Origin: Mycolicibacterium confluentis
GTDB taxonomy: Bacteria; Actinomycetota; Actinomycetes; Mycobacteriales; Mycobacteriaceae
Assembly: GCF_010729895.1 (NCBI RefSeq)
Contig: NZ_AP022612.1
Span: 2,852,001-2,916,000 of the forward strand
DNA: 64,000 bases
Direction of reading: 5' to 3'
Shown in pieces: positions 1 through 64,000 of the stretch. How positions within the stretch are numbered: position 1 is the first letter of the stretch; every line of letters starts with the position of its first letter. Under the pieces are notes generated by a model that saw nothing but the letters and a program-made list of their open reading frames with translations, had not been told where the DNA came from and ran no database searches. Made by a program: the position numbers and the translations under genes.

Positions 1-62
1 CCCCGAAGGTCCCCAGACTAGTCCTGATCGTCCGCGTGCTCACCGGGGCCTGCTGTCCCGCG

Positions 63-593
63 TCAGATCAGGTGCAGGCTGGTGACCGGCAGCGGCGCCA
101 CGACGCCTCGTCCGTCGAGGGCCGACAGTTCCAATACGACCGCGGCACCCGGTACGTGGGCCCCGCAATGCTCCAGGAGGCGGTGGGCCGCGGCCAGCGT
201 GCCGCCCGTCGCCAGGACATCGTCGACGATGAACACCGAGCGGCCCGCGAGATCGATGCCCTCGGCCGGGATCTCCAGTGTCGCGGTGCCGTACTCGAGT
301 GCGTACTGCTCGCTGTGTACGGGCGGCGGCAGCTTGCCGCCCTTACGGACCGCCAGCACACCGGTGCCCATCCGTGTCGCGACTGCGGCGCCCAAGAGAA
401 AGCCCCTGGCGTCGACACCCGCGATCAGGTCGGCCCCGGCCGCGGCCTCGGCGAGGGCAGCCGTGACGGCGGCCAGGCCCGCGCGGTCGGCCAGCAGTGG
501 CGTGAGGTCCTTGAACTGGATTCCCGGCTCGGGGAAGTCGGGGACCTCTCGGGTCAGCGATCGGACCAGTTCACTGATGGTCAGCTCAGTCAT
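63..593 (-). CDS. apt: Adenine phosphoribosyltransferase
   Basis: Cytosolic purine-salvage enzyme that makes AMP from adenine and PRPP. The 176-aa product has the family's usual length. It shows the PRPP-binding loop [13 protein letters not shown] near residues 121-133 and the Apt-type N-terminus [18 protein letters not shown] near residue 17. ATG at 593 starts 7 bp after the stop of the upstream lipoprotein gene, so the two are probably cotranscribed with secDF. In M. tuberculosis the next gene downstream is relA; it would begin beyond the left edge, since bases 1-62 hold no gene I can support. Confidence 0.96.
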
Positions 594-599
594 GGCGGG

Positions 600-2258
600 T
601 CACTTTCTGAGCACCCAGCGGTCCATGTTCCAGCCTGCGCCCCATCGGGTCGGGTTACTGCTCACGGCATACATCTTCTTCGATGTCAGCAGCGTGCGCT
701 GCTGACGGTAGAGCGGCAGGGTGGGCATGTCAGCCCACAGCACCGGGGCACCTTCGGACAGCAGCCGGGCCTGTTCCTTCGGGTCCACGGTGACCGCGAG
801 TGCGCTGATGATGCCGTCGATCTGGCCGTTGGCGTACCGCGACAGGTTGTTTCCGTTGGGCCCGAACAGCGTGTAGGCGTCGATGGACGAGACACCGGCC
901 GAACCGGACCCGGTCGCGCCCCCGGTGCTCGCGATCAGGACATCGATCCGCCCGTCGAGCAGCGCCTGTGGGCCGATGTCCGCTCCTGCGGATTCCTGCA
1001 CGGTGATCCCCGCGGGTTCGCACGCCTTCGAGATGGCGCCGACAGTCGCGGCGAGGCGGGGGTTGGGTGTCTGATACCCGATCCGCACCGTCAGCGGGCG
1101 GTTGTCCAGTGCGTCCCGCGCGGCACCGACGTTGCCGGTGATGAACTGGCCGGCCTCCGGGACATTCTCGGCCTGGGTCAGGGCGTCCTCAGCCGCGGGG
1201 TTGAGACGGGCATTGCTGATGGGAAGCTCGGCGTTGCGTGCGATCGCCTCGCGCGGCGTGCAGAACGCCAGCGCGCGACGGGCCGGCACCGGTGCCAGCG
1301 GGCCCTGCGGCGCGAAGATCAACTGCTCGATGCCCGCCGCCGGCGAGTCGGTGCGGTCGTACTCGTCCGGTGTGGTCAGGGTTCCCGACGAACCCGTCGC
1401 AACGTCGACCACGTCGAACGTGCCGTCGTTCACGCGGTCCTGCACGTCGGTGCTGCGCGGCCAGACCGTCACGCGCGGGGTCACCGGGTCCTGGCCCCAC
1501 CAACGCTCGTTGGCGACGAGGACGATCGAACCGTCCTCGCGCACCTCCTCAAGCCGGTACGGGCCCGAGGACGGGAAGTTCTTGAGGTCGATGCCGGGCT
1601 TGAGGTCCCACACCGTGTTCCACGCCTGTGCGATAGGCGCGACCCTGGCCTGATCGCCGGACTGCACCGCGGTCGTGACACCGCCCTCACCGAGGCCCAA
1701 CTGGTCGGCGATGACGTGCGCGGGCATCATCGTCGTCGCCGTGAACAGCTGGTTGAACTCGGAGAAGTTGCGGTCCACCGCGAACGCGACCCGGGCCTTC
1801 TTCTGGCCGGGTGCGCAGTCGATGGTGGCGACGTCGATGTAGCCGGCCCGACTGGCCGCGTTGAACGCCGGGAAACGTCCCGACTGCGCGGCCCAGGCGA
1901 GCACCATGTCGTCGCACGTGACCGGCTTGCCGTCGGAGTACACCGCGTTGTCGGCGATCTGGTAGTCCAGCACCAGCGGCTCGCGGCCGACGACCGACAC
2001 CGACCCGAAGTCGTGGTCGGCGACCACCTGTCCGTCCGGTCCGTGGTAGCCGAAGCCCGTGAGCACGCGCCCGAAGGCCTGCGGCCCCGCCGACGCCGCG
2101 CCGGAGACCGTGTTGACGTTGTAGGTGGTCAGGGTGCCGTCGACGGCGTAGTCAATCTCCGCCTCCGCACCCGTGCCGCACGACGTCAGCCCCGCAGCCA
2201 GCACTCCCGCCGCGACCGCGGCGGTGATCCGTCGTCGCCTGGACACCGCTGTCGACAC
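600..2258 (-). CDS. SBP family 5 lipoprotein (Rv2585c-like)
   Basis: Peptide/solute-binding lipoprotein of the DppA/OppA type, expected on the outer face of the cytoplasmic membrane. The 552-aa product begins with an Arg-rich signal peptide and a lipobox LTSC with the lipidated cysteine at residue 27. The rest looks like an extracytoplasmic SBP_bac_5 domain. It lies between secF and apt as in M. tuberculosis (Rv2585c), only 2 bp from the secF stop. No permease or ATPase genes are next to it, so a stand-alone or sensing role is possible. The substrate cannot be read from the sequence. Confidence 0.88.
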   Translation of the reverse strand: MSTAVSRRRRITAAVAAGVLAAGLTSCGTGAEAEIDYAVDGTLTTYNVNTVSGAASAGPQAFGRVLTGFGYHGPDGQVVADHDFGSVSVVGREPLVLDYQIADNAVYSDGKPVTCDDMVLAWAAQSGRFPAFNAASRAGYIDVATIDCAPGQKKARVAFAVDRNFSEFNQLFTATTMMPAHVIADQLGLGEGGVTTAVQSGDQARVAPIAQAWNTVWDLKPGIDLKNFPSSGPYRLEEVREDGSIVLVANERWWGQDPVTPRVTVWPRSTDVQDRVNDGTFDVVDVATGSSGTLTTPDEYDRTDSPAAGIEQLIFAPQGPLAPVPARRALAFCTPREAIARNAELPISNARLNPAAEDALTQAENVPEAGQFITGNVGAARDALDNRPLTVRIGYQTPNPRLAATVGAISKACEPAGITVQESAGADIGPQALLDGRIDVLIASTGGATGSGSAGVSSIDAYTLFGPNGNNLSRYANGQIDGIISALAVTVDPKEQARLLSEGAPVLWADMPTLPLYRQQRTLLTSKKMYAVSSNPTRWGAGWNMDRWVLRK

Positions 2259-2260
2259 GA

Positions 2261-3523
2261 CTAGGACCGTCGGGTGTTCCGCTTGCCGCTCGGTCGGCCG
2301 CTGCGTTGCGCCGGCCTCGACGGACGCGACGGCTTACTCCCGGCCGCGGGCTTGGCCGCCAGCGCCTTTTCGGGCTTGTCCTCGTCCTCAGTGGCGTCGC
2401 TGTCGGCGTCCGCGGCATTGCCGGCCAGACGCTCGCGACGACGCAGCACCTTGCGGGTGTGCTTGCGCACCTTCTCCGTGCGCTCGAACAGAGTCACCAG
2501 CAGCGGCGTGGCGAAGAAGATCGACGAGTACGTACCGACGATGACACCGATCAGCTGCACCAGCGCCAGGTCCTTGAGCGTGCCGACGCCGAGCAGCCAC
2601 ACCGCGACCACGATCAGCGACACGATCGGCAGCACCGAGATGAGGCTTGTGTTGATCGACCGCATGAACGTCTGGTTCACCGCGAGGTTGGCCTGTTCGG
2701 CGTACGTGCGCCGGGTGGTGTGCTCGAAGCCCTCGGTGTTCTCCTCGACCTTGTCGAACACGATGACCGTGTCGTACAGCGAGAAGCCGAGGATGGTCAG
2801 AAGGCCGATCACGGTGGCAGGCGTGACCTCGAACCCTACGAGCGCGTACACGCCTGCCGTGACGATGAGGTCGAAGAACATCGTCGCCATGGCCGAGATC
2901 GCCATGAATTTCTCGTAGCGCAGCGTGATGTAGATCGTCACGATCACGACGAACACCAGCAGCGCGATGAGCGCCTTCTGGGTGATCTGCCCGCCCCAGG
3001 TCTCCGAGACCGCCGAGTCGCTGATGGCCTGCTTGCTGGGCTCACCGTCGGTGCCGCGCGGTTGGAACTTCTCGAACAGCGCGTCCCGCAGTTTCGCGGT
3101 CTGCTCGTTGTCGAGGGTCTCCGACCGGATCTGCACGGTCGCCGAGTCGCCGGCGCCGACCATGACCACGGATTCGGGTTCGGTGCCGATGGTGTCGCTG
3201 AACACCGTCTCCACCTGTTCGGTGGTGACCGCGCTGTCGCCTGCACCCCGGGGCATCGACACCTTGGTGCCGCCCTCGAAGTCGATGCCGAACGAGAACC
3301 CGCGGATCAGGATCGCCGCGATCGAGATCGCCACGATCGCGCCGCTGACGGCGAACCACAGCTTGCGGCGTCCGATGACCTCGAACGCACCCGTGCCGGT
3401 GTAGAGGCGGGTGAAGAACCCGTGCTGCGGAAGTTGGGCCGCGGCGGCTGCCGACAGCTCGTCGCCGTTGCTCTCGGTGAGCTCGACATCCGTTGCGGTG
3501 GTGCCGTTTTCGTCAGTCGCCAT
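2261..3523 (-). CDS. secF: Protein translocase subunit SecF
   Basis: Partner of SecD in the proton-driven complex that pulls preproteins across the membrane after SecYEG-SecA translocation. The 420-aa product has one N-terminal TM (about 54-74), the family motif FGIDFEGGT (about 77-85), a periplasmic P1-like domain and a cluster of five hydrophobic segments between about 190 and 340. The cytosolic C-terminus is a long Lys/Arg/Pro/Ser-rich tail, common in mycobacterial SecF. The start lies 3 bp after the secD stop, so the two are translated as a pair. Confidence 0.96.
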   Translation of the reverse strand: MATDENGTTATDVELTESNGDELSAAAAAQLPQHGFFTRLYTGTGAFEVIGRRKLWFAVSGAIVAISIAAILIRGFSFGIDFEGGTKVSMPRGAGDSAVTTEQVETVFSDTIGTEPESVVMVGAGDSATVQIRSETLDNEQTAKLRDALFEKFQPRGTDGEPSKQAISDSAVSETWGGQITQKALIALLVFVVIVTIYITLRYEKFMAISAMATMFFDLIVTAGVYALVGFEVTPATVIGLLTILGFSLYDTVIVFDKVEENTEGFEHTTRRTYAEQANLAVNQTFMRSINTSLISVLPIVSLIVVAVWLLGVGTLKDLALVQLIGVIVGTYSSIFFATPLLVTLFERTEKVRKHTRKVLRRRERLAGNAADADSDATEDEDKPEKALAAKPAAGSKPSRPSRPAQRSGRPSGKRNTRRS

Positions 3524-3526
3524 CGT

Positions 3527-5395
3527 CTATTCCCGTCCCGCCGAATGCGCGGCCGCTCGGCGTTCGCGCGCGATCTGCTGAACTGCACCGAGTCCGTTGA
3601 GCGCCGGTTTGGCCATGGTCGGCGACTTGGACGCCAGGTACACCAGCGGCCAGGTCACCAGGAACACGACCAGGACGTCCAGGATCGTGGTCAGGCCCAG
3701 CGTGAACGCGAAGCCCTTGACCTGACCGACGGCCAGGAAGTACAGCACCGCGGCCGCGATGAAGCTCACCGCGTTGCCGGACAGAATCGTCTTGCGGGCG
3801 CGCGCCCAGCCTCGTGGCACGGCCGACCGGAACGATCTGCCCTCACGGATCTCGTCCTTGATGCGTTCGAAGAACACCACGAAGGAGTCCGCGGTCATAC
3901 CGATACCGATGATCAGACCCGCGATGCCCGCGAGGTCGAGCGTGTAGCCGATGTAGCGGCCCAACAGCACAAGGATCGCGTACACCATCGCACCGGACGC
4001 CACCAGGGACACCGCGACCAGAACTCCCAGCGCTCGGTAGTAGAGCAGCGCGTAGAGCAGCGTCAGGACCAGGCCCACCGCGCCGGCGATCAGGCCGGCC
4101 TTGAGCGACGTCAGTCCCAGGGTGGCCGAGACGGTCTCGGCTTCCGAGGACTCGAACGACAGCGGCAGCGAGCCGTACTTGAGCACGTTGGCCAGGTCAC
4201 GCGCCTCGGTGGTGGAGAAGTTGCCGGTGATCTGCGTGCGACCGCCGGGGATCGCCTGGCGGATCTGCGGCGCGCTGACCACCTGCGAGTCCAGCGTGAA
4301 CGCCGTCTGGGTGCCGATGTTGGCCGCGGTGAAGTCCGCCCAGGTGTCGACGGCCTTGCCGGTGAACTCCAGGTCGACCACGTACTGGGCGCCCTGCTGA
4401 TCGAAGCCGGACGTGGCGTTCTTGATGTCCTCACCGCTGATGATCGACTTGTCGAGCAGGTAGACGGTGGTGCCGTCCTGCGAACACGTCACCAGCGGCA
4501 GGTTTGGATCGTCGTTGCCTGCCAGCACGTCGTCCTGTCCGCAGCGCTCGGCCACGTAGGGCACGGCGAGGAACTTCAGGATGTTCGGGTTGGTGTTCTG
4601 CCGGAGCTGCTGCTCGAACTTGATCCGGCCGGCCAGATCCTTGCGCGGATCGGGCGGTCCCGCCGGAGCGTTGGGAGCACCGGCGTTCGGTGCGGGCGCG
4701 GGCGTGGGAGCCGGGCTCTCGGGCGCCGGGGTGGGCTCGGTGGGGCTGGGCGCGGGTTCCTGCGGGTACGGGCGCGGCTGCGGGGCCGGGGCCTCGGGCG
4801 CGGGAGGCGCCTGGCCAGCGGGCAGGCCGGGGTCACCGGGCGCCGGCGCGCCGGGCAGACCCGGGAGACCGCCGGGAAGACCCGGGAGTCCGCCGGGAAG
4901 GCCCGGGAGTCCGGGCTGGCCCGGCTGACCGGGCAGTCCGGGCTGACCGGGCTGACCGGGCTGACCGGGCTGACCGCCACCCTGGAGGCCCTCGGCGGCC
5001 TGCTTCAGCTGGTCCACCGGCACACCCTGGACGACGGGACGAACGAACAACCGCGCGGTCTGTCCCAGACTGCGGGCCTCGCTGCCGTCGTTGCCCGGGA
5101 CCGTGATGACCAGGTTGTCGCCGTCGATCACCACCTCGGAGCCCGAGACGCCGAGGCCATCGACACGGGAGCCGATGATCTGCTGCGCCTGTTGGAGCGC
5201 ATCGCGGGTGGGGGCCGATCCGTCGGGGGTGCGGGCAGTGAGGGTCACCCGCGTGCCGCCCTGAAGGTCAATGCCCAGCTTGGGCTTGGCCTGTTTGTCC
5301 CCGGTCAGGAACACCAGCAGATACGCGCCGATGAGCAGGACCAGAAACAGCGTCAGGTAGCGGTACGGGTGCACCGGCGCCGTAGACGATGCCAC
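3527..5395 (-). CDS. secD: Protein translocase subunit SecD
   Basis: SecD subunit of the SecDF-YajC complex. The 622-aa product has TM1 at about 12-30, the motif [11 protein letters not shown] at about 40-50 and the C-terminal SecD/SecF TM bundle from about residue 430. Residues 139-182 form a collagen-like run of Gly-Gln/Leu-Pro units, followed by a Pro/Ala-rich stretch to about residue 250. This makes the periplasmic P1 region unusually long and low in complexity. It lies in the order yajC-secD-secF, and a hairpin separates it from yajC. Confidence 0.95.
4850..4981 (-). repeat. Collagen-like Gly-X-Pro codon repeat inside secD
   Basis: Tandem 9-nt units encoding Gly-Gln-Pro and Gly-Leu-Pro, more than ten in succession and nearly identical in DNA. 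They code for residues 139-182 of SecD. Such a tract can change length by slipped-strand mispairing without shifting the frame. Confidence 0.8.
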
Positions 5396-5418
5396 GTTGA
5401 TGCGTCTCCTCAGAGTCT

Positions 5419-5445
5419 GTTGCGGGCGGTCGGTTCGCCCGCAAC
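5419..5445 (-). terminator. Hairpin between yajC and secD
   Basis: GTTGCGGGCG and CGCCCGCAAC form a perfect 10-bp stem around a 7-nt loop in the gap between yajC and secD. No U-run follows it. It could be a partial terminator or an mRNA-processing or stability element that sets the YajC:SecDF ratio. Confidence 0.45.
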
Positions 5446-5481
5446 CGCAAAGGGTACGTGCCCGACCTGATCAGATGTGAG

Positions 5482-5805
5482 TCAGCGCCCCTGGTCGTTG
5501 GACGTGTCGCTGTCGGTGATCTCGGTCGCCGCGCTCTCGGTGTCGAAATCGGGCTCGATCTTGTCGCGGATCGCGAGCTTCATCCACGTCGTCACCACGC
5601 CCGGCGCGATCTCCAGATCAACCGTGTCGTCGGTGATCGCGGTGATGGTGGCCTGCAGGCCAGAGGTGGTGTGCACCCGGTCGCCGATGCTCAGCGACTC
5701 GTGCAGGTCGATGGTGGCCTGCATGGCCTTACGCTGGCGCCGAGAGGCAAAGAACATGAACGCGCCCAGGATGATGAACAGCGGTAGCAGGGTCACGATT
5801 TCCAT
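5482..5805 (-). CDS. yajC: Preprotein translocase subunit YajC
   Basis: Small accessory subunit of SecDF. The 107-aa product has a single N-terminal TM (MEIVTLLPLFIILGAFMFFA), then the RRQRKAM basic stretch and the YajC domain with SIGDRVHTTSGLQATI. An upstream ATG at 5877 would add 24 residues ahead of the TM, which is atypical, so the ATG at 5805 is preferred. First gene of the yajC-secD-secF cluster, divergent from gabT. Confidence 0.93.
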   Translation of the reverse strand: MEIVTLLPLFIILGAFMFFASRRQRKAMQATIDLHESLSIGDRVHTTSGLQATITAITDDTVDLEIAPGVVTTWMKLAIRDKIEPDFDTESAATEITDSDTSNDQGR

Positions 5806-6009
5806 GGCGGTTCCGATTCTCTTCGAGGCTTTCGCGTCAGACGGCGCCACAAAGCTCAGGGCATGGCAGCAGGTCAACGCGTTTCGTCAGGGACCAGTGT
5901 GCCATTGCGAGACCTCGGCGACTCCCCCCGGTCACCCCGTCCCCGCGCCACGGCAGTCCTGACGCCCAGATTCGCTCTGGGCGGCGCGGCCACGGATTAC
6001 GCTCTACGC

Positions 6010-7350
6010 GTGACCGACCTGGAACAGAGCCGCCTGCTCAAGACCGAGATCCCCGGCCCGCGATCGATCGAACTCGGCAGACGAAAGACGGCCGCGGTGT
6101 CGCACGGCATCGGCACGACGATGCCCGTGTACTGCACGCGGGCCGCGGGCGGAATCATCGAGGACGTCGACGGCAACCGCCTGATCGACCTCGGCTCGGG
6201 CATCGCGGTCACCACGATCGGCAGTTCGTCGCCGCGCGTCGTCGACGCGGTGCGAGACCAGGTCGGCGACTTCACCCACACGTGCTTCATGGTCACGCCG
6301 TACGAGGAGTACGTCGCGGTCGCCGAGCACCTCAACCGGCTGACCCCGGGGTCGGGCGAGAAGCGTTCGGTGCTGTTCAACTCCGGCGCCGAGGCCGTGG
6401 AGAACGCCATCAAGATCGCGCGGTCCTACACCGGCAAGCAGGCCGTCGTCGCGTTCGACCACGCCTACCACGGCCGCACCAACCTGACCATGGCGCTGAC
6501 GGCCAAGTCCATGCCCTACAAGAGCGGGTTCGGGCCGTTCGCGCCCGAGGTCTACCGCGCTCCCCTGTCCTACCCCTACCGCGACGGTCTGGTGGACAAG
6601 GAGATGGGCACCAACGGCGAACTGGCCGCCGAGCGCGCGCTGAGCGTCATCGACAAACAGATCGGCGCGGCCAACCTGGCCGCGATCATCATCGAGCCCA
6701 TCCAGGGCGAGGGCGGCTTCATCGTCCCCGCGCCGGGCTTCCTGCCCGAACTGCTGCGATGGTGCCGCGACAACAACGTGGTGTTCATCGCCGACGAGGT
6801 GCAGACCGGCTTCGCCCGCACGGGCGCAATGTTCGCGTGTGAACACGAGGGCATCGAGCCCGACCTCATCGTGACGGCCAAGGGCATCGCCGGGGGCCTG
6901 CCCCTGTCGGCGGTGACCGGTCGCGCCGAGATCGTCGACGCGCCTCATGTTTCAGGTCTGGGCGGCACCTACGGCGGCAACCCGATCGCCTGCGCGGCGG
7001 CGCTGGCCACCATCGAGACGATCGAACTCGGCGGACTCGTCGAGCGCGCACAGCAGATCGAGAAATTGATGAAGGACCGCCTCGGCCGCCTGCAGGCCGA
7101 CGACGACCGCATCGGTGACGTCCGTGGCCGCGGCGCCATGATCGCCGTCGAACTGGTCAAGTCAGGCACCGCCGAACCCGACGCGGATCTGACGAAGCGG
7201 CTCACGGCCGCGGCGCATGCGGCGGGGGTCGTCGTCCTGACCTGCGGCACCTACGGCAACGTCCTGCGGTTCCTGCCGCCGCTGGCGATCAGCGACGACC
7301 TGCTCACCGAAGGCCTCGACGTGCTGGCGCAGGCCCTTTCCGACCTGTAG
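6010..7350 (+). CDS. gabT: 4-aminobutyrate aminotransferase
   Basis: PLP-dependent class III aminotransferase that transfers the amino group of GABA to 2-oxoglutarate, giving succinate semialdehyde and glutamate. The 446-aa product contains FNSGAEAVENAIKIAR, the IADEVQTGFARTG aspartate motif and TAKGIAGGLPLSA with the PLP lysine. The GTG at 6010 is chosen because its product begins TDLEQSRLLKTEIPGP, in line with the M. tuberculosis protein; the ATG at 5863 would add 49 unrelated residues. A succinate-semialdehyde-dehydrogenase-like gene lies far downstream at 61080 and could complete the GABA shunt. Confidence 0.94.
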   Translation: MTDLEQSRLLKTEIPGPRSIELGRRKTAAVSHGIGTTMPVYCTRAAGGIIEDVDGNRLIDLGSGIAVTTIGSSSPRVVDAVRDQVGDFTHTCFMVTPYEEYVAVAEHLNRLTPGSGEKRSVLFNSGAEAVENAIKIARSYTGKQAVVAFDHAYHGRTNLTMALTAKSMPYKSGFGPFAPEVYRAPLSYPYRDGLVDKEMGTNGELAAERALSVIDKQIGAANLAAIIIEPIQGEGGFIVPAPGFLPELLRWCRDNNVVFIADEVQTGFARTGAMFACEHEGIEPDLIVTAKGIAGGLPLSAVTGRAEIVDAPHVSGLGGTYGGNPIACAAALATIETIELGGLVERAQQIEKLMKDRLGRLQADDDRIGDVRGRGAMIAVELVKSGTAEPDADLTKRLTAAAHAAGVVVLTCGTYGNVLRFLPPLAISDDLLTEGLDVLAQALSDL

Positions 7351-7385
7351 CGCCCGATAGGCCGACCTCGCGAGCCGCTCGAGGG

Positions 7386-9221
7386 TCAGTAGAGGCCGTC
7401 GAGGGTGTCCGTGAAGTTCTGCAGGACGATCTTGCGCCGTATCTTCATGCTCGGCGTCAAATCGCCTGCCTCGACGGACAGTTCGCGTTCGATGATGGCG
7501 AACCTCTTGATCTGTTCCCAGCGGTTGAGGTCCTTGTTGAGAGTGTCGATGTAGCCGCCGATCAATTCCCGGGTCTTCTCATCGCGTGCGATCTCGCCAA
7601 AGGACTTGTCGCCCAAGCCGTTCTTGTCGGCCCATTCGGTGATGGCCTCGGCGTCGAGGCCGACCAGCGCCGTGCAGTAGGGCTTGCCCTCGCCGTACAC
7701 GATGAACTCCGTGGCGTACGGACAGATGCCGGTGAACGTCGCCGCGATCGGGGACGGCGCGACGTACTTGCCCTGCGAGGTCTTGAACATGTCCTTCTTG
7801 CGGTCGGTGATCCGCAGGAAGCCGTCGGCGTCGACCTCACCGATGTCTCCGGTGTGAAACCAGCCGTCCGGTTCGAGGGCCTCGGCGGTGGCGTCGGGCA
7901 GGTCGTGATAGCCGGTCATCACACCGGGACTCCTGAGCAGGATCTCACCGTCGTCGGCGATCTCGACCTCGGTGCCGGGGAACGCCCAGCCGACCGTGCC
8001 GAACCGATAGGCGTAGGGCCTGTTGATGAACGATGCCGCCGAGGTCTCGGTCAGTCCATAGCCCTCGAGCACGAGGATTCCCACGGCGTCGAACCACTGG
8101 GCGACGTCGCGGTTCAGGGCCGCGGCCGCGGAGACGAAGAACCGCAGGCGGCCGCCGAACCGCTCCCGGATTGTGGAGAACACCAGCCGATCAGCGACGT
8201 TGTACTGGAGTGACGTTGCCAGCGACGGCCTCTCTCCGGCCTGCTTGGCCCGGGACACGTTTAGGCCCACCCCGATCGCCCAGTCGAAGATCCGCTTCTT
8301 GAGTCCGCCCTCCTCGGCGACCATGCCCTCGATCCGGGCATGTGCCTTCTCGAAGATGCGCGGGGCCGCACCCATGATGGTCGGACGCACGACGGCGAGG
8401 TTCTCGACGATTTTGTCGACGCGACCGTCGATCGCCGTCGGGAACCCGATCGCCAGGGGCAGCGCCAGCATCACCTTGCCGAAGGCATGCGCCAGCGGCA
8501 GCCACAGGAAGTTCAGGTCGTCCGGGCCGAGGATCTGCAGGGCGTCGATGGCCGCAGCCGTGTACGTCCACGCCCCGTGCGTGAGCCGCACCCCTTTCGG
8601 CCTGCCGGTGGTGCCGGAGGTGTAGATGATGCTGGCCAGGTGCTCGGGCCCGATGCTGTGGATGCGCTCGTCCACCGCATCCGGGGTCTCGGCGAGCAGT
8701 TGCCTGCCCAGCGCCTCGAGTTCGTCGAGGGTGATCACCCAGTCGCCGTCGCCCACGCCGTCGATGATCACGATCTTCTGCACGCCGGGCAGTTCGGCAC
8801 GGTGCGCGATCAGTTTGTCGACCTGGGTCTGATCCTCGGCCACCACGATGCGGCTCCCCGAATTAGCGACGATGAACGCCACGTCGGGGGCGTTGGTGGT
8901 CGGGTACACCGTGGTCGTGGCGGCACCCGCACACATGACGGCGAAGTCGACGAGGACCCACTCGTATCGGGTGGAGGAGGCCAGCGCGACCCGGTCCTCA
9001 GGAGCGATCCCCAGCGCGATCAAGCCCGCTGAGATCTGGCGGACGCGCTCATCGACCTGCTGCCAGGTGACACTCGACCAGCCACTGCCGTCGGGGTACC
9101 GGAACGCCTCGGCCCGCGGAGTGGCCGCGACGCGATCGACGAACAGTCGAGCCACCGAGGAGGCCCGGTTCTCAATCTTGGTCTTGTCCGGCGACTCGTC
9201 GGCCCGTTGCAGGTGCCCCAT
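7386..9221 (-). CDS. Long-chain fatty-acid-CoA ligase (FadD15-like)
   Basis: AMP-forming acyl-CoA synthetase of 611 aa that activates fatty acids to CoA thioesters through an acyl-adenylate. It shows the P-loop-like motif IIYTSGTTGRPKG (about 204-216), the GYGLTETSA motif, the TGDIGEVDADGFLRITDRKKD hinge and a C-terminal lid. Length and the LHG-free ACSL pattern resemble FadD15 (FAA1-type) proteins. It is convergent with gabT, 35 bp away, and is not part of the M. tuberculosis order at this point, so it is probably a fast-grower insertion. Confidence 0.9.
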   Translation of the reverse strand: MGHLQRADESPDKTKIENRASSVARLFVDRVAATPRAEAFRYPDGSGWSSVTWQQVDERVRQISAGLIALGIAPEDRVALASSTRYEWVLVDFAVMCAGAATTTVYPTTNAPDVAFIVANSGSRIVVAEDQTQVDKLIAHRAELPGVQKIVIIDGVGDGDWVITLDELEALGRQLLAETPDAVDERIHSIGPEHLASIIYTSGTTGRPKGVRLTHGAWTYTAAAIDALQILGPDDLNFLWLPLAHAFGKVMLALPLAIGFPTAIDGRVDKIVENLAVVRPTIMGAAPRIFEKAHARIEGMVAEEGGLKKRIFDWAIGVGLNVSRAKQAGERPSLATSLQYNVADRLVFSTIRERFGGRLRFFVSAAAALNRDVAQWFDAVGILVLEGYGLTETSAASFINRPYAYRFGTVGWAFPGTEVEIADDGEILLRSPGVMTGYHDLPDATAEALEPDGWFHTGDIGEVDADGFLRITDRKKDMFKTSQGKYVAPSPIAATFTGICPYATEFIVYGEGKPYCTALVGLDAEAITEWADKNGLGDKSFGEIARDEKTRELIGGYIDTLNKDLNRWEQIKRFAIIERELSVEAGDLTPSMKIRRKIVLQNFTDTLDGLY

Positions 9222-9275
9222 GGCCTGATTCTAGGAACCCGACCGCCGGTCGTATACGGAATCGCGCAGGTCAGG

Positions 9276-9944
9276 TCAGTGCGGCACTGGGTGGTGGTGC
9301 CGACGACCGAACATGCCCGAGAGCCGGCTCCGCACACCGCGGTGTTCGGGTTCCTTCTCAATGACTTCGGTGCGCTGCTCGGGCATCGGCGCTGCCAGCG
9401 GGGCCGCCTGCTCGTCAGCCTCGTCCACTGCGACGGCCTGTCGCTGGACATAGCCGACATCGCGGACGCTGCGGACCGACACGCGGCCCAGTGCCATCGC
9501 GCCCAGGAACACGATCAGCGCGCCCAGGCCCGAGAAGAACGCGAGCTCGAGCACGACGGTCTTGGCGGGCGTGGCCGCTGCGGGCACGCCCATCTCACCC
9601 ATATCGACCATCGTCGCGAAGGCACGACCGACGATGAACCAGGCGCCGGCGGCCACGGCCAGCCAGCCGCCAAGCATGGCGGTGGCCCGGTTCCGGGACA
9701 TGGCCAGCATCAGCCCGCCCAGCACGGCGACCACACCTGGCAGCACTTCCAGCCACCCGCGGGCGTCGGTCCACACCCACGGCCGATCCGGTGAGTACGC
9801 GAAATCGAAATACGGCCCCACGAATGGGATCAGTGCGCCCCACAGACCGAGCAGCACCAGCAGCAGCCCACTGGCTGCGCCGCGACTGCGCGCGATGTGG
9901 AGGCGCCCGCCCTGGGGATGCTCCGGAGTGTCATACGTACGCAT
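9276..9944 (-). CDS. Four-TM membrane protein of unknown function
   Basis: A 222-aa protein with four hydrophobic segments at about 23-45, 66-83, 91-110 and 131-153. Its cytosolic C-terminal tail is acidic and then basic, ending in a His-rich GRRHHHPVPH. I do not recognise a family with certainty. It is divergent from car; the 229 bp between them (9945-10173) presumably hold both promoters. Nothing in the context fixes a function. Confidence 0.8.
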   Translation of the reverse strand: MRTYDTPEHPQGGRLHIARSRGAASGLLLVLLGLWGALIPFVGPYFDFAYSPDRPWVWTDARGWLEVLPGVVAVLGGLMLAMSRNRATAMLGGWLAVAAGAWFIVGRAFATMVDMGEMGVPAAATPAKTVVLELAFFSGLGALIVFLGAMALGRVSVRSVRDVGYVQRQAVAVDEADEQAAPLAAPMPEQRTEVIEKEPEHRGVRSRLSGMFGRRHHHPVPH

Positions 9945-10173
9945 GATCGATCACCTCTCCTGTCGTCTGAACTGCGGGTACCCGGCCTCCGTGCGCCGAA
10001 ACCGCACCGTTGCGCAGTGACCTGAGACACACCTGGCCAGGCAATTCACAGCACACTCCCAGGCCGGCAGGCACCTTCCCGGGAATATCATTAGTTCGGC
10101 TAACGTAGTTTTCTGTGTGCACCGTCGCACGCCCCCGAAACTTCTATCGATTACGCATTGAAGGACGACCGAT

Positions 10174-13100
10174 ATGTCCAACGACACTCGCGAAGGCCGC
10201 TTGGCCCAGCGCATCGAAAACCTGTATGCGACCGACCCGCAGTTCGCCGCGGCCCGCCCCGACGCGGCTGTCAGCGCCGCCGTCGCGTCCCCCGATCTGC
10301 GCCTCCCGCAGGTCGTCGAGACCGTCCTGCGCGGGTACGCCGACCGTCCCGCCCTCGGCCAGCGCGACGTGCGGTTCGTCACCGACCCGCAGACCGGACG
10401 CACGTCGGCCGAACTTCTGCCCAAGTTCACGACCATCACCTACGCACAACTCTGGGAACGCGTCGCGGCCCTGGCCGCCGGCCTGCAGGACAGCCCGGTG
10501 CGTCCCGGTGATCGAGTCGCGATCCTGGGCTTCACCAGCATCGACTACACCGTGGTCGACACCGCGCTCGGACAGCTTGGGGCGGTGAGCGTGCCCATGC
10601 AGACCAGCGCCGCGGTGGCGTCGCTGCAGCCCATCGTCGCCGAGGCCGAACCCACCCTGATCGCCTCGAGCATCGACCAGCTCGACGACGCCGTCGCCCT
10701 CATCCGCAGCGGTCCCGCGCCACAACGACTCCTGGTGTTCGACCACCTGCCCCAGGTCGATGCGCACCGGGAAGCCTTGGAGAAGGCGACGTCCGAACTC
10801 GCGGACCTCGGCGTCGTCGTCGAGCCGCTGGCAGACGCCGAACTGCGCGGCGCAGGAGCGCCCAGCCCCGGCCTCGTCGGCCCCGGAGAGGACCCCCTCG
10901 GTCTGCTCATCTACACCTCCGGCAGCACCGGCGCCCCCAAGGGCGCGATGTACCCCGAGAAAAAGGTGGCCAACCTGTGGCGCGCCGCCGCGAACTCGCA
11001 CTTCGACGAGAACCAGGGCGCGTTCCCGACCATCGTGCTGTGCTTCCTGCCGATGAGCCACGTCATGGGCCGAGGCGTCCTGATCGGCGCGCTGGCCAGC
11101 GGCGGCACCGCGTACTTCGCGGCTCGCAGCGACATGTCGACCTTCCTCGAAGACCTCGCACTGACGCACCCGACGCAGTTGAACTTCGTGCCGAGGGTCT
11201 GGGACATGCTGTTCCAGGAGTGCACCAGCCAGGTGGACCGCCGGCGGGCCACCGAAGGCGCATCCGCCGAGGAGAGCGTGCGAAATGATCTGCGCCGAAA
11301 GCTGTTCGGCGATCGGCACGTCACCGCCATCACGGGTTCGGCGCCCATCTCCCCCGAACTGCACGCCTGGGTCGAGGAGTTCCTCGATATGCACCTGGTC
11401 GAGGGTTACGGGTCGACCGAGGCCGGCGCGGTGTTCGTCGACGGGCATGTGCGCCGTCCTCCCGTGACCGACTACAAACTCGTCGACGTCCCCGATCTCG
11501 GCTACTTCGGCAGCGACGTCCCGCATCCGCGCGGTGAACTTCTGGTCAAGTCGGAGCAGCTCTTCCCCGGGTACTACAAGCGGCCCGACGTCACCGCGGC
11601 GATGTTCGACGAGGACGGTTTTTACCGCACCGGCGACATCGTGGCCGAGATCGGACCGGATCAGCTGGCCTATGTGGACCGGCGCAACAACGTGCTCAAG
11701 CTGTCACAGGGCGAGTTCGTCACGGTGTCGAAGTTGGAGGCTGCCTACAACGACAGCCCACTGGTGCAGCAGATCTACCTGTACGGCAACAGCGCACGCC
11801 CATACCTGCTGGCCATCGTCGTCCCCACCGAAGACGCCCAGAACCGTTATGACGCTGCCGAACTCAAACCCGCCATCGCGGAGTCCCTGACGGCCGCGGC
11901 GCGCCGGGCCGGGCTCCAGTCCTATGAGATTCCGCGCGACTTCCTGATCGAGACCACGCCCTTCTCGCTGGAGAACGGGCTGCTGACGGGAATCCGCAAG
12001 CTGGCGTGGCCGCGACTGAAGGAGCGGTACGGCGCAGCGCTGGAGCAGCTTTACGTCGACCTCGCCGAAGGGCAGGCAAACGAACTGAGCCAACTGCGCG
12101 TGTCCGGCGGCGCGGGCCCCGCCCTCGACACCGTGAGCCGGGCTGCGGGCGCGCTGCTGGGCGCCTCGGCCGCCGACCTGCGACCCGACGCCCATTTCGC
12201 CGACCTCGGCGGCGACTCGCTGTCGGCCCTGACGTTCGCCAACCTGCTGCACGACATCTTCGGTGTCGATGTCCCGGTCGGCGTGATCGTCAGTCCCGCA
12301 ACGGATCTTGCGGCCATCGCCGACTTCGTCGACGAGCAGCGCAGCGGCGGCAGCAGGCGACCGACGTATGACGCGGTGCACGGTCGCGACGCGACCGAGG
12401 TGAAGGCCTCGGACCTGACCCTGGACAAGTTCCTCGACCCCGCCGTCCTCGCGGCAGCGTCGACACTTCCGGGGCCGGCCTCCGAGATCCGGACCGTACT
12501 GCTGACCGGTGCCACCGGCTTCCTGGGCCGATACCTGGCCCTGGAGTGGCTCGAGCGCATGAATCTGGTTGGCGGAAAGGTCATCTGCCTGGTGCGCGCC
12601 AAGGACGACGACGCGGCCCGCGCCCGCTTGGACGCCACGTTCGACAGCGGTGACGCCACCCTGTTGGCGCACTATCGCGAACTGGCGGCCGACCACCTCG
12701 AGGTCATCGCCGGCGACAAGGGCGAGGAGAACCTCGGCCTGGACCAGCAGACTTGGCAGCGGCTTGCCGACACCGTCGACCTCATCGTGGATCCGGCCGC
12801 CCTGGTCAACCACGTGCTGCCTTACAGCCAACTGTTCGCACCCAACGCGCTGGGCACCGCCGAGCTCATCCGGATCGCCGTGACGTCGCGGATCAAGCCG
12901 TTCATCTACGTCTCGACGATCGGTGTCGGCGCTGGGATTGAGCCCGGAAAGTTCGTGGAGCAGGCCGACATTCGTCAGATCAGCCCCGTTCGCCGGGTCG
13001 ATGACAGCTATGCCAACGGCTACGGCAACAGCAAGTGGGCGGGTGAGGTTCTGCTGCGCGAAGCCCACGACCTGTGCGGACTGCCGGTGTCGGTGTTCCG

Positions 13101-13680
13101 ATGCGACATGATCCTGGCCGACACCACCTACGCGGGCCAGTTGAACCTTCCCGACATGTTCACCCGCCTGATGCTGTCGCTGGTGGCCACGGGCACCGCG
13201 CCCGGGTCGTTCTACGAACTCGGCCCCGACGGCGCACGTCAGCGCGCGCACTATGACGGACTGCCCGTCGAGTTCATCGCCGAGGCCATCTCCACACTGG
13301 GCTCCCGGGTGGTGGACGGGTTCGACACCTATCACGTGATGAACCCGTACGACGACGGCATCGGCCTCGACGAGTACGTCGACTGGCTGATCGAGGCCGG
13401 CCATCCCGTGAGCCGGATCGCCGACTACGGCCAGTGGCTCGAGCGGTTCGAGAGGTCCCTGCGGGCGCTGCCCGACAAGCAGAGGCAGGCTTCGCTGCTG
13501 CCGCTGCTGCACAACTACCAGCGACCGCAGCCTCCACTCAACGGGGCGATGGCACCGACCGACGCGTTCCGGGCCGCCGTCCAGGACGCCAAGATCGGAC
13601 CCGACAAGGACATCCCGCACGTGGACCGGGCCGTCATCGTCAAGTACATCTCGGACCTGAAGCTGCTCGGGATGCTCTGA
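10174..13680 (+). CDS. car: Carboxylic acid reductase (FadD9-type, A-PCP-R)
   Basis: A 1168-aa enzyme that reduces carboxylic acids to aldehydes with ATP and NADPH. The adenylation domain carries LLIYTSGSTGAPKG at about 244-257. The carrier domain has DLGGDSLSAL with the phosphopantetheine serine at residue 682. The C-terminal thioester-reductase domain has TGATGFLG at 778-785 and the catalytic Y950xxxK954. Length and architecture match M. tuberculosis FadD9 (Rv2590), which also follows gabT. It needs a phosphopantetheinyl transferase encoded elsewhere. A GC-rich hairpin follows the stop. Confidence 0.96.
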   Translation: MSNDTREGRLAQRIENLYATDPQFAAARPDAAVSAAVASPDLRLPQVVETVLRGYADRPALGQRDVRFVTDPQTGRTSAELLPKFTTITYAQLWERVAALAAGLQDSPVRPGDRVAILGFTSIDYTVVDTALGQLGAVSVPMQTSAAVASLQPIVAEAEPTLIASSIDQLDDAVALIRSGPAPQRLLVFDHLPQVDAHREALEKATSELADLGVVVEPLADAELRGAGAPSPGLVGPGEDPLGLLIYTSGSTGAPKGAMYPEKKVANLWRAAANSHFDENQGAFPTIVLCFLPMSHVMGRGVLIGALASGGTAYFAARSDMSTFLEDLALTHPTQLNFVPRVWDMLFQECTSQVDRRRATEGASAEESVRNDLRRKLFGDRHVTAITGSAPISPELHAWVEEFLDMHLVEGYGSTEAGAVFVDGHVRRPPVTDYKLVDVPDLGYFGSDVPHPRGELLVKSEQLFPGYYKRPDVTAAMFDEDGFYRTGDIVAEIGPDQLAYVDRRNNVLKLSQGEFVTVSKLEAAYNDSPLVQQIYLYGNSARPYLLAIVVPTEDAQNRYDAAELKPAIAESLTAAARRAGLQSYEIPRDFLIETTPFSLENGLLTGIRKLAWPRLKERYGAALEQLYVDLAEGQANELSQLRVSGGAGPALDTVSRAAGALLGASAADLRPDAHFADLGGDSLSALTFANLLHDIFGVDVPVGVIVSPATDLAAIADFVDEQRSGGSRRPTYDAVHGRDATEVKASDLTLDKFLDPAVLAAASTLPGPASEIRTVLLTGATGFLGRYLALEWLERMNLVGGKVICLVRAKDDDAARARLDATFDSGDATLLAHYRELAADHLEVIAGDKGEENLGLDQQTWQRLADTVDLIVDPAALVNHVLPYSQLFAPNALGTAELIRIAVTSRIKPFIYVSTIGVGAGIEPGKFVEQADIRQISPVRRVDDSYANGYGNSKWAGEVLLREAHDLCGLPVSVFRCDMILADTTYAGQLNLPDMFTRLMLSLVATGTAPGSFYELGPDGARQRAHYDGLPVEFIAEAISTLGSRVVDGFDTYHVMNPYDDGIGLDEYVDWLIEAGHPVSRIADYGQWLERFERSLRALPDKQRQASLLPLLHNYQRPQPPLNGAMAPTDAFRAAVQDAKIGPDKDIPHVDRAVIVKYISDLKLLGML

Positions 13681-13702
13681 GAATCGCTACAGTTTCTACT
13701 GC

Positions 13703-13730
13703 GGGCCGGGCTCCCACGGGTGCCCGGTCC
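13703..13730 (+). terminator. Probable terminator after car
   Basis: GGGCCGGGC pairs with GCCCGGTCC (8 of 9 positions) over a short loop, 22 bp after the car stop, followed by GTCGTTTCC. No long U-tract, as is usual in mycobacteria. Confidence 0.5.
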
Positions 13731-13816
13731 GTCGTTTCCGGCCAGCTAGATAGTGGTTTCACGAGGCGCTACGGTTTTGTGTTGCATTGCTACGGTTTAT
13801 TTGCAATAGTTGCAGC

Positions 13817-14137
13817 ATGATCACCACTCAGCCGGTCTTCGAGGTTCACATCACCAAGCACGTCGGACTGCTGCTCGTCTGGTTCACCCGGACGTACACG
13901 TTCCGGGGCACCTACGCCCAGTGCGGCGCCGAGTTGGCCCGCGCACAGCGGCAGAACAAGCTCCTCGGTTGGTGGAGCATCCCGTCGCTGTTCTGGAACG
14001 CCATCGCGCTGGCCGGCAACTCCGCGGCGGCCAAATCCCTCGCCCGCGACGCCGCAGTCGCGTTCGGCCACCCGTCCGCTATGCGAGGCCCCATGCCAGC
14101 AGCACGATCGCAAGCACGGGAAAAAGTCCCTGCGTGA
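13817..14137 (+). CDS. Hypothetical small protein
   Basis: A 106-aa product starting MITTQPVFEVHITKH at the ATG at 13817; an ATG 10 codons upstream is less likely. It contains an aromatic, weakly hydrophobic middle (LGWWSIPSLFWNAIALAGNS) that may form an amphipathic or membrane-associated segment. No family recognised. Its 3' end overlaps the convergent DUF1304-like gene by about 59 bp, so the true C-terminus or the gene itself is uncertain. Confidence 0.55.
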   Translation: MITTQPVFEVHITKHVGLLLVWFTRTYTFRGTYAQCGAELARAQRQNKLLGWWSIPSLFWNAIALAGNSAAAKSLARDAAVAFGHPSAMRGPMPAARSQAREKVPA

Positions 14138-14483
14138 TCGCGGCCCGCGCCTTGTCGGGTGACGAGATCAGCAGCACCACGGCCGCGGCGGCCATCGACC
14201 CCACGCCCGCGAACACCAGTGCCGCGCCGCCGAACACCGACGGCACACTGGTCACCCGGTCCCCCACGATCACCAGCACCAGGCCGATCACCGTGACCAC
14301 GGCCAGAAACAGGTTGTAGAAGCCCTGGTTGAAGGCCAGCACCTTGGTGGTCTCGGCCTCTTCGGGCGTCGTGCCGAACGTCGCGCGAGTGCGCGGCGAC
14401 GTCCACGTCACCGACTCCATCACGAAGATGTACACGTGCAGCAGCGCCGCCAAGGCGGCGAACACCAGTCCGGCGATCACCAT
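14079..14483 (-). CDS. DUF1304-family membrane protein
   Basis: A 134-aa protein with four predicted TM helices (about 3-24, 51-72, 79-101, 111-133). The N-terminus (HVYIFVMESVTW, then FNQGFYNLFLA) matches the DUF1304 small integral membrane family. Function unknown. It is convergent with and overlaps the small hypothetical gene on the other strand. Confidence 0.8.
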   Translation of the reverse strand: MVIAGLVFAALAALLHVYIFVMESVTWTSPRTRATFGTTPEEAETTKVLAFNQGFYNLFLAVVTVIGLVLVIVGDRVTSVPSVFGGAALVFAGVGSMAAAAVVLLISSPDKARAAITQGLFPVLAIVLLAWGLA

Positions 14484-14666
14484 GTGTGCACAGTAGCCAT
14501 ACGGCCGTCGACCGGGACCTGGTTTCTCGACACCGAACCCGTCCGAATGGATCCGTCAGGGTTCGCCAGTCCCCACCCGCCTGGTGCGGTGTCACTACCT
14601 GATGACGCCGCCGACCACACGGCCACGACGAACTCTCCTACTCACCAACCCTTTTGATCCGGTTGG
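14484..14666. other. Intergenic, core/accessory boundary
   Basis: 183 bp between the start of the DUF1304 gene and the end of the displaced 13E12 C-terminal fragment. No tRNA gene or convincing ORF is seen. Confidence 0.5.
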
Positions 14667-14928
14667 TTACAGGTATTCGCCCTTGGGTTGGACGGTGATG
14701 ATGTCGTCCTGCATCTCATTCTGCGATCGGGGTTGGTACGGGGTGTACCACCACCAGTCGCAGCGTTCCCCGGAAGTCCCGGAGTAGGGCCGCACCCGCG
14801 GCGGGGGTCCGTTCGGTTGTCGCGCCAGGGTGCCGTGACTGAGTTCGTCACCGTCGCAGTCGAGCACCCGCAGGCGGCTGGCCGGCCCCAGCACGGTGAT
14901 CTCGCCCTTATGGTGCATCCGATGGTGA
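14667..14928 (-). pseudogene. 13E12-family HNH protein, displaced C-terminal fragment
   Basis: Minus-strand reading FHHRMHHKGEITVLGP, then SGERCDWWWYTPYQP, ending at 14667. This is the C-terminal end typical of 13E12/DUF222-HNH proteins: the last HNH histidines followed by a Trp-rich tail. It has no start of its own. Its partner is the N-terminal part at 24519-25577. Joining the two at the shared GTGA (14925-14928 and 24519-24522) restores LCPYHHRMHHKGEI in one frame. The gene was therefore split by insertion of the intervening element. Confidence 0.88.
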
Positions 14929-14954
14929 AAACGACTCGGTGAAGAACACTTAAG
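14925..14954. other. Attachment site, cargo end
   Basis: Core GTGA at 14925-14928, three spacer bases, then a 23-bp arm at 14932-14954. The arm is the inverted counterpart, 20 of 23 positions identical, of the arm at 24493-24515. Left of the core is 13E12 coding sequence; right of it is element DNA. Confidence 0.82.
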
Positions 14955-14988
14955 CGAGGCGGCCTGTGGTGACTCGAATACCATTGAA

Positions 14989-15010
14989 TACTCACTGAGT
15001 ACTAAGTAGT
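14989..15010. promoter_or_regulatory. Palindromes upstream of the HTH gene
   Basis: TACTCA-C-TGAGTA (14989-15001) is directly followed by ACTA-AG-TAGT (15001-15010), ending 9 bp before the HTH start codon. The stretch is AT-rich compared with its surroundings. The likely role is an autoregulatory operator for the HTH protein; this is inference. Confidence 0.5.
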
Positions 15011-15019
15011 CTTTGATGC

Positions 15020-15787
15020 ATGAATGAGCGACGGCAACGGCGCGAAGCTATGGACTTTAGCCAAGCGACCGCCGCCGCACGCGCAGGAGTGAGCCTCGCG
15101 ACCTGGCGGCGGTGGGAAGAGGACCCCGAAGCGGTGAGCGCAAGCACGCGCATCAAGTGCGGAGGTGTGCTCGATGCGGAGCGGGCTATTCACGAACGGC
15201 GTGTGGCACTACGAGCTGAACACGAGAAGGTTGAACGGCAGTGGAATGACCACCCCCTCCTTACGCCACGTCAGGCGTTGGCGATTCGAACCCAGCTCGA
15301 CATGTGGCAAGACCTGTTCCTCGGCCCCTGGCTGGAGTCCAGCGGGGCTAGTGGGCCGCTGTACACCGTCAGCCCTTTCGACAGCCTTGATCCGCGTGTC
15401 ATGGTCTACGTCAACGACAACAAGGCATGGGCCTACCTCGCGCGTCAGCGGTGCATCGCCGTACGCGATGAAATGGGCTGCGGCTTGCTGCCTTTCGATC
15501 GCGCCGGGTGCTTTTTCGATGAAGTGCTGATGGCGCTCGTTATCGACTGGCTGGAAGAAACCTACGACGATGACGTCGCCGAAGGCGCGTTTAACGGCCT
15601 CCCGTCGCATCGGAATGACGGTCATTGGAACGCCGTCTCAGACGCCTTCGATAATGCCGCTCGCTGGGCAGAATGGGACGTTCCTGCCATCATCGGTCAC
15701 CCACTACTGCCGGCCATGCTGGCTGAGCGTCACCCATTCACTTGGTTCGACGCGCCGCCGTTGCCGCCGTCCTCGGGCCGCAACTGA
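15020..15787 (+). CDS. HTH-domain protein of the element's cargo module
   Basis: A 255-aa protein. Residues about 12-45 (DFSQATAAARAGVSLATWRRWEED) read as an XRE-like helix-turn-helix. The remaining 200 residues are acidic and Trp-rich and belong to no family I recognise. The start could be the ATG at 15020 or at 15050, just ahead of the HTH. It is the first element gene after the attachment site, in the same direction as the ParA-like and DGQHR genes. It may control them or be part of the same system. Confidence 0.7.
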   Translation: MNERRQRREAMDFSQATAAARAGVSLATWRRWEEDPEAVSASTRIKCGGVLDAERAIHERRVALRAEHEKVERQWNDHPLLTPRQALAIRTQLDMWQDLFLGPWLESSGASGPLYTVSPFDSLDPRVMVYVNDNKAWAYLARQRCIAVRDEMGCGLLPFDRAGCFFDEVLMALVIDWLEETYDDDVAEGAFNGLPSHRNDGHWNAVSDAFDNAARWAEWDVPAIIGHPLLPAMLAERHPFTWFDAPPLPPSSGRN

Positions 15788-16014
15788 GGACCAATCTGGT
15801 GGTGTCGACACCGATTCTCTGAAGTGCGCTTAGTCCGTATGTCATCCTCCGGGTTCGCAGCCATCGCCCGCCTTGCGGGAAGCCTCGATTGGGCGCCAGT
15901 TCCGCCGAGGCAGTACGACACGCCGAACATCGATGGACGTCATAGCGTCCCTTTCGGACGGCATGATGTACTCTGCGGACGTTCACCTGTCCACAAGTAC
16001 CGTCGGGAGATTCG
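15788..16014. other. Intergenic, promoter region of the ParA-like gene
   Basis: 227 bp without a convincing gene. It ends in GGGAGATTCG just before the ATG at 16015, a plausible ribosome binding site. The gap suggests that the ParA-like gene has its own promoter. Confidence 0.4.
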
Positions 16015-17034
16015 ATGCTCAGCTATGGGTTCTGGAACAACAAGGGCGGCACCGGGAAGACCTCGCTCTGCTTCCAGTCAATCTGTTTCTACGCTCACCA
16101 GCACCCCGAAGAGCGGATTCTCGTGATTGACGTCTGCCCGCAGGCGAACTTGTCCGAGTTGCTGCTCGGAGGTTTGGCGAATGGAGGGAGCGACCGACTG
16201 CTCGCGCGCCAGGGTGCGGTCCCGCGGGCCACCATCGGTGGGTATTTCCAGCAGCGGCTCCCTTCGCCGTACCAACCTCCAGCCATCGAGCCGCTGGACT
16301 ACATCACCACTCCGTGTGAATACAACGACGAGATCCCCGAGAACGTCGACCTGATCTGTGGGGACCCACTGCTCGAGTTGCAGGCGAACGCCATCTCGAC
16401 ACTGGCAAACAACAACATTCCAGGCACCGACTCATGGATCGCGATCATCGATTGGATCAAGGATCTGCTGCAGCCGTTGAGCGGCAAGTACGACGTTGCG
16501 TTCATCGACTGCAACCCAAGCTTTTCGATCTATACGCAGATCGCCCTCTCGACGGTCGACCGCATGGTGTTGCCGGTGATGGCCGACGACTCATCGCGCC
16601 GGGCGATCCAGAACGCCTTCTCGTTGGTGTACGGACTCAAGCTGCCGTCCGACATCTACGCGACATACGCGTTCGCGACACGTTTGCGAAATGCCAACCG
16701 CACCTTGCCGAAGGTGCACATGATCGTGAAGAACCGCCTCACCCAGTACATGGGAAAGGCGTCGGCCTACGCCGCCGTACTTCGCTCGATCGACCGCGAC
16801 ATCGAGAAGTTGATGGACAGCAATCCGGAGATCTTCACATTCGAAGCGCTGAACGACGGGATCGTCGATGTGCGCGACTTTCAGACGACCGGCGTCGTGG
16901 CGTTCGCGAAGGGCACGCCGCTCTACAGCCTTAAGACGGGCAAGCGTGACGTGATGGGCCAGCGCGTCACCGTGCACGAGGACTACAAGGCCAACTGCGT
17001 CGAGCACATGAACGACCTCGTCGGTCAGCTTTAG
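16015..17034 (+). CDS. ParA/Soj-like ATPase
   Basis: A 339-aa P-loop ATPase of the ParA/MinD group. It starts directly with the deviant Walker A NNKGGTGKTS (signature lysine 10, P-loop lysine 15), has Walker B DVAFIDCNPSF and ends VEHMNDLVGQL. The Walker A' motif reads D39-V-C-P-Q-A-N, where ParA proteins usually have DxDPQ; the second Asp is replaced by Cys41. No ParB-type partner is adjacent; the next gene is a DGQHR protein. It may act in element maintenance or as the switch of a two-protein system; both are inference. Confidence 0.85.
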   Translation: MLSYGFWNNKGGTGKTSLCFQSICFYAHQHPEERILVIDVCPQANLSELLLGGLANGGSDRLLARQGAVPRATIGGYFQQRLPSPYQPPAIEPLDYITTPCEYNDEIPENVDLICGDPLLELQANAISTLANNNIPGTDSWIAIIDWIKDLLQPLSGKYDVAFIDCNPSFSIYTQIALSTVDRMVLPVMADDSSRRAIQNAFSLVYGLKLPSDIYATYAFATRLRNANRTLPKVHMIVKNRLTQYMGKASAYAAVLRSIDRDIEKLMDSNPEIFTFEALNDGIVDVRDFQTTGVVAFAKGTPLYSLKTGKRDVMGQRVTVHEDYKANCVEHMNDLVGQL

Positions 17035-17053
17035 GCACAGGCAAGGGATAAAT

Positions 17054-17145
17054 CTTCAAATAAGATTTTATTTGACGAAGCAACACGTTGCTTGTATGGT
17101 TTGTCATTACCGCCTCCGGTTAGGAGGTTAATCCCCAACAGGAGG
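17054..17145 (+). promoter_or_regulatory. Promoter, operator-like palindrome and RBS of the DGQHR gene
   Basis: Perfect inverted repeat CAAATAA-GATT-TTATTTG (17057-17074) overlaps a -35-like TTGACG (17072-17077). Seventeen bases later comes the -10-like TATGGT (17095-17100). A second inverted repeat, GCAAC-AC-GTTGC (17080-17091), lies in the spacer. In the leader, CCTCC (17113-17117) can pair with GGAGG (17123-17127). The Shine-Dalgarno GGAGG at 17141-17145 precedes the ATG at 17150. This is one of the most AT-rich stretches in the window. Confidence 0.65.
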
Positions 17146-17149
17146 CACT

Positions 17150-18418
17150 ATGACCGCCATCACCGTCGACCCGCTTCGCCTGTCGAAGCCGCAGGACTCC
17201 AGCACGTACCTCGCCATCCGGACCCAGCAGGGCGGCCGTGACGTGTACAGCGTGCGGGTTCCGCTGCTGGACCTGCCGACGATCCTCCCGGTGCCCGATC
17301 CGAACAACGTGGACAAGGACAACCGCAAGGTCGATCGCCTCCACGCCAAGCACTTCGGGGAGTACCTCGACGCCAAGAAGGACTGGGTCGCTCCGGCGCT
17401 GCTGGCCCGCGACACCGGAGGCTGCGTCTTCGAGAAGGTGGACGAGAACGGGGCGGTTGGCTACCTGTCCGTCCCGTGGGCCATCGGCGGGATCTCAACG
17501 CTGAAGACCATCGACGGACAGCACCGCGTCCTCGGGGTGTCCCTGGAGAAGCAGCGCATCACCGACGCTGTAGCTGCGAACGATCGTGAGACGGCGCGCA
17601 AGGTCGGGCCCGAGAAGGCCGCGAAGCTCGCCGAGGAGCGCAAGTTCCTGATCGCTCAGATGGAGCGGCTCAAGCAGGAGTACGTCGGCCTGGACATCTA
17701 TGTCGAGACCGATCCGATCAAGGGTCAGCAGATGTTCGTGGACGTCGCCGACAACGCCAAGGGCATCAGCAGCGCCGTGCGCGCCCGCTTCGACAGCTAC
17801 AAGGTCGCCAACCGCACCCTGTCCGACGTCATCGACCACCCGCTGCTCAAGGGTCGGGTCGACGCCGAGCAGGACCGCATGACGCTCAAGAATCGCAACC
17901 TGATGGGGGCCAAGCACGTGGCCGACATCACCCGGGCCGTCATCGCAGGCGCGGGCGGTCGGATCAGCAAGAAGGCGGAGCAGAACCTCACCGACGGTGA
18001 GGTGATCGAGCAGGTAAAGGACTTCCTCGACGTCATCTCCACAGCCTTCGTGGGGCTGGCCGCGGTCACCGAGGACGATCCCGAGGCCGAGCTGAAGGCC
18101 GACGAGCTGTCGATGTCTCAGAAGCTGCGGCGGGGCTCACTGCTCGGCTCGGTGGGCATGCTGCGGGTCCTGGCCGGGGTGTTCCGCGAGTTGCGCGCAG
18201 GCGATGAGCCGGTTGAGCTGGATGACATCACCGAGTTCTTCAAGCGCCTGGACCGCCATATGCCCGCCCCGGTTGAGGAGACGAGCATCTGGCGCACCAC
18301 CGACGCGAACGTCGACTTCGAGCCGAACGCGAGCGCGCCGATCATGAGGACCCAGAACATCGTCCACCTGGTGGGCGTCATCTCGGGCTGGTACAAGAAG
18401 CCCCCGGCCTCCCTGTAA
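17150..18418 (+). CDS. DGQHR-domain (DndB-like) protein
   Basis: A 422-aa protein with the hallmark IDGQHRVLGV at residues 121-130. The flanking pattern fits the DGQHR/DndB superfamily: VPLLDLPTILPVPDPNNVDKDNRKVDRLHAKHFGEYL upstream in several blocks, and FVDVADNAKGIS after the motif. Family members include DndB, a regulator of DNA phosphorothioation, and ParB/sulfiredoxin-like proteins. The partners DndC, D and E and the 7-deazaguanine genes are absent here. It follows the ParA-like gene in the same direction with its own promoter, and a strong terminator follows. The function is unknown. Confidence 0.82.
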   Translation: MTAITVDPLRLSKPQDSSTYLAIRTQQGGRDVYSVRVPLLDLPTILPVPDPNNVDKDNRKVDRLHAKHFGEYLDAKKDWVAPALLARDTGGCVFEKVDENGAVGYLSVPWAIGGISTLKTIDGQHRVLGVSLEKQRITDAVAANDRETARKVGPEKAAKLAEERKFLIAQMERLKQEYVGLDIYVETDPIKGQQMFVDVADNAKGISSAVRARFDSYKVANRTLSDVIDHPLLKGRVDAEQDRMTLKNRNLMGAKHVADITRAVIAGAGGRISKKAEQNLTDGEVIEQVKDFLDVISTAFVGLAAVTEDDPEAELKADELSMSQKLRRGSLLGSVGMLRVLAGVFRELRAGDEPVELDDITEFFKRLDRHMPAPVEETSIWRTTDANVDFEPNASAPIMRTQNIVHLVGVISGWYKKPPASL

Positions 18419-18424
18419 ACCACG

Positions 18425-18464
18425 CCACGAAGGGCGTCACCCGCGCGGGTGACGCCCTTCGTGG
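18425..18464. terminator. Perfect 40-bp palindrome, bidirectional terminator
   Basis: CCACGAAGGGCGTCACCCGC and its exact reverse complement meet with no spacer, starting 6 bp after the DGQHR stop and followed by TTCTTA. It separates the plus-strand cargo from the minus-strand phage genes and could terminate transcription from both sides. Confidence 0.85.
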
Positions 18465-18678
18465 TTCTTAAGACCACCTGCGGCAGTCGTGCGGGAAAAA
18501 ATTGTGGGGAGAGAAACCTGCCTATGCCGCGAGGTGCACAAAAAGGGGTTACGGGGAGTACCCGCCCGGGGTGTTGAGCGCCCCGCGGCTGCGAGCTGGC
18601 GTCGGCCGACAACGCCGCCGCGCCGCGGGGGCGCCCTGGGCGGCGAGGCTCGTTACTCCTCGCCCGCCGGTCTGCGGA
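18465..18678. other. Gap between cargo terminator and capsid gene
   Basis: 214 bp downstream of both convergent modules. Very GC-rich repeats of GCCGCC type occur, but no credible gene. Confidence 0.4.
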
Positions 18679-19521
18679 CTACGGTGCGTCGTACAGACGC
18701 ACGATGGCCTCGGGGTGCGGGAATGCGATCCCGGCGCGCAGGGTGGCCTTGATGCCGATCTTGTCGAACTCGAAGTACCTGCTGCGGTCGACGTCGAGGC
18801 GCACATCGTCGCGCAGCACGACGAGGACCTTGGCGGCAGGGATTGCCCACACATCACCGAGTGCCACCGCGGCCGACGGGATGAGCGGGATTCCGAGCAC
18901 CTGGCGTTGAGTGGGCTGCGATGCGTCGTAGCCCAGTAGCGGCTCATTGCTGCCGGTCTGCTTCTTCACCTTGGCCAGTGTGAGCACCGTGGTCGGGTGT
19001 GCGACGAACGCGGTGACTGTGGCTCCGACGGTCTCGGCCTTGGACAGTGCCTCTGCGAAGGGGTCGGTGTTGGCGATCGTGCCGCCGGTGTCCACGGTGG
19101 ATACGCCGGTCACGGACAGCAGACCGGACGGGCCGTTGGCGACGGTGTTGCCGAAGAATGCGGAGTCGAGGCCTCGGGCGATCTTCTCGGCCAGGCCGTC
19201 GCCGACGACGGCCTGAGCCGACGGCGCGGAGTCCTCTGCAAGCTCCCGGGAGATGACTGACAGGCCGCCGACTTTGGCCGGGCGCACGACGAGTTCATCG
19301 AAATCGGCGTCGGATGCGGTGATCTCGGAGCCTTCGGCGAGCCACGCGACCCCGGCGTCGCCTTGGACTACCGGGATGCGGTACTCGTTGGAGGTCGTCG
19401 TGACCACGGTGGCGACGCGCAGTGCGACGGACTTTTCGCGGACCGGCTGGACGATCAGCGTACCGAGCTGTTCGGGGAGCAGTCCGTGAGTGCCGCCGCT
19501 GGTGGAGGTGAGTAGAGTCAT
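18679..19521 (-). CDS. Phage major capsid protein, HK97 fold
   Basis: A 280-aa protein with the HK97-like core pattern: HGLLPEQLGTLIVQPVREKSVALRVATVV near the start, VAWLAEGSEI, VISRELAEDS, GLDSAFFGN and a C-terminal IKATLRAGIAFPHPEAIVRL. The start is the ATG at 19521; the open frame upstream of it is unlike phage protein. There is no N-terminal delta/scaffold domain; a separate scaffold-like gene lies upstream. It is the last gene of the minus-strand phage module. Confidence 0.88.
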   Translation of the reverse strand: MTLLTSTSGGTHGLLPEQLGTLIVQPVREKSVALRVATVVTTTSNEYRIPVVQGDAGVAWLAEGSEITASDADFDELVVRPAKVGGLSVISRELAEDSAPSAQAVVGDGLAEKIARGLDSAFFGNTVANGPSGLLSVTGVSTVDTGGTIANTDPFAEALSKAETVGATVTAFVAHPTTVLTLAKVKKQTGSNEPLLGYDASQPTQRQVLGIPLIPSAAVALGDVWAIPAAKVLVVLRDDVRLDVDRSRYFEFDKIGIKATLRAGIAFPHPEAIVRLYDAP

Positions 19522-19699
19522 GAGAAATGTTGCCTTCCAGGCGAATTGAAACGTGATTGGTTTACGTCTGCGCGGCTTACAGCCGAATGCAGATTGCCCG
19601 CCTGGGGCGATCGGTGCGGTGGCCCGAGTACCTGACTCGCGAGGCCACCGCACCGACCAATGTACTGCCGGTGTGACTCAAACCGTCCGCCCCTTGCGG

Positions 19700-20200
19700 T
19701 CAGTCGACGCCCGCCCTTGTGTTCAGCAGCCCGGCCCACGACACGCCGGGCCGGTGGTCGGTGCCGGTCGCGCCGCTCCTGAGCCCGGCCCCGACGCTGG
19801 CGGGGTTGCGTTTGACCACAGGTTTGCGCGGCGACCAATGCGGATGCGCTGCGAGGGTCGCCTGCGCAGCCTCGACGACCTTGGCGTGAGAGAGGTTGCC
19901 GTCGTCGTCGAGGAGTGCGGACAGGTCGAGGCCGTCGCGGAATATGTCGGCGCCGTCGGCCAGGTGCTCGGCGGCCAGGCGCATGACCTCACCGCGTTGC
20001 AGGGCGGTCAGGCGGTCGTTGGTTTCGGCGAGTTGCGCCTCGGTGTCGCGCAACTGCTTGCGCCACTTTGCGGCCTCACGGCCTGCGCCGCGGTCGTCGA
20101 CGGCTTCTGCGGCGTCGACTGTTGCTGCCTCGACAGGTGTGGTCTCAGCCTCGACCGCCGCCCCCACGGCGGCCTCGGTATCAATTGCGTTCTCGCTCAT
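19700..20200 (-). CDS. Scaffold-like phage protein
   Basis: A 166-aa acidic protein with an Ala/Glu/Thr-rich N-terminus, a predicted coiled coil at about 45-75 (AAKWRKQLRDTEAQLAETND) and a basic C-terminus (SPRKPVVKRNPAS). This layout and the position one gene before the capsid are typical of capsid-assembly scaffolding proteins. The start ATG at 20200 overlaps the stop of the gene upstream by 4 bp. The assignment rests on composition and position, not on a conserved motif. Confidence 0.65.
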   Translation of the reverse strand: MSENAIDTEAAVGAAVEAETTPVEAATVDAAEAVDDRGAGREAAKWRKQLRDTEAQLAETNDRLTALQRGEVMRLAAEHLADGADIFRDGLDLSALLDDDGNLSHAKVVEAAQATLAAHPHWSPRKPVVKRNPASVGAGLRSGATGTDHRPGVSWAGLLNTRAGVD

Positions 20201-20445
20201 TGGTGTTCCCTTTCGGATTTGATGAATGGTGCGGTGATGCCGACGCATTCGCTGTGCGCCGTGACGCCGTGTTCGTTGTACTCGTAATGCGTCACGGTGA
20301 CCTGCGCGGTGCCGTCGGCCAGCAGGCGCAGGTCGTCGAGCGAATGCTCGACACGGCGGGGCACGATGTCGCGCGGTGCGCTCCGGTAGTCGTCGAACGC
20401 TGCCTGTATGGGATCGTGCGCGTCCCGGTCCTCGTCGTCGATCAT
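20197..20445 (-). CDS. Hypothetical phage protein
   Basis: An 82-aa product, MIDDEDRDAHDPIQAAF to IKSEREHQ, rich in acidic residues at the N-terminus. It is joined to the scaffold-like gene by an ATGA overlap, so the two are translated together. The ATG at 20445 is preferred over one 15 codons upstream. No family recognised. Confidence 0.6.
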   Translation of the reverse strand: MIDDEDRDAHDPIQAAFDDYRSAPRDIVPRRVEHSLDDLRLLADGTAQVTVTHYEYNEHGVTAHSECVGITAPFIKSEREHQ

Positions 20446-20536
20446 TGTGTACCTTCCTGTTTGGTGTGTGCTGAGCCTGTCGCCGCACACAGGTGGTGGG
20501 TGTGTTTCACACCGATGTATTGCTCGTCGCAGCGCG

Positions 20537-20842
20537 TCACGCCAGTTCGCCGCCGATGGGGGTGAAGTCGCGACCCATGCTCAGCACGATGTTGTTGCGC
20601 CAGTCCTCGCGGCAGACAGTGGCGAGGTAGCCGGGCACGTCGGGCGCTGGAATGAGTTCGCCTGTCGTTTTGTCGACACTGGCGAAGACCTCGCGTCGGG
20701 TGCCGGTCGCCGGGTCGTGCTGTACGAGGACGACTGGTGCCTCCGCGGCGGCCTGGCGGCCGTCGGGGTTGCGGTAGACCACGACGAAGCCTTTGACTTG
20801 CGTCACGGCGAGGGTGCTCCAGGTGGTGTTCGTGTACGTCAT
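20537..20842 (-). CDS. Hypothetical phage protein
   Basis: A 101-aa product (MTYTNTTWSTLAVTQVKGF) with a good spacing from an upstream AGGAGT ribosome binding site. The middle (GTRREVFASVDKTTGELI) suggests a small beta-rich fold. Unknown function. It lies between the primase and scaffold-like genes, where phiRv1-type elements carry small ORFs. Confidence 0.6.
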   Translation of the reverse strand: MTYTNTTWSTLAVTQVKGFVVVYRNPDGRQAAAEAPVVLVQHDPATGTRREVFASVDKTTGELIPAPDVPGYLATVCREDWRNNIVLSMGRDFTPIGGELA

Positions 20843-20987
20843 GCGTCTACTCCTTGTGCAGTTGTTGTGGTTGAGCTGCGGTTATGTTGAGGCAGTACGC
20901 ATTAGCACCCTTTAGGGGTAAATCGCTCTGTGTTGTGCTCATGTGGGGATTTACCTTTGGTACGTGCTGTGCGTACTGCCTCGCCTG

Positions 20988-22589
20988 TCACGCCTCGGTT
21001 TTCACTTCGAGGGCAATACCTGATCGCCACCGCTTGCCGTTGCTGGGCTTCCCGGCGGGGTAGCCGCGCTTGTCGAGTGCCTGCCCGAACGCCTTCTGGC
21101 TCAGCTGTTCTGCGCCGTCGGCGCTGCGCCACCGATCCCATGCGTTGAACAGATCCGTCGTGGTCGCCTTCAACACCGGGCTGCTCGTCGAGCATTCCTC
21201 GTCGATGAAGCGTGCCACCGCGTCGCTGTCCCGCTGATAGTCGCCCGTCGCGGCGAGCACCTGCGGTGGCTCGGCGAGCTTGTCGCCGTTGGCGCGGTAG
21301 GCATTCCATCCGGCGATGGCCCACCCGAGTACGGCGTCGGCCTCGGCCTGCAGCTTCTCGTCGAGGTGCGGGTCGCGGTCCTCGGGTGGGATCACGACGT
21401 CGAACGGGATGACGCGCAGCCGCCGCCATACCGCTGGGTCGTCACCTGACACCTTGGGCAGGTGGTTGGTGACCAGGAACGCGGTGTGCGATGGCGTGAA
21501 CTCCACTAGGTCACGGTGCACATACCGGGCCTTGATGGTGTCGCCACCAGTGAGCCGCTTCATCGTCGCCTCGGCGAGCCGCCGCCCCTCGTCGCTTTCG
21601 GACACGACGATGAACCGCCGCCCTCGTAGGTCCATCTGCCCGGTGGGGTGTGCGCCCTCGCGGGCCATGAACAGATCGGGGTCGGCTGGCGCGGCGTAGT
21701 CGCCGAGGGTGAACAGCATCGCCCCGTACCAGGTGCCCTTGCCGTTGGCGCCGGTGCCGGTGAGGATCGGCAGAATGTGCTCGGCGACCTTGCCGAGCAG
21801 CGACAGCCCGGCGACCCGCTGCAGATACGCCCGTACTTGCTCGTCGGGCTGCACCTGGTCGATGAACCGCGCCCATGCGGTGGCGTGCGCTGCCTTGTCC
21901 CATGCGCCGTGGGTCACCTTGGTGATGCAGTCCCGTGGGTCGTGGTCGCGCAACTCCATCGTGCGCAGGTCTAGTGTGCCGTTGGCGACGTTGAGTAGGT
22001 ACGGGTCGGCGTCGAGATCACCGACCGTGCACGCGAACCCGTCCAGTGCGGCCGCGACGCGCAGCACCCCTTCGATGCCGTTGGCGGTCTCGCACTTGGC
22101 GACGTCCTTGCGCAAGTTCTGGTCAACGATCGACTCGGCCAGAGCTACGGCCATCACGTCGAGTACGGCACGCTTGGCGAACCCGCCGTCATCGGGTGCC
22201 CACCTCTTGCTGTCCCAGTACAGCCACCCCAGGCCGTGCAGGTAGAGCAGTCGGCCGACGTACGCCGTTTGCAGTCGGTAGGCGATCCGCACTTGGCCGC
22301 TGTGTTCCTCGGTGCCTTGCCGCCGCGGTGGCGGGTCGACCTGTTGAACACCGCGGAATCCGATCAACTGCAGGATGGCCACCGATTGGCAGCCGTTGCG
22401 GCACTGCAGTTCTAGGTTGCCCATGCGGGACTGGACGCGCAGTGACATGTCTGCCGGGTTGTGCGCTGAGCAGTTCGGGCATTGCACGTCGTGCCACCGC
22501 GCGCCCGGCTTCTCGACGATCGGCACGCCCCACCGCTTGAGAGCGTCGATGCCGTCTCGATAGCAGATGCCCTTGACACCAACGGTCAT
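20988..22589 (-). CDS. D5/P4-type primase-helicase
   Basis: A 533-aa replication protein. The N-terminus has a zinc-binding pattern (C37PNC40, C63RNGC67). The C-terminal half is a superfamily 3 helicase: Walker A GTGANGKGT at 278-286, then FIVVSESDEGRRLAEATMKRLTGGD in pieces and the sensor FLVTNHLPKV. This matches phage/plasmid D5_N-type primases such as that of phiRv1. It would replicate the excised element. The start overlaps the stop of the small ORF upstream by 4 bp. Confidence 0.9.
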   Translation of the reverse strand: MTVGVKGICYRDGIDALKRWGVPIVEKPGARWHDVQCPNCSAHNPADMSLRVQSRMGNLELQCRNGCQSVAILQLIGFRGVQQVDPPPRRQGTEEHSGQVRIAYRLQTAYVGRLLYLHGLGWLYWDSKRWAPDDGGFAKRAVLDVMAVALAESIVDQNLRKDVAKCETANGIEGVLRVAAALDGFACTVGDLDADPYLLNVANGTLDLRTMELRDHDPRDCITKVTHGAWDKAAHATAWARFIDQVQPDEQVRAYLQRVAGLSLLGKVAEHILPILTGTGANGKGTWYGAMLFTLGDYAAPADPDLFMAREGAHPTGQMDLRGRRFIVVSESDEGRRLAEATMKRLTGGDTIKARYVHRDLVEFTPSHTAFLVTNHLPKVSGDDPAVWRRLRVIPFDVVIPPEDRDPHLDEKLQAEADAVLGWAIAGWNAYRANGDKLAEPPQVLAATGDYQRDSDAVARFIDEECSTSSPVLKATTTDLFNAWDRWRSADGAEQLSQKAFGQALDKRGYPAGKPSNGKRWRSGIALEVKTEA

Positions 22590-22759
22590 GCGGCGACCAC
22601 CTTGCTCTGGGGCTGGCCGGTGCGGCGCGCTGGGCGCAGTAGCTCGGCCAACTGTGCTCGCTGCTGATCGGTGAGCGGCGGGGCTGCCGCGACCACCCGG
22701 TCGACATACTCGTCGAGCGCAACAGCTTTGGCGCGCATTGTGGGTTGAATGCGGGTCAT
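22586..22759 (-). CDS. Small hypothetical phage protein
   Basis: A 57-aa product read as MTRIQPTMRAKAVALDEYVDR in two steps and ending RTGQPQSKVVAA. Both ends are fixed by 4-bp ATGA overlaps: its start with the excisionase-like stop and its stop with the primase start. An internal ATG at 22738 is also in frame. The Arg/Gln-rich helix DQQRAQLAELLRPA is common in small phage proteins next to primases. Function unknown. Confidence 0.65.
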   Translation of the reverse strand: MTRIQPTMRAKAVALDEYVDRVVAAAPPLTDQQRAQLAELLRPARRTGQPQSKVVAA

Positions 22760-22932
22760 TTGGCGACCGTGGTGAGGAGATCGTTGACGTCAGCGACGCT
22801 GACGCGCAGCAAGCGGGGGCCGATGCGGTAGCCGGTGATGGTGCCCTCGGCGATCCAGCGGCGCACAGTGCGGGGGTGGACCCCGGCCCGGTGGGCTACC
22901 TCGGCGGTCGAGACAGTCTGTTCAGGCGTCAT
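22756..22932 (-). CDS. Excisionase-like MerR/HTH_17 protein
   Basis: A 58-aa protein containing STAEVAHRAGVHPRTVRRWI followed by GTITGYRIGPRLLRVSVAD, the winged-HTH pattern of excisionase (Xis/RDF) and helix_turn_helix_17 proteins. It sits just downstream of the integrase, as the recombination directionality factor does in phiRv1. Its start ATG at 22932 follows a GGAGC ribosome binding site. It probably controls the direction of integrase action. Confidence 0.8.
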   Translation of the reverse strand: MTPEQTVSTAEVAHRAGVHPRTVRRWIAEGTITGYRIGPRLLRVSVADVNDLLTTVAK

Positions 22933-23044
22933 AGGACGCTCCGTTCGTATTCTGTTGTCAGATTCAGTTGTGAGTACGTCCCGTAAGTTACATCCCGTCC
23001 GGCTCAGCCCGACCGCCCTGCGACGCGAATGAACCCAACGCCAT

Positions 23045-23077
23045 CTGTTGTTGACACCTCAACAGTTACAACAGGTT
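23045..23077. promoter_or_regulatory. Nested inverted repeats between integrase and excisionase genes
   Basis: TGTTGA-CACC-TCAACA (23049-23064) lies inside a wider pair CTGTTGT … ACAACAG (23045-23077). Located in the 160-bp gap (22933-23092) upstream of the excisionase-primase operon, it is a good candidate operator for lysogenic control of the phage genes. The rest of the gap shows no gene. Confidence 0.5.
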
Positions 23078-23092
23078 TCGCTGCCGTGGCGG

Positions 23093-24490
23093 CTAGCGCC
23101 AGTTCACGGCCACCCGCTCGGGGTGGAATACGTGACCGCCTTTCCCGACGGGCGCGACGACGAACTCGACCAGGACGTCGATCACGGCACGCAGCCGATC
23201 CGGCGACAGCTCTGTGATCGCCTCGACGACCTCGGGCTTGCCGAGCGGCAGACCGTCGAAGACTCGCAGCCGCTCCGTGTCCTGTTGGCGCCGCTCGATT
23301 GCTTCGAGCTTGTCGGTGATCCGTGCCGTCGCACGCTGCGCCTGCTGTCCGGTGAGCAGCCCGTCGGCCCGTTCGTCGGCGATCTCGTCGAGGCGAACCA
23401 GCAGGGCCAGCCGCTCGACGCGCAGCGCCTCAGCTTCGGCAGCGTCGTGCACCTCGGCTTTCAGCAGGTCGACGGCATCGGCCCGAGCGAGACGCCCGGC
23501 GACCACCTTGTAGATCAGCGGCTCGACATGCTCAGCGCGGACACTGCATCTGCGGCATGTCTTGCAGGCGTATGTGATTGAGTGCGACCGTGGCGCATCC
23601 TTGTGGGCCTGCATGACCCACTGACCGGACAGGTAGCCACCGCAACCAGGTTTGCCGCACTGCAGCACGCCGGTCAGCAGATGCTTGCGTACCGATTTAC
23701 GCCCCGGCGCGCGACCCGGCGCGTTGAGCACCGCCTGAGCCGATCGCCAGGTCTGCTCGTCGACCAGGCCCGGCCAGGTGCCCTTGCCGACAATCTCGCC
23801 GCGGTGATCGCGCAGCCCGGCATTGCGCGGCGCGCGCAGAAACAGCGAGACAGTCGAGGCGCTCCACGGCCTGCCGTTGAGCCCATGCACCCCGGTCCCA
23901 TTCCACGCGCGGGCTATGTCGCTGATCGACCCGCCAGCCAGCACCGCGGCGTACGCCTCACGGACCAGCGGCGCGGTGGCCGGGTCAGGTTGGTGCGTGT
24001 CGTCGAGGTAGCCGAACGCCCGGCGCCATTGCGGTCGGCCCGCCTCGGCTTTCTGCTGGGCGGCACGTAGCTGCCGGGCGCGCTTGTGCTCGATCTCATG
24101 CGCGGCCACGCTGCCTTTCAGCCGTGCCATCAGGCGCCCTTGAGCGGTGGCTAGGTCAATGTCGCCCGATACGGTTGCCAACGCCAGTCGCTTGTCGTCG
24201 GCCAACGCCATGAACGCCTCAAGCTCGATCGGACGTCGGTGCAGCCGGTCCAAGTCCCAGGCGACGACGGCACCGATCCGGCCCTCGCGCACATCGTCGA
24301 GCATCCGCTCATATGCGGGCCGCTTCTTACCCGAAGACGCACTCACGTCATTGTCGACAAACTCGACCGGCGTCCACCCACGGTCGGCGCACAGCTTGAG
24401 GCAGTCCTGGCGTTGGCGGGTCACCCCTAGCTGCTGGCCGGTCGGATCGGAGGATATACGCAGGTAAACGGCTGCTTGGGGGGCGTCCAT
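23093..24490 (-). CDS. Large serine integrase
   Basis: A 465-aa site-specific serine recombinase. The N-terminal resolvase domain has Y9-L-R-I-S13-S-D with S13 as the likely nucleophile, then WDLDRLHRRP and the helix-E region SVAAHEIEHKRAR. The recombinase domain follows, then a zinc ribbon (LQCGKPGC … YACKTCRRC) and a coiled-coil motif rich in Leu/Arg/Glu (about 345-420). Length and layout match phiRv1-type integrases. The start lies 3 bp inside the attachment arm at 24493, as expected for an integrase gene next to attP. Confidence 0.94.
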   Translation of the reverse strand: MDAPQAAVYLRISSDPTGQQLGVTRQRQDCLKLCADRGWTPVEFVDNDVSASSGKKRPAYERMLDDVREGRIGAVVAWDLDRLHRRPIELEAFMALADDKRLALATVSGDIDLATAQGRLMARLKGSVAAHEIEHKRARQLRAAQQKAEAGRPQWRRAFGYLDDTHQPDPATAPLVREAYAAVLAGGSISDIARAWNGTGVHGLNGRPWSASTVSLFLRAPRNAGLRDHRGEIVGKGTWPGLVDEQTWRSAQAVLNAPGRAPGRKSVRKHLLTGVLQCGKPGCGGYLSGQWVMQAHKDAPRSHSITYACKTCRRCSVRAEHVEPLIYKVVAGRLARADAVDLLKAEVHDAAEAEALRVERLALLVRLDEIADERADGLLTGQQAQRATARITDKLEAIERRQQDTERLRVFDGLPLGKPEVVEAITELSPDRLRAVIDVLVEFVVAPVGKGGHVFHPERVAVNWR

Positions 24491-24492
24491 CC

Positions 24493-24522
24493 CTTAAATG
24501 TACTTCACCAAGTCGATTGTGA
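24493..24522. other. Attachment site, integrase end
   Basis: A 23-bp arm (24493-24515), three spacer bases and core GTGA (24519-24522). Right of the core, 13E12 coding sequence continues on the minus strand. Joining both arms gives an attP of about 56 bp with near-perfect dyad symmetry centred on the dinucleotide CA. Confidence 0.82.
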
Positions 24523-25577
24523 TACGGGCACAACAGCACCAGATTCTCCAGCTCGGTCTCCCCGCCGTCCTCCCAATGCCGGATGTGATGCGCATGCAGA
24601 CCCCGCGTGGCCCCACACCCCGGCACAGCGCAGGTGGGGTGCCGATGCTCCAGGGCGCGGCGCAACCGCCGGCTGATCGTGCGCGTGGTGCGCCCAGACC
24701 CGATGACCTGACCGTCACGTTCGAACCACACCTCACAGGTGGCATCACAGGCCAGGTACCGGCGGTCGGCGGCAGACAGAGCCGGCCCCAGATGCAGATT
24801 GGCCAGCTTCTCCTCGACATCGACGTGCAGCACCACCGTGGTGCGATGCCCCTGCGGGCGCGCGGCGGCCTCGGCATCCCAACCGGCCTCCACCAACCGC
24901 ATGAAACCGTCTGACAACGTCGGAAACGGTGGACGACGCAACTCATCACGATTGTGCCCGGTATCGGATTCATCAGCGTCGTGATCACGCTTCCACTCAC
25001 CGATCAACGCCTCATGGTGCGACTGCAGTCCGGCCTCGAACTTCGCCGACTCGATCGCAGGCAAGGTGATGCGCCACGTGACGGTGTCCTCACCCACCGA
25101 CTTGCTGATCGACGCTTGCGGTTCCGGCCGCGGCGCAGGTTCTGGCCGCGGCTCCAACTTGATCGCCTTCTTCAACTGGCTGACCGAGGCATGGGTCGCG
25201 AACTGCGCATAGTGCTCATCGGAGCCCTCGCCGGCGCGGCGGGCGATCACCCCCACCTGATCCAGCGACAACTGCCCCTCCCGCAGTGCACCCACACAGC
25301 GGGGGAACTCCTCAATCCGCTCGGCGATCGCGGCGATGGACTTCGAGTGCTCCGACGAGGCGCCCAACCGCCAGGCCAGCAGTGCCGCCAACGACCGACA
25401 GCCCGTATGACCCCACAGCCCGTCCATCCGCGCGGCGATCTCCACGATCCGGCCGTCAATCGCGTTGCGCTGCCCCGCCAACTCCGCCAACTCCTCGAAC
25501 AACACCCCCAGTCGGTCACCGATCGGCAGCTCAACCGCCTCGCCGGGGAACGCCGTGATCGACATGACCCCAGTCAA
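24519..25577 (-). pseudogene. 13E12-family DUF222/HNH protein, N-terminal part
   Basis: About 353 residues of a 13E12-repeat protein. The DUF222 domain starts near residue 20 (LFEELAELAGQRNAIDGRIVEIAARM). The HNH region near the break reads GLHAHHIRHWEDGG then LENLVLLCPYH. At the attachment core the frame runs into element DNA (RLGEVHLRDG) and stops at 24348, inside the integrase gene. The missing C-terminus is at 14667-14928. ATG at 25577 or 25565 may be the start. A chimeric 409-aa product is still possible, but it lacks the last HNH histidines. Confidence 0.9.
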
Positions 25578-25844
25578 CCAGCACCCACCGACAGAAATCG
25601 CGCCGCAAAGCAGTGGCCGGATTCGTTGGCAACGCAGAATCGCGTGCTGACCGATCTATGGCGCAACGGCTGAATGCCAGTGCCGGTCGGCACCCTCCAG
25701 CAACCTCCGTGTGACACATCAAAATTGTTGCGGGGGAAATCATATGGCGATCGCCGTTGGCTGGTTCCCTCTACCGCTGCCATGCGCAGTGCACACAAAC
25801 TGATCGTTGGAGCCCCGGGCTAACCGAGGCACGATGATGAGTCC
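25578..25844. other. Intergenic
   Basis: 267 bp upstream of the split 13E12 gene. It must hold that gene's promoter; no other gene or clear structure is seen. Confidence 0.4.
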
Positions 25845-25886
25845 ATGAGGCGACCTGAACCGTCATTCCTCTGCGAGGACCACCGC

Positions 25887-26135
25887 ATGGCCGTCGACCA
25901 CGAACGCATATTCGCGATGGTTGCCGACGAGAGACGCCAACTGTCCGATCTCATCGACAGCCTCGATCAGACGCGGTTGGCCACGCCCAGTCTGCGCGAG
26001 GGCTGGACCGAGCGAGGTTCTGGTCTCAATTACGTTGCGCGACGCGGTGACTGGGTCGGACTTGAGTTCGAGCAGCGTCGCACGCATGAGCTCAAAGGGG
26101 TGCCCGGTGAATGGAAGCTCTTCGCCGTCACGTAG
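25887..26135 (+). pseudogene. Chimeric scrap: MPI/DinB-like N-terminus joined to a cyclase C-terminus
   Basis: Codons 25887-25990 read MAVDHERIFAMVADERRQLS … LATPSLREGWT, the N-terminus of a mycothiol-dependent maleylpyruvate isomerase/DinB-like protein. From about 25990 the +1 frame reads ARAGPSEVLVSITLRDAVTG, and after a further frameshift FEQRRTHELKGVPGEWKLFAV follows. This is the C-terminal end of a class III adenylate/guanylate cyclase. Neither gene has its remaining part nearby. The open frame from 25845 to 26135 is therefore probably not a functional protein. Confidence 0.65.
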
Positions 26136-26156
26136 GTGTGCGGATGCGGCGCCGTT

Positions 26157-26557
26157 AGAACGGTGGTGGGTACTTGTCGGCTTCGCGTTGTTGCTCAGGG
26201 GTGAGCACAGGCAGATTTCCGCCATCAGGGCTTGACGCCGCGCTTCGCGGCGTTGTTGGTTGTGGCGTCGATCGTCGGCGATGGCCTGGGAGCGCTGCTT
26301 GGCCCGAGTGGTCTTGCGCCGCAGTATCTTCGCGTCGCGATCGGCGCCGGCGGGGGTCGCCGGCCGGGTCTCGGCCAGCGTGCCGTAGGCGCGCAGAGTG
26401 GGGAACAGCACCGAACTGTCCGAGCTGGTGACGTGGCATTCGCCCGTGGGCAGAATCCAGATCACCGTCCCGCCTGGAAGTTTCATATCATGCCAACCCA
26501 GAATGTTTTTCAGCTGATGATGTAAACGACTGGCATGCGTTGGACATTTTGACTGGG
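26157..26557 (-). pseudogene. Second DUF222/HNH protein, frameshifted C-terminal fragment
   Basis: The minus strand reads SKCPTHASRLHHQLKNILGW then HDMKLPGGTVIWILPTGECH, the region following the HNH histidines in another subgroup of these proteins. A basic tail follows (TRAKQRSQAIADDRRHNQQR). Near 26215 a one-base frameshift moves into the frame that ends LPVLTPEQQREADKYPPPF, the usual end of the family. The upstream part is missing; a stop lies just before SKC. It is thus both truncated and frameshifted. Confidence 0.75.
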
Positions 26558-26597
26558 TGACCAGCGTCTATTCTCCATCAGCCCGTATGCTCAGCCT

Positions 26598-27653
26598 GTG
26601 CCACAACGCACCAACTTGTTCCAGGATGTTGTTTCGATCATTCACGAGCACCTCGCGGAGGGCGCAGAGATCGAACGATCCGCGATGCTCACCAACCGAC
26701 TGACCGGTGAACAGCGTGAGGTCGACGTTGTGTTGCGCACAAGGACTGGGCCAGGGTCCGGATACCACACAGTGATTGGGATCGAGGCCGCCTCACGGGG
26801 GCGTCGAGCCGCAGTAGATTGGGTGGAGGGGATGGTGGCCAAACATCAACACCTTCCAACTGACAAGGTGGTCCTGGTCGCCGAAAGCGGCTTCACTGAG
26901 CAGGCCCGGAGGTTGGCACTAGCCGAGGGAATGATCCCGATCACCCCTCAAACCCTCGACCACTCCGACCCCACACGCCAAGTGCTCAACTCAATGCGGT
27001 CTCTCTGGCCCAAGACGGTCAGCCTGACACCAATTCGCGCCGAAGTGGGCGTCGCCGTCCCCGGTGCCGGAATTGAGTGGTTCCAAGCACCAGCGAACCT
27101 GCATGTCTATGCCGAGGACCGATCACACATTGAGCTTCTGCCCATGGTGAAGGCGCTGCTGGATGCGAACATGGAACGGACGTTCGACCAGATCGACCTT
27201 CAGAACATCGCTGAGGACATTGATGCGTATGCGGTGATCACAGTGGGACCTAACTGGACAGTGAAGTTCCAGGATGCACAGCACTCGCTATATGTCGAGC
27301 GCCGCGTAGACGAGCAGAGCCCAGAACTTCTTCGGATCGACGGCGTGAAGATCACCGCGAAGGCTGTCATCCGCGTTAGCGAGATTCAAATGCACCCAAG
27401 GCGCCTCGCTGACATCGACGTCGACTATGCGTTTGGGCAAGGGCTCGTCGGCGATCGAGAGGCATTGATCGTTGTCACGGAGGCCGAGAATGGAGGCAAG
27501 CTATCGATCCAATTCGGACCAAACCCGAACGTAGATGCGCGGGTCCGCGTCAACTTTGACCATAGTTCCTGCTATCAGCGTGGGCTTCACGAGAAGTCGA
27601 AGCGCGGGCGCGACTGGTGCCGAAAGAACGGGCCGGCATCGGAGACGACATAG
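26598..27653 (+). CDS. PD-(D/E)XK-like nuclease-fold protein
   Basis: A 351-aa cytosolic protein with a GTG start. Residues 39-100 look like a restriction-endonuclease fold: QREVDVVLRT with D43, then GYHTVIGIEA with E63, an alpha helix RRAAVDWVEGMVAKH and LPTDKVVLVAESGFT. In the E-x-K position it has E63-A-A65, so the usual lysine is missing or shifted. The C-terminal 200 residues are unassigned. It stands alone between gene scraps and an IS element. A defence role is possible, but this is inference from fold and location. Confidence 0.55.
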   Translation: MPQRTNLFQDVVSIIHEHLAEGAEIERSAMLTNRLTGEQREVDVVLRTRTGPGSGYHTVIGIEAASRGRRAAVDWVEGMVAKHQHLPTDKVVLVAESGFTEQARRLALAEGMIPITPQTLDHSDPTRQVLNSMRSLWPKTVSLTPIRAEVGVAVPGAGIEWFQAPANLHVYAEDRSHIELLPMVKALLDANMERTFDQIDLQNIAEDIDAYAVITVGPNWTVKFQDAQHSLYVERRVDEQSPELLRIDGVKITAKAVIRVSEIQMHPRRLADIDVDYAFGQGLVGDREALIVVTEAENGGKLSIQFGPNPNVDARVRVNFDHSSCYQRGLHEKSKRGRDWCRKNGPASETT

Positions 27654-27830
27654 TTCGGTTACCACGCGTCGAGCACGCCCTGAAGCAGTGCGCAGCGCTC
27701 GTGCCACCCGTGGACGGTCGATCCACTTGGTCGTACGGACGAACATCGGCGTGGCGTGTTCCCACTGACTGAGTCCAACCAGTTTTAGAGTCCTGTAGCC
27801 CGATGTAGGGCGAGAAGGGACGATGAACGT

Positions 27831-28112
27831 ATGGCTGGTCGGAAGCGGAATTCCGCGGAGGACATCGTGCGCAAGTTGCGCCGCGCCGATGAGTTGGCTG
27901 CCGAAGGCAAGACCGGCGAGCAGATCGCCGCGGAGCTGGAGGTGTCGCCGGCGACGTTGTACAACTGGCGCCGCTCCTACGGTGGCATGGACACTGACGC
28001 CGCCAAAGAGCTCAAGGAGTTGCGTGAGCAGAACGCGCGCCTCAAGCGCCTGCTCGCCGAGGCCGAGCTGGTCAAGGACGCTTTGCGGGAGGTCGCGAAG
28101 GGAAAATTCTGA
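27831..28112 (+). CDS. IS3-family transposase OrfA (copy 1)
   Basis: A 93-aa HTH protein identical to OrfA of the inverted copy. It has the IS3/IS911 layout: SAEDIVRKLRRADELAAEGK HTH region, SPATLYNWRRSYGGMD, then a leucine-zipper-like helix ELREQNARLKRLLAEAEL. ATG at 27831. Intact, but its OrfB partner is broken. Confidence 0.9.
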   Translation: MAGRKRNSAEDIVRKLRRADELAAEGKTGEQIAAELEVSPATLYNWRRSYGGMDTDAAKELKELREQNARLKRLLAEAELVKDALREVAKGKF

Positions 28113-28868
28113 GCCCAGCTGCCAAGCGCCGCGCCGTCGACATGCTCACCACCGCGTTGGGCATGTCGGAACGGTTGGCGTGCAAAGCTGTTGGGCTGGC
28201 CGTTCCACCTGCCGACGTCTGCCGTTGTCGCAGACCCCCGCCGATCCTGACGCCGAGATGCGGGCCTGGCTGCGCTCCTACGCGGTCAAGCACCCGTGCC
28301 ATGGGTTCCGACGTGCCTGGGCGGCGTTGCGCTACGACGAGCGCCGTGAGGTCAACAAGAAGAAGATCCACCGTCTGTGGCGCGAGGAGGGACTGCAGGT
28401 GCGGGTCCGTAGTCCGCGTAAGCGGGCCGGATCTCCTCGATACCGCCGATCGTGGCCGACGCGCCGAACGTGGTGTGGGCGATCGACTTCCAGTTCGACT
28501 CCACTATCGACGGCAAGGCGATCAAGATCGCGTCGATGATCGACGAACACACGAGGGTGTCGCTGCTCAACATCGTCGAACGCTCGATCACTGCCGAGCG
28601 GCTCGTCGACGAGCTCAAGAAAGTGTTCGCCGCGGCGGGCGGGCCACCGAAGGTGCTGCGGATGGACAACGGTCCGGAGTTCATTTCTCAAGCACTGCAA
28701 CAGTTCTGCGACGGGAGATTCGGCATGTCGTATATCCCACCGGGCACGCCGTGGAACAACGGACACATCGAATCGTTCAACAACCGGCTACGCAAGGAGT
28801 GCCTCAACCGCAACCACTGGAACACCCTGCTCGAGGCCCGCGTGGTCATCGGCGACTTCAAGGCCGAG
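28112..28868 (+). pseudogene. IS3-family transposase OrfB (copy 1), frameshifted and interrupted
   Basis: Same sequence as OrfB of copy 2 apart from a missing C near 28200 (GGCCGTTCC against GGCCCGTTCC) and a missing G near 28430 (GCCGGATC against GCCGGGATC). Each deletion shifts the frame. The 3' end of the gene is cut off at 28868 by insertion of copy 2; the rest lies at 30152-30262. The DDE segments VVWAIDFQFD, RMDNGPEF and HIESFNNRLRKE are still readable in their frame. Confidence 0.88.
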
Positions 28869-28927
28869 TGGCGAGTCCCCGTTTCTGAGTCCACCCGTTT
28901 CTAGAGTCGGGTTGGTGTGATCCAGAT

Positions 28928-29761
28928 TCAGTTGATGCTGCAGGCCATCGGGGTGTGGCTACACCTGCAGACCGCAGCGTACTCGGCCGGTGTGCGGTAG
29001 CCCAGGGCCGAGTGCCGGTGGCGGTGGTTGTGGTCGGCCTTGAAGTCGCCGATGACCACGCGGGCCTCGAGCAGGGTGTTCCAGTGGTTGCGGTTGAGGC
29101 ACTCCTTGCGTAGCCGGTTGTTGAACGATTCGATGTGTCCGTTGTTCCACGGCGTGCCCGGTGGGATATACGACATGCCGAATCTCCCGTCGCAGAACTG
29201 TTGCAGTGCTTGAGAAATGAACTCCGGACCGTTGTCCATCCGCAGCACCTTCGGTGGCCCGCCCGCCGCGGCGAACACTTTCTTGAGCTCGTCGACGAGC
29301 CGCTCGGCAGTGATCGAGCGTTCGACGATGTTGAGCAGCGACACCCTCGTGTGTTCGTCGATCATCGACGCGATCTTGATCGCCTTGCCGTCGATAGTGG
29401 AGTCGAACTGGAAGTCGATCGCCCACACCACGTTCGGCGCGTCGGCCACGATCGGCGGTATCGAGGAGATCCCGGCCCGCTTACGCGGACTACGGACCCG
29501 CACCTGCAGTCCCTCCTCGCGCCACAGACGGTGGATCTTCTTCTTGTTGACCTCACGGCGCTCGTCGTAGCGCAACGCCGCCCAGGCACGTCGGAACCCA
29601 TGGCACGGGTGCTTGACCGCGTAGGAGCGCAGCCAGGCCCGCATCTCGGCGTCAGGATCGGCGGGGGTCTGCGACAACGGCAGACGTCGGCAGGTGGAAC
29701 GGGCCAGCCCAACAGCTTTGCACGCCAACCGTTCCGACATGCCCAACGCGGTGGTGAGCAT
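28928..29761 (-). CDS. IS3-family transposase OrfB (copy 2)
   Basis: A 277-aa DDE transposase from the ATG at 29761. It has the HTH_21-like region CHGFRRAWAALRYDERREVN and the integrase core: Asp in VVWAIDFQFD, Asp in RMDNGPEFIS and Glu in NGHIESFNNRLRKE, spaced as in IS3. The frame is open upstream to the end of OrfA (ILSPAAKRRAVD), so the active enzyme is likely an OrfAB fusion made by -1 frameshifting near GGGAAAATTC. Confidence 0.93.
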   Translation of the reverse strand: MLTTALGMSERLACKAVGLARSTCRRLPLSQTPADPDAEMRAWLRSYAVKHPCHGFRRAWAALRYDERREVNKKKIHRLWREEGLQVRVRSPRKRAGISSIPPIVADAPNVVWAIDFQFDSTIDGKAIKIASMIDEHTRVSLLNIVERSITAERLVDELKKVFAAAGGPPKVLRMDNGPEFISQALQQFCDGRFGMSYIPPGTPWNNGHIESFNNRLRKECLNRNHWNTLLEARVVIGDFKADHNHRHRHSALGYRTPAEYAAVCRCSHTPMACSIN

Positions 29762-29790
29762 GTCGACGGCGCGGCGCTTGGCAGCTGGGC

Positions 29791-30072
29791 TCAGAATTTT
29801 CCCTTCGCGACCTCCCGCAAAGCGTCCTTGACCAGCTCGGCCTCGGCGAGCAGGCGCTTGAGGCGCGCGTTCTGCTCACGCAACTCCTTGAGCTCTTTGG
29901 CGGCGTCAGTGTCCATGCCACCGTAGGAGCGGCGCCAGTTGTACAACGTCGCCGGCGACACCTCCAGCTCCGCGGCGATCTGCTCGCCGGTCTTGCCTTC
30001 GGCAGCCAACTCATCGGCGCGGCGCAACTTGCGCACGATGTCCTCCGCGGAATTCCGCTTCCGACCAGCCAT
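29791..30072 (-). CDS. IS3-family transposase OrfA (copy 2)
   Basis: A 93-aa HTH/leucine-zipper protein identical to that of copy 1. It ends in REVAKGKF followed by TGA; the -1 frame continues directly into OrfB. Confidence 0.92.
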   Translation of the reverse strand: MAGRKRNSAEDIVRKLRRADELAAEGKTGEQIAAELEVSPATLYNWRRSYGGMDTDAAKELKELREQNARLKRLLAEAELVKDALREVAKGKF

Positions 30073-30151
30073 ACGTTCATCGTCCCTTCTCGCCCTACAT
30101 CGGGCTACAGGACTCTAAAACTGGTTGGACTCAGTCAGTGGGAACACGCCA

Positions 30152-30319
30152 CGACCACAACCACCGCCACCGGCACTCGGCCCTGGGCTACCGCACACCG
30201 GCCGAGTACGCTGCGGTCTGCAGGTGTAGCCACACCCCGATGGCCTGCAGCATCAACTGAATCTGGATCACACCAACCCGACTCTAGAAACGGGTGGACT
30301 CAGAAACGGGGACTCGCCA
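30152..30319 (+). mobile_element. 3' remainder of IS copy 1
   Basis: Contains the last codons of orfB (HNHRHRHSALGYRTPAEYAA) up to a TGA, and the right terminal repeat. It belongs to copy 1 and was separated from it by copy 2. Confidence 0.87.
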
Positions 30320-30323
30320 GGCG

Positions 30324-30552
30324 TACCCCCTAACAGCGGTGGATCCCTTACTGCCCCGCGTGTCCAGTGGGTATCTATTCGACCTTGAGTGTCGACACCT
30401 GCAGCGGATATCCCGCGCCTCAGCATCACCGAAAAGGGGTGACGCATTCGCTTTCCGGCGGGGAAGACCCCTACCGGGCGGCAAGGGCGGCGCGAGCCAA
30501 GCCGAGCCGAGTTTCGACCCAACCCCCGGCCCTTCCAACAGTGGGACAGCAA
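30324..30552. other. Intergenic
   Basis: 229 bp between the IS and the coiled-coil gene. No credible gene or repeat seen. Confidence 0.4.
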
Positions 30553-31410
30553 TCAGTCCCATCCGGTGAGCAGTAGCTCCGCTGCCATACGCCGCGCATC
30601 CCCAATCACACGGTGCAATCGCTCCATCAGCATGAAAATCGGAGTGTAGTCGGGATCCTGCCCCTCCATGATTACGGTATTGCGGAAGTTACTCTCACTC
30701 AGCGGGCCACTCATCGCTGCAGCGTTCACTGCGTCAAGCGCGTTGTGGAGCTCGTCATTATTGGTCAGCATGTGCGCTCCCGAGATTTCCACCGACAAAT
30801 CCTCGGCAAGTGCGCCCAGCTTCTTGCTGATGGGTCGGAGCGCGTCGGCTCTTTCCTGTCGGGTTGGCATGTTGACCACACGCCCGGTCTGCTCCACCAT
30901 GGTTGCCAGTTCGTGCGTGTACGCGCTTGCGGCCCGAGATACGCGGATCAACGCCAGTTTAAATTCTTGTTCACGTAGATGAACCCGCTGAGTACGTGCA
31001 ACCTCGCGCTGGACTTCTAACTCAGCTTCGTGACGTTCGGCCGCGGCCTGCTGCTCACGCTGCGATCTCTGTTCTGCAGCATCCACCTCCTGGCGGGTGC
31101 GTGCGCTCGCTGCTTTGATCTCGTCTTCGAAACGGTCTGCGGCCTCCTTGGCGGAATCTTTGGCCTGTCGCCGGATAACAACCGATTGCCACAACGCCAC
31201 GATGACGGCGCTTATGGTCCCGACTGCGGCGAACGCGTCCGAGACACTCCCCCACGTGATGACTGGATAGCGTTGGCGCAGTTCACTTGCCTGGAGCGCA
31301 ATGACCGCCAAGAGGACGACCACCAAGACAGAAGAGAATACGGCGACATCGCCTTTGTCCTCGGACCAGCGCTTCCGCCACCGCTGCGAGAAGTTCCCCC
31401 AAGCATTCAT
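30553..31410 (-). CDS. Two-TM coiled-coil membrane protein
   Basis: A 285-aa protein from the ATG at 31410 (an ATG 14 codons upstream is also possible). Two hydrophobic segments, VAVFSSVLVVVLLAVIAL and FAAVGTISAVIVALW, lie within the first 80 residues. A long Glu/Arg/Gln-rich coiled coil follows to about residue 155, and then an unassigned alpha-helical domain. No known family recognised. Such stand-alone membrane coiled-coil proteins occur in accessory islands; function unknown. Confidence 0.7.
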   Translation of the reverse strand: MNAWGNFSQRWRKRWSEDKGDVAVFSSVLVVVLLAVIALQASELRQRYPVITWGSVSDAFAAVGTISAVIVALWQSVVIRRQAKDSAKEAADRFEDEIKAASARTRQEVDAAEQRSQREQQAAAERHEAELEVQREVARTQRVHLREQEFKLALIRVSRAASAYTHELATMVEQTGRVVNMPTRQERADALRPISKKLGALAEDLSVEISGAHMLTNNDELHNALDAVNAAAMSGPLSESNFRNTVIMEGQDPDYTPIFMLMERLHRVIGDARRMAAELLLTGWD

Positions 31411-31452
31411 GGGCGGGAATCTAGCGCACTGGCTCGACAGGCGACTTGTCAT

Positions 31453-31952
31453 GCCGAGTATTGCGGTGACCGCGGGAGACGACCAGGAATGCCGCGGCCA
31501 CTGAGCCTAGTTGTGGTTAGTGGTGGCCGGCAGCACGAAAAATACCCCGAACCAACGGGCGTGACCGCAGCACACGTTATCGAACCGGTTGGCGCACAAG
31601 CTGTTCGGTGACGGCCATCTCGCCAGCCGCCTATTCCACCGTCACGAAGCCGTCCCGCTTGTCGTTCATGATAATGGTGTGAAGTCGGCTTTAGCCGACG
31701 CGGACGGCATCAGGTGGCCTACGCCGAGCGTCCCTCGGCGCGGATGCTGACGGTGTCGTTGGTGAAGTAATCGCCGCTGGCGTCCACCATGAGTTTGGTG
31801 GCTTCTCAGATGTAGAGGCGGATCTTCTACTAATCTCCTAGGCTGTGATGCCTGCGGGCGGTGTTGGACACCACCCGTTGGTGGGGCGGCTTGAACTTCG
31901 GCCGCTCGAACATACTTGTCGGCGCTGGACCCGCCCCTGACAACCCCGCTCG
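31453..31952. other. 500 bp of decayed sequence
   Basis: No intact gene. On the minus strand, short C-terminal-looking scraps end in stop codons: MVDASGDYFTNDTVSIRAEG near 31720-31790 and IIMNDKRDGFVTVE near 31630-31680. These look like ends of lost genes, but I cannot name them. Confidence 0.35.
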
Positions 31953-32249
31953 TCAGCCCTCGATGCGCGCCGGCGGTTCGATGAAGTCGAAATCCCCAGG
32001 AGGGTACTGGTGCCCAGGCCCCATCAGGCCGCAGCGATTGACGGGCACCAGGTGGGAACTGAGCCCGCTGGGCACGTATCTGTAGATCGCCACACAACGC
32101 TCCCAGGTGCCGTCTGGCTGGAGCGGACCGTCGCACTTGCTGATGACGGGTCCGCCGTACAGGCAGCCGGCGCTGGCCGGCGGCGCAGCGGCGATCAGCC
32201 CTCCGGCCATCAACGCGACAGCCAGTCCTCCGACCGTGCAGATCTTCAT
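31953..32249 (-). CDS. Small secreted CDGP-motif protein
   Basis: A 98-aa precursor with a Sec signal peptide (MKICTVGGLAVALMAGG, cut likely after ASA near residue 27). The mature part has four cysteines, the motif KCDGPLQPDGTWERC and a Pro-rich acidic C-terminus (YPPGDFDFIEPP). This is the pattern of the short secreted mycobacterial CDGP-type proteins. Function unknown; probably exported to the cell wall or medium. Confidence 0.75.
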   Translation of the reverse strand: MKICTVGGLAVALMAGGLIAAAPPASAGCLYGGPVISKCDGPLQPDGTWERCVAIYRYVPSGLSSHLVPVNRCGLMGPGHQYPPGDFDFIEPPARIEG

Positions 32250-32339
32250 GGGTTCGCCGCCAAGTGCGTTACGGGGTACTTGCGATCAACGACGCTACCG
32301 CGTGGACAACTGGCGTGCGTCGCGTTTTGAATCGCGGCT

Positions 32340-33400
<1,061 letters not shown>

Positions 33401-33404
<4 letters not shown>

Positions 33405-33994
33405 TTGTTCTTACCCAGCAGATTCAATGCGGCCCGCAACGCGCTCGACGTGGTGGCCTCCTGGTCCAGCGCCAGCACCTTGTCGGTGGCCTCCTCAGCC
33501 TGCTTGGCCGCAAAGCCAAGGCCGACAAGCGCTTCGACGACGGGCGCGCGCACCGCATGCCCACCCGAACCGGCTGCCGCGGCGGCCCCAGGGGACGCAC
33601 CGATCTTGTCGCGCAGTTCGAGCACCATGCGCTCGGCACCCCGCTTGCCGATGCCCGGCACCCGGGTCAACGCCGAGATGTCACCGTCGGCCAGAGCCTG
33701 GCGCAGTGTGGCGGCGTCGTAGACCGCCAATGTCGCCAGCGCGATCTTGGGCCCCACACCGGAGACCCCCAGCAGAGTCGTGAACACGTCACGGGCGTCG
33801 GCGTCGGCGAAGCCGTACAGCGTCATCGAGTCTTCCCGCACGATCATCGCCGTGATCAGGCGCGCCTCGGTCCCGCGCCGCAGTGTCGCCAACGTCGACG
33901 GCGTGGCCATCACCTTGTAGCCCACCCCGGCGGCCTCGACGACCGCGTGGTCCAACGCGACGTCGATGATCTCGCCGCGCACTGAGGCGATCAC
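33401..33994 (-). CDS. ruvA: Holliday junction DNA-binding protein RuvA
   Basis: A 197-aa protein that holds the four-way junction for RuvB. It has an N-terminal OB domain ([20 protein letters not shown]), two HhH motifs ([13 protein letters not shown] and [15 protein letters not shown]) and a C-terminal RuvB-binding domain ending in NLLGKNK. It overlaps ruvC and ruvB by 4 bp each. Confidence 0.97.
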
Positions 33995-34563
33995 TGCGCC
34001 ACCTTGGCCTTGGCCTTGGCCTTCAGCGTGGCCTGGTACTTGCGACGCTGCTCTGCTGCCATCGCCTCGGCCGCGGCCATCCGCGCGATCATCGGCGCAC
34101 GCCAGCAGTGGCAGATGGCCAGCGCGAGTGCGTCCGCCGCATCCGCGGGCGTCGGCTTCTGCTGCAGCGCAAGGATCTTGGTGACCATTGTGGTGACCTG
34201 CGCCTTGTCCGCTCGTCCGTTGCCGGTGACGGCGGCCTTCACCTCACTGGGAGTGTGGAAATACACCTCGATGTCACGCTTGGCCGCTGCGAGGGCGATG
34301 ACGCCGCCGGCCTGCGCGGTGCCCATCGCGGTGTTCGCGTTCTGGTTGGCGAACACCCTCTCGATGGCGATCACGTCCGGCAGGTGGGTGTCCATCCAGT
34401 GCTCCACGGTGTCGCTGATGGTCAGCAGCCTGCGGTGCAGCGGCTCATCGGACGGGGTGCGCACCACGTCGACGTCCAAGGCGATGACGTTGCGCCCGCG
34501 TCCGCTCTCGATCACCGACAACCCGCACCTGGTCAGCCCGGGATCGACTCCCATCACCCGCAC
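33991..34563 (-). CDS. ruvC: Holliday junction resolvase RuvC
   Basis: A 190-aa endonuclease that cuts Holliday junctions. Catalytic acidic residues are visible in [12 protein letters not shown], in AIERVF and in [13 protein letters not shown]. The GTG at 34563 (product MRVMGVDPG) is preferred because it matches the M. tuberculosis start; the open frame extends much further upstream but reads as shadow. The C-terminus is Lys/Ala-rich. Confidence 0.95.
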
Positions 34564-34637
34564 CGCAGCCCCTTCGACGAGAACATTTGTTCGATAGCCT
34601 AGCGGGCGACGAGGAGGCGGCGGCGCCGCGACACACC

Positions 34638-34988
34638 TCAGGTGTATGGCCGCAGGTCCGGCAGCTGCTCCCCCGGTTCCGGAACCCTGCCGACGACCCG
34701 GATGCCGTGCGCGATCTCGTCGATTCGCCGGCCCGACGCGCGCCAGCCGGCCACCTTCTCGACCGTGACCTCCTCGCCGTCGCGTTTCACCAGGACCCGC
34801 CACGGCACGCCGAACAGCTTCGCCAGCAGCCAGAACGGCCAGGCCAGGATGAACGGCAGCGCGACGACGAAATTCAACACGCCGAACCAGTCGGTTCCCC
34901 ACGAGGCCATGTTGACGTAGTCCAGCAGCGGCATCCACTGCCGGCGCACCGACCATCGCACCCCGTCGGCGTCCGTGACCTTCGGCAC
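34638..34988 (-). CDS. Membrane-associated hypothetical protein
   Basis: A 116-aa protein from a GTG at 34988. It has one strongly hydrophobic hairpin ([27 protein letters not shown], about residues 37-62) and a C-terminal part like small PH/DUF proteins ([29 protein letters not shown]). It lies between ruvC and the amidase gene, 22 bp from the amidase stop. Function unknown. Confidence 0.75.
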
Positions 34989-35010
34989 GCGCGACAGCCT
35001 AGGGGTCCAG

Positions 35011-36267
35011 TCAGCCGAACGACGCGTGCGGCGCGCCGATGCCCGGGTCGATCTTGACCGGGCCGGTCGCCGACGGGGCGACCGGGAAGTCGAAGATCGC
35101 GGTCGGGATGTACACCGTCGCACAGGCATTCGGGATGTCGACGACACCGGACAGCCGACCTTCGATCGGTGCGGCGCCCAGCAACAGGTAGGCCTGCTCG
35201 GGGCTGTAGCCGAACTTGGTCAGGTAGTCGATCGCGTGCAGGCACGCGCGCTGGTAGGACAGGTGCGAATCCAGGTAGCGCTGTTCGCCGTCGAGGGTGA
35301 CCGATGTCCCGGAGAAGGCCAGCCACTCGGAGTACTGCGGATCGGTGTTACCGGGCATGAAGATCGCGTTCTCGCTGACGCCGTAGGTCTCCATACCGCC
35401 GGGGATGACGTCGACGCGGAGATCGATGAAGCCGCCCATCTCGATGGCGCCGCAGAAGGTGATCTCGCCGTCGCCCTGCGAGAAGTGCAGGTCGCCGACG
35501 GACAGGTTGGCGCCGTCGACGAACACCGGATAGAAGATCCGGCTGCCCTTGGTCAGGTTCTTGATGTCCTGGTTGCCGCCGTTCTCCCGCGGCGGAGCGG
35601 TGCGGGCGGCTTCGGCGGCGGCCGCGGTGAACGCGTCGCCGGTCAGGCCGCCCAGGATGGCGTCCCGCGGCTCCGGCTGCAGTGCCAGCGGCGGCACTCG
35701 GTCCGGATCGGTGGCGATCAGCGCCGCCTCGCGGGTGTTCCAGGTCGTCAGCAGCTCCCGCGACGGGGCGGTCCCCATCAGACCGGGGTGCACGATGCCG
35801 GTGAACTCGACGCCCGGGATGTGGCGCGACGTGGCCTTCTGCCCGGAGAAGTCCCAGATCGCCTTGTAGGCGTCCGGGAACTGCTCGGTGAGGAACCCAC
35901 CGCCGTTCTGGGTCGGGAAGATGCCGGTGTAGCCCCAGCCCTGCCCGGCCAGCGGGCCGGAGTCCTCCTGCGGGATCGGCCCGACGTCGAGGATGTCGAC
36001 GATCAGCAGGTCGCCGGGCTTGGCACCCTCCACGGCGATCGGACCGGAGAGCACGTGCACCGTGGTCAGCGGCGCGTTGAGGATGTCCTCGGCCGAGTCG
36101 TTGTTGTGGATGGCACCGTCGAACCACTCCCGGCAGTGCACCCGGAAGGAGTCGCCCTTCTTGACCGTCACCGCGGCGGGGATGTCGGGATGCCAGCGGT
36201 TGTGACCGAGCTTCTCCTGCTCGGTGAACTTCTTGGTGGAGTCCAGCGGAAAGACGACGTCGGGCAT
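35011..36267 (-). CDS. fmdA: Formamidase/acetamidase (FmdA/AmdA family)
   Basis: A 418-aa cytosolic enzyme that hydrolyses formamide or short amides to ammonia and the acid. Family signatures are HNRWHPDIPAAVTVKKGDSF, REWFDGAIHNNDSAEDI, GPIAVEGAKPGDLL and GDLHFSQGDGEITFCGAIEM in pieces. It follows a FmdB-type zinc-ribbon gene by 11 bp, so the two form an operon for use of amides as nitrogen source. Confidence 0.93.
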   Translation of the reverse strand: MPDVVFPLDSTKKFTEQEKLGHNRWHPDIPAAVTVKKGDSFRVHCREWFDGAIHNNDSAEDILNAPLTTVHVLSGPIAVEGAKPGDLLIVDILDVGPIPQEDSGPLAGQGWGYTGIFPTQNGGGFLTEQFPDAYKAIWDFSGQKATSRHIPGVEFTGIVHPGLMGTAPSRELLTTWNTREAALIATDPDRVPPLALQPEPRDAILGGLTGDAFTAAAAEAARTAPPRENGGNQDIKNLTKGSRIFYPVFVDGANLSVGDLHFSQGDGEITFCGAIEMGGFIDLRVDVIPGGMETYGVSENAIFMPGNTDPQYSEWLAFSGTSVTLDGEQRYLDSHLSYQRACLHAIDYLTKFGYSPEQAYLLLGAAPIEGRLSGVVDIPNACATVYIPTAIFDFPVAPSATGPVKIDPGIGAPHASFG

Positions 36268-36278
36268 GAGATCTCCTC

Positions 36279-36560
36279 CTAGGGTCGCGGGAGCTTGCGG
36301 TGCAGCGGGTTGGTGCTCACCGGACGCCGCCGCCCGGCGGGGGGTGGCGCGCCGACCACCGCCGGACGGTCGGCCGTGGCCCGGGTGGCGTCCTGCAGGG
36401 CCATCGCGGCGCCGCCGGCGCCCAGATGGGGTGTCGCCATCATCCGCCGGGCCGGCCCTGCGCAGTCCGGGCAGTCAACCACGTCCGGACGGGTGTGCAT
36501 CGAGTGCCTCTGCTCGGTGGTGCCGCACCCGGCTTCGCAGCGAAAGACATAGAGAACCAA
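36279..36560 (-). CDS. fmdB: FmdB-type zinc-ribbon protein
   Basis: A 93-aa protein with the N-terminal FmdB zinc ribbon: FRCEAGC (C-x3-C) and DCPDC (C-x2-C). The C-terminal half is a Pro/Arg/Ala-rich, probably disordered tail. The start is a TTG at 36560, preceded by GAGGA. FmdB proteins accompany formamidases and are thought to regulate them. A 300-bp structured leader lies upstream. Confidence 0.8.
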   Translation of the reverse strand: MVLYVFRCEAGCGTTEQRHSMHTRPDVVDCPDCAGPARRMMATPHLGAGGAAMALQDATRATADRPAVVGAPPPAGRRRPVSTNPLHRKLPRP

Positions 36561-36857
36561 GGCGTTTCCTCACTGTGTGGAATCCCGCGAGAGCCACCCT
36601 ACCCAGTCACAGTGCACTCTGCGCGGCAGTTGGAGAACCCGACAGCCAGCACCGGTGCAGCTGTGCCCGGCTACACCGCCGGGCTCTGCCCTGGTGTCGG
36701 ATGAGTCAACCGGCGGGCACCCGCCGGAGATCGGAACGCGTTGGCCGACTGGGGTTTCCCGGGACCGACGCAGCCTTGGCGGCGGGCGCCTCGCTCCCCC
36801 AGGCCGAAAGACCAAATGCGGTTTCGGCGTACAGTCGCCGATTGTGGGACCGGAGGA
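36561..36857 (-). promoter_or_regulatory. Structured leader of the amidase operon
   Basis: 297 bp without a credible gene. Reading towards fmdB, perfect stems occur: CCGGCGGG/CCCGCCGG (36710-36727), GCCCGGC/GCCGGGC (36665-36684) and CACTGTG/CACAGTG (36571-36577 with 36608-36614). The last one ends against the Shine-Dalgarno of fmdB. Such a set of stems, with the last one next to the ribosome binding site, suggests a leader RNA; no known riboswitch class was recognised. Confidence 0.4.
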
Positions 36858-36876
36858 CGCCGGCGAAACGCCGGCG
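36858..36876 (-). terminator. Terminator of the SDR gene
   Basis: CGCCGGCG-AAA-CGCCGGCG, a perfect 8-bp stem with a 3-nt loop, about 50 bp after the SDR stop on the minus strand. Confidence 0.6.
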
Positions 36877-36926
36877 CGGGCGACCCGTCCCGACGGGGAC
36901 ACGCCGCCCGCACCGGGTGCGCAGTC

Positions 36927-37925
36927 TCAAACCGTCAGCTTCTCGCTGAGCTCCCACAGGCGCTGCGCCGACTCAGGGTCGACCGCGTAGCGCGTCACAC
37001 CCACAGTCGTCTGGAGCGGCCCGGACCCGAAATCAATGCTCAGAGGCGAATCGATGTCCTCCAGCGGGGCGATGTCGTTGTTCTGCAGGAACACCCCTCC
37101 GACACCCTCGAGCAGCGGGCTCGTGGCGGCCCACACGCTGGTGGAGGCGCCCTGCTCCGGAATCTTCAGGTCCCGGTCCGGGTCGTTGACCACGTTGCCG
37201 TGCTCGTCGATGAGCCCCATGGCCTGCCATCCCTCGTCAGGCATCCAGGGCGCCAGATTGGTGCCGAGGATGCCACCCGGATGCAGGGCATATCCGCGGA
37301 TTCCGTCGTCGGACCACCGCCGGTCCAGTTCGACGGCGAACAGCACATTGGCCGTCTTCGACTGTCCGTACGCCACCATGCCGTCATAGGTGTCTTCGTC
37401 GTCGAAATGAGGATCGTCCCAACGAATGTCGGACAGATGGTGCCCCCAGGACGAGACTTCGACGACTCGCGCGCCCGACGCCGCACGCAGCGCCGGCAGC
37501 AGCGCGCCTGTCAGCTGGAAATGGCCGAGATGGTTGGTCGCGAACTGCGCCTCGTAGCCGCGGGCATCGCGTACCAGCGGACCTCCCATGATTCCGGCGT
37601 TGTTGACCAGGATGTGCAGGGGCCGCCCGGAGTCGCGGTAGCCGGCGGCGAAGGCGTCGACCGACGCCGGATCCATCAGGTCCAGGGGTCGGACCTCGAC
37701 CCCCGGCAGGCCCGCCACGGCGGCCGCGGCGCGTTCGGGTGAGCGTGCCCCCACCACCACCGAGGCGCCCGCGCGCGCCAGCGCTCGAGTGGTCTCCAAC
37801 CCGAGTCCGACGTGCCCGGCGGTGACGACGACCTGCCGTCCGGTGAGGTCGATGCCTGTGAGAACGTCCGTGGCTGTTGATGCTGCAGTGAATCCTGAAC
37901 CGAGAGGGTGCTGTGTGTTCGTCAT
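36927..37925 (-). CDS. Short-chain dehydrogenase/reductase
   Basis: A 332-aa NAD(P)-dependent oxidoreductase of the WW-domain-oxidoreductase/retinol-dehydrogenase type. It has the Rossmann region VVVTAGHVGLGLETTRAL, NNAGIMGGP, VEVSSWGHH and the catalytic YGQSK. The glycine motif reads TAGxxGLG where TGxxxGxG is usual, so the first glycine is alanine. The substrate is unknown. It is divergent, by 39 bp, from an AraC regulator that probably controls it. Confidence 0.9.
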   Translation of the reverse strand: MTNTQHPLGSGFTAASTATDVLTGIDLTGRQVVVTAGHVGLGLETTRALARAGASVVVGARSPERAAAAVAGLPGVEVRPLDLMDPASVDAFAAGYRDSGRPLHILVNNAGIMGGPLVRDARGYEAQFATNHLGHFQLTGALLPALRAASGARVVEVSSWGHHLSDIRWDDPHFDDEDTYDGMVAYGQSKTANVLFAVELDRRWSDDGIRGYALHPGGILGTNLAPWMPDEGWQAMGLIDEHGNVVNDPDRDLKIPEQGASTSVWAATSPLLEGVGGVFLQNNDIAPLEDIDSPLSIDFGSGPLQTTVGVTRYAVDPESAQRLWELSEKLTV

Positions 37926-37964
37926 GCCAGGAATAACGTCCGCGCCGAGGGACTTCCCATCGTC

Positions 37965-38936
37965 ATGAGTCCGCAAGACATGCGTGATCGTCCGGAACCG
38001 GCGTCCGACCCCCTCTCGGAGGTGCTGCGTCTCGTCGAGGCACGCGGCGTGATCTCCGGTGCCGTGGCGGCCGGGGGCGCGTGGACCACCAGCACCGAGA
38101 TCACCGAACCACTGAAGTTCATCGCGGTCGTGCGCGGCGGACTCCGCGTGCAGACCGACGGCGTGGCCCCTGTGCAGGTGGGCGCTGGCGACGTCGTCAT
38201 CCTCAACCATCGCCGCGAGGTGACCCTGTCGAATGCACCCGGCGATGCCGTTCCGATCAGGTTCGAATTGAGCGCAACCGAGTCATTCGTGCGGGTCGGC
38301 AACGGCGAACAGGACGTGCTCCTGGGCGGTCATGTCGGCGTCAACGACGTGGGTCGGCAGTTGTTGCGCACCGCCCTGCCACCGATGCTGCACGTGCGGG
38401 CCTCCGCGGCCGAGGCTTCACACCTCCACGACCTTGCCGCGCGGGTCTACGACGAGATCACCGGCCACCGCGTCGGAAGGGATTTCGCCGTCGGCCAACT
38501 GACCCAACTGCTCGTGCTGGCGGTACTGCGGACTCACCTCGACCGGACCGGGTCGGTGCCGCCGAGCCTGCTGCGGGTGCTCACCGACGAACGTCTGCGC
38601 CCCGCGGCGGCCGCCATGCACGCCCACCCCGGAAAGCCTTGGCAGTTGGCCGAACTGGCGCGGCTCGCGGCGATGTCTCGGACCTCGTTCGCCGAGCGGT
38701 TCCGCGAGTCAGCCGGCGTCCCGCCGATGACGTACCTGAGCACGTGGCGGATGCTGCTCGCGCAACGTGCCCTGCGCGACGGCGACGCGAGCGTCGGCGC
38801 CCTGGCCTATGAGCTCGGCTACGCGTCTGAAAGCGCATTCTCCAACGCGTTCAAACGCGAGGTGGGGATGGCACCGCTGCACTATCGACTGAACTCGAAA
38901 GCGCGGGAGCTGGCCTCGGCCGATTCGATCGTGTGA
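37965..38936 (+). CDS. AraC-family transcriptional regulator
   Basis: A 323-aa regulator starting at the ATG at 37965. The N-terminal cupin-type sensor (AraC_binding_2-like: FIAVVRGGLRVQTDG, GAGDVVILNHR) is followed by a C-terminal double HTH: WQLAELARLAAMSRTSFAERFRESAGV then GALAYELGYASESAFSNAFKREVG. It shares a 39-bp promoter region with the SDR gene, the usual sign of direct control of the divergent neighbour. Confidence 0.92.
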   Translation: MSPQDMRDRPEPASDPLSEVLRLVEARGVISGAVAAGGAWTTSTEITEPLKFIAVVRGGLRVQTDGVAPVQVGAGDVVILNHRREVTLSNAPGDAVPIRFELSATESFVRVGNGEQDVLLGGHVGVNDVGRQLLRTALPPMLHVRASAAEASHLHDLAARVYDEITGHRVGRDFAVGQLTQLLVLAVLRTHLDRTGSVPPSLLRVLTDERLRPAAAAMHAHPGKPWQLAELARLAAMSRTSFAERFRESAGVPPMTYLSTWRMLLAQRALRDGDASVGALAYELGYASESAFSNAFKREVGMAPLHYRLNSKARELASADSIV

Positions 38937-39001
38937 TTCCACTCGCCGCCCGACGCCGTGGTGCCAGACTGTCGAAAACAGCCGGCAGGGCGGGGCCCAC
39001 G

Positions 39002-40380
39002 ATGCGACTGCACGATTTCTTCGACTACTTCGCCCGCGAGCAGCCCGACGCGCCCTATCTGGAGTTCGAGGGGCGCGAGCTCACCTGGAACGACGCTGCG
39101 CGTGAGGTGAACCGGCTGGCCAACGCCATGGTGCGCAGCGGCGTCGAACCTGGTCAGCGCCACTGCGCGAGGAGTTGAGCGGCATTGCGACCTGGGTCGC
39201 GCTCGACGCGGCGGTCCCCCACGGCTGGACCGGCTACGGCGACTGGGTCCGGGAGGCGGACGCCACGGCGCCGAGCCACGTCGCGCACCCCGCCGACGAC
39301 CTCTATCAGATGTACACCAGCGGGACGACGGGCCGGCCCAAAGGCGCGGTCCTGACGCATTCGGCGGTCTGCGCCAACATCGAACAGGTCAACGAGGTGC
39401 TGCGGCTCACCCGCAACGATCGGTTCCTCCTGAGCCCCCCGATGTATCACGCGGCCGCCTGCATCAACCTGTTCTGCGCGACCCGAGTCGGCGCCAGCGT
39501 GGTGCTCATGGAGGATTTCTAACCGAATGCCGTGGTGCATGCCCTGGCCGAGAAGCGCATCACGGCAACCGTTCTGGTGCCCGCGATGCTGCAGGCCTGT
39601 CTGGTCGGTGCGCCCGACGTCGCCGACCTGACGTACCCGGATCTCGGGTACGTCGGTTACGGCGCCTCGCCCGTCGCCGTCGAGACGCTGCGGCGCGCAG
39701 TCGACGTGTTCGGGTGCAGTTTCGCGCAGGGTTACGGCATGACCGAGACGACGGCCGTCGTCACCGCCCTCACGCGGGCGGACCATGTCCGCGCGCTGGC
39801 CGGTGCGCCCGAGCTTCTGCTGTCCGCGGGACGACCATTGGCGGGCACGGAGATCCGCATCGCCGACGCCAGCGGAGCCGACGTCGGTGTCGGTGAGATC
39901 GGCGAAGTGCTGGCCCGCGGTCCGCAACTGATGCGCGGGTACTGGCGGATGCCCGAGGCCACCGAGCAGGCGTTGGCCGACGGGTGGATGCACACCGGTG
40001 ACGCCGGGTGCATGGACGACGAGGGTTACATCTACATCCAGGACCGGGTCAAGGACATGATCATCTCCGGCGGAGAGAACATCTATCCCCGCGAGGTCGA
40101 GAACGCACTGTTCGAGCATCCCGCCGTCGCCGACGCCGCGGTCATCGGGGTGCCGGATGAACGGTGGGGCGAGGCGGTCAGGGCCGTCGTCGTCCTGCGG
40201 GACGGAAGGACCACGGACGCAGCCGAACTCATCGAGTTCTGCCGCGCCCGGATCGCCCGCTTCAAGTGCCCACGCTCAGTGGACTTCGTCGACGAACTGC
40301 CGCGCAACCCGAGCGGCAAGGTCCTCAAGAAGGACCTGCGCGAACCCCACTGGCAGGGTCGCACCCGCTCGGTGAGTTGA
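39002..40380 (+). pseudogene. Acyl-CoA synthetase (fadD) pseudogene
   Basis: Starts MRLHDFFDYFAREQPDAPYL at 39002. Near 39160 the frame changes from VEPGQR to LREELSG, with roughly 70 residues of the usual sequence missing. It then continues with YTSGTTGRPKGAVL, GYGMTETTAV, GGENIYPREVENALFEHP and GKVLKKDLREPHW. An in-frame TAA at 39520 interrupts MEDF|PNAVVHAL. The combination of deletion, frameshift and nonsense codon marks it as inactive. It lies between AraC and yebC. Confidence 0.88.
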
Positions 40381-40382
40381 GC

Positions 40383-41138
40383 TCAGTCCTCTTCGAGTTG
40401 GGCGGCGACGTCGTCCGGGATGTCGATGTTGGTGTAGACGTCCTGCACGTCGTCGCTGTCCTCGAGGGCGTCGACCAGCTTGAGCACCTTGCGGGCGCCC
40501 TCGAGGTCAACGGGCACCGTCACCGACGGCTGGAAGCTGGCGTCGGCCGAGTCGTAGTCGATGCCGGCCTCCTGCAGCGCGGTGCGCACCGCGACCAGGT
40601 CGGTGGGCTCGGAGATGATCTCGAAGCTGTCGCCGAGGTCGTTGATCTCCTCCGCGCCGGCCTCGAGTACGGCCGCGAGCACATCGTCCTCCGACAGGCC
40701 GTTCTTCTCCAGCGTAACCACGCCCTTGCGGGAGAACAGGTAGGACACCGAGCCGGGATCGGCCATGTTGCCGCCGTTGCGGGTCATCGCGACGCGCACC
40801 TCACCGGCGGCCCGGTTGCGGTTGTCGGTCAGGCACTCGATCAGCACGGCGACACCGTTGGGGCCATAGCCCTCATAGGTGATGTTCTGCCAGTCCGCGC
40901 CGCCGGCCTCCTCGCCGCCGCCACGCTTCCGGGCCCGTTCAATGTTGTCGTTGGGCACCGACGACTTCTTGGCCTTCTGGATGGCGTCGTACAGCGTCGG
41001 GTTGCCGGCCGGGTCACCGCCGCCCACACGGGCCGCGACCTCGATGTTCTTGATCAGCTTGGCGAACATCTTGCCGCGCTTGGCGTCGACCACGGCCTTC
41101 TTGTGCTTGGTGGTCGCCCACTTGGAATGGCCGCTCAT
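40383..41138 (-). CDS. YebC/PmpR-family regulatory protein
   Basis: A 251-aa protein, starting [22 protein letters not shown] at the ATG at 41138, the signature of the YebC/TACO1 family (Rv2603c in M. tuberculosis, same length). Members act as transcriptional regulators or help ribosomes through proline stretches. The open frame upstream of 41138 is shadow. It lies in the conserved order yebC-pdxT-tesB-pdxS. Confidence 0.95.
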
Positions 41139-41239
41139 GGTGCAAGTCCTCTTTCGTCGACGGCGAAGTCTGCCGGACGAGTCTACGTGGACGTTTACGG
41201 CTCCATCGAACCGCGCCGACTTGCGGAGTTTGACGGCGC

Positions 41240-41839
41240 TCAGCGCAGGTGAGACTCCACAAGTCGGACGAACATGGCGTGCACTCGGCGGTCGCCGGTC
41301 ATCTCGGGGTGGAAGGACGTCGCGAGTACCGCACCCTGACGCACCGCGACGATGTGGTCGGCCGCGCGGGCGAGCACCTCGACTTCGGAGCCCACGCGCT
41401 CGACCCACGGTGCCCGGATGAACACCGCGTGCACCGGATCGTCGAGGCCGACGAAGTCGAGATCACCTTCGAATGAGTCGACCTGACGGCCGAACGCATT
41501 GCGCCGCACCGTCATATCGATTCCACCGAGCGGCAGTGCCTCGCGCCCCGGGGTTCCGGCGTCGTTGATCTCCGACGCGAGCAGGATCATCCCGGCACAC
41601 GAACCGTAGGCCGGCATCCCTGCGGCCAATCGGGCCCGCAGCGGTTCGAGCATCTCGAACTCACGCAGCAGATGACTCATCGCGGTCGACTCGCCACCGG
41701 GGATCACCAGGGCGTCGACGGCGTCCAACTCGCTGCGGCGACGCACGGTGACTGCCTCGGCGCCCGCCTCACGCAGCGCCGCCAGGTGTTCTCGGGTGTC
41801 GCCCTGGAGGGCCAACACCCCAACGAGGGGCGCGCTCAT
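41240..41839 (-). CDS. pdxT: Glutaminase subunit of PLP synthase
   Basis: A 199-aa class I glutamine amidotransferase that feeds ammonia to PdxS for pyridoxal phosphate synthesis. Visible are [19 protein letters not shown], the catalytic C81 in YGSCAGM and H177/E179 in SFHPEM. The ATG at 41839 overlaps the tesB stop by 4 bp. Its partner pdxS lies one gene upstream, as in M. tuberculosis. Confidence 0.95.
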
Positions 41840-42678
41840 TGGCCCGGAGTGAAGCCGCGCTGGTACCGGGTCAGGCCCTCCTGCATGACCGCCGCGACCA
41901 TCTCGCCGTACTGGTTGAAGATCTTGCCCTGCGTCAGCGCGCGCCCCCCGCACGCCGACGGCGACGTCTGGTCGTACAGCAGCCATTCGTCGGCCCGGAA
42001 CGGGCGCATGAACCACATCGCGTGATCCAGCGAGGCCACCATCAGGTGTCCGCGCTCCGCGGGGTGGTTGACGTTTGCGGAACCCAACAGGGTCAGATCG
42101 CTCATGTAGGCCAGGGCGCAGATGTGCAGGACCGGGTCGTCCGGCAGCGGGTCACGATGCCGGAACCACACCTGCTGCTGCGACGCCTCGCCCTCGCGCA
42201 CCCCGAGGCGATCGCGCGGGACGATCCGCACGTCCCATTCGTCGAACTGCGCGAAGCCGGCGTCGTCGAACGCCCCGCCGGACCGGAAGCCCTGCGAGTC
42301 GTCGGGTCCCGGTGCGGCCGGCATCGCGTCCTGATGCTCGATTCCGCTCTGATCGGTCTGGAAGGACGCCGACATCGAGAAGATCGTCTGGCCGTGCTGG
42401 ATGGCGCTGACCCGGCGGGTGCAGAACGACCCGCCGTCGCGGATCCGCTCGACCAGGTACACCGAGGGTGACCGGGCGTCGCCGGGTCGCAGGAAGTAGC
42501 CGTGCAGCGAGTGGACCTGGAAACTCGGGTCCACCGTGCGCACGGCCGACACCAGCGACTGGCCGGCGACGTGACCACCGAAAGTCCGCTGCAGGAAGCC
42601 GGATTCGGGGCTGAACACGCCTCCTCGATAGATGTCGACCTCAAGTTGTTCGAGGTCGAGGATCTCCTCGATCGCCAT
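41836..42678 (-). CDS. tesB: Acyl-CoA thioesterase II
   Basis: A 280-aa double hot-dog thioesterase that hydrolyses acyl-CoAs. Family patterns: [17 protein letters not shown] near residue 33, [12 protein letters not shown], and the second half with [20 protein letters not shown] and QEGLTR at the end. It corresponds to TesB2 (Rv2605c). It is wedged between pdxS and pdxT and coupled to pdxT by a 4-bp overlap. Confidence 0.93.
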
Positions 42679-42687
42679 CCGCCGGCG

Positions 42688-43605
42688 TTACCAGCCGCGT
42701 TCGGCGAGGCGGTGCGGCTGCGCGATGTCCTCCACGTTGATGCCGACCATCGCCTCACCGAGTCCACGGGAGACCTTGGCCAGCACATCCGGGTCGTCGT
42801 AGAAGGTGGTGGCCTTGACGATCGCCGCCGCACGGGCCGCCGGATCGCCGGACTTGAAGATGCCCGAGCCGACGAACACGCCCTCGGCACCGAGCTGCAT
42901 CATCATCGCCGCATCGGCAGGCGTCGCGATGCCGCCCGCGGTGAACAGCGTCACCGGCAGCTTCCCGGCGCGGGCCACCTCGGCGACCAGCTCGTAGGGG
43001 GCCTGCAGTTCCTTGGCCGCCACGAACAGCTCATCCTCGGACAGCGACGTCAGCCGGCGGATCTCGCCGCCGATCTGGCGCATGTGGGTGGTCGCGTTGG
43101 ACACATCACCGGTGCCGGCCTCGCCCTTGGAGCGGATCATCGCCGCGCCCTCGGTGATCCGGCGAAGCGCCTCACCGAGATTGGTCGCACCGCACACGAA
43201 CGGCACGGTGAAGCGCCACTTGTCGATGTGGTGGGTGTAGTCGGCGGGGGTGAGCACCTCGGACTCGTCGATGTAGTCCACGCCAAGGCTCTGCAGGATC
43301 TGCGCCTCGACGAAGTGTCCGATGCGGACCTTGGCCATCACCGGGATGGTCACCGCGGAGATGATTCCCTCGATCATGTCGGGGTCGCTCATCCGCGACA
43401 CCCCGCCCTGGGCGCGGATGTCGGCGGGCACTCGCTCCAGGGCCATGACGGCCACTGCTCCGGCACCTTCGGCGATCCGGGCCTGCTCCGGCGTGACGAC
43501 GTCCATGATGACGCCACCCTTGAGCATCTCCGCCATACCGCGCTTCACACGCGCAGTACCGGTCTGGCCGCTAGCCGACCCATTGTTGTGAGCCGAGCTG
43601 TCCAC
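42688..43605 (-). CDS. pdxS: PLP synthase subunit PdxS
   Basis: A 305-aa TIM-barrel enzyme that builds pyridoxal 5'-phosphate from ribose 5-phosphate, glyceraldehyde 3-phosphate and PdxT-derived ammonia. It shows [52 protein letters not shown] with the key lysine, and [28 protein letters not shown] in pieces. First gene of the pdxS-tesB-pdxT run. Confidence 0.97.
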
Positions 43606-43675
43606 TGGCTATCTCTCCTTAGTCGATCCCTCGCCCAGTCTAAGCGGCGCAGCAAATCGGATTTGACCGCGATGA

Positions 43676-44722
43676 TCAGTGGATGGCGCGCAGGCCCAGA
43701 TCGTCGGGGTCGGCGACCGGCTCACCGTGACGTTCCACGTCATTCGCGCTGGCCAGAAGCTCGCCCAACTGCTTGGGGTAGACGGTCTCCCCGGCCGCGG
43801 CCAGTGCCGTGATGTCGTCAGAATCGCACCAGCGGTGGCCATGGATGTAGCGGTGCTCCAACTCGGTGCGGCCCTCCTCCGACGGCTCGAAGCGCCGGGT
43901 CCGGTGCACGAAGAAGTACTCCTGACTGCGCACCACCGAACCGTTGAAGTCGACGATCGCGTCGCGTCGCCAGATCGGTCCGATCAGGTCGGCACCGATG
44001 ACCTGCAGCCCCGTCTCCTCGGCCAGTTCGCGGGCCGCGGCCTGGGCCAAGCGCTCACCGGGCAGCGCCTGCCCGCCCACGGTGAACCAGAACCGCTTGG
44101 CGGTGCCGTCGGTGATCGTCGGGTCGGAGCCGCAGAACAACAGCACCGCACCCGTCTCGTCGAGCAGGACCACGCGCGCCGACGTGCGTGTGGTGTTCTC
44201 CCCCTGGTCCTGTTCGGTCGCCCGTTCGGCGATCTCGAAGTACACCGGCAGCGCGGCCCGGCCGCCCAGTCTCAGCACGCGCACCGCGGGCCGCTGCCGC
44301 AGCGCGAGGGTGTCCCGGACGGCGTCGTTGTGGAACCGCCGCGCGAGCAGCACCCGTGCCTCGGCGTCGGCCAGTTCGGCCACCAGCGCGATCGGCAGTC
44401 GGGACGTGTCGACCATGGCCAGGCTCGCCGACAGTTCGTTCTCCGCGGTCTCGCGCAGAGGGCGGGGCGCGCGTTCGGCGGCATCGGCAAGCCGGGTCAG
44501 GCGCCGGCCCTCGGGTTCGGCGCCCGGCGCTGAGTAGGCCGCCGCGGACACCGCGCGGGCCACGACGGCCCGCCGCGCCAGGGCCGCGTCCAGCGCCTGC
44601 CAGGACAGGTCATAGCGGACGTGCAGGCGGTCCAGTCGGTTCGCGGTCTGATAGGCCCACAGCCCGACCAGGGCGAGGGCCACGAGCACCAGGACGCCGA
44701 GGACGATCAGCGCAATCGTCAT
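43676..44722 (-). CDS. Membrane-anchored NUDIX hydrolase
   Basis: A 348-aa protein corresponding to Rv2609c. An N-terminal TM (MTIALIVLGVLVLVALALVG) and a helical region precede the NUDIX domain. The Nudix box is complete: G-QALPG-E-RLAQAAA-REL-A-EE-TGL. Predicted to hydrolyse a nucleoside-diphosphate-linked substrate at the cytosolic membrane face. Its stop region overlaps no other gene; its ATG at 44722 touches the pimA stop. Confidence 0.9.
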   Translation of the reverse strand: MTIALIVLGVLVLVALALVGLWAYQTANRLDRLHVRYDLSWQALDAALARRAVVARAVSAAAYSAPGAEPEGRRLTRLADAAERAPRPLRETAENELSASLAMVDTSRLPIALVAELADAEARVLLARRFHNDAVRDTLALRQRPAVRVLRLGGRAALPVYFEIAERATEQDQGENTTRTSARVVLLDETGAVLLFCGSDPTITDGTAKRFWFTVGGQALPGERLAQAAARELAEETGLQVIGADLIGPIWRRDAIVDFNGSVVRSQEYFFVHRTRRFEPSEEGRTELEHRYIHGHRWCDSDDITALAAAGETVYPKQLGELLASANDVERHGEPVADPDDLGLRAIH

Positions 44723-45846
44723 CAGCCGGCCACCTTGACCTTGGCACCCGCACCCGCGACGGTCTCGTAGACCCGCAGGATCTGGCGGGACACCACCGAC
44801 CAGTCATAGCGCTGCACCGCCTCGGTGCCCGCCGCGCTCAACCGCGCGCGCTCGGCGTCGTCGGACAGCACCGCGGTCAACGCCGCGGCCATGGCCGCGG
44901 CGTTGTCGACGGTGACCAGGCGGCCGGCTTCGCCGTCGAGCAGCACGCGCCGGAACGCGTCGAGTTCGCTTGCCACGACTGGGGTGCCCGCGGCCATCGC
45001 CTCGACGAGCACGATGCCGAAGCTCTCCCCTCCCGTGTGCGGTGCGCAGTACACGTCGGCGCTGCGCATCGCGGAGGCCTTCTCGGCGTCGTCGACCTGG
45101 CCGAGGAAACGCAGATGCGAAGCCAGATCGCCTGCCTCCGAGCGCAGTTCGTCCTCGTCGCCGCGGCCCACGATCAGGATCTCGACATCCGGGAAACTCT
45201 CCACCAGGGTGGGCAGCGCACCCAGGAGCACGGCCATGCCCTTGCGCGGTTCGTCGTATCGCCCCAGGAACAGCACGGTTCTCCCCTGCCGCGGGTAGCC
45301 CGGCAGCGGCGCGGCCTCGGCGAATGCGGCGACGTCGACGCCGTTGGGGATCTCGACCGCGTCGGAGCCCAACGCCTCCATCTGCCAGCGTCGCGCGAGG
45401 TCCGACACGGCGATGCGGCCGACGATCTTCTCGTGGTACGGCCGCAGAATGCCCTGAAACACCGACAGCGTCAGGGATTTCGTGGTCGACGTGTGGAACG
45501 TTGCGACGATCGGACCCTCCGCGGCCTGCAGCGCCAGCATCGACAGGCTCGGGGCGTTCGGCTCATGCAGGTGCAGAACGTCGAAATCGCCCTCGATGAG
45601 CCACTTCTTGACCTTGCGATGCGTCGCCGGACCGAACCTCAGCCGTGCCACCGAACCGTTGTACGGGATCGGCACGGCCTTACCGCCGGACACCACCCAG
45701 TCCGGAAGCTTCGCATCCGGCGACGCCGGCGCCAGCACACTGACCTCATGGCCGTCGGCGCGCAGCACCTCGGCCAACTGCAGCACGTGGGCCTGCACAC
45801 CGCCCGGCACGTCGAACGAGTATGGACAGACCATGCCGATGCGCAT
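44722..45846 (-). CDS. pimA: Phosphatidylinositol mannosyltransferase PimA
   Basis: A 374-aa GT4 glycosyltransferase that adds the first mannose from GDP-mannose to phosphatidylinositol on the cytosolic face of the membrane. Start MRIGMVCPYSFDVPGGVQAH at 45846, with the glycine loop and HLHEPNAPSLS. The C-terminal domain has FLGRYDEPRKGM and the E-x7-E motif ESFGIVLVE. It follows patA directly in the conserved pgsA1-patA-pimA operon for PIM synthesis. Confidence 0.96.
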   Translation of the reverse strand: MRIGMVCPYSFDVPGGVQAHVLQLAEVLRADGHEVSVLAPASPDAKLPDWVVSGGKAVPIPYNGSVARLRFGPATHRKVKKWLIEGDFDVLHLHEPNAPSLSMLALQAAEGPIVATFHTSTTKSLTLSVFQGILRPYHEKIVGRIAVSDLARRWQMEALGSDAVEIPNGVDVAAFAEAAPLPGYPRQGRTVLFLGRYDEPRKGMAVLLGALPTLVESFPDVEILIVGRGDEDELRSEAGDLASHLRFLGQVDDAEKASAMRSADVYCAPHTGGESFGIVLVEAMAAGTPVVASELDAFRRVLLDGEAGRLVTVDNAAAMAAALTAVLSDDAERARLSAAGTEAVQRYDWSVVSRQILRVYETVAGAGAKVKVAG

Positions 45847-46814
45847 CAGGTCTCCTGAGCCCGGTCCAACCGCCTGCGCCGTTCTTCGGACAGATCCGCC
45901 AGCCACTGAGGCTGCAGCATGTGCCAGTCTTCGGGGTGCTCGGCGATCGCATGCGCGAAAGTGTCGGCGAGCGCCTGGGTGATCGTCGTGACGTCACCCG
46001 AACTGGTGTCCAGCGGTTCGAAGACGTGCACCACGCAGTCCTCGCCGCGGTAGTGGATGTGCGCGGGGATCAACGGGGCCCCGGTCTCGAGCGCCAGCCG
46101 CGCCGGGCCACCCGGCAACCGCGTGGCCTCCCCGAAGAAGTCGACCTCCACACCCGACCGGGTCAGGTCACGGTCGGCCATCAGGCACACGAACGTGTTC
46201 TCGCGCAGGCGCTCACAGAGCACCTCGAAGGGCGGCCGCTCACCACCGGAGAGCGGGAACACCTCGAAGCCCAGGCTTTCGCGGTACTCGACGAATCGGT
46301 TGTACAACGACTCCGGCTTGAGCCGTTCGGCCACCGTGGCGAACGTGCCGAATTCCTGGGCGAGCCACACGCCGGCCATATCCCAGTTGCCGCTGTGCGG
46401 CAGCGCGATCACGCCGGCGCGACCCGCTTCATGCGCGCCGCGCAGCACGTCGGCGCCGATGAACACCTGGTCGAGGCGCTCGGCCACCGCCGCGAGATCC
46501 ATCGAGGGCAATCGGAACGCCTCCCGCCAGTACCGAGCGTAGGAGGCGAGCGAAGCACGGATCAGCGATCCCGGCACCTCGTCCGGCGGCACGCCGAGCA
46601 CGCGGGCCAGGTTCTTCCGCAGCTGCGCGGGCCCCCCGCCGCGCGAGGCGTACCGCGCGCCGGCCTCGAAGGTGTTGCGGGCCGCGAACTCCGGCATCGC
46701 CCGCACCAGGCGCCAGCCCGCGGCGTAGCCCCAGTCGGACAGTTGGCCGGTGAGCCCGTTGGTGAAGCTGGGCAACTTGGGCGCGCCCGGCAGACCCGAG
46801 GTGGGGGTGGACAT
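45846..46814 (-). CDS. patA: Phosphatidylinositol mannoside acyltransferase
   Basis: A 322-aa LpxL/HtrB-type acyltransferase that acylates the mannose added by PimA (Rv2611c). The HxxxxD motif is H140SGNWD145, followed by VAERLKPESLYNRF, MADRDLTRSGVEVDFFGE and HYRGEDC. The ATG at 46814 overlaps the pgsA1 stop as TGATG, and the stop overlaps the pimA ATG, so the three proteins are translationally coupled. Confidence 0.95.
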   Translation of the reverse strand: MSTPTSGLPGAPKLPSFTNGLTGQLSDWGYAAGWRLVRAMPEFAARNTFEAGARYASRGGGPAQLRKNLARVLGVPPDEVPGSLIRASLASYARYWREAFRLPSMDLAAVAERLDQVFIGADVLRGAHEAGRAGVIALPHSGNWDMAGVWLAQEFGTFATVAERLKPESLYNRFVEYRESLGFEVFPLSGGERPPFEVLCERLRENTFVCLMADRDLTRSGVEVDFFGEATRLPGGPARLALETGAPLIPAHIHYRGEDCVVHVFEPLDTSSGDVTTITQALADTFAHAIAEHPEDWHMLQPQWLADLSEERRRRLDRAQET

Positions 46815-47503
46815 CAGTGGCCGCCTGACTCTGACTCGTCGGGAGTGTCGCCGGAGGTCGGCGTGCCGTCGGCGGGCAACGGATCCATGGCGCCGATCGA
46901 GCACCTCACGGTGTGCACGCGCTGTGCCAGCGTGACCAGGCTCGCCAGCGCCAACACCCACATCGCGACGTCGAGGAGCCACGGCATGGTGTAGAACGGC
47001 AGGCCCGAGAGGCCGGCGCCGGTCAACACGATGATCAGGCGTTCGGGCCGTTCGATCAGGCCGCCGTCGCCGCGCAGTCCGCTGGCCTCGGCGCGGGCCT
47101 TCACATACGAGATGACCTGGGAGGTCACCAGGCAGATCATGGTCGCGACCGCCAGCGGCGTGCTGTGCAGGCCAAACGTCGCCCACCACAGCAGTCCGCA
47201 GAACACCGCACCGTCGGCGATCCGGTCGCACGTCGCGTCGAGCACGGCCCCGAAGCGCGTTCCGTATCCGCGTTCCCGCGCCATCGCACCGTCGAGCATG
47301 TCGGCCAGGACGAAGAACGCCACCGCGACCGCGCCCCACCACAGCTGGCCGATGGGAAACAGCGTCAGGGCCGCGATGACGGTGCCCGCGGTGCCGACGA
47401 TCGTGATGCTGTCGGGCGTCAGGCCCGCCTTGAGCGCAACCTTGGCGACCGGCCTGCTGAGCTTGGCATAGGCCGCCCGAGTCATCAGGTAGAAGTCACT
47501 CAC
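46814..47503 (-). CDS. pgsA1: Phosphatidylinositol(-phosphate) synthase PgsA1
   Basis: A 229-aa CDP-alcohol phosphatidyltransferase with about six TM helices, making the inositol phospholipid precursor of PIMs. The active-site motif is D-M-L-D-G-A-M-A-R, then GTRFGAVLDATCD. The GTG at 47503 is chosen because its product [12 protein letters not shown] aligns residue by residue with the M. tuberculosis N-terminus and forms a GTGA overlap with the HIT gene; the ATG five codons upstream is the alternative. Confidence 0.94.
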   Translation of the reverse strand: MSDFYLMTRAAYAKLSRPVAKVALKAGLTPDSITIVGTAGTVIAALTLFPIGQLWWGAVAVAFFVLADMLDGAMARERGYGTRFGAVLDATCDRIADGAVFCGLLWWATFGLHSTPLAVATMICLVTSQVISYVKARAEASGLRGDGGLIERPERLIIVLTGAGLSGLPFYTMPWLLDVAMWVLALASLVTLAQRVHTVRCSIGAMDPLPADGTPTSGDTPDESESGGH

Positions 47504-48063
47504 GACTGGCGCGACCATTCCTCGGCGAGCAGGGAGCGGGTGTCGCGCAGAAGCTGCGGGATCACCTTGGCGTCACCGATGACGGTGATGAAGTTGGCGT
47601 CCCCGGCCCACCTCGGCACGATGTGCATGTGCAGATGCTCGGCCAGTGAGCCGCCCGCGGACTTGCCCAGGTTGAGGCCCACGTTGAAACCGTCCGGGTT
47701 GGAGACGCCCTTCATGACGCGAATCGCCTTCTGCGTGAACACCATCAGTTCGGCGCTCTCGTCGCCGCTGAGGTCCTCGAGTTCGGCGACCCGGCGGTAG
47801 GGCACCACCATCAGGTGGCCCGGGTTGTACGGGTAGAGGTTGAGCACCGCGTAGACGAGTTCACCGCGCGCCACCACCAGACCGTCCTCGTCCGACATCT
47901 GCGGGATGTCGGTGAACGGCTGCTTGGAACCCGCCGAACCCTGTGAGTTGCGGGCGTCGACCGCGCCGACGATGTAATTCATCCGGTACGGCGTCCAGAG
48001 CCGCTGAAGATGGTCGGGCACACCGACGCCGGTATCGACGAGTTCCCCGCGCTCCTCGGTCAC
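47500..48063 (-). CDS. HIT-family Ap4A phosphorylase (Rv2613c-like)
   Basis: A 187-aa HIT-superfamily protein with the histidine triad H143LH145MH147IV and [14 protein letters not shown]. The M. tuberculosis homologue at this position is a diadenosine tetraphosphate phosphorylase. The stop overlaps the pgsA1 GTG, and the start overlaps the thrS stop by 4 bp, so it is coupled to both tRNA charging and lipid genes. Confidence 0.92.
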
Positions 48064-50126
48064 GTCGCGGCACCCTCCTCGATCAGCACGCTGACCAGAT
48101 CAGCGGTGGGAACCTCGTTGCGGCGTTCGGCCACCCACTTAGCGATGACGGCGACTGCGACGTCGCGCGGCACACCGTTGATCTGGGTGCGGTCGGCGAA
48201 CCGGAACGACACGGCCGAGGCCTCGACGTCGCGGTCACCCGCCAGCAGCATGAACGGCACCTTCATGTTCGTCTGGTTGACGATCTTCTTGGCCATCCGG
48301 TCATCACTGGAGTCGACCTCAGCCCGCAGTCCCTGCGAACGCAGTTGCGCCGCAACGTCTTGGAGGTAGTCCACGTGCGCGTCGGCCACGGGGATGCCGA
48401 CCGCCTGCACAGGTGCCAGCCAGGTCGGGAACGCACCCGCGTAATGCTCGGTGAGCACGCCGAAGAACCGCTCGATGGAACCGAACAGCGCGCGGTGGAT
48501 CAGCACGGGGCGCTTGCGAGTGCCGTCGGCCGCGGTGTACTCCAACTCGAACCGATCGGGCATGTTGAAGTCCAACTGGATGGTCGACATCTGCCAGTTG
48601 CGGCCCAGTGCGTCCTTGACCTGCACCGAGATCTTGGGGCCGTAGAACGCCGCACCACCGGGATCGGGCACCAGGTCCAGCCCCGAGGACTCGGCCACCT
48701 CGCGCAGCGTCTCAGTGGCCTCCTCCCACACCTCGTCGGAGCCGACGTACTTGTCGGGATCCTTGGTGGACAGTTCGAGGTAGAAGTCGTCGAGGCCGTA
48801 GTCCGACAGCAGGTCCAGCACGAACTGCAGCAGTGACGCCAACTCGTCGCGCATCTGCTCACGCGTGGTGTAGATGTGCGCGTCGTCCTGAGTCATGCCG
48901 CGCACGCGGGTCAGGCCATGCACGACGCCGGACTTCTCGTACCGGTACACCGAACCGAACTCGAACAACCGAAGCGGCAGCTCGCGGTAGGACCGCCCAC
49001 GCGACCGGTAGATCAGGTGGTGCATGGGGCAGTTCATGGGCTTGAGGTAGTAGTTCTGCCCGGGTTTGCGCAGCGTGCCGTCGTCGTTGTACTCGGCGTC
49101 GATGTGCATTGCCGGGTACATGCCGTCGGCGTACCACTCGAGGTGCCCGGACGTGACGTAGAGCTGCTCCTTGGTGATGTGCGGGGTGTTGACGAACTCG
49201 TAGCCGGCCTCGGCGTGCTTGCGCCGCGAGTAGTCCTCGAGTTCACGGCGGATGACGCCGCCCTTGGGGTGGAACACCGGCAGGCCGGAGCCCAACTCGT
49301 CGGGGAAGCTGAACAGGTCGAGTTCCACACCGAGCTTGCGGTGGTCGCGACGCTGCGCCTCCTCGATCAGTTCGAGGTGGCGGTCGAGAGCCTCCTGCGA
49401 CTCCCAGGCGGTGCCGTAGATGCGCTGCAGGCTGGCGTTGCGCTGGTCGCCGCGCCAGTAGGCCGCCGAACTGCGGGTCAGCTTGAACGCCGGGATGTAG
49501 CGGGTCGTGGGGATGTGCGGGCCGCGGCACAGGTCACCCCAGATCCGTTCGCGGGTCCGGGGATTGAGGTTGTCGTAGGCGGTCAGCTCGTCGCCGCCGA
49601 CCTCCATCACATCGGGGTCGCCGGACTTGTCGTCGACGAGTTCGAGCTTGTAGGGCTCACCGGCCAGTTCGGCGCGGGCGGCATCCTTGGACTCGTAGAC
49701 CCGGCGGTCGAACAGCTGACCGTCCTTGACGATCTTGTTCATCCGCTTCTCGAGCTTGGCGAGATCCTCGGGCGTGAACGGCTCGGCGACGTCGAAGTCG
49801 TAGTAGAACCCGTCGGTGATCGGCGGGCCGATGCCCAGCTTGGCGTCGGGGAACAGTTCCTGCACGGCCTGGGCCAGCACGTGGGCCGCCGAGTGGCGGA
49901 TGACGCTGCGTCCGGCCTCGGTGTCGGCGGCCACGGGCCTCACCTCGACGTCGGTGTCCGGCGCCCAGCTGAGGTCGCGCAGTTTGCCGTCGGCGTCGGC
50001 CACCACGACGATCGCGTCGGGTTCGCCGCGGCCCGGCAGTCCCGCCTCGCGCACCGCGGCGCCCGCGGTGGTCCCGGCAGGAACCCGGATAGGGGCTGCT
50101 GCTGCGGGGGTTACGGGGGCGCTCAT
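48060..50126 (-). CDS. thrS: Threonyl-tRNA synthetase
   Basis: A 688-aa class II aminoacyl-tRNA synthetase. It has an N-terminal TGS domain, the editing domain with [16 protein letters not shown], and the catalytic core: [61 protein letters not shown]. The C-terminal anticodon-binding domain starts at about 570 ([15 protein letters not shown]). First gene of the thrS-HIT-pgsA1-patA-pimA-NUDIX run. The short leader upstream shows no T-box. Confidence 0.97.
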
Positions 50127-50217
50127 CGGTCTCTTCTCCAGTTGTCGTGGGCACAGGTCAGGTGCCGGTGTGTCAGACCGCGAACCATGCTATCGGGGGC
50201 GGATAACGGGTTAGTAC

Positions 50218-50631
50218 TCACGACCCGAGGCCGAGTGGGCTCTTCAGCCACGGCCAGTCGATTCCCACCAGCCCAGCCGCCCAACTGACGGCACCCAGCA
50301 CCCACATGGTCGCCATCACCACAGCCGCCGTGAACAGCACGCCCAACGCCTTGACCCACCAGCCCTGAAGCCAGAACCAGGCCATGAACCGGCTGTAGCG
50401 CTCACGGACCCAGGCCAGCAGTCGGCGTGCCCAGTCGAACTCCGTGGCCAGGATGCCCAGGCCGACGAACACGATGGCCCACCCGGGGCCGGGGTACGGG
50501 ATCGCCAGGATGCCGATGCCCAGCACCAGAAGACCGACCGCTCCGACAACGATCCGGTACGCCTGGTTGGCCACGCGACGCTCCCGGAGGCGGTCGCGCC
50601 AGCGGGCCCACCGGCGTACGTCGGGTTTCAC
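50218..50631 (-). CDS. PGPGW-type membrane protein (TIGR02611-like)
   Basis: A 137-aa protein with two or three TM helices and the motif YPGPGWAIVFVGLGILATEFDWARRLL, in pieces, of the TIGR02611/PGPGW transmembrane family of actinobacteria. The start is a GTG at 50631 that overlaps the thioesterase stop (GTGA). Function unknown. Confidence 0.85.
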   Translation of the reverse strand: MKPDVRRWARWRDRLRERRVANQAYRIVVGAVGLLVLGIGILAIPYPGPGWAIVFVGLGILATEFDWARRLLAWVRERYSRFMAWFWLQGWWVKALGVLFTAAVVMATMWVLGAVSWAAGLVGIDWPWLKSPLGLGS

Positions 50632-51260
50632 GGCTGTCCCGGTTTGAGCTTGACGAACAGGGCGTTGGCCTCGGTCAACAGCGCACCGCCGTCCTCGTCG
50701 TCGTAGAGGCGGGCCTCGACGAAGATCTTGCGCCCCTCTTCGCTGCTGATCCCGGCGTCGACCCGCAGCGTCCTGTCGACCGGGACGATCTTGCGGTAGT
50801 CGACGTGCAGGTAGGCCGTGCGCTGATGCATGCGCCCGGTGAGCACCGCGGCCGTGAATCCCATCACCGAGTCGAACAGCAGGCCCAGCGCTCCGCCGTG
50901 CACCGCACCGTTGCGGCCCAGGTAGAACCGGCCGAACCGGACCGTGCCGCCGACGCGGCCGTCCTCGGTGCGGGCCAGGTCGGTCGGGACGCCGAGGATG
51001 CCGCCGCGTTGCGGAAGGTCGAAACGACGGCCCGACGGCGTCGTCCACTCGTCCCCGTCGTACGGGTCGAGCAGGGCGTTGAGCTTGTCCAGCAGTTCGG
51101 CGGCCTCACTGACCACCCCGTCGGGCGCGTCGATCGTGCGGGCCCGGTTCTGCAACTCACGGATTCCCGCAACGAACCGGCCGAAGTCGGGGCCGCCCCT
51201 GGTGGTGGGCTCGGGGATGTTGAATCCGCCGCCGGAGTGCTGCTCATGGACCATTCCCAC
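50628..51260 (-). CDS. PaaI-type hot-dog thioesterase
   Basis: A 210-aa protein whose C-terminal half is a PaaI-like hot-dog domain: GRNGAVHGGALGLLFDSVMGFTA with the HGG motif, then TAYLHVDYRKIVPVDRTLRV and LLTEANALFVKL. Probably hydrolyses a short or aromatic acyl-CoA. The start may also be two codons later. Coupled to the downstream membrane protein by 4 bp. Confidence 0.85.
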   Translation of the reverse strand: MGMVHEQHSGGGFNIPEPTTRGGPDFGRFVAGIRELQNRARTIDAPDGVVSEAAELLDKLNALLDPYDGDEWTTPSGRRFDLPQRGGILGVPTDLARTEDGRVGGTVRFGRFYLGRNGAVHGGALGLLFDSVMGFTAAVLTGRMHQRTAYLHVDYRKIVPVDRTLRVDAGISSEEGRKIFVEARLYDDEDGGALLTEANALFVKLKPGQP

Positions 51261-51316
51261 ACCGTATTGCCTGTCGATGCCGCCACGCCCACCGGAGGGC
51301 GTGCGAGGCTGGCTCC

Positions 51317-51820
51317 GTGAGACTCGCGGACCTCGCCGACCTGCCCCTGACCTATGCCGAGGTGGGAGCCACCGGCGACGACGCGACGCTGCCCGCGGGG
51401 TATCACCACGTGCGCTGTTCCGCGCGGATCGGCCGCGGCCGGGATCGGTTCACCGAGGCGGCCGAGCGGGTCATGCGCTACGGCATGTTGCGCGGCGCTG
51501 GTGTGCGGGTGGTGGCCGGCACCGAGGTCGCGGCCGTGGGCACCGACGTGCTCGGGCGCCTCGGGCCGATCTGGGCGCCGTGCCGTGTGGTCTACGTCGT
51601 CGACGACGCGAACTGCCGAGGGTTCGCCTACGGCACGCTGCCCGGCCACGCCGAATCCGGTGAGGAGCGGTTCGCGGTGCGCTACGACCCCGCCGACGAC
51701 GCGGTGTACTCGGAGGTGATCGCCTTCTCCCGGCACGCCACGTGGTGGAGCCGACTCGGCGCACCGGCGGCTTCGCTCGTCCAGCGTGTCGTGACCCGGC
51801 GATACCTGCGGACGGTCTAG
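51317..51820 (+). CDS. DUF1990-family protein
   Basis: A 167-aa protein with a GTG start at 51317. Patterns LTYAEVGAT, GYHHVRCSARIGRGRDRFTEAAERVMRYGM (in pieces), GFAYGTLPGHAESGEERF and a final FSRHATWWSRLGAPA match DUF1990. Function unknown; probably soluble. Divergent from the thioesterase gene. Confidence 0.88.
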   Translation: MRLADLADLPLTYAEVGATGDDATLPAGYHHVRCSARIGRGRDRFTEAAERVMRYGMLRGAGVRVVAGTEVAAVGTDVLGRLGPIWAPCRVVYVVDDANCRGFAYGTLPGHAESGEERFAVRYDPADDAVYSEVIAFSRHATWWSRLGAPAASLVQRVVTRRYLRTV

Positions 51821-51829
51821 ATTCGCGCT

Positions 51830-52732
51830 GTGCCGGGGAAGCCGTCGCTGCGTAACGCGCGTTCGGTGCTCAGCGCCGAACTCGCCGCGATCCGGCGCCG
51901 CGATCCCGACCTCGACGCGGCCGACCTGACCCTCTTCACGTTCCCCCTGATGGTGCGCGCGCTGGGTGTCCTGGCGATCGGCGTGGTGCCACTGCTCGTG
52001 GTGCGCAGCAGCGACGACGAGGACGCCCTGCTGGTGCCGCTGATCGGCTCGCTGGCGCTGGTGATCATCTGCACCGCGGTGGTCGCGTGGCTGATGTCGA
52101 TCGTGCTGTCGGGGCTTGTGGTGATGATCCTGTACCGCACCCGGCCCGGGGCGTCCTCTCAGTTGGTGGTGCGGATTCTCACCGAGTCCTTTCGGCGGGT
52201 CAGCGACTCTTCGTCGCATCTGACGCTGTTGGCGCTGGTGGCGGGCCTGATCTCGCTGGCCATCGGGTTACCGACACGCCGCGGGGACGAGCAGGCGAAT
52301 TCCGTGATCGACGACCTGCTGGCGGCCCAGGTGGGCGTGCTGCTGGCGGTGCTGGGGTTCGCGTTCATCGCCGAGTCGATCCGGTCCTCGGCCGACATCG
52401 TCGACGATCAGTCGCTCATGCTGGCCTGGCCGTGGGCGCTGGTGATCGCGTGCCTGTCCTGGTCGACGGCCACCATGATCGGCCCGTTCGAGACCACCCG
52501 GATGCTGACGATCCTGCTCAACGAGTGGCTGCCCGCACTGGTCGACGGCACGCCGCGCAGCGAGGTGATCGCCGATCTGCTGCCGCCGAACGCCCGGTGG
52601 TGGGCCGCATTCGGCCCGTTGCCCGTCATCGCGCTGGTGTGGGCCCTCACGGCATGGCGGCATGAGGGGTTTGTCGCGCTCCGGGAGTTCCTCGAGGGTG
52701 ATGACGAGGTTCCGTCGACGCGCCTTCGCTGA
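51830..52732 (+). CDS. Multi-TM membrane protein
   Basis: A 300-aa protein, GTG at 51830, with about seven hydrophobic segments, several in pairs (for example VRALGVLAIGVVPLLVV and LIGSLALVIICTAVVAWLM). It follows the DUF1990 gene by 9 bp and likely shares its mRNA. Its 3' end overlaps the convergent membrane-protein gene by 86 bp. No family recognised. Confidence 0.8.
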   Translation: MPGKPSLRNARSVLSAELAAIRRRDPDLDAADLTLFTFPLMVRALGVLAIGVVPLLVVRSSDDEDALLVPLIGSLALVIICTAVVAWLMSIVLSGLVVMILYRTRPGASSQLVVRILTESFRRVSDSSSHLTLLALVAGLISLAIGLPTRRGDEQANSVIDDLLAAQVGVLLAVLGFAFIAESIRSSADIVDDQSLMLAWPWALVIACLSWSTATMIGPFETTRMLTILLNEWLPALVDGTPRSEVIADLLPPNARWWAAFGPLPVIALVWALTAWRHEGFVALREFLEGDDEVPSTRLR

Positions 52733-53774
52733 CCTCGCGGCTCGCGGCTATGTCGAGTTGATACGTCAACACTGCAAGGGTGAACAGTCCGATCGCCATG
52801 CCGGACAGCGCACCGAACCCCTCCGTCGCGAAGTCCACCAGCGCGTTGAGAAACGTCGAGACCAGTGCGGCGTTGCGCAGCCAGCGCATGGGCCACACGG
52901 CCTGCGGGTGGCGCCGGCGTCCGATCATCGCGGGCACGGCCAGGGCCGCGGTCAGCGTCGCGGCGATCAGCAGGATCACCGACGCCGGTGTGGGACCGTC
53001 CAATTCGAGCCGGACATCCTCGTGCTCGTAGAGGTAGCCGCCGAGGGCGATGCCCAGCGTCCCGAACAGCACCCCGGCCACCGCGCTGATCACCAGCAGC
53101 CACCCGACGATCGGGATCCAGCGCGGGCTGCGGAAGAAGCCCGGGATCAGGGTGGGGGCCCAGCGCTGCAGTCGGTACAGCCGATCCGACGCGCCTTCGG
53201 CGCCCAGGAGCAGCGCGCGCACGCGATCGGCGTCGGCCTGATCGGCACCACCGTTCTCCGCCTCGTCCACCAGGCGCAGGCCGATCTCGCGGTGGTGATC
53301 GGACAGGCCGCGAGCGACGCCGTCGGCGGCCAGCAGGGCGGCCGACGCCAGGCATTCGCGGGCCGAGAGCGGCTTGACGTCGCGGATCACGCGGGCGCCG
53401 AGCAGGATCGCCACCACCAGGATGTACATAATCTCGGCGGACGGGCCGTAGAAGTAGTCGTTGTCCTTGGTGACGAACTTGCCGACCTCGTCGAGGAACA
53501 GGCCGAAGCCGACGCCGCCCAGAACCACCCCGAGGATGCGCGGCCCGCGGCCCAACGTCATCCAGCCCAGCACCAACGCGATCATCATCAGCGCACCGCC
53601 CCACAGCGCGTGCGCGATATGCAGTGTGCCGCCGCCGATCTGCGGGTAGCCGGTCAGCTCGAGATAGGCCCGGGTGAGCAGGATGGTGGCGACTGAGATG
53701 AGCACGAACGCCTCGGTGGCCGTGAGCCCCATGGCGTCCCGGGTGAGCAGGCCGCGGCGAATTCCTGGTTGCAC
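52647..53774 (-). CDS. Multi-TM membrane protein
   Basis: A 375-aa protein with several TM helices in the first 130 residues, a cytosolic helical middle and a further hydrophobic cluster from about 215 to 330. The C-terminus is hydrophilic (ASREVSEGASTEPRH). No family recognised. It overlaps the convergent gene at the 3' end; the first hydrophilic residues (MQPGIRRGLLTRD) suggest the ATG at 53774 is right. Confidence 0.78.
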   Translation of the reverse strand: MQPGIRRGLLTRDAMGLTATEAFVLISVATILLTRAYLELTGYPQIGGGTLHIAHALWGGALMMIALVLGWMTLGRGPRILGVVLGGVGFGLFLDEVGKFVTKDNDYFYGPSAEIMYILVVAILLGARVIRDVKPLSARECLASAALLAADGVARGLSDHHREIGLRLVDEAENGGADQADADRVRALLLGAEGASDRLYRLQRWAPTLIPGFFRSPRWIPIVGWLLVISAVAGVLFGTLGIALGGYLYEHEDVRLELDGPTPASVILLIAATLTAALAVPAMIGRRRHPQAVWPMRWLRNAALVSTFLNALVDFATEGFGALSGMAIGLFTLAVLTYQLDIAASREVSEGASTEPRHHPRGTPGARQTPHAAMP

Positions 53775-53847
53775 GCCCAGGATTAGACCATCCGACGGCC
53801 CGGCACAGGCCTGGATTCGTCTGCGACACCCACGCGCTGCGGCGGCC

Positions 53848-55530
53848 TCAGACCCCTTCAGCCACCTGACTCTTGGCCCAGCGGTAGTCCGGCTTGCCGG
53901 AGGGCGAGCGCATCACCTTCGGACAGAACAGGATGTCCTTGGGCAGCTTGTAGCGCGCGATGTGGCGCGCGGCCTCGGCGAGGATCTCACTCCCGGTCGC
54001 GGCGTCGGCGCGCACCCCCTCGGCAGGTTGGACCAGAGCGACAACCTCACTCCCCCAGCGCTCACTCGGCCTGCCGACGACCACGACGTCGTACACCGCG
54101 GGATGATGCCCGACGGCGGCCTCGACCTCTTCGGCGAAGATCTTCTCGCCGCCGGAGTTGATGGTCACCGAATCCCGGCCGAGCAGTTCGATCGACCCGT
54201 CGGCGAGCCAGCGCGCACGGTCACCGGGCACCGAATGCCGGATGCCGTCGATGAGCGGGAAGGTCCGTGCCGACTTCTGCGCGTCGTCGAGGTAACCCAA
54301 CGGGACCAGGTTCTGCTGGGCCAGCCAACCGGTTTCGTCGTCTCCCGGCACCAGGATGCGGGTCATGTCCTCGCTGACCACGACCGCGCCGGGATTGGGC
54401 GCGAATCTCCCAATGCCCGTGGCCGGCACAGGCGCTCTGGGGGCTTCCGTGGCCTTGGTGATCTGGCCCATCTGCGATCCGGTCTCCGACGAACCGCCGG
54501 CGTCCAGGATGCTCAGGTGCGGCAGTTGTGCCAGCAGACGCCGTTTGACACCGCCGCTGAACAGCGCCCCGCCGCTGCCGATGGTGGCCAGCGCCGACAG
54601 GTCCCAGCGACCGGGGTTGGCCTCCAGTGCGTCGGCCAGGGGTTTGGCGAACGCGTCACCGACGATCAGCAGCATCCCCACCTTCTCCCGGGCGGCCAGT
54701 TCCCAGGCCTCCTCGGCATCGAAATGGCTTGTTGTGGAGGACATCACGAAGCTGCGTCCGGCCAGGATGCAGCTGAAGGCCGACCACTGCGCCGCGCCGT
54801 GCATCAGGGGCGCACACGCCATCGATCCCGGTGTCGGGCGCTGCGAACGCGCGACGATGCCGTCGAGGCTCGGCATCACCTCACCCGTGCCGAAGGCCCG
54901 GCCGCCCATGGCGTTGACGTAGATGTCGTGCTGACGCCACAGCACGCCCTTGGGCATGCCCGTCGTGCCGCCGGTGTAGAGGACGTAGAGGTCATCCGGC
55001 GACAGGGCGAGATCGAGCGGTTCCGAGGAGGCTGAGGCCAGCAGGTCCTCGTAGCGGACCGCGCCGGGCAGTGGCGCCACCCCGGAACCGTCGTCGACGT
55101 GGATGAGTCGCACCGGTGGCAGTCGGTCCAGAGCGGCGGCCAGGGTCGGTGCGAACTGCGCGTGATACATCACCGCCGCGGCGTTCGCGTTGTCCAACAC
55201 GTAGGTGAGTTCGTCTGCGACATAGCGGTAGTTGACGTTGAACGGTGCGACGCGGGCGCGATAGGCGCCGAGCATCCCCTCGAGGTATTCGCCACAGTTG
55301 GTCAGGTAGAGCGCGAGGTGGCTCTGCCCGGACTGGTGCCCAGCCAACTGCTCGCGCTCGGTGTGCGCGCCCAGGCCCCACTCGTGCAGTGCACGGGCGA
55401 GGCGGTGTGTGCGCTCGTCGACCGCGGCGAACGTGCGGCGCCCGTCGCCGAAGACCACGCAGTCCCGGTCGGGGTGGGCGGCAGCGACAGCTCCGAAGAC
55501 CTGCGCGATGTTGAACTCTGCGGTGGGCAC
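53848..55530 (-). CDS. Fatty-acid-CoA ligase family protein (FadD)
   Basis: A 560-aa AMP-forming acyl-CoA synthetase from the GTG at 55530; the longer open frame upstream is shadow. It shows YVLYTGGTTGMPKGVLW (a G instead of the usual S in the TSG motif, common in this FadD subgroup), LDAGGSSETGSQMG, LLGRDSVTINSGGEKIFAEEV and the lysine in KLPKDILFCPKVMRSPSGKPDYRW. Similar proteins act in steroid or fatty-acid breakdown in mycobacteria; the substrate is not readable. Confidence 0.9.
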   Translation of the reverse strand: MPTAEFNIAQVFGAVAAAHPDRDCVVFGDGRRTFAAVDERTHRLARALHEWGLGAHTEREQLAGHQSGQSHLALYLTNCGEYLEGMLGAYRARVAPFNVNYRYVADELTYVLDNANAAAVMYHAQFAPTLAAALDRLPPVRLIHVDDGSGVAPLPGAVRYEDLLASASSEPLDLALSPDDLYVLYTGGTTGMPKGVLWRQHDIYVNAMGGRAFGTGEVMPSLDGIVARSQRPTPGSMACAPLMHGAAQWSAFSCILAGRSFVMSSTTSHFDAEEAWELAAREKVGMLLIVGDAFAKPLADALEANPGRWDLSALATIGSGGALFSGGVKRRLLAQLPHLSILDAGGSSETGSQMGQITKATEAPRAPVPATGIGRFAPNPGAVVVSEDMTRILVPGDDETGWLAQQNLVPLGYLDDAQKSARTFPLIDGIRHSVPGDRARWLADGSIELLGRDSVTINSGGEKIFAEEVEAAVGHHPAVYDVVVVGRPSERWGSEVVALVQPAEGVRADAATGSEILAEAARHIARYKLPKDILFCPKVMRSPSGKPDYRWAKSQVAEGV

Positions 55531-55605
55531 CGATCCATTGTCACAAAGCCGGCGTTTGGACTGGTGCGCGCGGGGTACGCACGAGACACAGGAAAGGGGG
55601 TCGAG

Positions 55606-55761
55606 ATGACCAGCATCCCCGCTTTTGGCGGACTTCCCGCAGCGAAGCCCGTGCAGTCGTCGGGCACCGCCGCGCACTATGACGTGATGTGCTGGACCGC
55701 CTCGGCGTTGGGTGATCTCTGCCGAACTCTCTCGGTGCTGATGCCGCGCCTCCCCCGCTGA
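55606..55761 (+). CDS. Possible small protein
   Basis: A 51-aa frame, MTSIPAFGGLPAAKPVQSSG to MPRLPR, preceded by GGAAAGGGGG about 6 bp ahead of the ATG. It lies in the gap between two divergent/convergent genes. No family recognised; support is only the ribosome binding site and lack of other coding. Confidence 0.35.
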   Translation: MTSIPAFGGLPAAKPVQSSGTAAHYDVMCWTASALGDLCRTLSVLMPRLPR

Positions 55762-55771
55762 CTGCGCCTGA

Positions 55772-57262
55772 TTACGTCGCGAGATCGCTTGTCGTGGGCC
55801 CTTCCAGCAGAGTCCCGTCCTGCGCGAACCGCGATCCGTGCAGGGGGCAGTCCCACGAGCGGTCGGCGTCGTTCCACGACACGATGCCGCCAAGGTGCGG
55901 GCACACCGCCGACGGAGAGCACTCGACGCCGTCGATGCTGCTGCGCGCGCGGGGATTCCACGGCGGGCCCGACACCACGCCGTGATCGGAGCTCGGCGGA
56001 TGAGGCATCAGGGTGCTGATCCATCCTCGGGCGAGGTTGAGCCCGACTTCGGCGTTGTACTTCATCGCGGTCGGAAGCCCCGAGATCTCGTGCGGGCCCC
56101 AGCTTCCGAATGCGCTTGCCCAGTCCATCCGTCCACCAAGGATCCGGCTCGAGAGCGCCAACGCCGATGCGACCCCGTTGGTCATCCCCCACTTGGCGAA
56201 ACCCGTTGCCACGAAGATGTTCTCAGCGCCAGGGAGCACCGGTCCGGCGTACGGCAGGCCCGCGGCGGGCGTGTAGTCCTGCGCCGACCACTGATGGGTG
56301 CGCACCGCGCCTGGATAGTGCTTCTTGGTCCACTCGGTGAGTTCTTCCAGGTCCCCGCGCACATTCGAGCCGCGACCCACGGTGTGTCCGGCCCCGCCGA
56401 CGACCAGTTTCTCGCCCGTTTCGCCGAACGCGTAGCGGACCGACCGGGTCGGTGAGTCCGCCGACAGGAACATCGGCCGCGTCAGCGGTCCGGGCACATC
56501 GAACGCCAGGCAGTACGACCGCTGAGGGTGAAGACGGGCGAAGAACGCCCCGCGATCGAGAATCGGGATACCCGTGGCCAGGATGCAGTCAGTCGCGGTG
56601 ACCGTGAATTCGGGGCCGTCGTCGGCGGGCAGCACCTGGGCCTGCACCCGCAGCGGATGCGAACCGCGCACCGCGCGGGCCCGTACGCCCTGCAGCACCC
56701 GCCCGCCGTGCTGTTCGAGTTCCACGACCAGGCTCTGCAGCACCGGAACCGGATCGATCTGCGCCTGGTCCGGCAACCGGACACCGCCGTGGAACGGGAA
56801 CGGAACGTCGGCGTCGTCCTCCCAGTACGCGTCCAACCCGGCGTCGCGGCAGGCCTTGAGCTCGGACTGGACCGCATCGACGCCCCTGGGGCTCTGGGCG
56901 TAGGTGTAGGCGTCCTCGCGCTGTGCGCTCAGGCCGTGCTGGTCGCAGTGGCGCAGCAGCCACTCCCGGCCCTCCTGGTTCCCGGCGACATAGGCGCGCA
57001 GCACATCAGTGCTGTGCCGCTTCGCGATCCGGGACAGTGTCGTGCCCTGCAGGACACTCACTTTGCCCGTCGTGTTGCCACTGGCGCAGGCACCCACGTG
57101 GCGGGCCTCGAGCACCACCACCTGCTTGCCGGCGCGCGCCAGCAGCGCTGCGGTGACCAGGCCCGTCAGACCGGCACCGACGACGACCACGTCGGCCGAG
57201 CAGTCGGAACCGTCATACGGGCGCAAGGGATCGGGTCGATTGGAAAGCCACAACGACGTCAC
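55772..57262 (-). CDS. FAD-dependent oxidoreductase with C-terminal Rieske domain
   Basis: A 496-aa protein. The N-terminal DAO-type FAD domain starts VVVVGAGLTGLVTAALLARAG with the dinucleotide glycines, and has CASGNTTGKVS and YAGPVLPGAENIFVATGFAKWG. The C-terminal 80 residues form a Rieske [2Fe-2S] domain: CPHLGGI and CPLHGSRF supply two Cys-His pairs. This fusion occurs in bacilli and actinobacteria; the substrate is unknown. Divergent from the DUF4383-like gene. Confidence 0.92.
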   Translation of the reverse strand: MTSLWLSNRPDPLRPYDGSDCSADVVVVGAGLTGLVTAALLARAGKQVVVLEARHVGACASGNTTGKVSVLQGTTLSRIAKRHSTDVLRAYVAGNQEGREWLLRHCDQHGLSAQREDAYTYAQSPRGVDAVQSELKACRDAGLDAYWEDDADVPFPFHGGVRLPDQAQIDPVPVLQSLVVELEQHGGRVLQGVRARAVRGSHPLRVQAQVLPADDGPEFTVTATDCILATGIPILDRGAFFARLHPQRSYCLAFDVPGPLTRPMFLSADSPTRSVRYAFGETGEKLVVGGAGHTVGRGSNVRGDLEELTEWTKKHYPGAVRTHQWSAQDYTPAAGLPYAGPVLPGAENIFVATGFAKWGMTNGVASALALSSRILGGRMDWASAFGSWGPHEISGLPTAMKYNAEVGLNLARGWISTLMPHPPSSDHGVVSGPPWNPRARSSIDGVECSPSAVCPHLGGIVSWNDADRSWDCPLHGSRFAQDGTLLEGPTTSDLAT

Positions 57263-57378
57263 GCAGTGGTGCTACCCCGTACCGGCGCATTCAAACTCCG
57301 CGAGGTGAGGTTTAGCCGCGCTCCTTTGGGAAACGCCTTGTTCTGGGATGAACACATCACGTCACACGGGAGGACGAC

Positions 57379-57849
57379 ATGACGACAGGACAACCGAAGC
57401 GCAGCGCACTCTCCGAGCGCACCCGAACACCGATTCAAGTCGCGGCGCTCGCGGTGGGCGCGGTGTTCCTCCTGGTGGGAATTCTGGGCTTCATTCCGGG
57501 TATCACGACAAACTACGATCAGCTGTCCTTCGCCGGGCACCACTCGGGCGCTCTGCTTCTGGGGGTGTTCAACGTGTCAGTGCTGCACAACCTGGTGCAC
57601 CTGGCGTTCGGCGTGGCCGGACTCGTGCTGTCACGCACGTTTTCGGGCGCCCGCGGGTTCCTGATCGGCAGCGGCATCATCTACGCCGTGCTGTGGATCT
57701 ACGGTCTGGTGATCGACCAACAGTCCAGCGCAAACTTCGTGCCGGTGAACACGGCCGACAACTGGCTGCACATCCTCCTGGCGGTGCTCATGCTCCTGCT
57801 GGGCGCGACGCTGGGCCGAAGTGAGGCGCGCGGGACCGCGATCCGCTGA
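57379..57849 (+). CDS. DUF4383-family membrane protein
   Basis: A 156-aa four-TM protein with the family pattern FLLVGILGFIPGIT, then LLGVFNVSVLHNLVHLAFGVAGLVLSR (in pieces) and ADNWLHILLAVLMLLLG. A GGAGG site lies ahead of the ATG. It is convergent with the molybdopterin oxidoreductase gene, with adjacent stops. Often found near stress genes; function unknown. Confidence 0.88.
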   Translation: MTTGQPKRSALSERTRTPIQVAALAVGAVFLLVGILGFIPGITTNYDQLSFAGHHSGALLLGVFNVSVLHNLVHLAFGVAGLVLSRTFSGARGFLIGSGIIYAVLWIYGLVIDQQSSANFVPVNTADNWLHILLAVLMLLLGATLGRSEARGTAIR

Positions 57850-60105
57850 TCAGCTGAGCGCGCCGACCGGGTCGAGCGCTTCAATCCGCGCGGGCACATG
57901 CTTGTGCCACGGCGTTCCGGCGAACGCGTCGCGCCAGTCGGACGACGTCAGCGCGTTGGGCGCCACACCGGGCACGGTGACGGTGCCGTCCTCGCCGGTG
58001 TAGTCCAGGCCGAAGCCGTTGGGCAGCGCGGCGTGCCCCGGCAGCATCGCCTCACTGACCTCGACGGTGGCCTCGGCGCTGCCCGCTGCCGTCGTGACCC
58101 GGGCGCGCGCCCCGTCGGCCAGGCCCAGCGCCGCGGCGTCCTCGACGCTGATCCGCAGAGCGCCGTCCCCGTCGCGTTTACGCCAACTCGGGTCCCGCAG
58201 GATGTCGTTGGCGGTGTAGGCCCGTCGTTCCCCGGCGGCCAGCACGATCGGGAATTCGTCGGTGGTCAACTTCGGCGGCGCGGACGGCAGTCGGCGCAGT
58301 TCGTCGAGCAGTTCGGGGATCTCGAAGGCGATCCGGTGGTCGGCGTGCGTGATGAGCGCGAAGTCGTCGGCGTAGTCGTGCACGGTGAACGTCACGCCGG
58401 ACCGTTTTGTGAGGATCGCCTCGAAGAGTGCATTGCCGTCGGCGTGCCCGGCCCGCCGCATGGCCTCCGGGTAGGTCATCGCGACCTTCTGCGCCAGTCC
58501 CCACAACGCCGCGGCGCCCCGCAGGCCGTCGGGAAGCGTCGGCCCGAGCGTCTCGTAGAGAACGTACGGCAACGCCTTGGCCAGGGTGGGCACGGTCGAC
58601 ACCGCGGTCAGGAAGGCCACCGCATAGGCGTCGAGTCCCTCACGGGCCGCGCGGCGCAGCGGTTCGAGGTCCGCGTCGTCGACGTATCCCAGGGCGCGCA
58701 TCAGGCGCGCCCAGATCTCCGGTTCGGGCAGAGTGCCCTCGGCGGGTTCGAGGATCGGGTGCCTCAGTTGAAAGGTGTTGTGCGGGAACTCGAGGTTGAA
58801 GAAAGTCGCCTCGGCCTTCTCGAACTGGGACGCGGCCGGAAGCACATAGTGGGCCAGCCGGGCGGTCTCGGTCATCGCGACGTCGATGACGACGACGAGT
58901 TCGAGGGCCCGCAGCGCGGCGGCAACCTGCCCCGAGTCGGCGATGGAATGGGCTGGGTTGCTGCTCTCGACGATCATGGCCCGGAACCGGTCCGGGTGAT
59001 CGGTCAGAATCTCCTGCGGCACAACGTTGCTCGGCGTCAGACCGCCGATCACCGGCGCTCCGGTGACCGGTGTCCGGCCCACCCCACCCGGCGCGAACAG
59101 CGGGGCCATCCATGAATGCAGGTGCTGGCCACCACGTTTGGCGAAACTGCCGGTGAGGATCCACAGCATCTTGTCCAGGTAGGAGCACAGCGTGCTGTTC
59201 GGGGCCTGTTGGACGCCGAGGTCTTCGAACACCGCGACGCTGTCGGCGGAGGCCATCCGCCGCGCGGCGGCCCGCAGCAGTTCCTCGTCGACGCCGCAGT
59301 GTGCGGCGTACACGGTGATGTCCACGTCGCGCAGCACGGCCTTGACGGCGTCGACACCGGTGACGTGCTCGGCCAGAAACGCCTCGTCGCACAAGTTCTC
59401 CTGCACCAGGACGGCCGCCATCGCGGCGAGGCACCAGGCGTCGGTGCCGGGTGTGACCCGCAGGTGGAAGTCGGCCATCTTCGCGGTGTCGGTCAGCACC
59501 GGATCCAGCACGATCATCGACCGCGCGGGATCCTTGGCGATCTCATTGAGGACGACCCTCGCGCGGGGAAAGCTCTGTGACATCCACGGGTTCTTGCCGA
59601 CGAACACCGAGACCTCGGCGTGCTCGAACTCGCCGCGCGTGTGCCCGCCGTAGAGAAGGCTGTCCACCCACCCCTCGCCGGTCTTCTCCTGCGCCAGGGC
59701 GTTGGACCTGTACCGCGCGCCGATCGCCTTGAGGAACGCGCCACTGTAGGCGCCGCCGAGGTGGTTGCCCTGACCACCACCGCCGTAGTAGAAGACCTTG
59801 TCGCCGCCGTAGGTGTCGCGGATCTGGGAGAACTTCTCGGCGATCTCGGAAATCGCGGTGTCCCAGTCGATCTCCTCATAGCTGCCGTCGGCGCGACGGC
59901 GCAGCGGGGACGTCAGACGGGCCCGGTTGTTCTGATAGTGGTCCAGCCTCAAGGCTTTGTTGCAGGTGTAACCCTGCGTCCCGGGATGGTCCTTGTCTCC
60001 GCGGATCTTGGCCAGAGTGCGCCCTTCCGTCTGCACGATGATGCCGCAGTTGCATTCGCACAGAATGCACGCGGTGGGCTGCCAGTCGGACGTCTGATCA
60101 CTCAC
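57850..60105 (-). CDS. Molybdopterin-dependent oxidoreductase
   Basis: A 751-aa cytosolic enzyme of the DMSO reductase/formate dehydrogenase superfamily. The N-terminal [4Fe-4S] motif is C13ILC16ECNC20 … C48NKALRLDHY. Mo-bisPGD-binding segments follow (YYGGGGQGNHLGGAY, FVGKNPWMSQSFPRAR, ESSNPAHSIADS). The C-terminal molybdopterin dinucleotide domain starts near residue 620. No membrane or Fe-S partner gene is adjacent, so it may be soluble. Substrate unknown. Confidence 0.9.
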   Translation of the reverse strand: MSDQTSDWQPTACILCECNCGIIVQTEGRTLAKIRGDKDHPGTQGYTCNKALRLDHYQNNRARLTSPLRRRADGSYEEIDWDTAISEIAEKFSQIRDTYGGDKVFYYGGGGQGNHLGGAYSGAFLKAIGARYRSNALAQEKTGEGWVDSLLYGGHTRGEFEHAEVSVFVGKNPWMSQSFPRARVVLNEIAKDPARSMIVLDPVLTDTAKMADFHLRVTPGTDAWCLAAMAAVLVQENLCDEAFLAEHVTGVDAVKAVLRDVDITVYAAHCGVDEELLRAAARRMASADSVAVFEDLGVQQAPNSTLCSYLDKMLWILTGSFAKRGGQHLHSWMAPLFAPGGVGRTPVTGAPVIGGLTPSNVVPQEILTDHPDRFRAMIVESSNPAHSIADSGQVAAALRALELVVVIDVAMTETARLAHYVLPAASQFEKAEATFFNLEFPHNTFQLRHPILEPAEGTLPEPEIWARLMRALGYVDDADLEPLRRAAREGLDAYAVAFLTAVSTVPTLAKALPYVLYETLGPTLPDGLRGAAALWGLAQKVAMTYPEAMRRAGHADGNALFEAILTKRSGVTFTVHDYADDFALITHADHRIAFEIPELLDELRRLPSAPPKLTTDEFPIVLAAGERRAYTANDILRDPSWRKRDGDGALRISVEDAAALGLADGARARVTTAAGSAEATVEVSEAMLPGHAALPNGFGLDYTGEDGTVTVPGVAPNALTSSDWRDAFAGTPWHKHVPARIEALDPVGALS

Positions 60106-60191
60106 GGATCACTCCCTCGCCGAAGTCGGTCCCAGCATAGACCAGTCAGTCCATCTAGTCACGGTCTTTCTGCGCGTCTACATTTCGGGAC

Positions 60192-60974
60192 GTGCTTGAT
60201 GAACTGTTCTCCATCGCCGGCAAGACCGCCCTGATCACCGGCGGCACGAGCGGAATCGGGCTGATGATCGCGCAGGGTTACCTGCGCGCGGGGGCCAAGG
60301 TCTACATCGCGTCACGGAAACCAGAGGCCTGCGCCGCGGCGAGTGAGACGTTGTCCGAGTTCGGCGAGGTGCACGCGATCCCGGCCGACGTCAGCGACGT
60401 CGCGCAGTGTCAGGCGCTGATCGACGAGGTCGCCGCCCGTGAGGACCGACTGCACATCCTGGTCAACAACGCCGGCGCGGTCTGGGGTGCACCCTTCGAC
60501 AGCTTCCCCCTTGAGGCGTTCGACAAAGTGCTGACGCTCAACGTCAAGGCGCCCTTCGCACTCACCCAGGCGGCCCGCCCCCTGCTGGACGCGGCCCGCA
60601 CCGACGACGATCCCGCCCGCGTGATCAACGTGGGCTCGATCGACGGGATCGCGGTACCCCGCACCCCCACGTTCTCCTACTCGGCGTCCAAAGCCGGACT
60701 GCACCAGCTGACCCGGCACATGGCGCACGTGCTGGCCCCCGACATCCTGGTCAACGCGATCGCCCCCGGCCCGTTCCGGTCCAAGATGATGGCCGCGACC
60801 CTCGACGCCGTCGGCGACCGCCTGGCCGCGGCCACTCCCGTCGGGCGCATCGGCAGGGACGAGGACATGATCGGCGTGGCGATCTACCTGGCGTCGCGCG
60901 CCGCGAACTACGTGACCGGCGCGGTGATTCCCGTCGACGGCGGGTTGAGCACCACCGCGGGCATGACCCTGTGA
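60192..60974 (+). CDS. Short-chain dehydrogenase/reductase
   Basis: A 260-aa SDR with a GTG start at 60192. The classical motifs are complete: ALITGGTSGIGLMIA, NNAGAVWG, INVGSIDGI and YSASKAGLHQL, with the C-terminal DGGLSTTAGM. FabG-like; the specific substrate is unknown. Divergent from the molybdopterin oxidoreductase, 86 bp away. Confidence 0.92.
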   Translation: MLDELFSIAGKTALITGGTSGIGLMIAQGYLRAGAKVYIASRKPEACAAASETLSEFGEVHAIPADVSDVAQCQALIDEVAAREDRLHILVNNAGAVWGAPFDSFPLEAFDKVLTLNVKAPFALTQAARPLLDAARTDDDPARVINVGSIDGIAVPRTPTFSYSASKAGLHQLTRHMAHVLAPDILVNAIAPGPFRSKMMAATLDAVGDRLAAATPVGRIGRDEDMIGVAIYLASRAANYVTGAVIPVDGGLSTTAGMTL

Positions 60975-61079
60975 CACAGGACCGACGGATTTCGTCGCGG
61001 CAACGCCTCGCACATGACGTACCCGTCAGCCTAGGCTGGCCTGAACGGAACGATCCGTAGAACGGAAGGAGAGCGCGTT

Positions 61080-62423
61080 ATGAGCCTGTACGCCGTAGTC
61101 GATCCCGCCACCGGGGAGACGGTTCAGGAATACCCGACCGCCACCGACCAGCAGATCGAGGAGGCCCTGGCCTCGGCCTCCAAGGCGTTCAAGGAGTGGT
61201 CGAAGACGACGACGGTCGCCGACCGCGCCGCGCTCATCCGCAAGGTCGGACAACTGCACGCCGAGCGCGCCGAGGAACTGGCCAAGATCATCGAACGCGA
61301 GATGGGCAAGCCGTTCGACGACGCCAAGGGTGAGGTCGAGTTCTCCGCCGCCATCTACGAGTACTACGCGGACAACGCAGAGAAGTTCCTGGCCGACGAG
61401 CCGATCGACCTGCTCGACGGCGAGGGCAGTGCGGTGATCAAGCGGACGCCGGTGGGCGTGCTGCTGGGCATCATGCCGTGGAACTACCCGTACTACCAGG
61501 TGGCGCGGTTCGCCGGTCCCAACCTGACGCTGGGCAACACGATCGTGCTCAAGCACGCGCCGCAGTGCCCGGAGTCGGCGGCGGCCATGCAGAAGATCTT
61601 CGACGACGCCGGCTACCCCAAGGGCGCCTACGTCAACGTCTACGCGACCAACGAGCAGATCGCCGACGCAATCGCCGATCCCCGCGTCCAGGGTGTGTCG
61701 CTGACCGGTTCGGAGCGCGCCGGTGCGGCGGTGGCCGAGATCGCTGGCCGCAACCTCAAGAAGGTCGTTCTCGAACTCGGTGGCTCGGATCCGTTCATCG
61801 TGCTGTCCACCGACAACCTCGACGAGACGGTCGAGGCCGCGTTCAGCGGTCGGTTCGAGAACACCGGCCAGGCCTGCAACGCCGCCAAGCGGTTCATCGT
61901 CGCCGCCGACATCTACGACGACTTCCTGGCGAAGTTCACCGAAAGGGTGCTCGGCGCCGCGGGCAGCCTCGCCCCGCTGTCGTCGGTCGCCGCCGCAGAA
62001 CGCCTCGAGCAGCAGGTGCAGAAGGCCGTCGACAGCGGCGCCAAGCTGGTGTCGGCCGGCGAGCGCAAGGGCGCGCACTTCCCGCCCGGCGTGCTCACCG
62101 GTGTCACGCCCGAGTCACCGTCCTACAAGGAGGAGCTGTTCGGACCCGTCGCCACGGTCTACAAGGTGGCCGACGAGGACGAGGCCGTCGAACTGGCCAA
62201 CGACACCCCGTTCGGGCTGGGCTCCTACGTGTTCACCGCCGACCAGGAGCAGGCGCTGCGGGTCGCCGACAAGATTGAGGCTGGCATGGTCTTCGTCAAC
62301 GTCGTCGGCGCCGACGGTGTGGAACTGCCGTTCGGCGGCGTCAAGCGGTCCGGTTTCGGCCGCGAACTGGGCCGTTTCGGCATCGACGAGTTCGTCAACA
62401 AGAAGCTGATCCGCGTCGGCTGA
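61080..62423 (+). CDS. Succinate-semialdehyde dehydrogenase-like aldehyde dehydrogenase
   Basis: A 447-aa NAD(P)-dependent aldehyde dehydrogenase, close to GabD1 types. It has GIMPWNYPYYQVARFAGPNL, LTGSERAGAAVAEIAG, the catalytic Glu in LELGGSDPF, the nucleophile Cys in NTGQACNAAKRF and LPFGGVKRSGFGREL. After FTERVLGAAG the usual GDPTDP … GPL stretch of about ten residues is missing; it continues directly with SLAPLSSVAAAERL. It could oxidise the product of GabT. A strong hairpin follows. Confidence 0.9.
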   Translation: MSLYAVVDPATGETVQEYPTATDQQIEEALASASKAFKEWSKTTTVADRAALIRKVGQLHAERAEELAKIIEREMGKPFDDAKGEVEFSAAIYEYYADNAEKFLADEPIDLLDGEGSAVIKRTPVGVLLGIMPWNYPYYQVARFAGPNLTLGNTIVLKHAPQCPESAAAMQKIFDDAGYPKGAYVNVYATNEQIADAIADPRVQGVSLTGSERAGAAVAEIAGRNLKKVVLELGGSDPFIVLSTDNLDETVEAAFSGRFENTGQACNAAKRFIVAADIYDDFLAKFTERVLGAAGSLAPLSSVAAAERLEQQVQKAVDSGAKLVSAGERKGAHFPPGVLTGVTPESPSYKEELFGPVATVYKVADEDEAVELANDTPFGLGSYVFTADQEQALRVADKIEAGMVFVNVVGADGVELPFGGVKRSGFGRELGRFGIDEFVNKKLIRVG

Positions 62424-62442
62424 CGCGATCACAACCTGCGCG

Positions 62443-62477
62443 CAGGGGCGGTGACCGGTCCGGTCGCCGCCCCTGCC
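62443..62477 (+). terminator. Terminator of the aldehyde dehydrogenase gene
   Basis: A 16-bp stem (15 of 16 pairs, GCAGGGGCGG with CCGCCCCTGC at its base) around a 3-nt loop, 20 bp after the stop, followed by CTGCAATTTC. Confidence 0.75.
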
Positions 62478-62525
62478 TGCAATTTCATGCCCATATGGCC
62501 CCTCGACGCGGGGTAACTTCACCGT

Positions 62526-63212
62526 ATGCACACCCCGCATGCAGGCCTCGTGTCGGCCGTCGCCGTGACCGTCGGACTGCTTACCGGTTGCAGCGAGCTG
62601 ACCGCGGGCGCCCCAATGGCCGCGCCCGACACCGCGACGACAAGCGCATCTCCCACCACGACGACCACGACGGTGGCGCCGCCGCCCGACGCCGCGGGTC
62701 TGCTGTTGCCGTCAGGGGCCGAGACCCCCGCAGGGCCGGTGACCTCGATCCCCGTCGGGCCCAACTACTTCACCAGCGCCGACCCGCCGACGTGTGATGC
62801 CGCGGTGCTGTTCAGGAATTCGCCTCTGGTACCCCCGGGAGCGGTCCAGCAGGCCGAGAAGGCATACACCTCGCCCGGCACGGCCCTGATGGCCGAGGCC
62901 GCCAGCGTGTACACGAGTCCCATCGATCCGGCCACGGTCGTGCGGGACGGGTTCAGCGCCGTGAGCGGGTGCAGTGGCGAGGCCGTGGGCCTGGCGCCGC
63001 AGGGCCCGGGAGAGCCGATGCGCCTCACGCGGTTCGAGATGGCGGGCGTCGGCGTGCTGGTCTGGCAGATGTCGCAGCCGACGTGGACGTGCGACTACGG
63101 TCTGGTCGCCGTCAGCCAGGCGGTCCTGATGCTCTCACTGTGTGACGCCCAACCGGGCTTCCCGATGGCCGAGTGGGCCAGTACCCGACGCGCTGAGATC
63201 TTCAGGGGTTGA
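62526..63212 (+). CDS. Lipoprotein with sensor-like domain
   Basis: A 228-aa precursor. The signal peptide ends in lipobox LLTGC with the cysteine at residue 22, so it is a cell-envelope lipoprotein. A Thr/Ala/Pro-rich linker (residues 35-60) precedes a globular domain with four cysteines, like the PknH-type extracellular sensor domains of mycobacteria. No kinase is attached. Function unknown. Confidence 0.8.
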   Translation: MHTPHAGLVSAVAVTVGLLTGCSELTAGAPMAAPDTATTSASPTTTTTTVAPPPDAAGLLLPSGAETPAGPVTSIPVGPNYFTSADPPTCDAAVLFRNSPLVPPGAVQQAEKAYTSPGTALMAEAASVYTSPIDPATVVRDGFSAVSGCSGEAVGLAPQGPGEPMRLTRFEMAGVGVLVWQMSQPTWTCDYGLVAVSQAVLMLSLCDAQPGFPMAEWASTRRAEIFRG

Positions 63213-64000
63213 TCAGCGCCACGAAGATCAGGTTGGCGAGGTACAGCGCGCGCGGGATGTAACCGATGCCGAGGAGCCCTGCGGTGTACACCCCGGGATT
63301 CAGCCCACCCGACAACCATGCGCCGATGTTGAGATCACCGGAGTTGCCGGCACCGAGAATCAACTTGCCGGAGTTCCCGACGCCCGCGATCAGCAGGCCG
63401 GAGTTCCCGGTCCCCACGATCAGCAGGCCGGAGACACCCGCGCCCCAGTTGAGGGCACCGGAGTTGCCCGCGCCCGGCGTCAGCAGACCCGAACTGCCCA
63501 CCCCGAAGGTCAGGAGGCCGGAGTTGCCGGAGAACGGGTTGAGGTGCCCTGAGGTACCCGCTCCGATGTTGAACGAGCCGGAGCTTCCGATGCCCGGGTT
63601 GCGGTTTCCTGAGCTGCCCAGGCTGAGATTGTTGGTCCCGGAGGTGCCGAGGCCGATGTTCCCGTCGCCGTCGTTGCCGCCACCTGAGTTGCCGATGCCG
63701 ATGTTGTCGTAACCCGCGTTCCCGATACCGGGGTTGTTCTCCCCCGAGTTCCCGGCGCCGGGGTTGGTGGTGCCTGAGCTGCCGAACCCGATGTTGCCCG
63801 CGCCGGAGTTGCCGCCACCGATGTTGGCGCTGCCGGAACTGCCTGCCGAGCCGGAGTTGTTCGTGCCGGAACTTCCGAAGCTTCCGGCGTTGTTCGATCC
63901 CGAGCCGCCGCCGTTACCGTGATTGCCGCTGCCCGAACTGCCCAGCGCGGCATTGTTGTTCGTGCCCGACGAACCGGCGCCGCCGTTGTTCCCAGAACCC
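63202..64000 (-). CDS. Gly/Asn-rich pentapeptide-repeat protein, partial
   Basis: The last 266 codons of a protein that starts beyond the right edge. It is built of GNSGxxNxGxG-like pentapeptides (GNIGFGSSGTTNPGAGNSGE and so on), the MPTR pattern of some PPE proteins. The repeats become more hydrophobic near the end (GNSGLLIAGVGNSGKLILGA), and the C-terminus is a non-repeat YIPRALYLANLIFVALINP. The PE/PPE N-terminal domain cannot be seen in this window, so its class is open. Confidence 0.75.
   Translation of the reverse strand, partial: GSGNNGGAGSSGTNNNAALGSSGSGNHGNGGGSGSNNAGSFGSSGTNNSGSAGSSGSANIGGGNSGAGNIGFGSSGTTNPGAGNSGENNPGIGNAGYDNIGIGNSGGGNDGDGNIGLGTSGTNNLSLGSSGNRNPGIGSSGSFNIGAGTSGHLNPFSGNSGLLTFGVGSSGLLTPGAGNSGALNWGAGVSGLLIVGTGNSGLLIAGVGNSGKLILGAGNSGDLNIGAWLSGGLNPGVYTAGLLGIGYIPRALYLANLIFVALINP

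Follow-up and report, generated by a model that had tools for sequence, protein, structure and literature searches.

Three adjacent plus-strand genes at one end of an integrated phage-derived element, encoding an HTH-type protein, a ParA-like ATPase and a DGQHR protein, are very probably the contents of a cargo slot, each a separate single-gene cassette, and not a conserved system. The window analyzed is a 64,000-nucleotide stretch of Mycolicibacterium confluentis (contig NZ_AP022612.1, positions 2,852,001 to 2,916,000), and the element in it is phiRv1-type and PICI-like, carrying three unrelated genes side by side. Elsewhere, ParA-like and DGQHR genes are again found singly, and each type is preceded by a distinct putative operator palindrome. 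The ParA-like protein is best read as an ATPase that does not cycle, represses its own gene and may act in phage exclusion, in preference to a motor for partition. We infer the functions of all three genes from sequence, and we know of no phage phenotype for any of them. The whole explanation, namely separate cargo, such a ParA-like ATPase and a self-repressing DGQHR protein, we judge to have slightly less than an even chance of being right.

The element and its insertion site

The 9.6-kb element splits a DUF222-HNH gene and has the trio at one end (Table 1). The sequence-only reading had proposed a phage-derived element with the trio in the cargo position, and this is borne out by capsid, D5-type primase and serine integrase genes on the minus strand, inverted 24-base arms and the split gene, with the three cargo ORFs intact and all on the plus strand. 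The mycobacterial element phiRv1 uses the 13E12 repeat, and its type is recognized by a serine integrase that has entered a DUF222-HNH gene of the 13E12 kind, as here. Candidate mycobacterial PICIs are defined in PMC10654092 by an integrated region that holds both an integrase and a major capsid gene, which is also found here. The palindrome noted behind the trio is perfect over its 40 bp, with a folding energy far below that of shuffled sequences (z −8.3). Palindromes had also been noted upstream; the one before DGQHR is striking, and the one before the HTH gene (14989-15001), of 6+6 bases, may be chance.

Table 1. Features of the element and its flanks, in window coordinates
Feature	Position	Strand	Basis
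DUF222-HNH gene, C-terminal piece	14667..14932	-	aligns with uninterrupted L081 relative from YHHRLHH onward
Serine-integrase element, PICI-like, ~9.6 kb	14933..24514	.	end arms, capsid, primase, integrase, split host gene
Left end arm	14933..14956	+	20/24 identical to inverted right arm; best of 60 shuffles = 16
HTH-type protein, 255 aa	15020..15787	+	weak HTH_31/HTH_3 matches; homologues
Two putative ParA-operator sites, 21 bp apart	15947..15980	+	GTCCN5GGAC exact at -68, one mismatch at -47
Solitary ParA-like ATPase, 339 aa, D-V-C-P-Q in Walker A'	16015..17034	+	AAA_31, structure-column mapping, Cys count
Palindrome before DGQHR, AATAAGN3TTATT core, TCAAATAAGATTTTATTTGA	17056..17075	+	exact once in genome
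DGQHR leader, predicted to pair own ribosome-binding site	17095..17155	+	z -2.9; 2/200 shuffles as good
DGQHR protein, 422 aa	17150..18418	+	PF14072, TIGR03187
Hairpin, 40 bp, perfect palindrome, terminator-like	18425..18464	+	between convergent DGQHR and capsid; -41.8 kcal/mol
HK97-type major capsid protein	18679..19653	-	profile matches
D5/P4-type primase-helicase	20988..22589	-	profile matches
Large serine integrase	23093..24490	-	profile matches
Right end arm	24491..24514	-	inverted 24-base partner of left arm
DUF222-HNH gene, N-terminal piece	24515..25577	-	DUF222 4.1e-44, HNH 8.3e-08; aligns with L081

The ParA-like protein and its catalytic column

The ParA-like protein matches AAA_31 at E = 4.9e-15, above the Pfam cut-off, and has the ParA fold with its signature lysines, retaining K10, K15 and D165. 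Absent is the catalytic Asp of Walker A' (D-x-D-P-Q), which is a mark of ParA partition ATPases. The alteration of this motif pointed out earlier is real and is a family-wide trait: Cys41 stands in place of the Asp in all of the 120 best-scoring of 4763 database matches and in 65/65 ParA loci, the latter down to 37% identity, where the homologues were retrieved with a Cys-bearing query. Among structures, the corresponding column holds Asp in 1wcv and 3pg5 and Ala in 2bek (Soj) and 8ray (ParA with ATP); it is the position changed in the Soj and ParA mutants whose structures are known. From these residues, the protein is likely to turn over ATP poorly, and a Cys at the catalytic column might still permit slow hydrolysis. 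No PADLOC model matches the window protein or the three relatives tested.

Upstream of the gene are two copies of a putative operator, GTCCN5GGAC, first noticed in the window, L076, L100 and L067. A pair spaced exactly 21 bp occurs in 12 of 38 test loci, with 0.02 expected, in copies from two phyla, and is absent in the other 26; other spacings from 15 to 27 are found in 0 or 1 loci. Eight of the 38 had previously been viewed (L101, L065, L068, L013, L102, L069, L071, L070), none with the pair, which makes the count 12/30 among loci not viewed before, the positives including the kin L144/L155 and L118/L134. A loose form of the pattern run over the window's own genome was uninformative. The copies in Salmonella, Pantoea and similar viral contigs have other repeats upstream, GGTAAAC/GTTTACC. 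Control of ParA by CI in Salmonella was considered and rejected: in L066 the GGTAAAC repeats are present before ParA and absent from the stretch that separates its two divergently oriented HTH genes.

Gene neighborhoods and the role of the ParA-like protein

What lies next to the ParA-like gene bears on its role. An S24-type repressor gene is immediately upstream in 9 of the 34 upstream genes scanned, in prophages, and the remaining 25 are not S24 repressors; the genes came from a longest-ORF caller, and the 34 were picked out of 47 loci to avoid repeats. No adjacent centromere-binding partner gene was recognized beside the window copy or among relatives' neighbors, with a simple gene caller that can miss small genes, in agreement with the earlier remark that this ParA has no recognizable ParB beside it. 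In a sister clade (L159-L162), 38-40% identical and also with the Cys motif, a HEPN gene directly follows the ParA-like gene; 3 of the 4 HEPN genes score above the Pfam cut-off and the fourth scores 28.3 against 28.4. The window copy has no HEPN gene next to it, its neighbors matching HTH and DndB/DGQHR models.

The mechanism we propose is that the ParA-fold ATPase would bind ATP through the retained residues and, given the Cys substitution, barely hydrolyze it. The ATP-locked dimer would occupy its own 21-bp-spaced operators, holding expression low, until infection by another phage perturbs the locked state and the released protein blocks the incoming phage. The exclusion role, argued from gene position and the distant sister clade, is tentative and somewhat less likely than not; the 25 upstream genes that are not S24 repressors and the absence of PADLOC matches count against it. 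Extended to the family, the proposal is that the D-x-C-P-Q ParA-like genes are a widespread unrecognized solitary class, spread over two or more phyla as one-gene cassettes of prophages, satellites and plasmids, many with the 21-bp GTCCN5GGAC array, acting as an ATP-locked, self-repressed phage-exclusion switch and related by descent to the HEPN-ParA dyads; in this full form we regard it as possible, and well short of an even chance.

Two other roles for the ParA-like protein have to be weighed. It could be a partition or replicon-stabilizing ATPase for which the promoter repeat array serves as centromere, acting by itself or together with a partner encoded elsewhere, much as the sequence-only reading suggested in naming a partition-like stabilizer of the excised form. 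We consider this unlikely, since the catalytic Asp is absent throughout, copies sit behind prophage repressors, one carrier plasmid has a separate ParA/ParG pair, and no DNA-binding partner gene is recognized alongside. It could instead be what remains of a HEPN-ParA toxin-antitoxin dyad, its antitoxin-like or regulatory partner, now a stand-alone regulator or anti-toxin. The sister clade argues for this, as does the proposal, in the passages on this dyad in Anantharaman et al. 2013 (PMC3710099), that HEPN (MAE_18760) and a ParA/Soj-like ATPase form a toxin-antitoxin pair; against it, the identity to that clade is low, the solitary copies are widely spread and the window copy has no such neighbor, leaving it as doubtful as partition.

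The DGQHR protein

The DGQHR protein belongs to the DGQHR family, with PF14072 at E = 1.7e-24 and TIGR03187 at 75.8 bits (cut-off 58.85), but it is no DndB equivalog, scoring 27.9 bits on TIGR03233 where the cut-off is 328. In PADLOC it matches DndB alone. The predicted model has pLDDT <50 over residues 1-128, from an alignment that is too uniform; Foldseek gives no match at E 0.001 with these residues poorly modeled, and the PDB has no sequence relative at E 0.1. In the part of PMC4619093 that links DGQHR, DUF262 and ParB/Srx, the N-terminal region of the family is connected to the ParB/sulfiredoxin fold, and by that publication the N-terminal part of this DndB-related protein probably has that fold.

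Its upstream palindrome, AATAAGN3TTATT, is found exactly at the DGQHR promoter alone in the 5.9-Mb genome, and a shorter form, TAAGN3TTA, lies near −95 in main-clade copies. Of 32 DGQHR loci, 13 have the shorter form exactly, and these belong to one group of 19 (0.13 expected there), where both motif and group were picked after inspecting upstream sequences and the fragment L030 was excluded. Within one mismatch it is present in 19/32, the other 13 being more divergent; four control offsets give 0 exact occurrences and at one offset 1/18 within one mismatch. Eight loci were added later: L108 and L109 match exactly, the motif is absent in L105-L107 and L110, which are from diverged clades, and L103 and L104 are not independent, having the upstream DNA of L014 and L015. 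DndB regulates transcription and has a palindrome before its own gene, as described in PMC4507180. In the same way the DGQHR protein would use the palindrome near −95 for self-repression, and on mobile DNA it would have some further role. We hold it to be a good bet on the sequence evidence that the ParA-like and DGQHR proteins each repress themselves through their own upstream sites.

Alternatively, DGQHR may be a regulator orphaned from a modification system of the phosphorothioation type, or one that acts on such a system encoded elsewhere, as its family and the regulatory activity of DndB (PMC4507180) would allow. The absence of dnd genes nearby, noted earlier, holds, and a genome search with a weak control gave no dndC (5/14 control genomes match, none above cut-off); there is also no second exact palindrome and no neighbor family recurs around DGQHR loci, and we find this alternative improbable. 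Among the DGQHR neighbors, 103 of 104 listed were scanned (one very long one omitted): among the first 25 of 96 and of 80 families, single members match Jet, type I methylase or LmuB models, two match mad2, seven are GntR and three are phage integrases. Defence islands around DGQHR were considered; the scan covered near neighbors, and no enrichment is claimed.

Separate cargo in one slot

The HTH protein, whose HTH_31 and HTH_3 matches are weak and under the Pfam cut-offs, has 106 homologues at E 0.001, and would be a third, unrelated, regulator-like gene. The idea that the three genes form one system is not upheld, because neighborhood co-occurrence, named beforehand as the refuting test, came out negative: outside the window, 40 loci with DGQHR and 65 with ParA were compared, many with short flanks, and ParA and DGQHR are together only in L013, on opposite strands and 1.2 kb apart, and the HTH gene is in none. 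L003 is a sister element (capsid 81%, primase 79%, integrase 84%, DGQHR 91%) in which ParA and HTH are absent, and L076 is another element with a ParA gene (85%) beside a related integrase (34%) and without DGQHR or HTH, its capsid and slot having been assessed by eye. A single cooperating anti-phage or superinfection-control system with HTH as regulator, for which the shared strand, adjacency, one hairpin behind the last gene and satellite cargo position speak, is already largely refuted by these loci and by the separate putative operators, and is very improbable. An anti-phage role is open for the single genes and not for the trio.

Two further ideas were dropped. DGQHR as the missing ParB of the ParA-like protein, prompted by the published DGQHR - DUF262 - ParB/Srx link (PMC4619093), is rejected, as the two seldom share a locus. 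That the slot is a hotspot for defence genes in general is not claimed: 10 capsid-adjacent genes in 9 loci were scanned, some of which may lie outside the element, and one is defence-like, a TIR protein beside the capsid gene in L090 with PADLOC matches, the others being unlike defence genes or unmatched.

Relation to known systems

In public records, copies of the family go under the names "ParA family protein" and "ParA-like partition protein". Many of these names would be misleading if the catalytic Asp is missing from the entire family and its genes occupy moron positions in prophages and plasmids; a large group of solitary ParA-like genes could then be tested directly for phage exclusion, with the two kinds of putative operator as ready targets for deciding self-control of each protein. 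In the portions searched of the literature on DGQHR, ParA, HEPN, DndB and superinfection exclusion, we found no description of the Cys-type family or its operator array, and the words ParA and DndB are absent from the main texts of PMC9519451 and PMC9122126.

The family differs from the ParA/Soj-McdA ATPases in having Cys for the catalytic Asp, no recognized partner gene, and in many copies the 21-bp putative operator array. In lambda, rexAB is positioned behind cI. Several prophages likewise have the ParA-like gene immediately after a repressor gene, with no sequence relation to rexAB claimed, and separate repeats stand before ParA. To the HEPN-ParA/Soj dyad (PMC3710099, in the passages cited) the likeness is the HEPN gene that follows the sister clade; copies in the window clade are solitary, it is PF18735 that the HEPN relatives match, and the ATPases are likened by gene arrangement. 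DndB, as treated in the cited part of PMC4507180, resembles the DGQHR protein in domain (TIGR03187, PF14072) and in a palindrome before its own gene, and differs in equivalog score, in the palindrome, which for DndB is TACGN10CGTA, and in the dnd context, for which dndC gave the weakly controlled negative above. Compared with candidate mycobacterial PICIs including phiRv1 (PMC10654092), the element carries different cargo, and has in common with them an integrase with a capsid gene. It is likened to phiRv1 by its gene content and by a serine integrase in a DUF222-HNH gene.

Distribution of the three genes

At one end of the element lie three plus-strand genes with intact reading frames and a perfect hairpin behind them (Table), as the sequence-only reading had it. 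That reading also took the HTH, ParA-like and DGQHR genes to be one candidate undescribed cargo system, and this did not hold: they are separate genes, not a system. Among the 40 DGQHR and 65 ParA loci compared (window excluded), both genes are present only in L013, on opposite strands, and the HTH gene is in none. Flanks are short in many of these loci; 25 of the 29 from the genome collection extend about 10 kb on both sides. No neighbor family recurs around the DGQHR loci.

The DGQHR searches gave those 29 loci, 10 plasmid records, 20 phage records (all Vibrio phages, 27-28% identity), one viral-contig locus, and matches in 1/100 whole genomes of relatives and 6/394 of the class (own genome counted in each), and in 4/101 of another genus. 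ParA searches gave 216 plasmid records at E 1e-5, 7 phage records, 50 viral-contig loci, and matches in 2/297 whole genomes of the genus and 4/394 of the class (own genome counted in each). The same element is found in Mycolicibacterium sphagni (L003), at 81% for the capsid, 79% for the primase and 84% for the integrase. DGQHR (91%) is at the same place there, with neither ParA nor HTH; a 526-aa minus-strand ORF, with no Pfam or PADLOC match, stands where the window has those two. L076 has ParA (85%) without DGQHR or HTH, adjoining another integrase element.

Coordinates of features in the window and in comparison loci
Feature	Location	Strand	Length	Details
HTH-type protein	window 15020-15787	+	255 aa	ORF intact
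ParA-like protein	window 16015-17034	+	339 aa	ORF intact
DGQHR protein	window 17150-18418	+	422 aa	ORF intact
Perfect hairpin	window 18425-18464		40 bp	-41.8 kcal/mol, z -8.3
Inverted arms	window 14933-14956 / 24491-24514		24 bases	20/24 identical
DGQHR leader	window 17095-17155			predicted pairing
ORF near DUF222-HNH gene	window 26598-27653		351 aa	no Pfam match
Inverted transposase-like copies	window 27823-30080			
ORF in place of ParA + HTH	L003 8035-9615	-	526 aa	
GTCC-bearing repeats	L034 6831-7496		about 650 bp	
Near-identical capsid	L075 9001-10366			96%
TIR-domain gene	L090 5746-7278			PADLOC matches
HEPN_RiboL-PSP-type gene	L159 1473-2084			
HEPN_RiboL-PSP-type gene	L160 7035-7646			
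HEPN_RiboL-PSP-type gene	L161 4941-5570			
HEPN_RiboL-PSP-type gene	L162 7035-7637			

The integrated element

The phage genes recognized in the element, for an HK97 capsid, a D5-type primase-helicase and a large serine integrase, are all on the minus strand, opposite to the trio. For the arms at the element ends, the best of 60 shuffles had 16 identical bases. Beyond the arms lies a single gene split in two, its right-hand part being DUF222 + HNH; an uninterrupted relative in L081, to which each part aligns, runs across the break at the CPYHHR codons. Two inverted copies of the same transposase-like ORFs, IS3-type as read by eye, and an ORF near the DUF222-HNH gene lie close by.

Capsids like this one are common: with a threshold of E 0.001, 87/198 genomes of the genus have a match, usually of low identity. 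The near-identical capsid of L075, in another genome of the genus, is probably a remnant, with no integrase, primase or cargo matches in the 19 kb examined. In L090, from another genome of the genus, a TIR-domain gene adjoins a capsid gene. With integrase and capsid present, the element falls among the candidate mycobacterial PICIs as PMC10654092 defines them for working purposes; there, the group is said to include phiRv1 and phiRv2.

The DGQHR cassette

Among actinobacteria the DGQHR protein is highly conserved, main-clade copies showing 77-95% and those of a second clade 65-67%. The private palindromes are recurrent: TAAGN3TTA lies 89-99 bases ahead of the aligned start in upstream DNA otherwise dissimilar, exact in 13/19 main-group loci (0.13 expected) and within one mismatch in 17/19 (2.24 expected), a group picked after the sequences had been viewed; over all 32 loci, the counts are 13 and 19. 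No exact copy occurs at four control offsets. Among later loci, two independent main-clade members match and four of diverged clades do not. The longer AATAAGN3TTATT has a single exact copy in the 5.9-Mb genome, at the window DGQHR promoter.

The protein is not DndB by curated score, and dndC was not found in its own genome. Because DGQHR is the sole gene common to the loci, and because DndB binds palindromes ahead of its own gene (PMC4507180), the likeliest use of the palindrome would be repression by DGQHR of its own gene; the ParA-like protein, too, probably represses its own promoter. By prediction, the DGQHR leader masks the ribosome-binding site that it carries. Of 12 predicted pairs in eight Streptomyces-type leaders, 2 are preserved through double changes, and in some sequences several cannot form; covariation weakly supports the pairing.

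The ParA-like gene

The Cys replacing the catalytic Asp is invariant in the family, and the ATPase would hydrolyze little or no ATP. In prophages, the gene often follows a repressor gene, as in phi297 (S24-type in 9/34 upstream genes scanned); on plasmids, it is found near MobF relaxases and, in one, behind a recombinase gene. In the phage contig L034, short repeats, centromere-like in look, directly precede it, and shorter arrays do so in L118 and L134. That the protein is a partition ATPase is possible but disfavored; on an Acidovorax plasmid, the gene adjoins a separate ParA/ParG pair. Phage exclusion, the function we favor, is the weakest step of the reading, tentative and somewhat short of probable.

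Annotation shows no adjoining HEPN-type gene in L069-L071 (ParA 37-38% identity). In 4/4 viral contigs of one clade (L159-L162, 38-40% identity), a HEPN_RiboL-PSP-type gene lies directly behind the Cys-type ParA, and this is a two-gene form of the family. A HEPN-ParA/Soj dyad, with a proposed toxin-antitoxin role, is described by Anantharaman et al. (PMC3710099).
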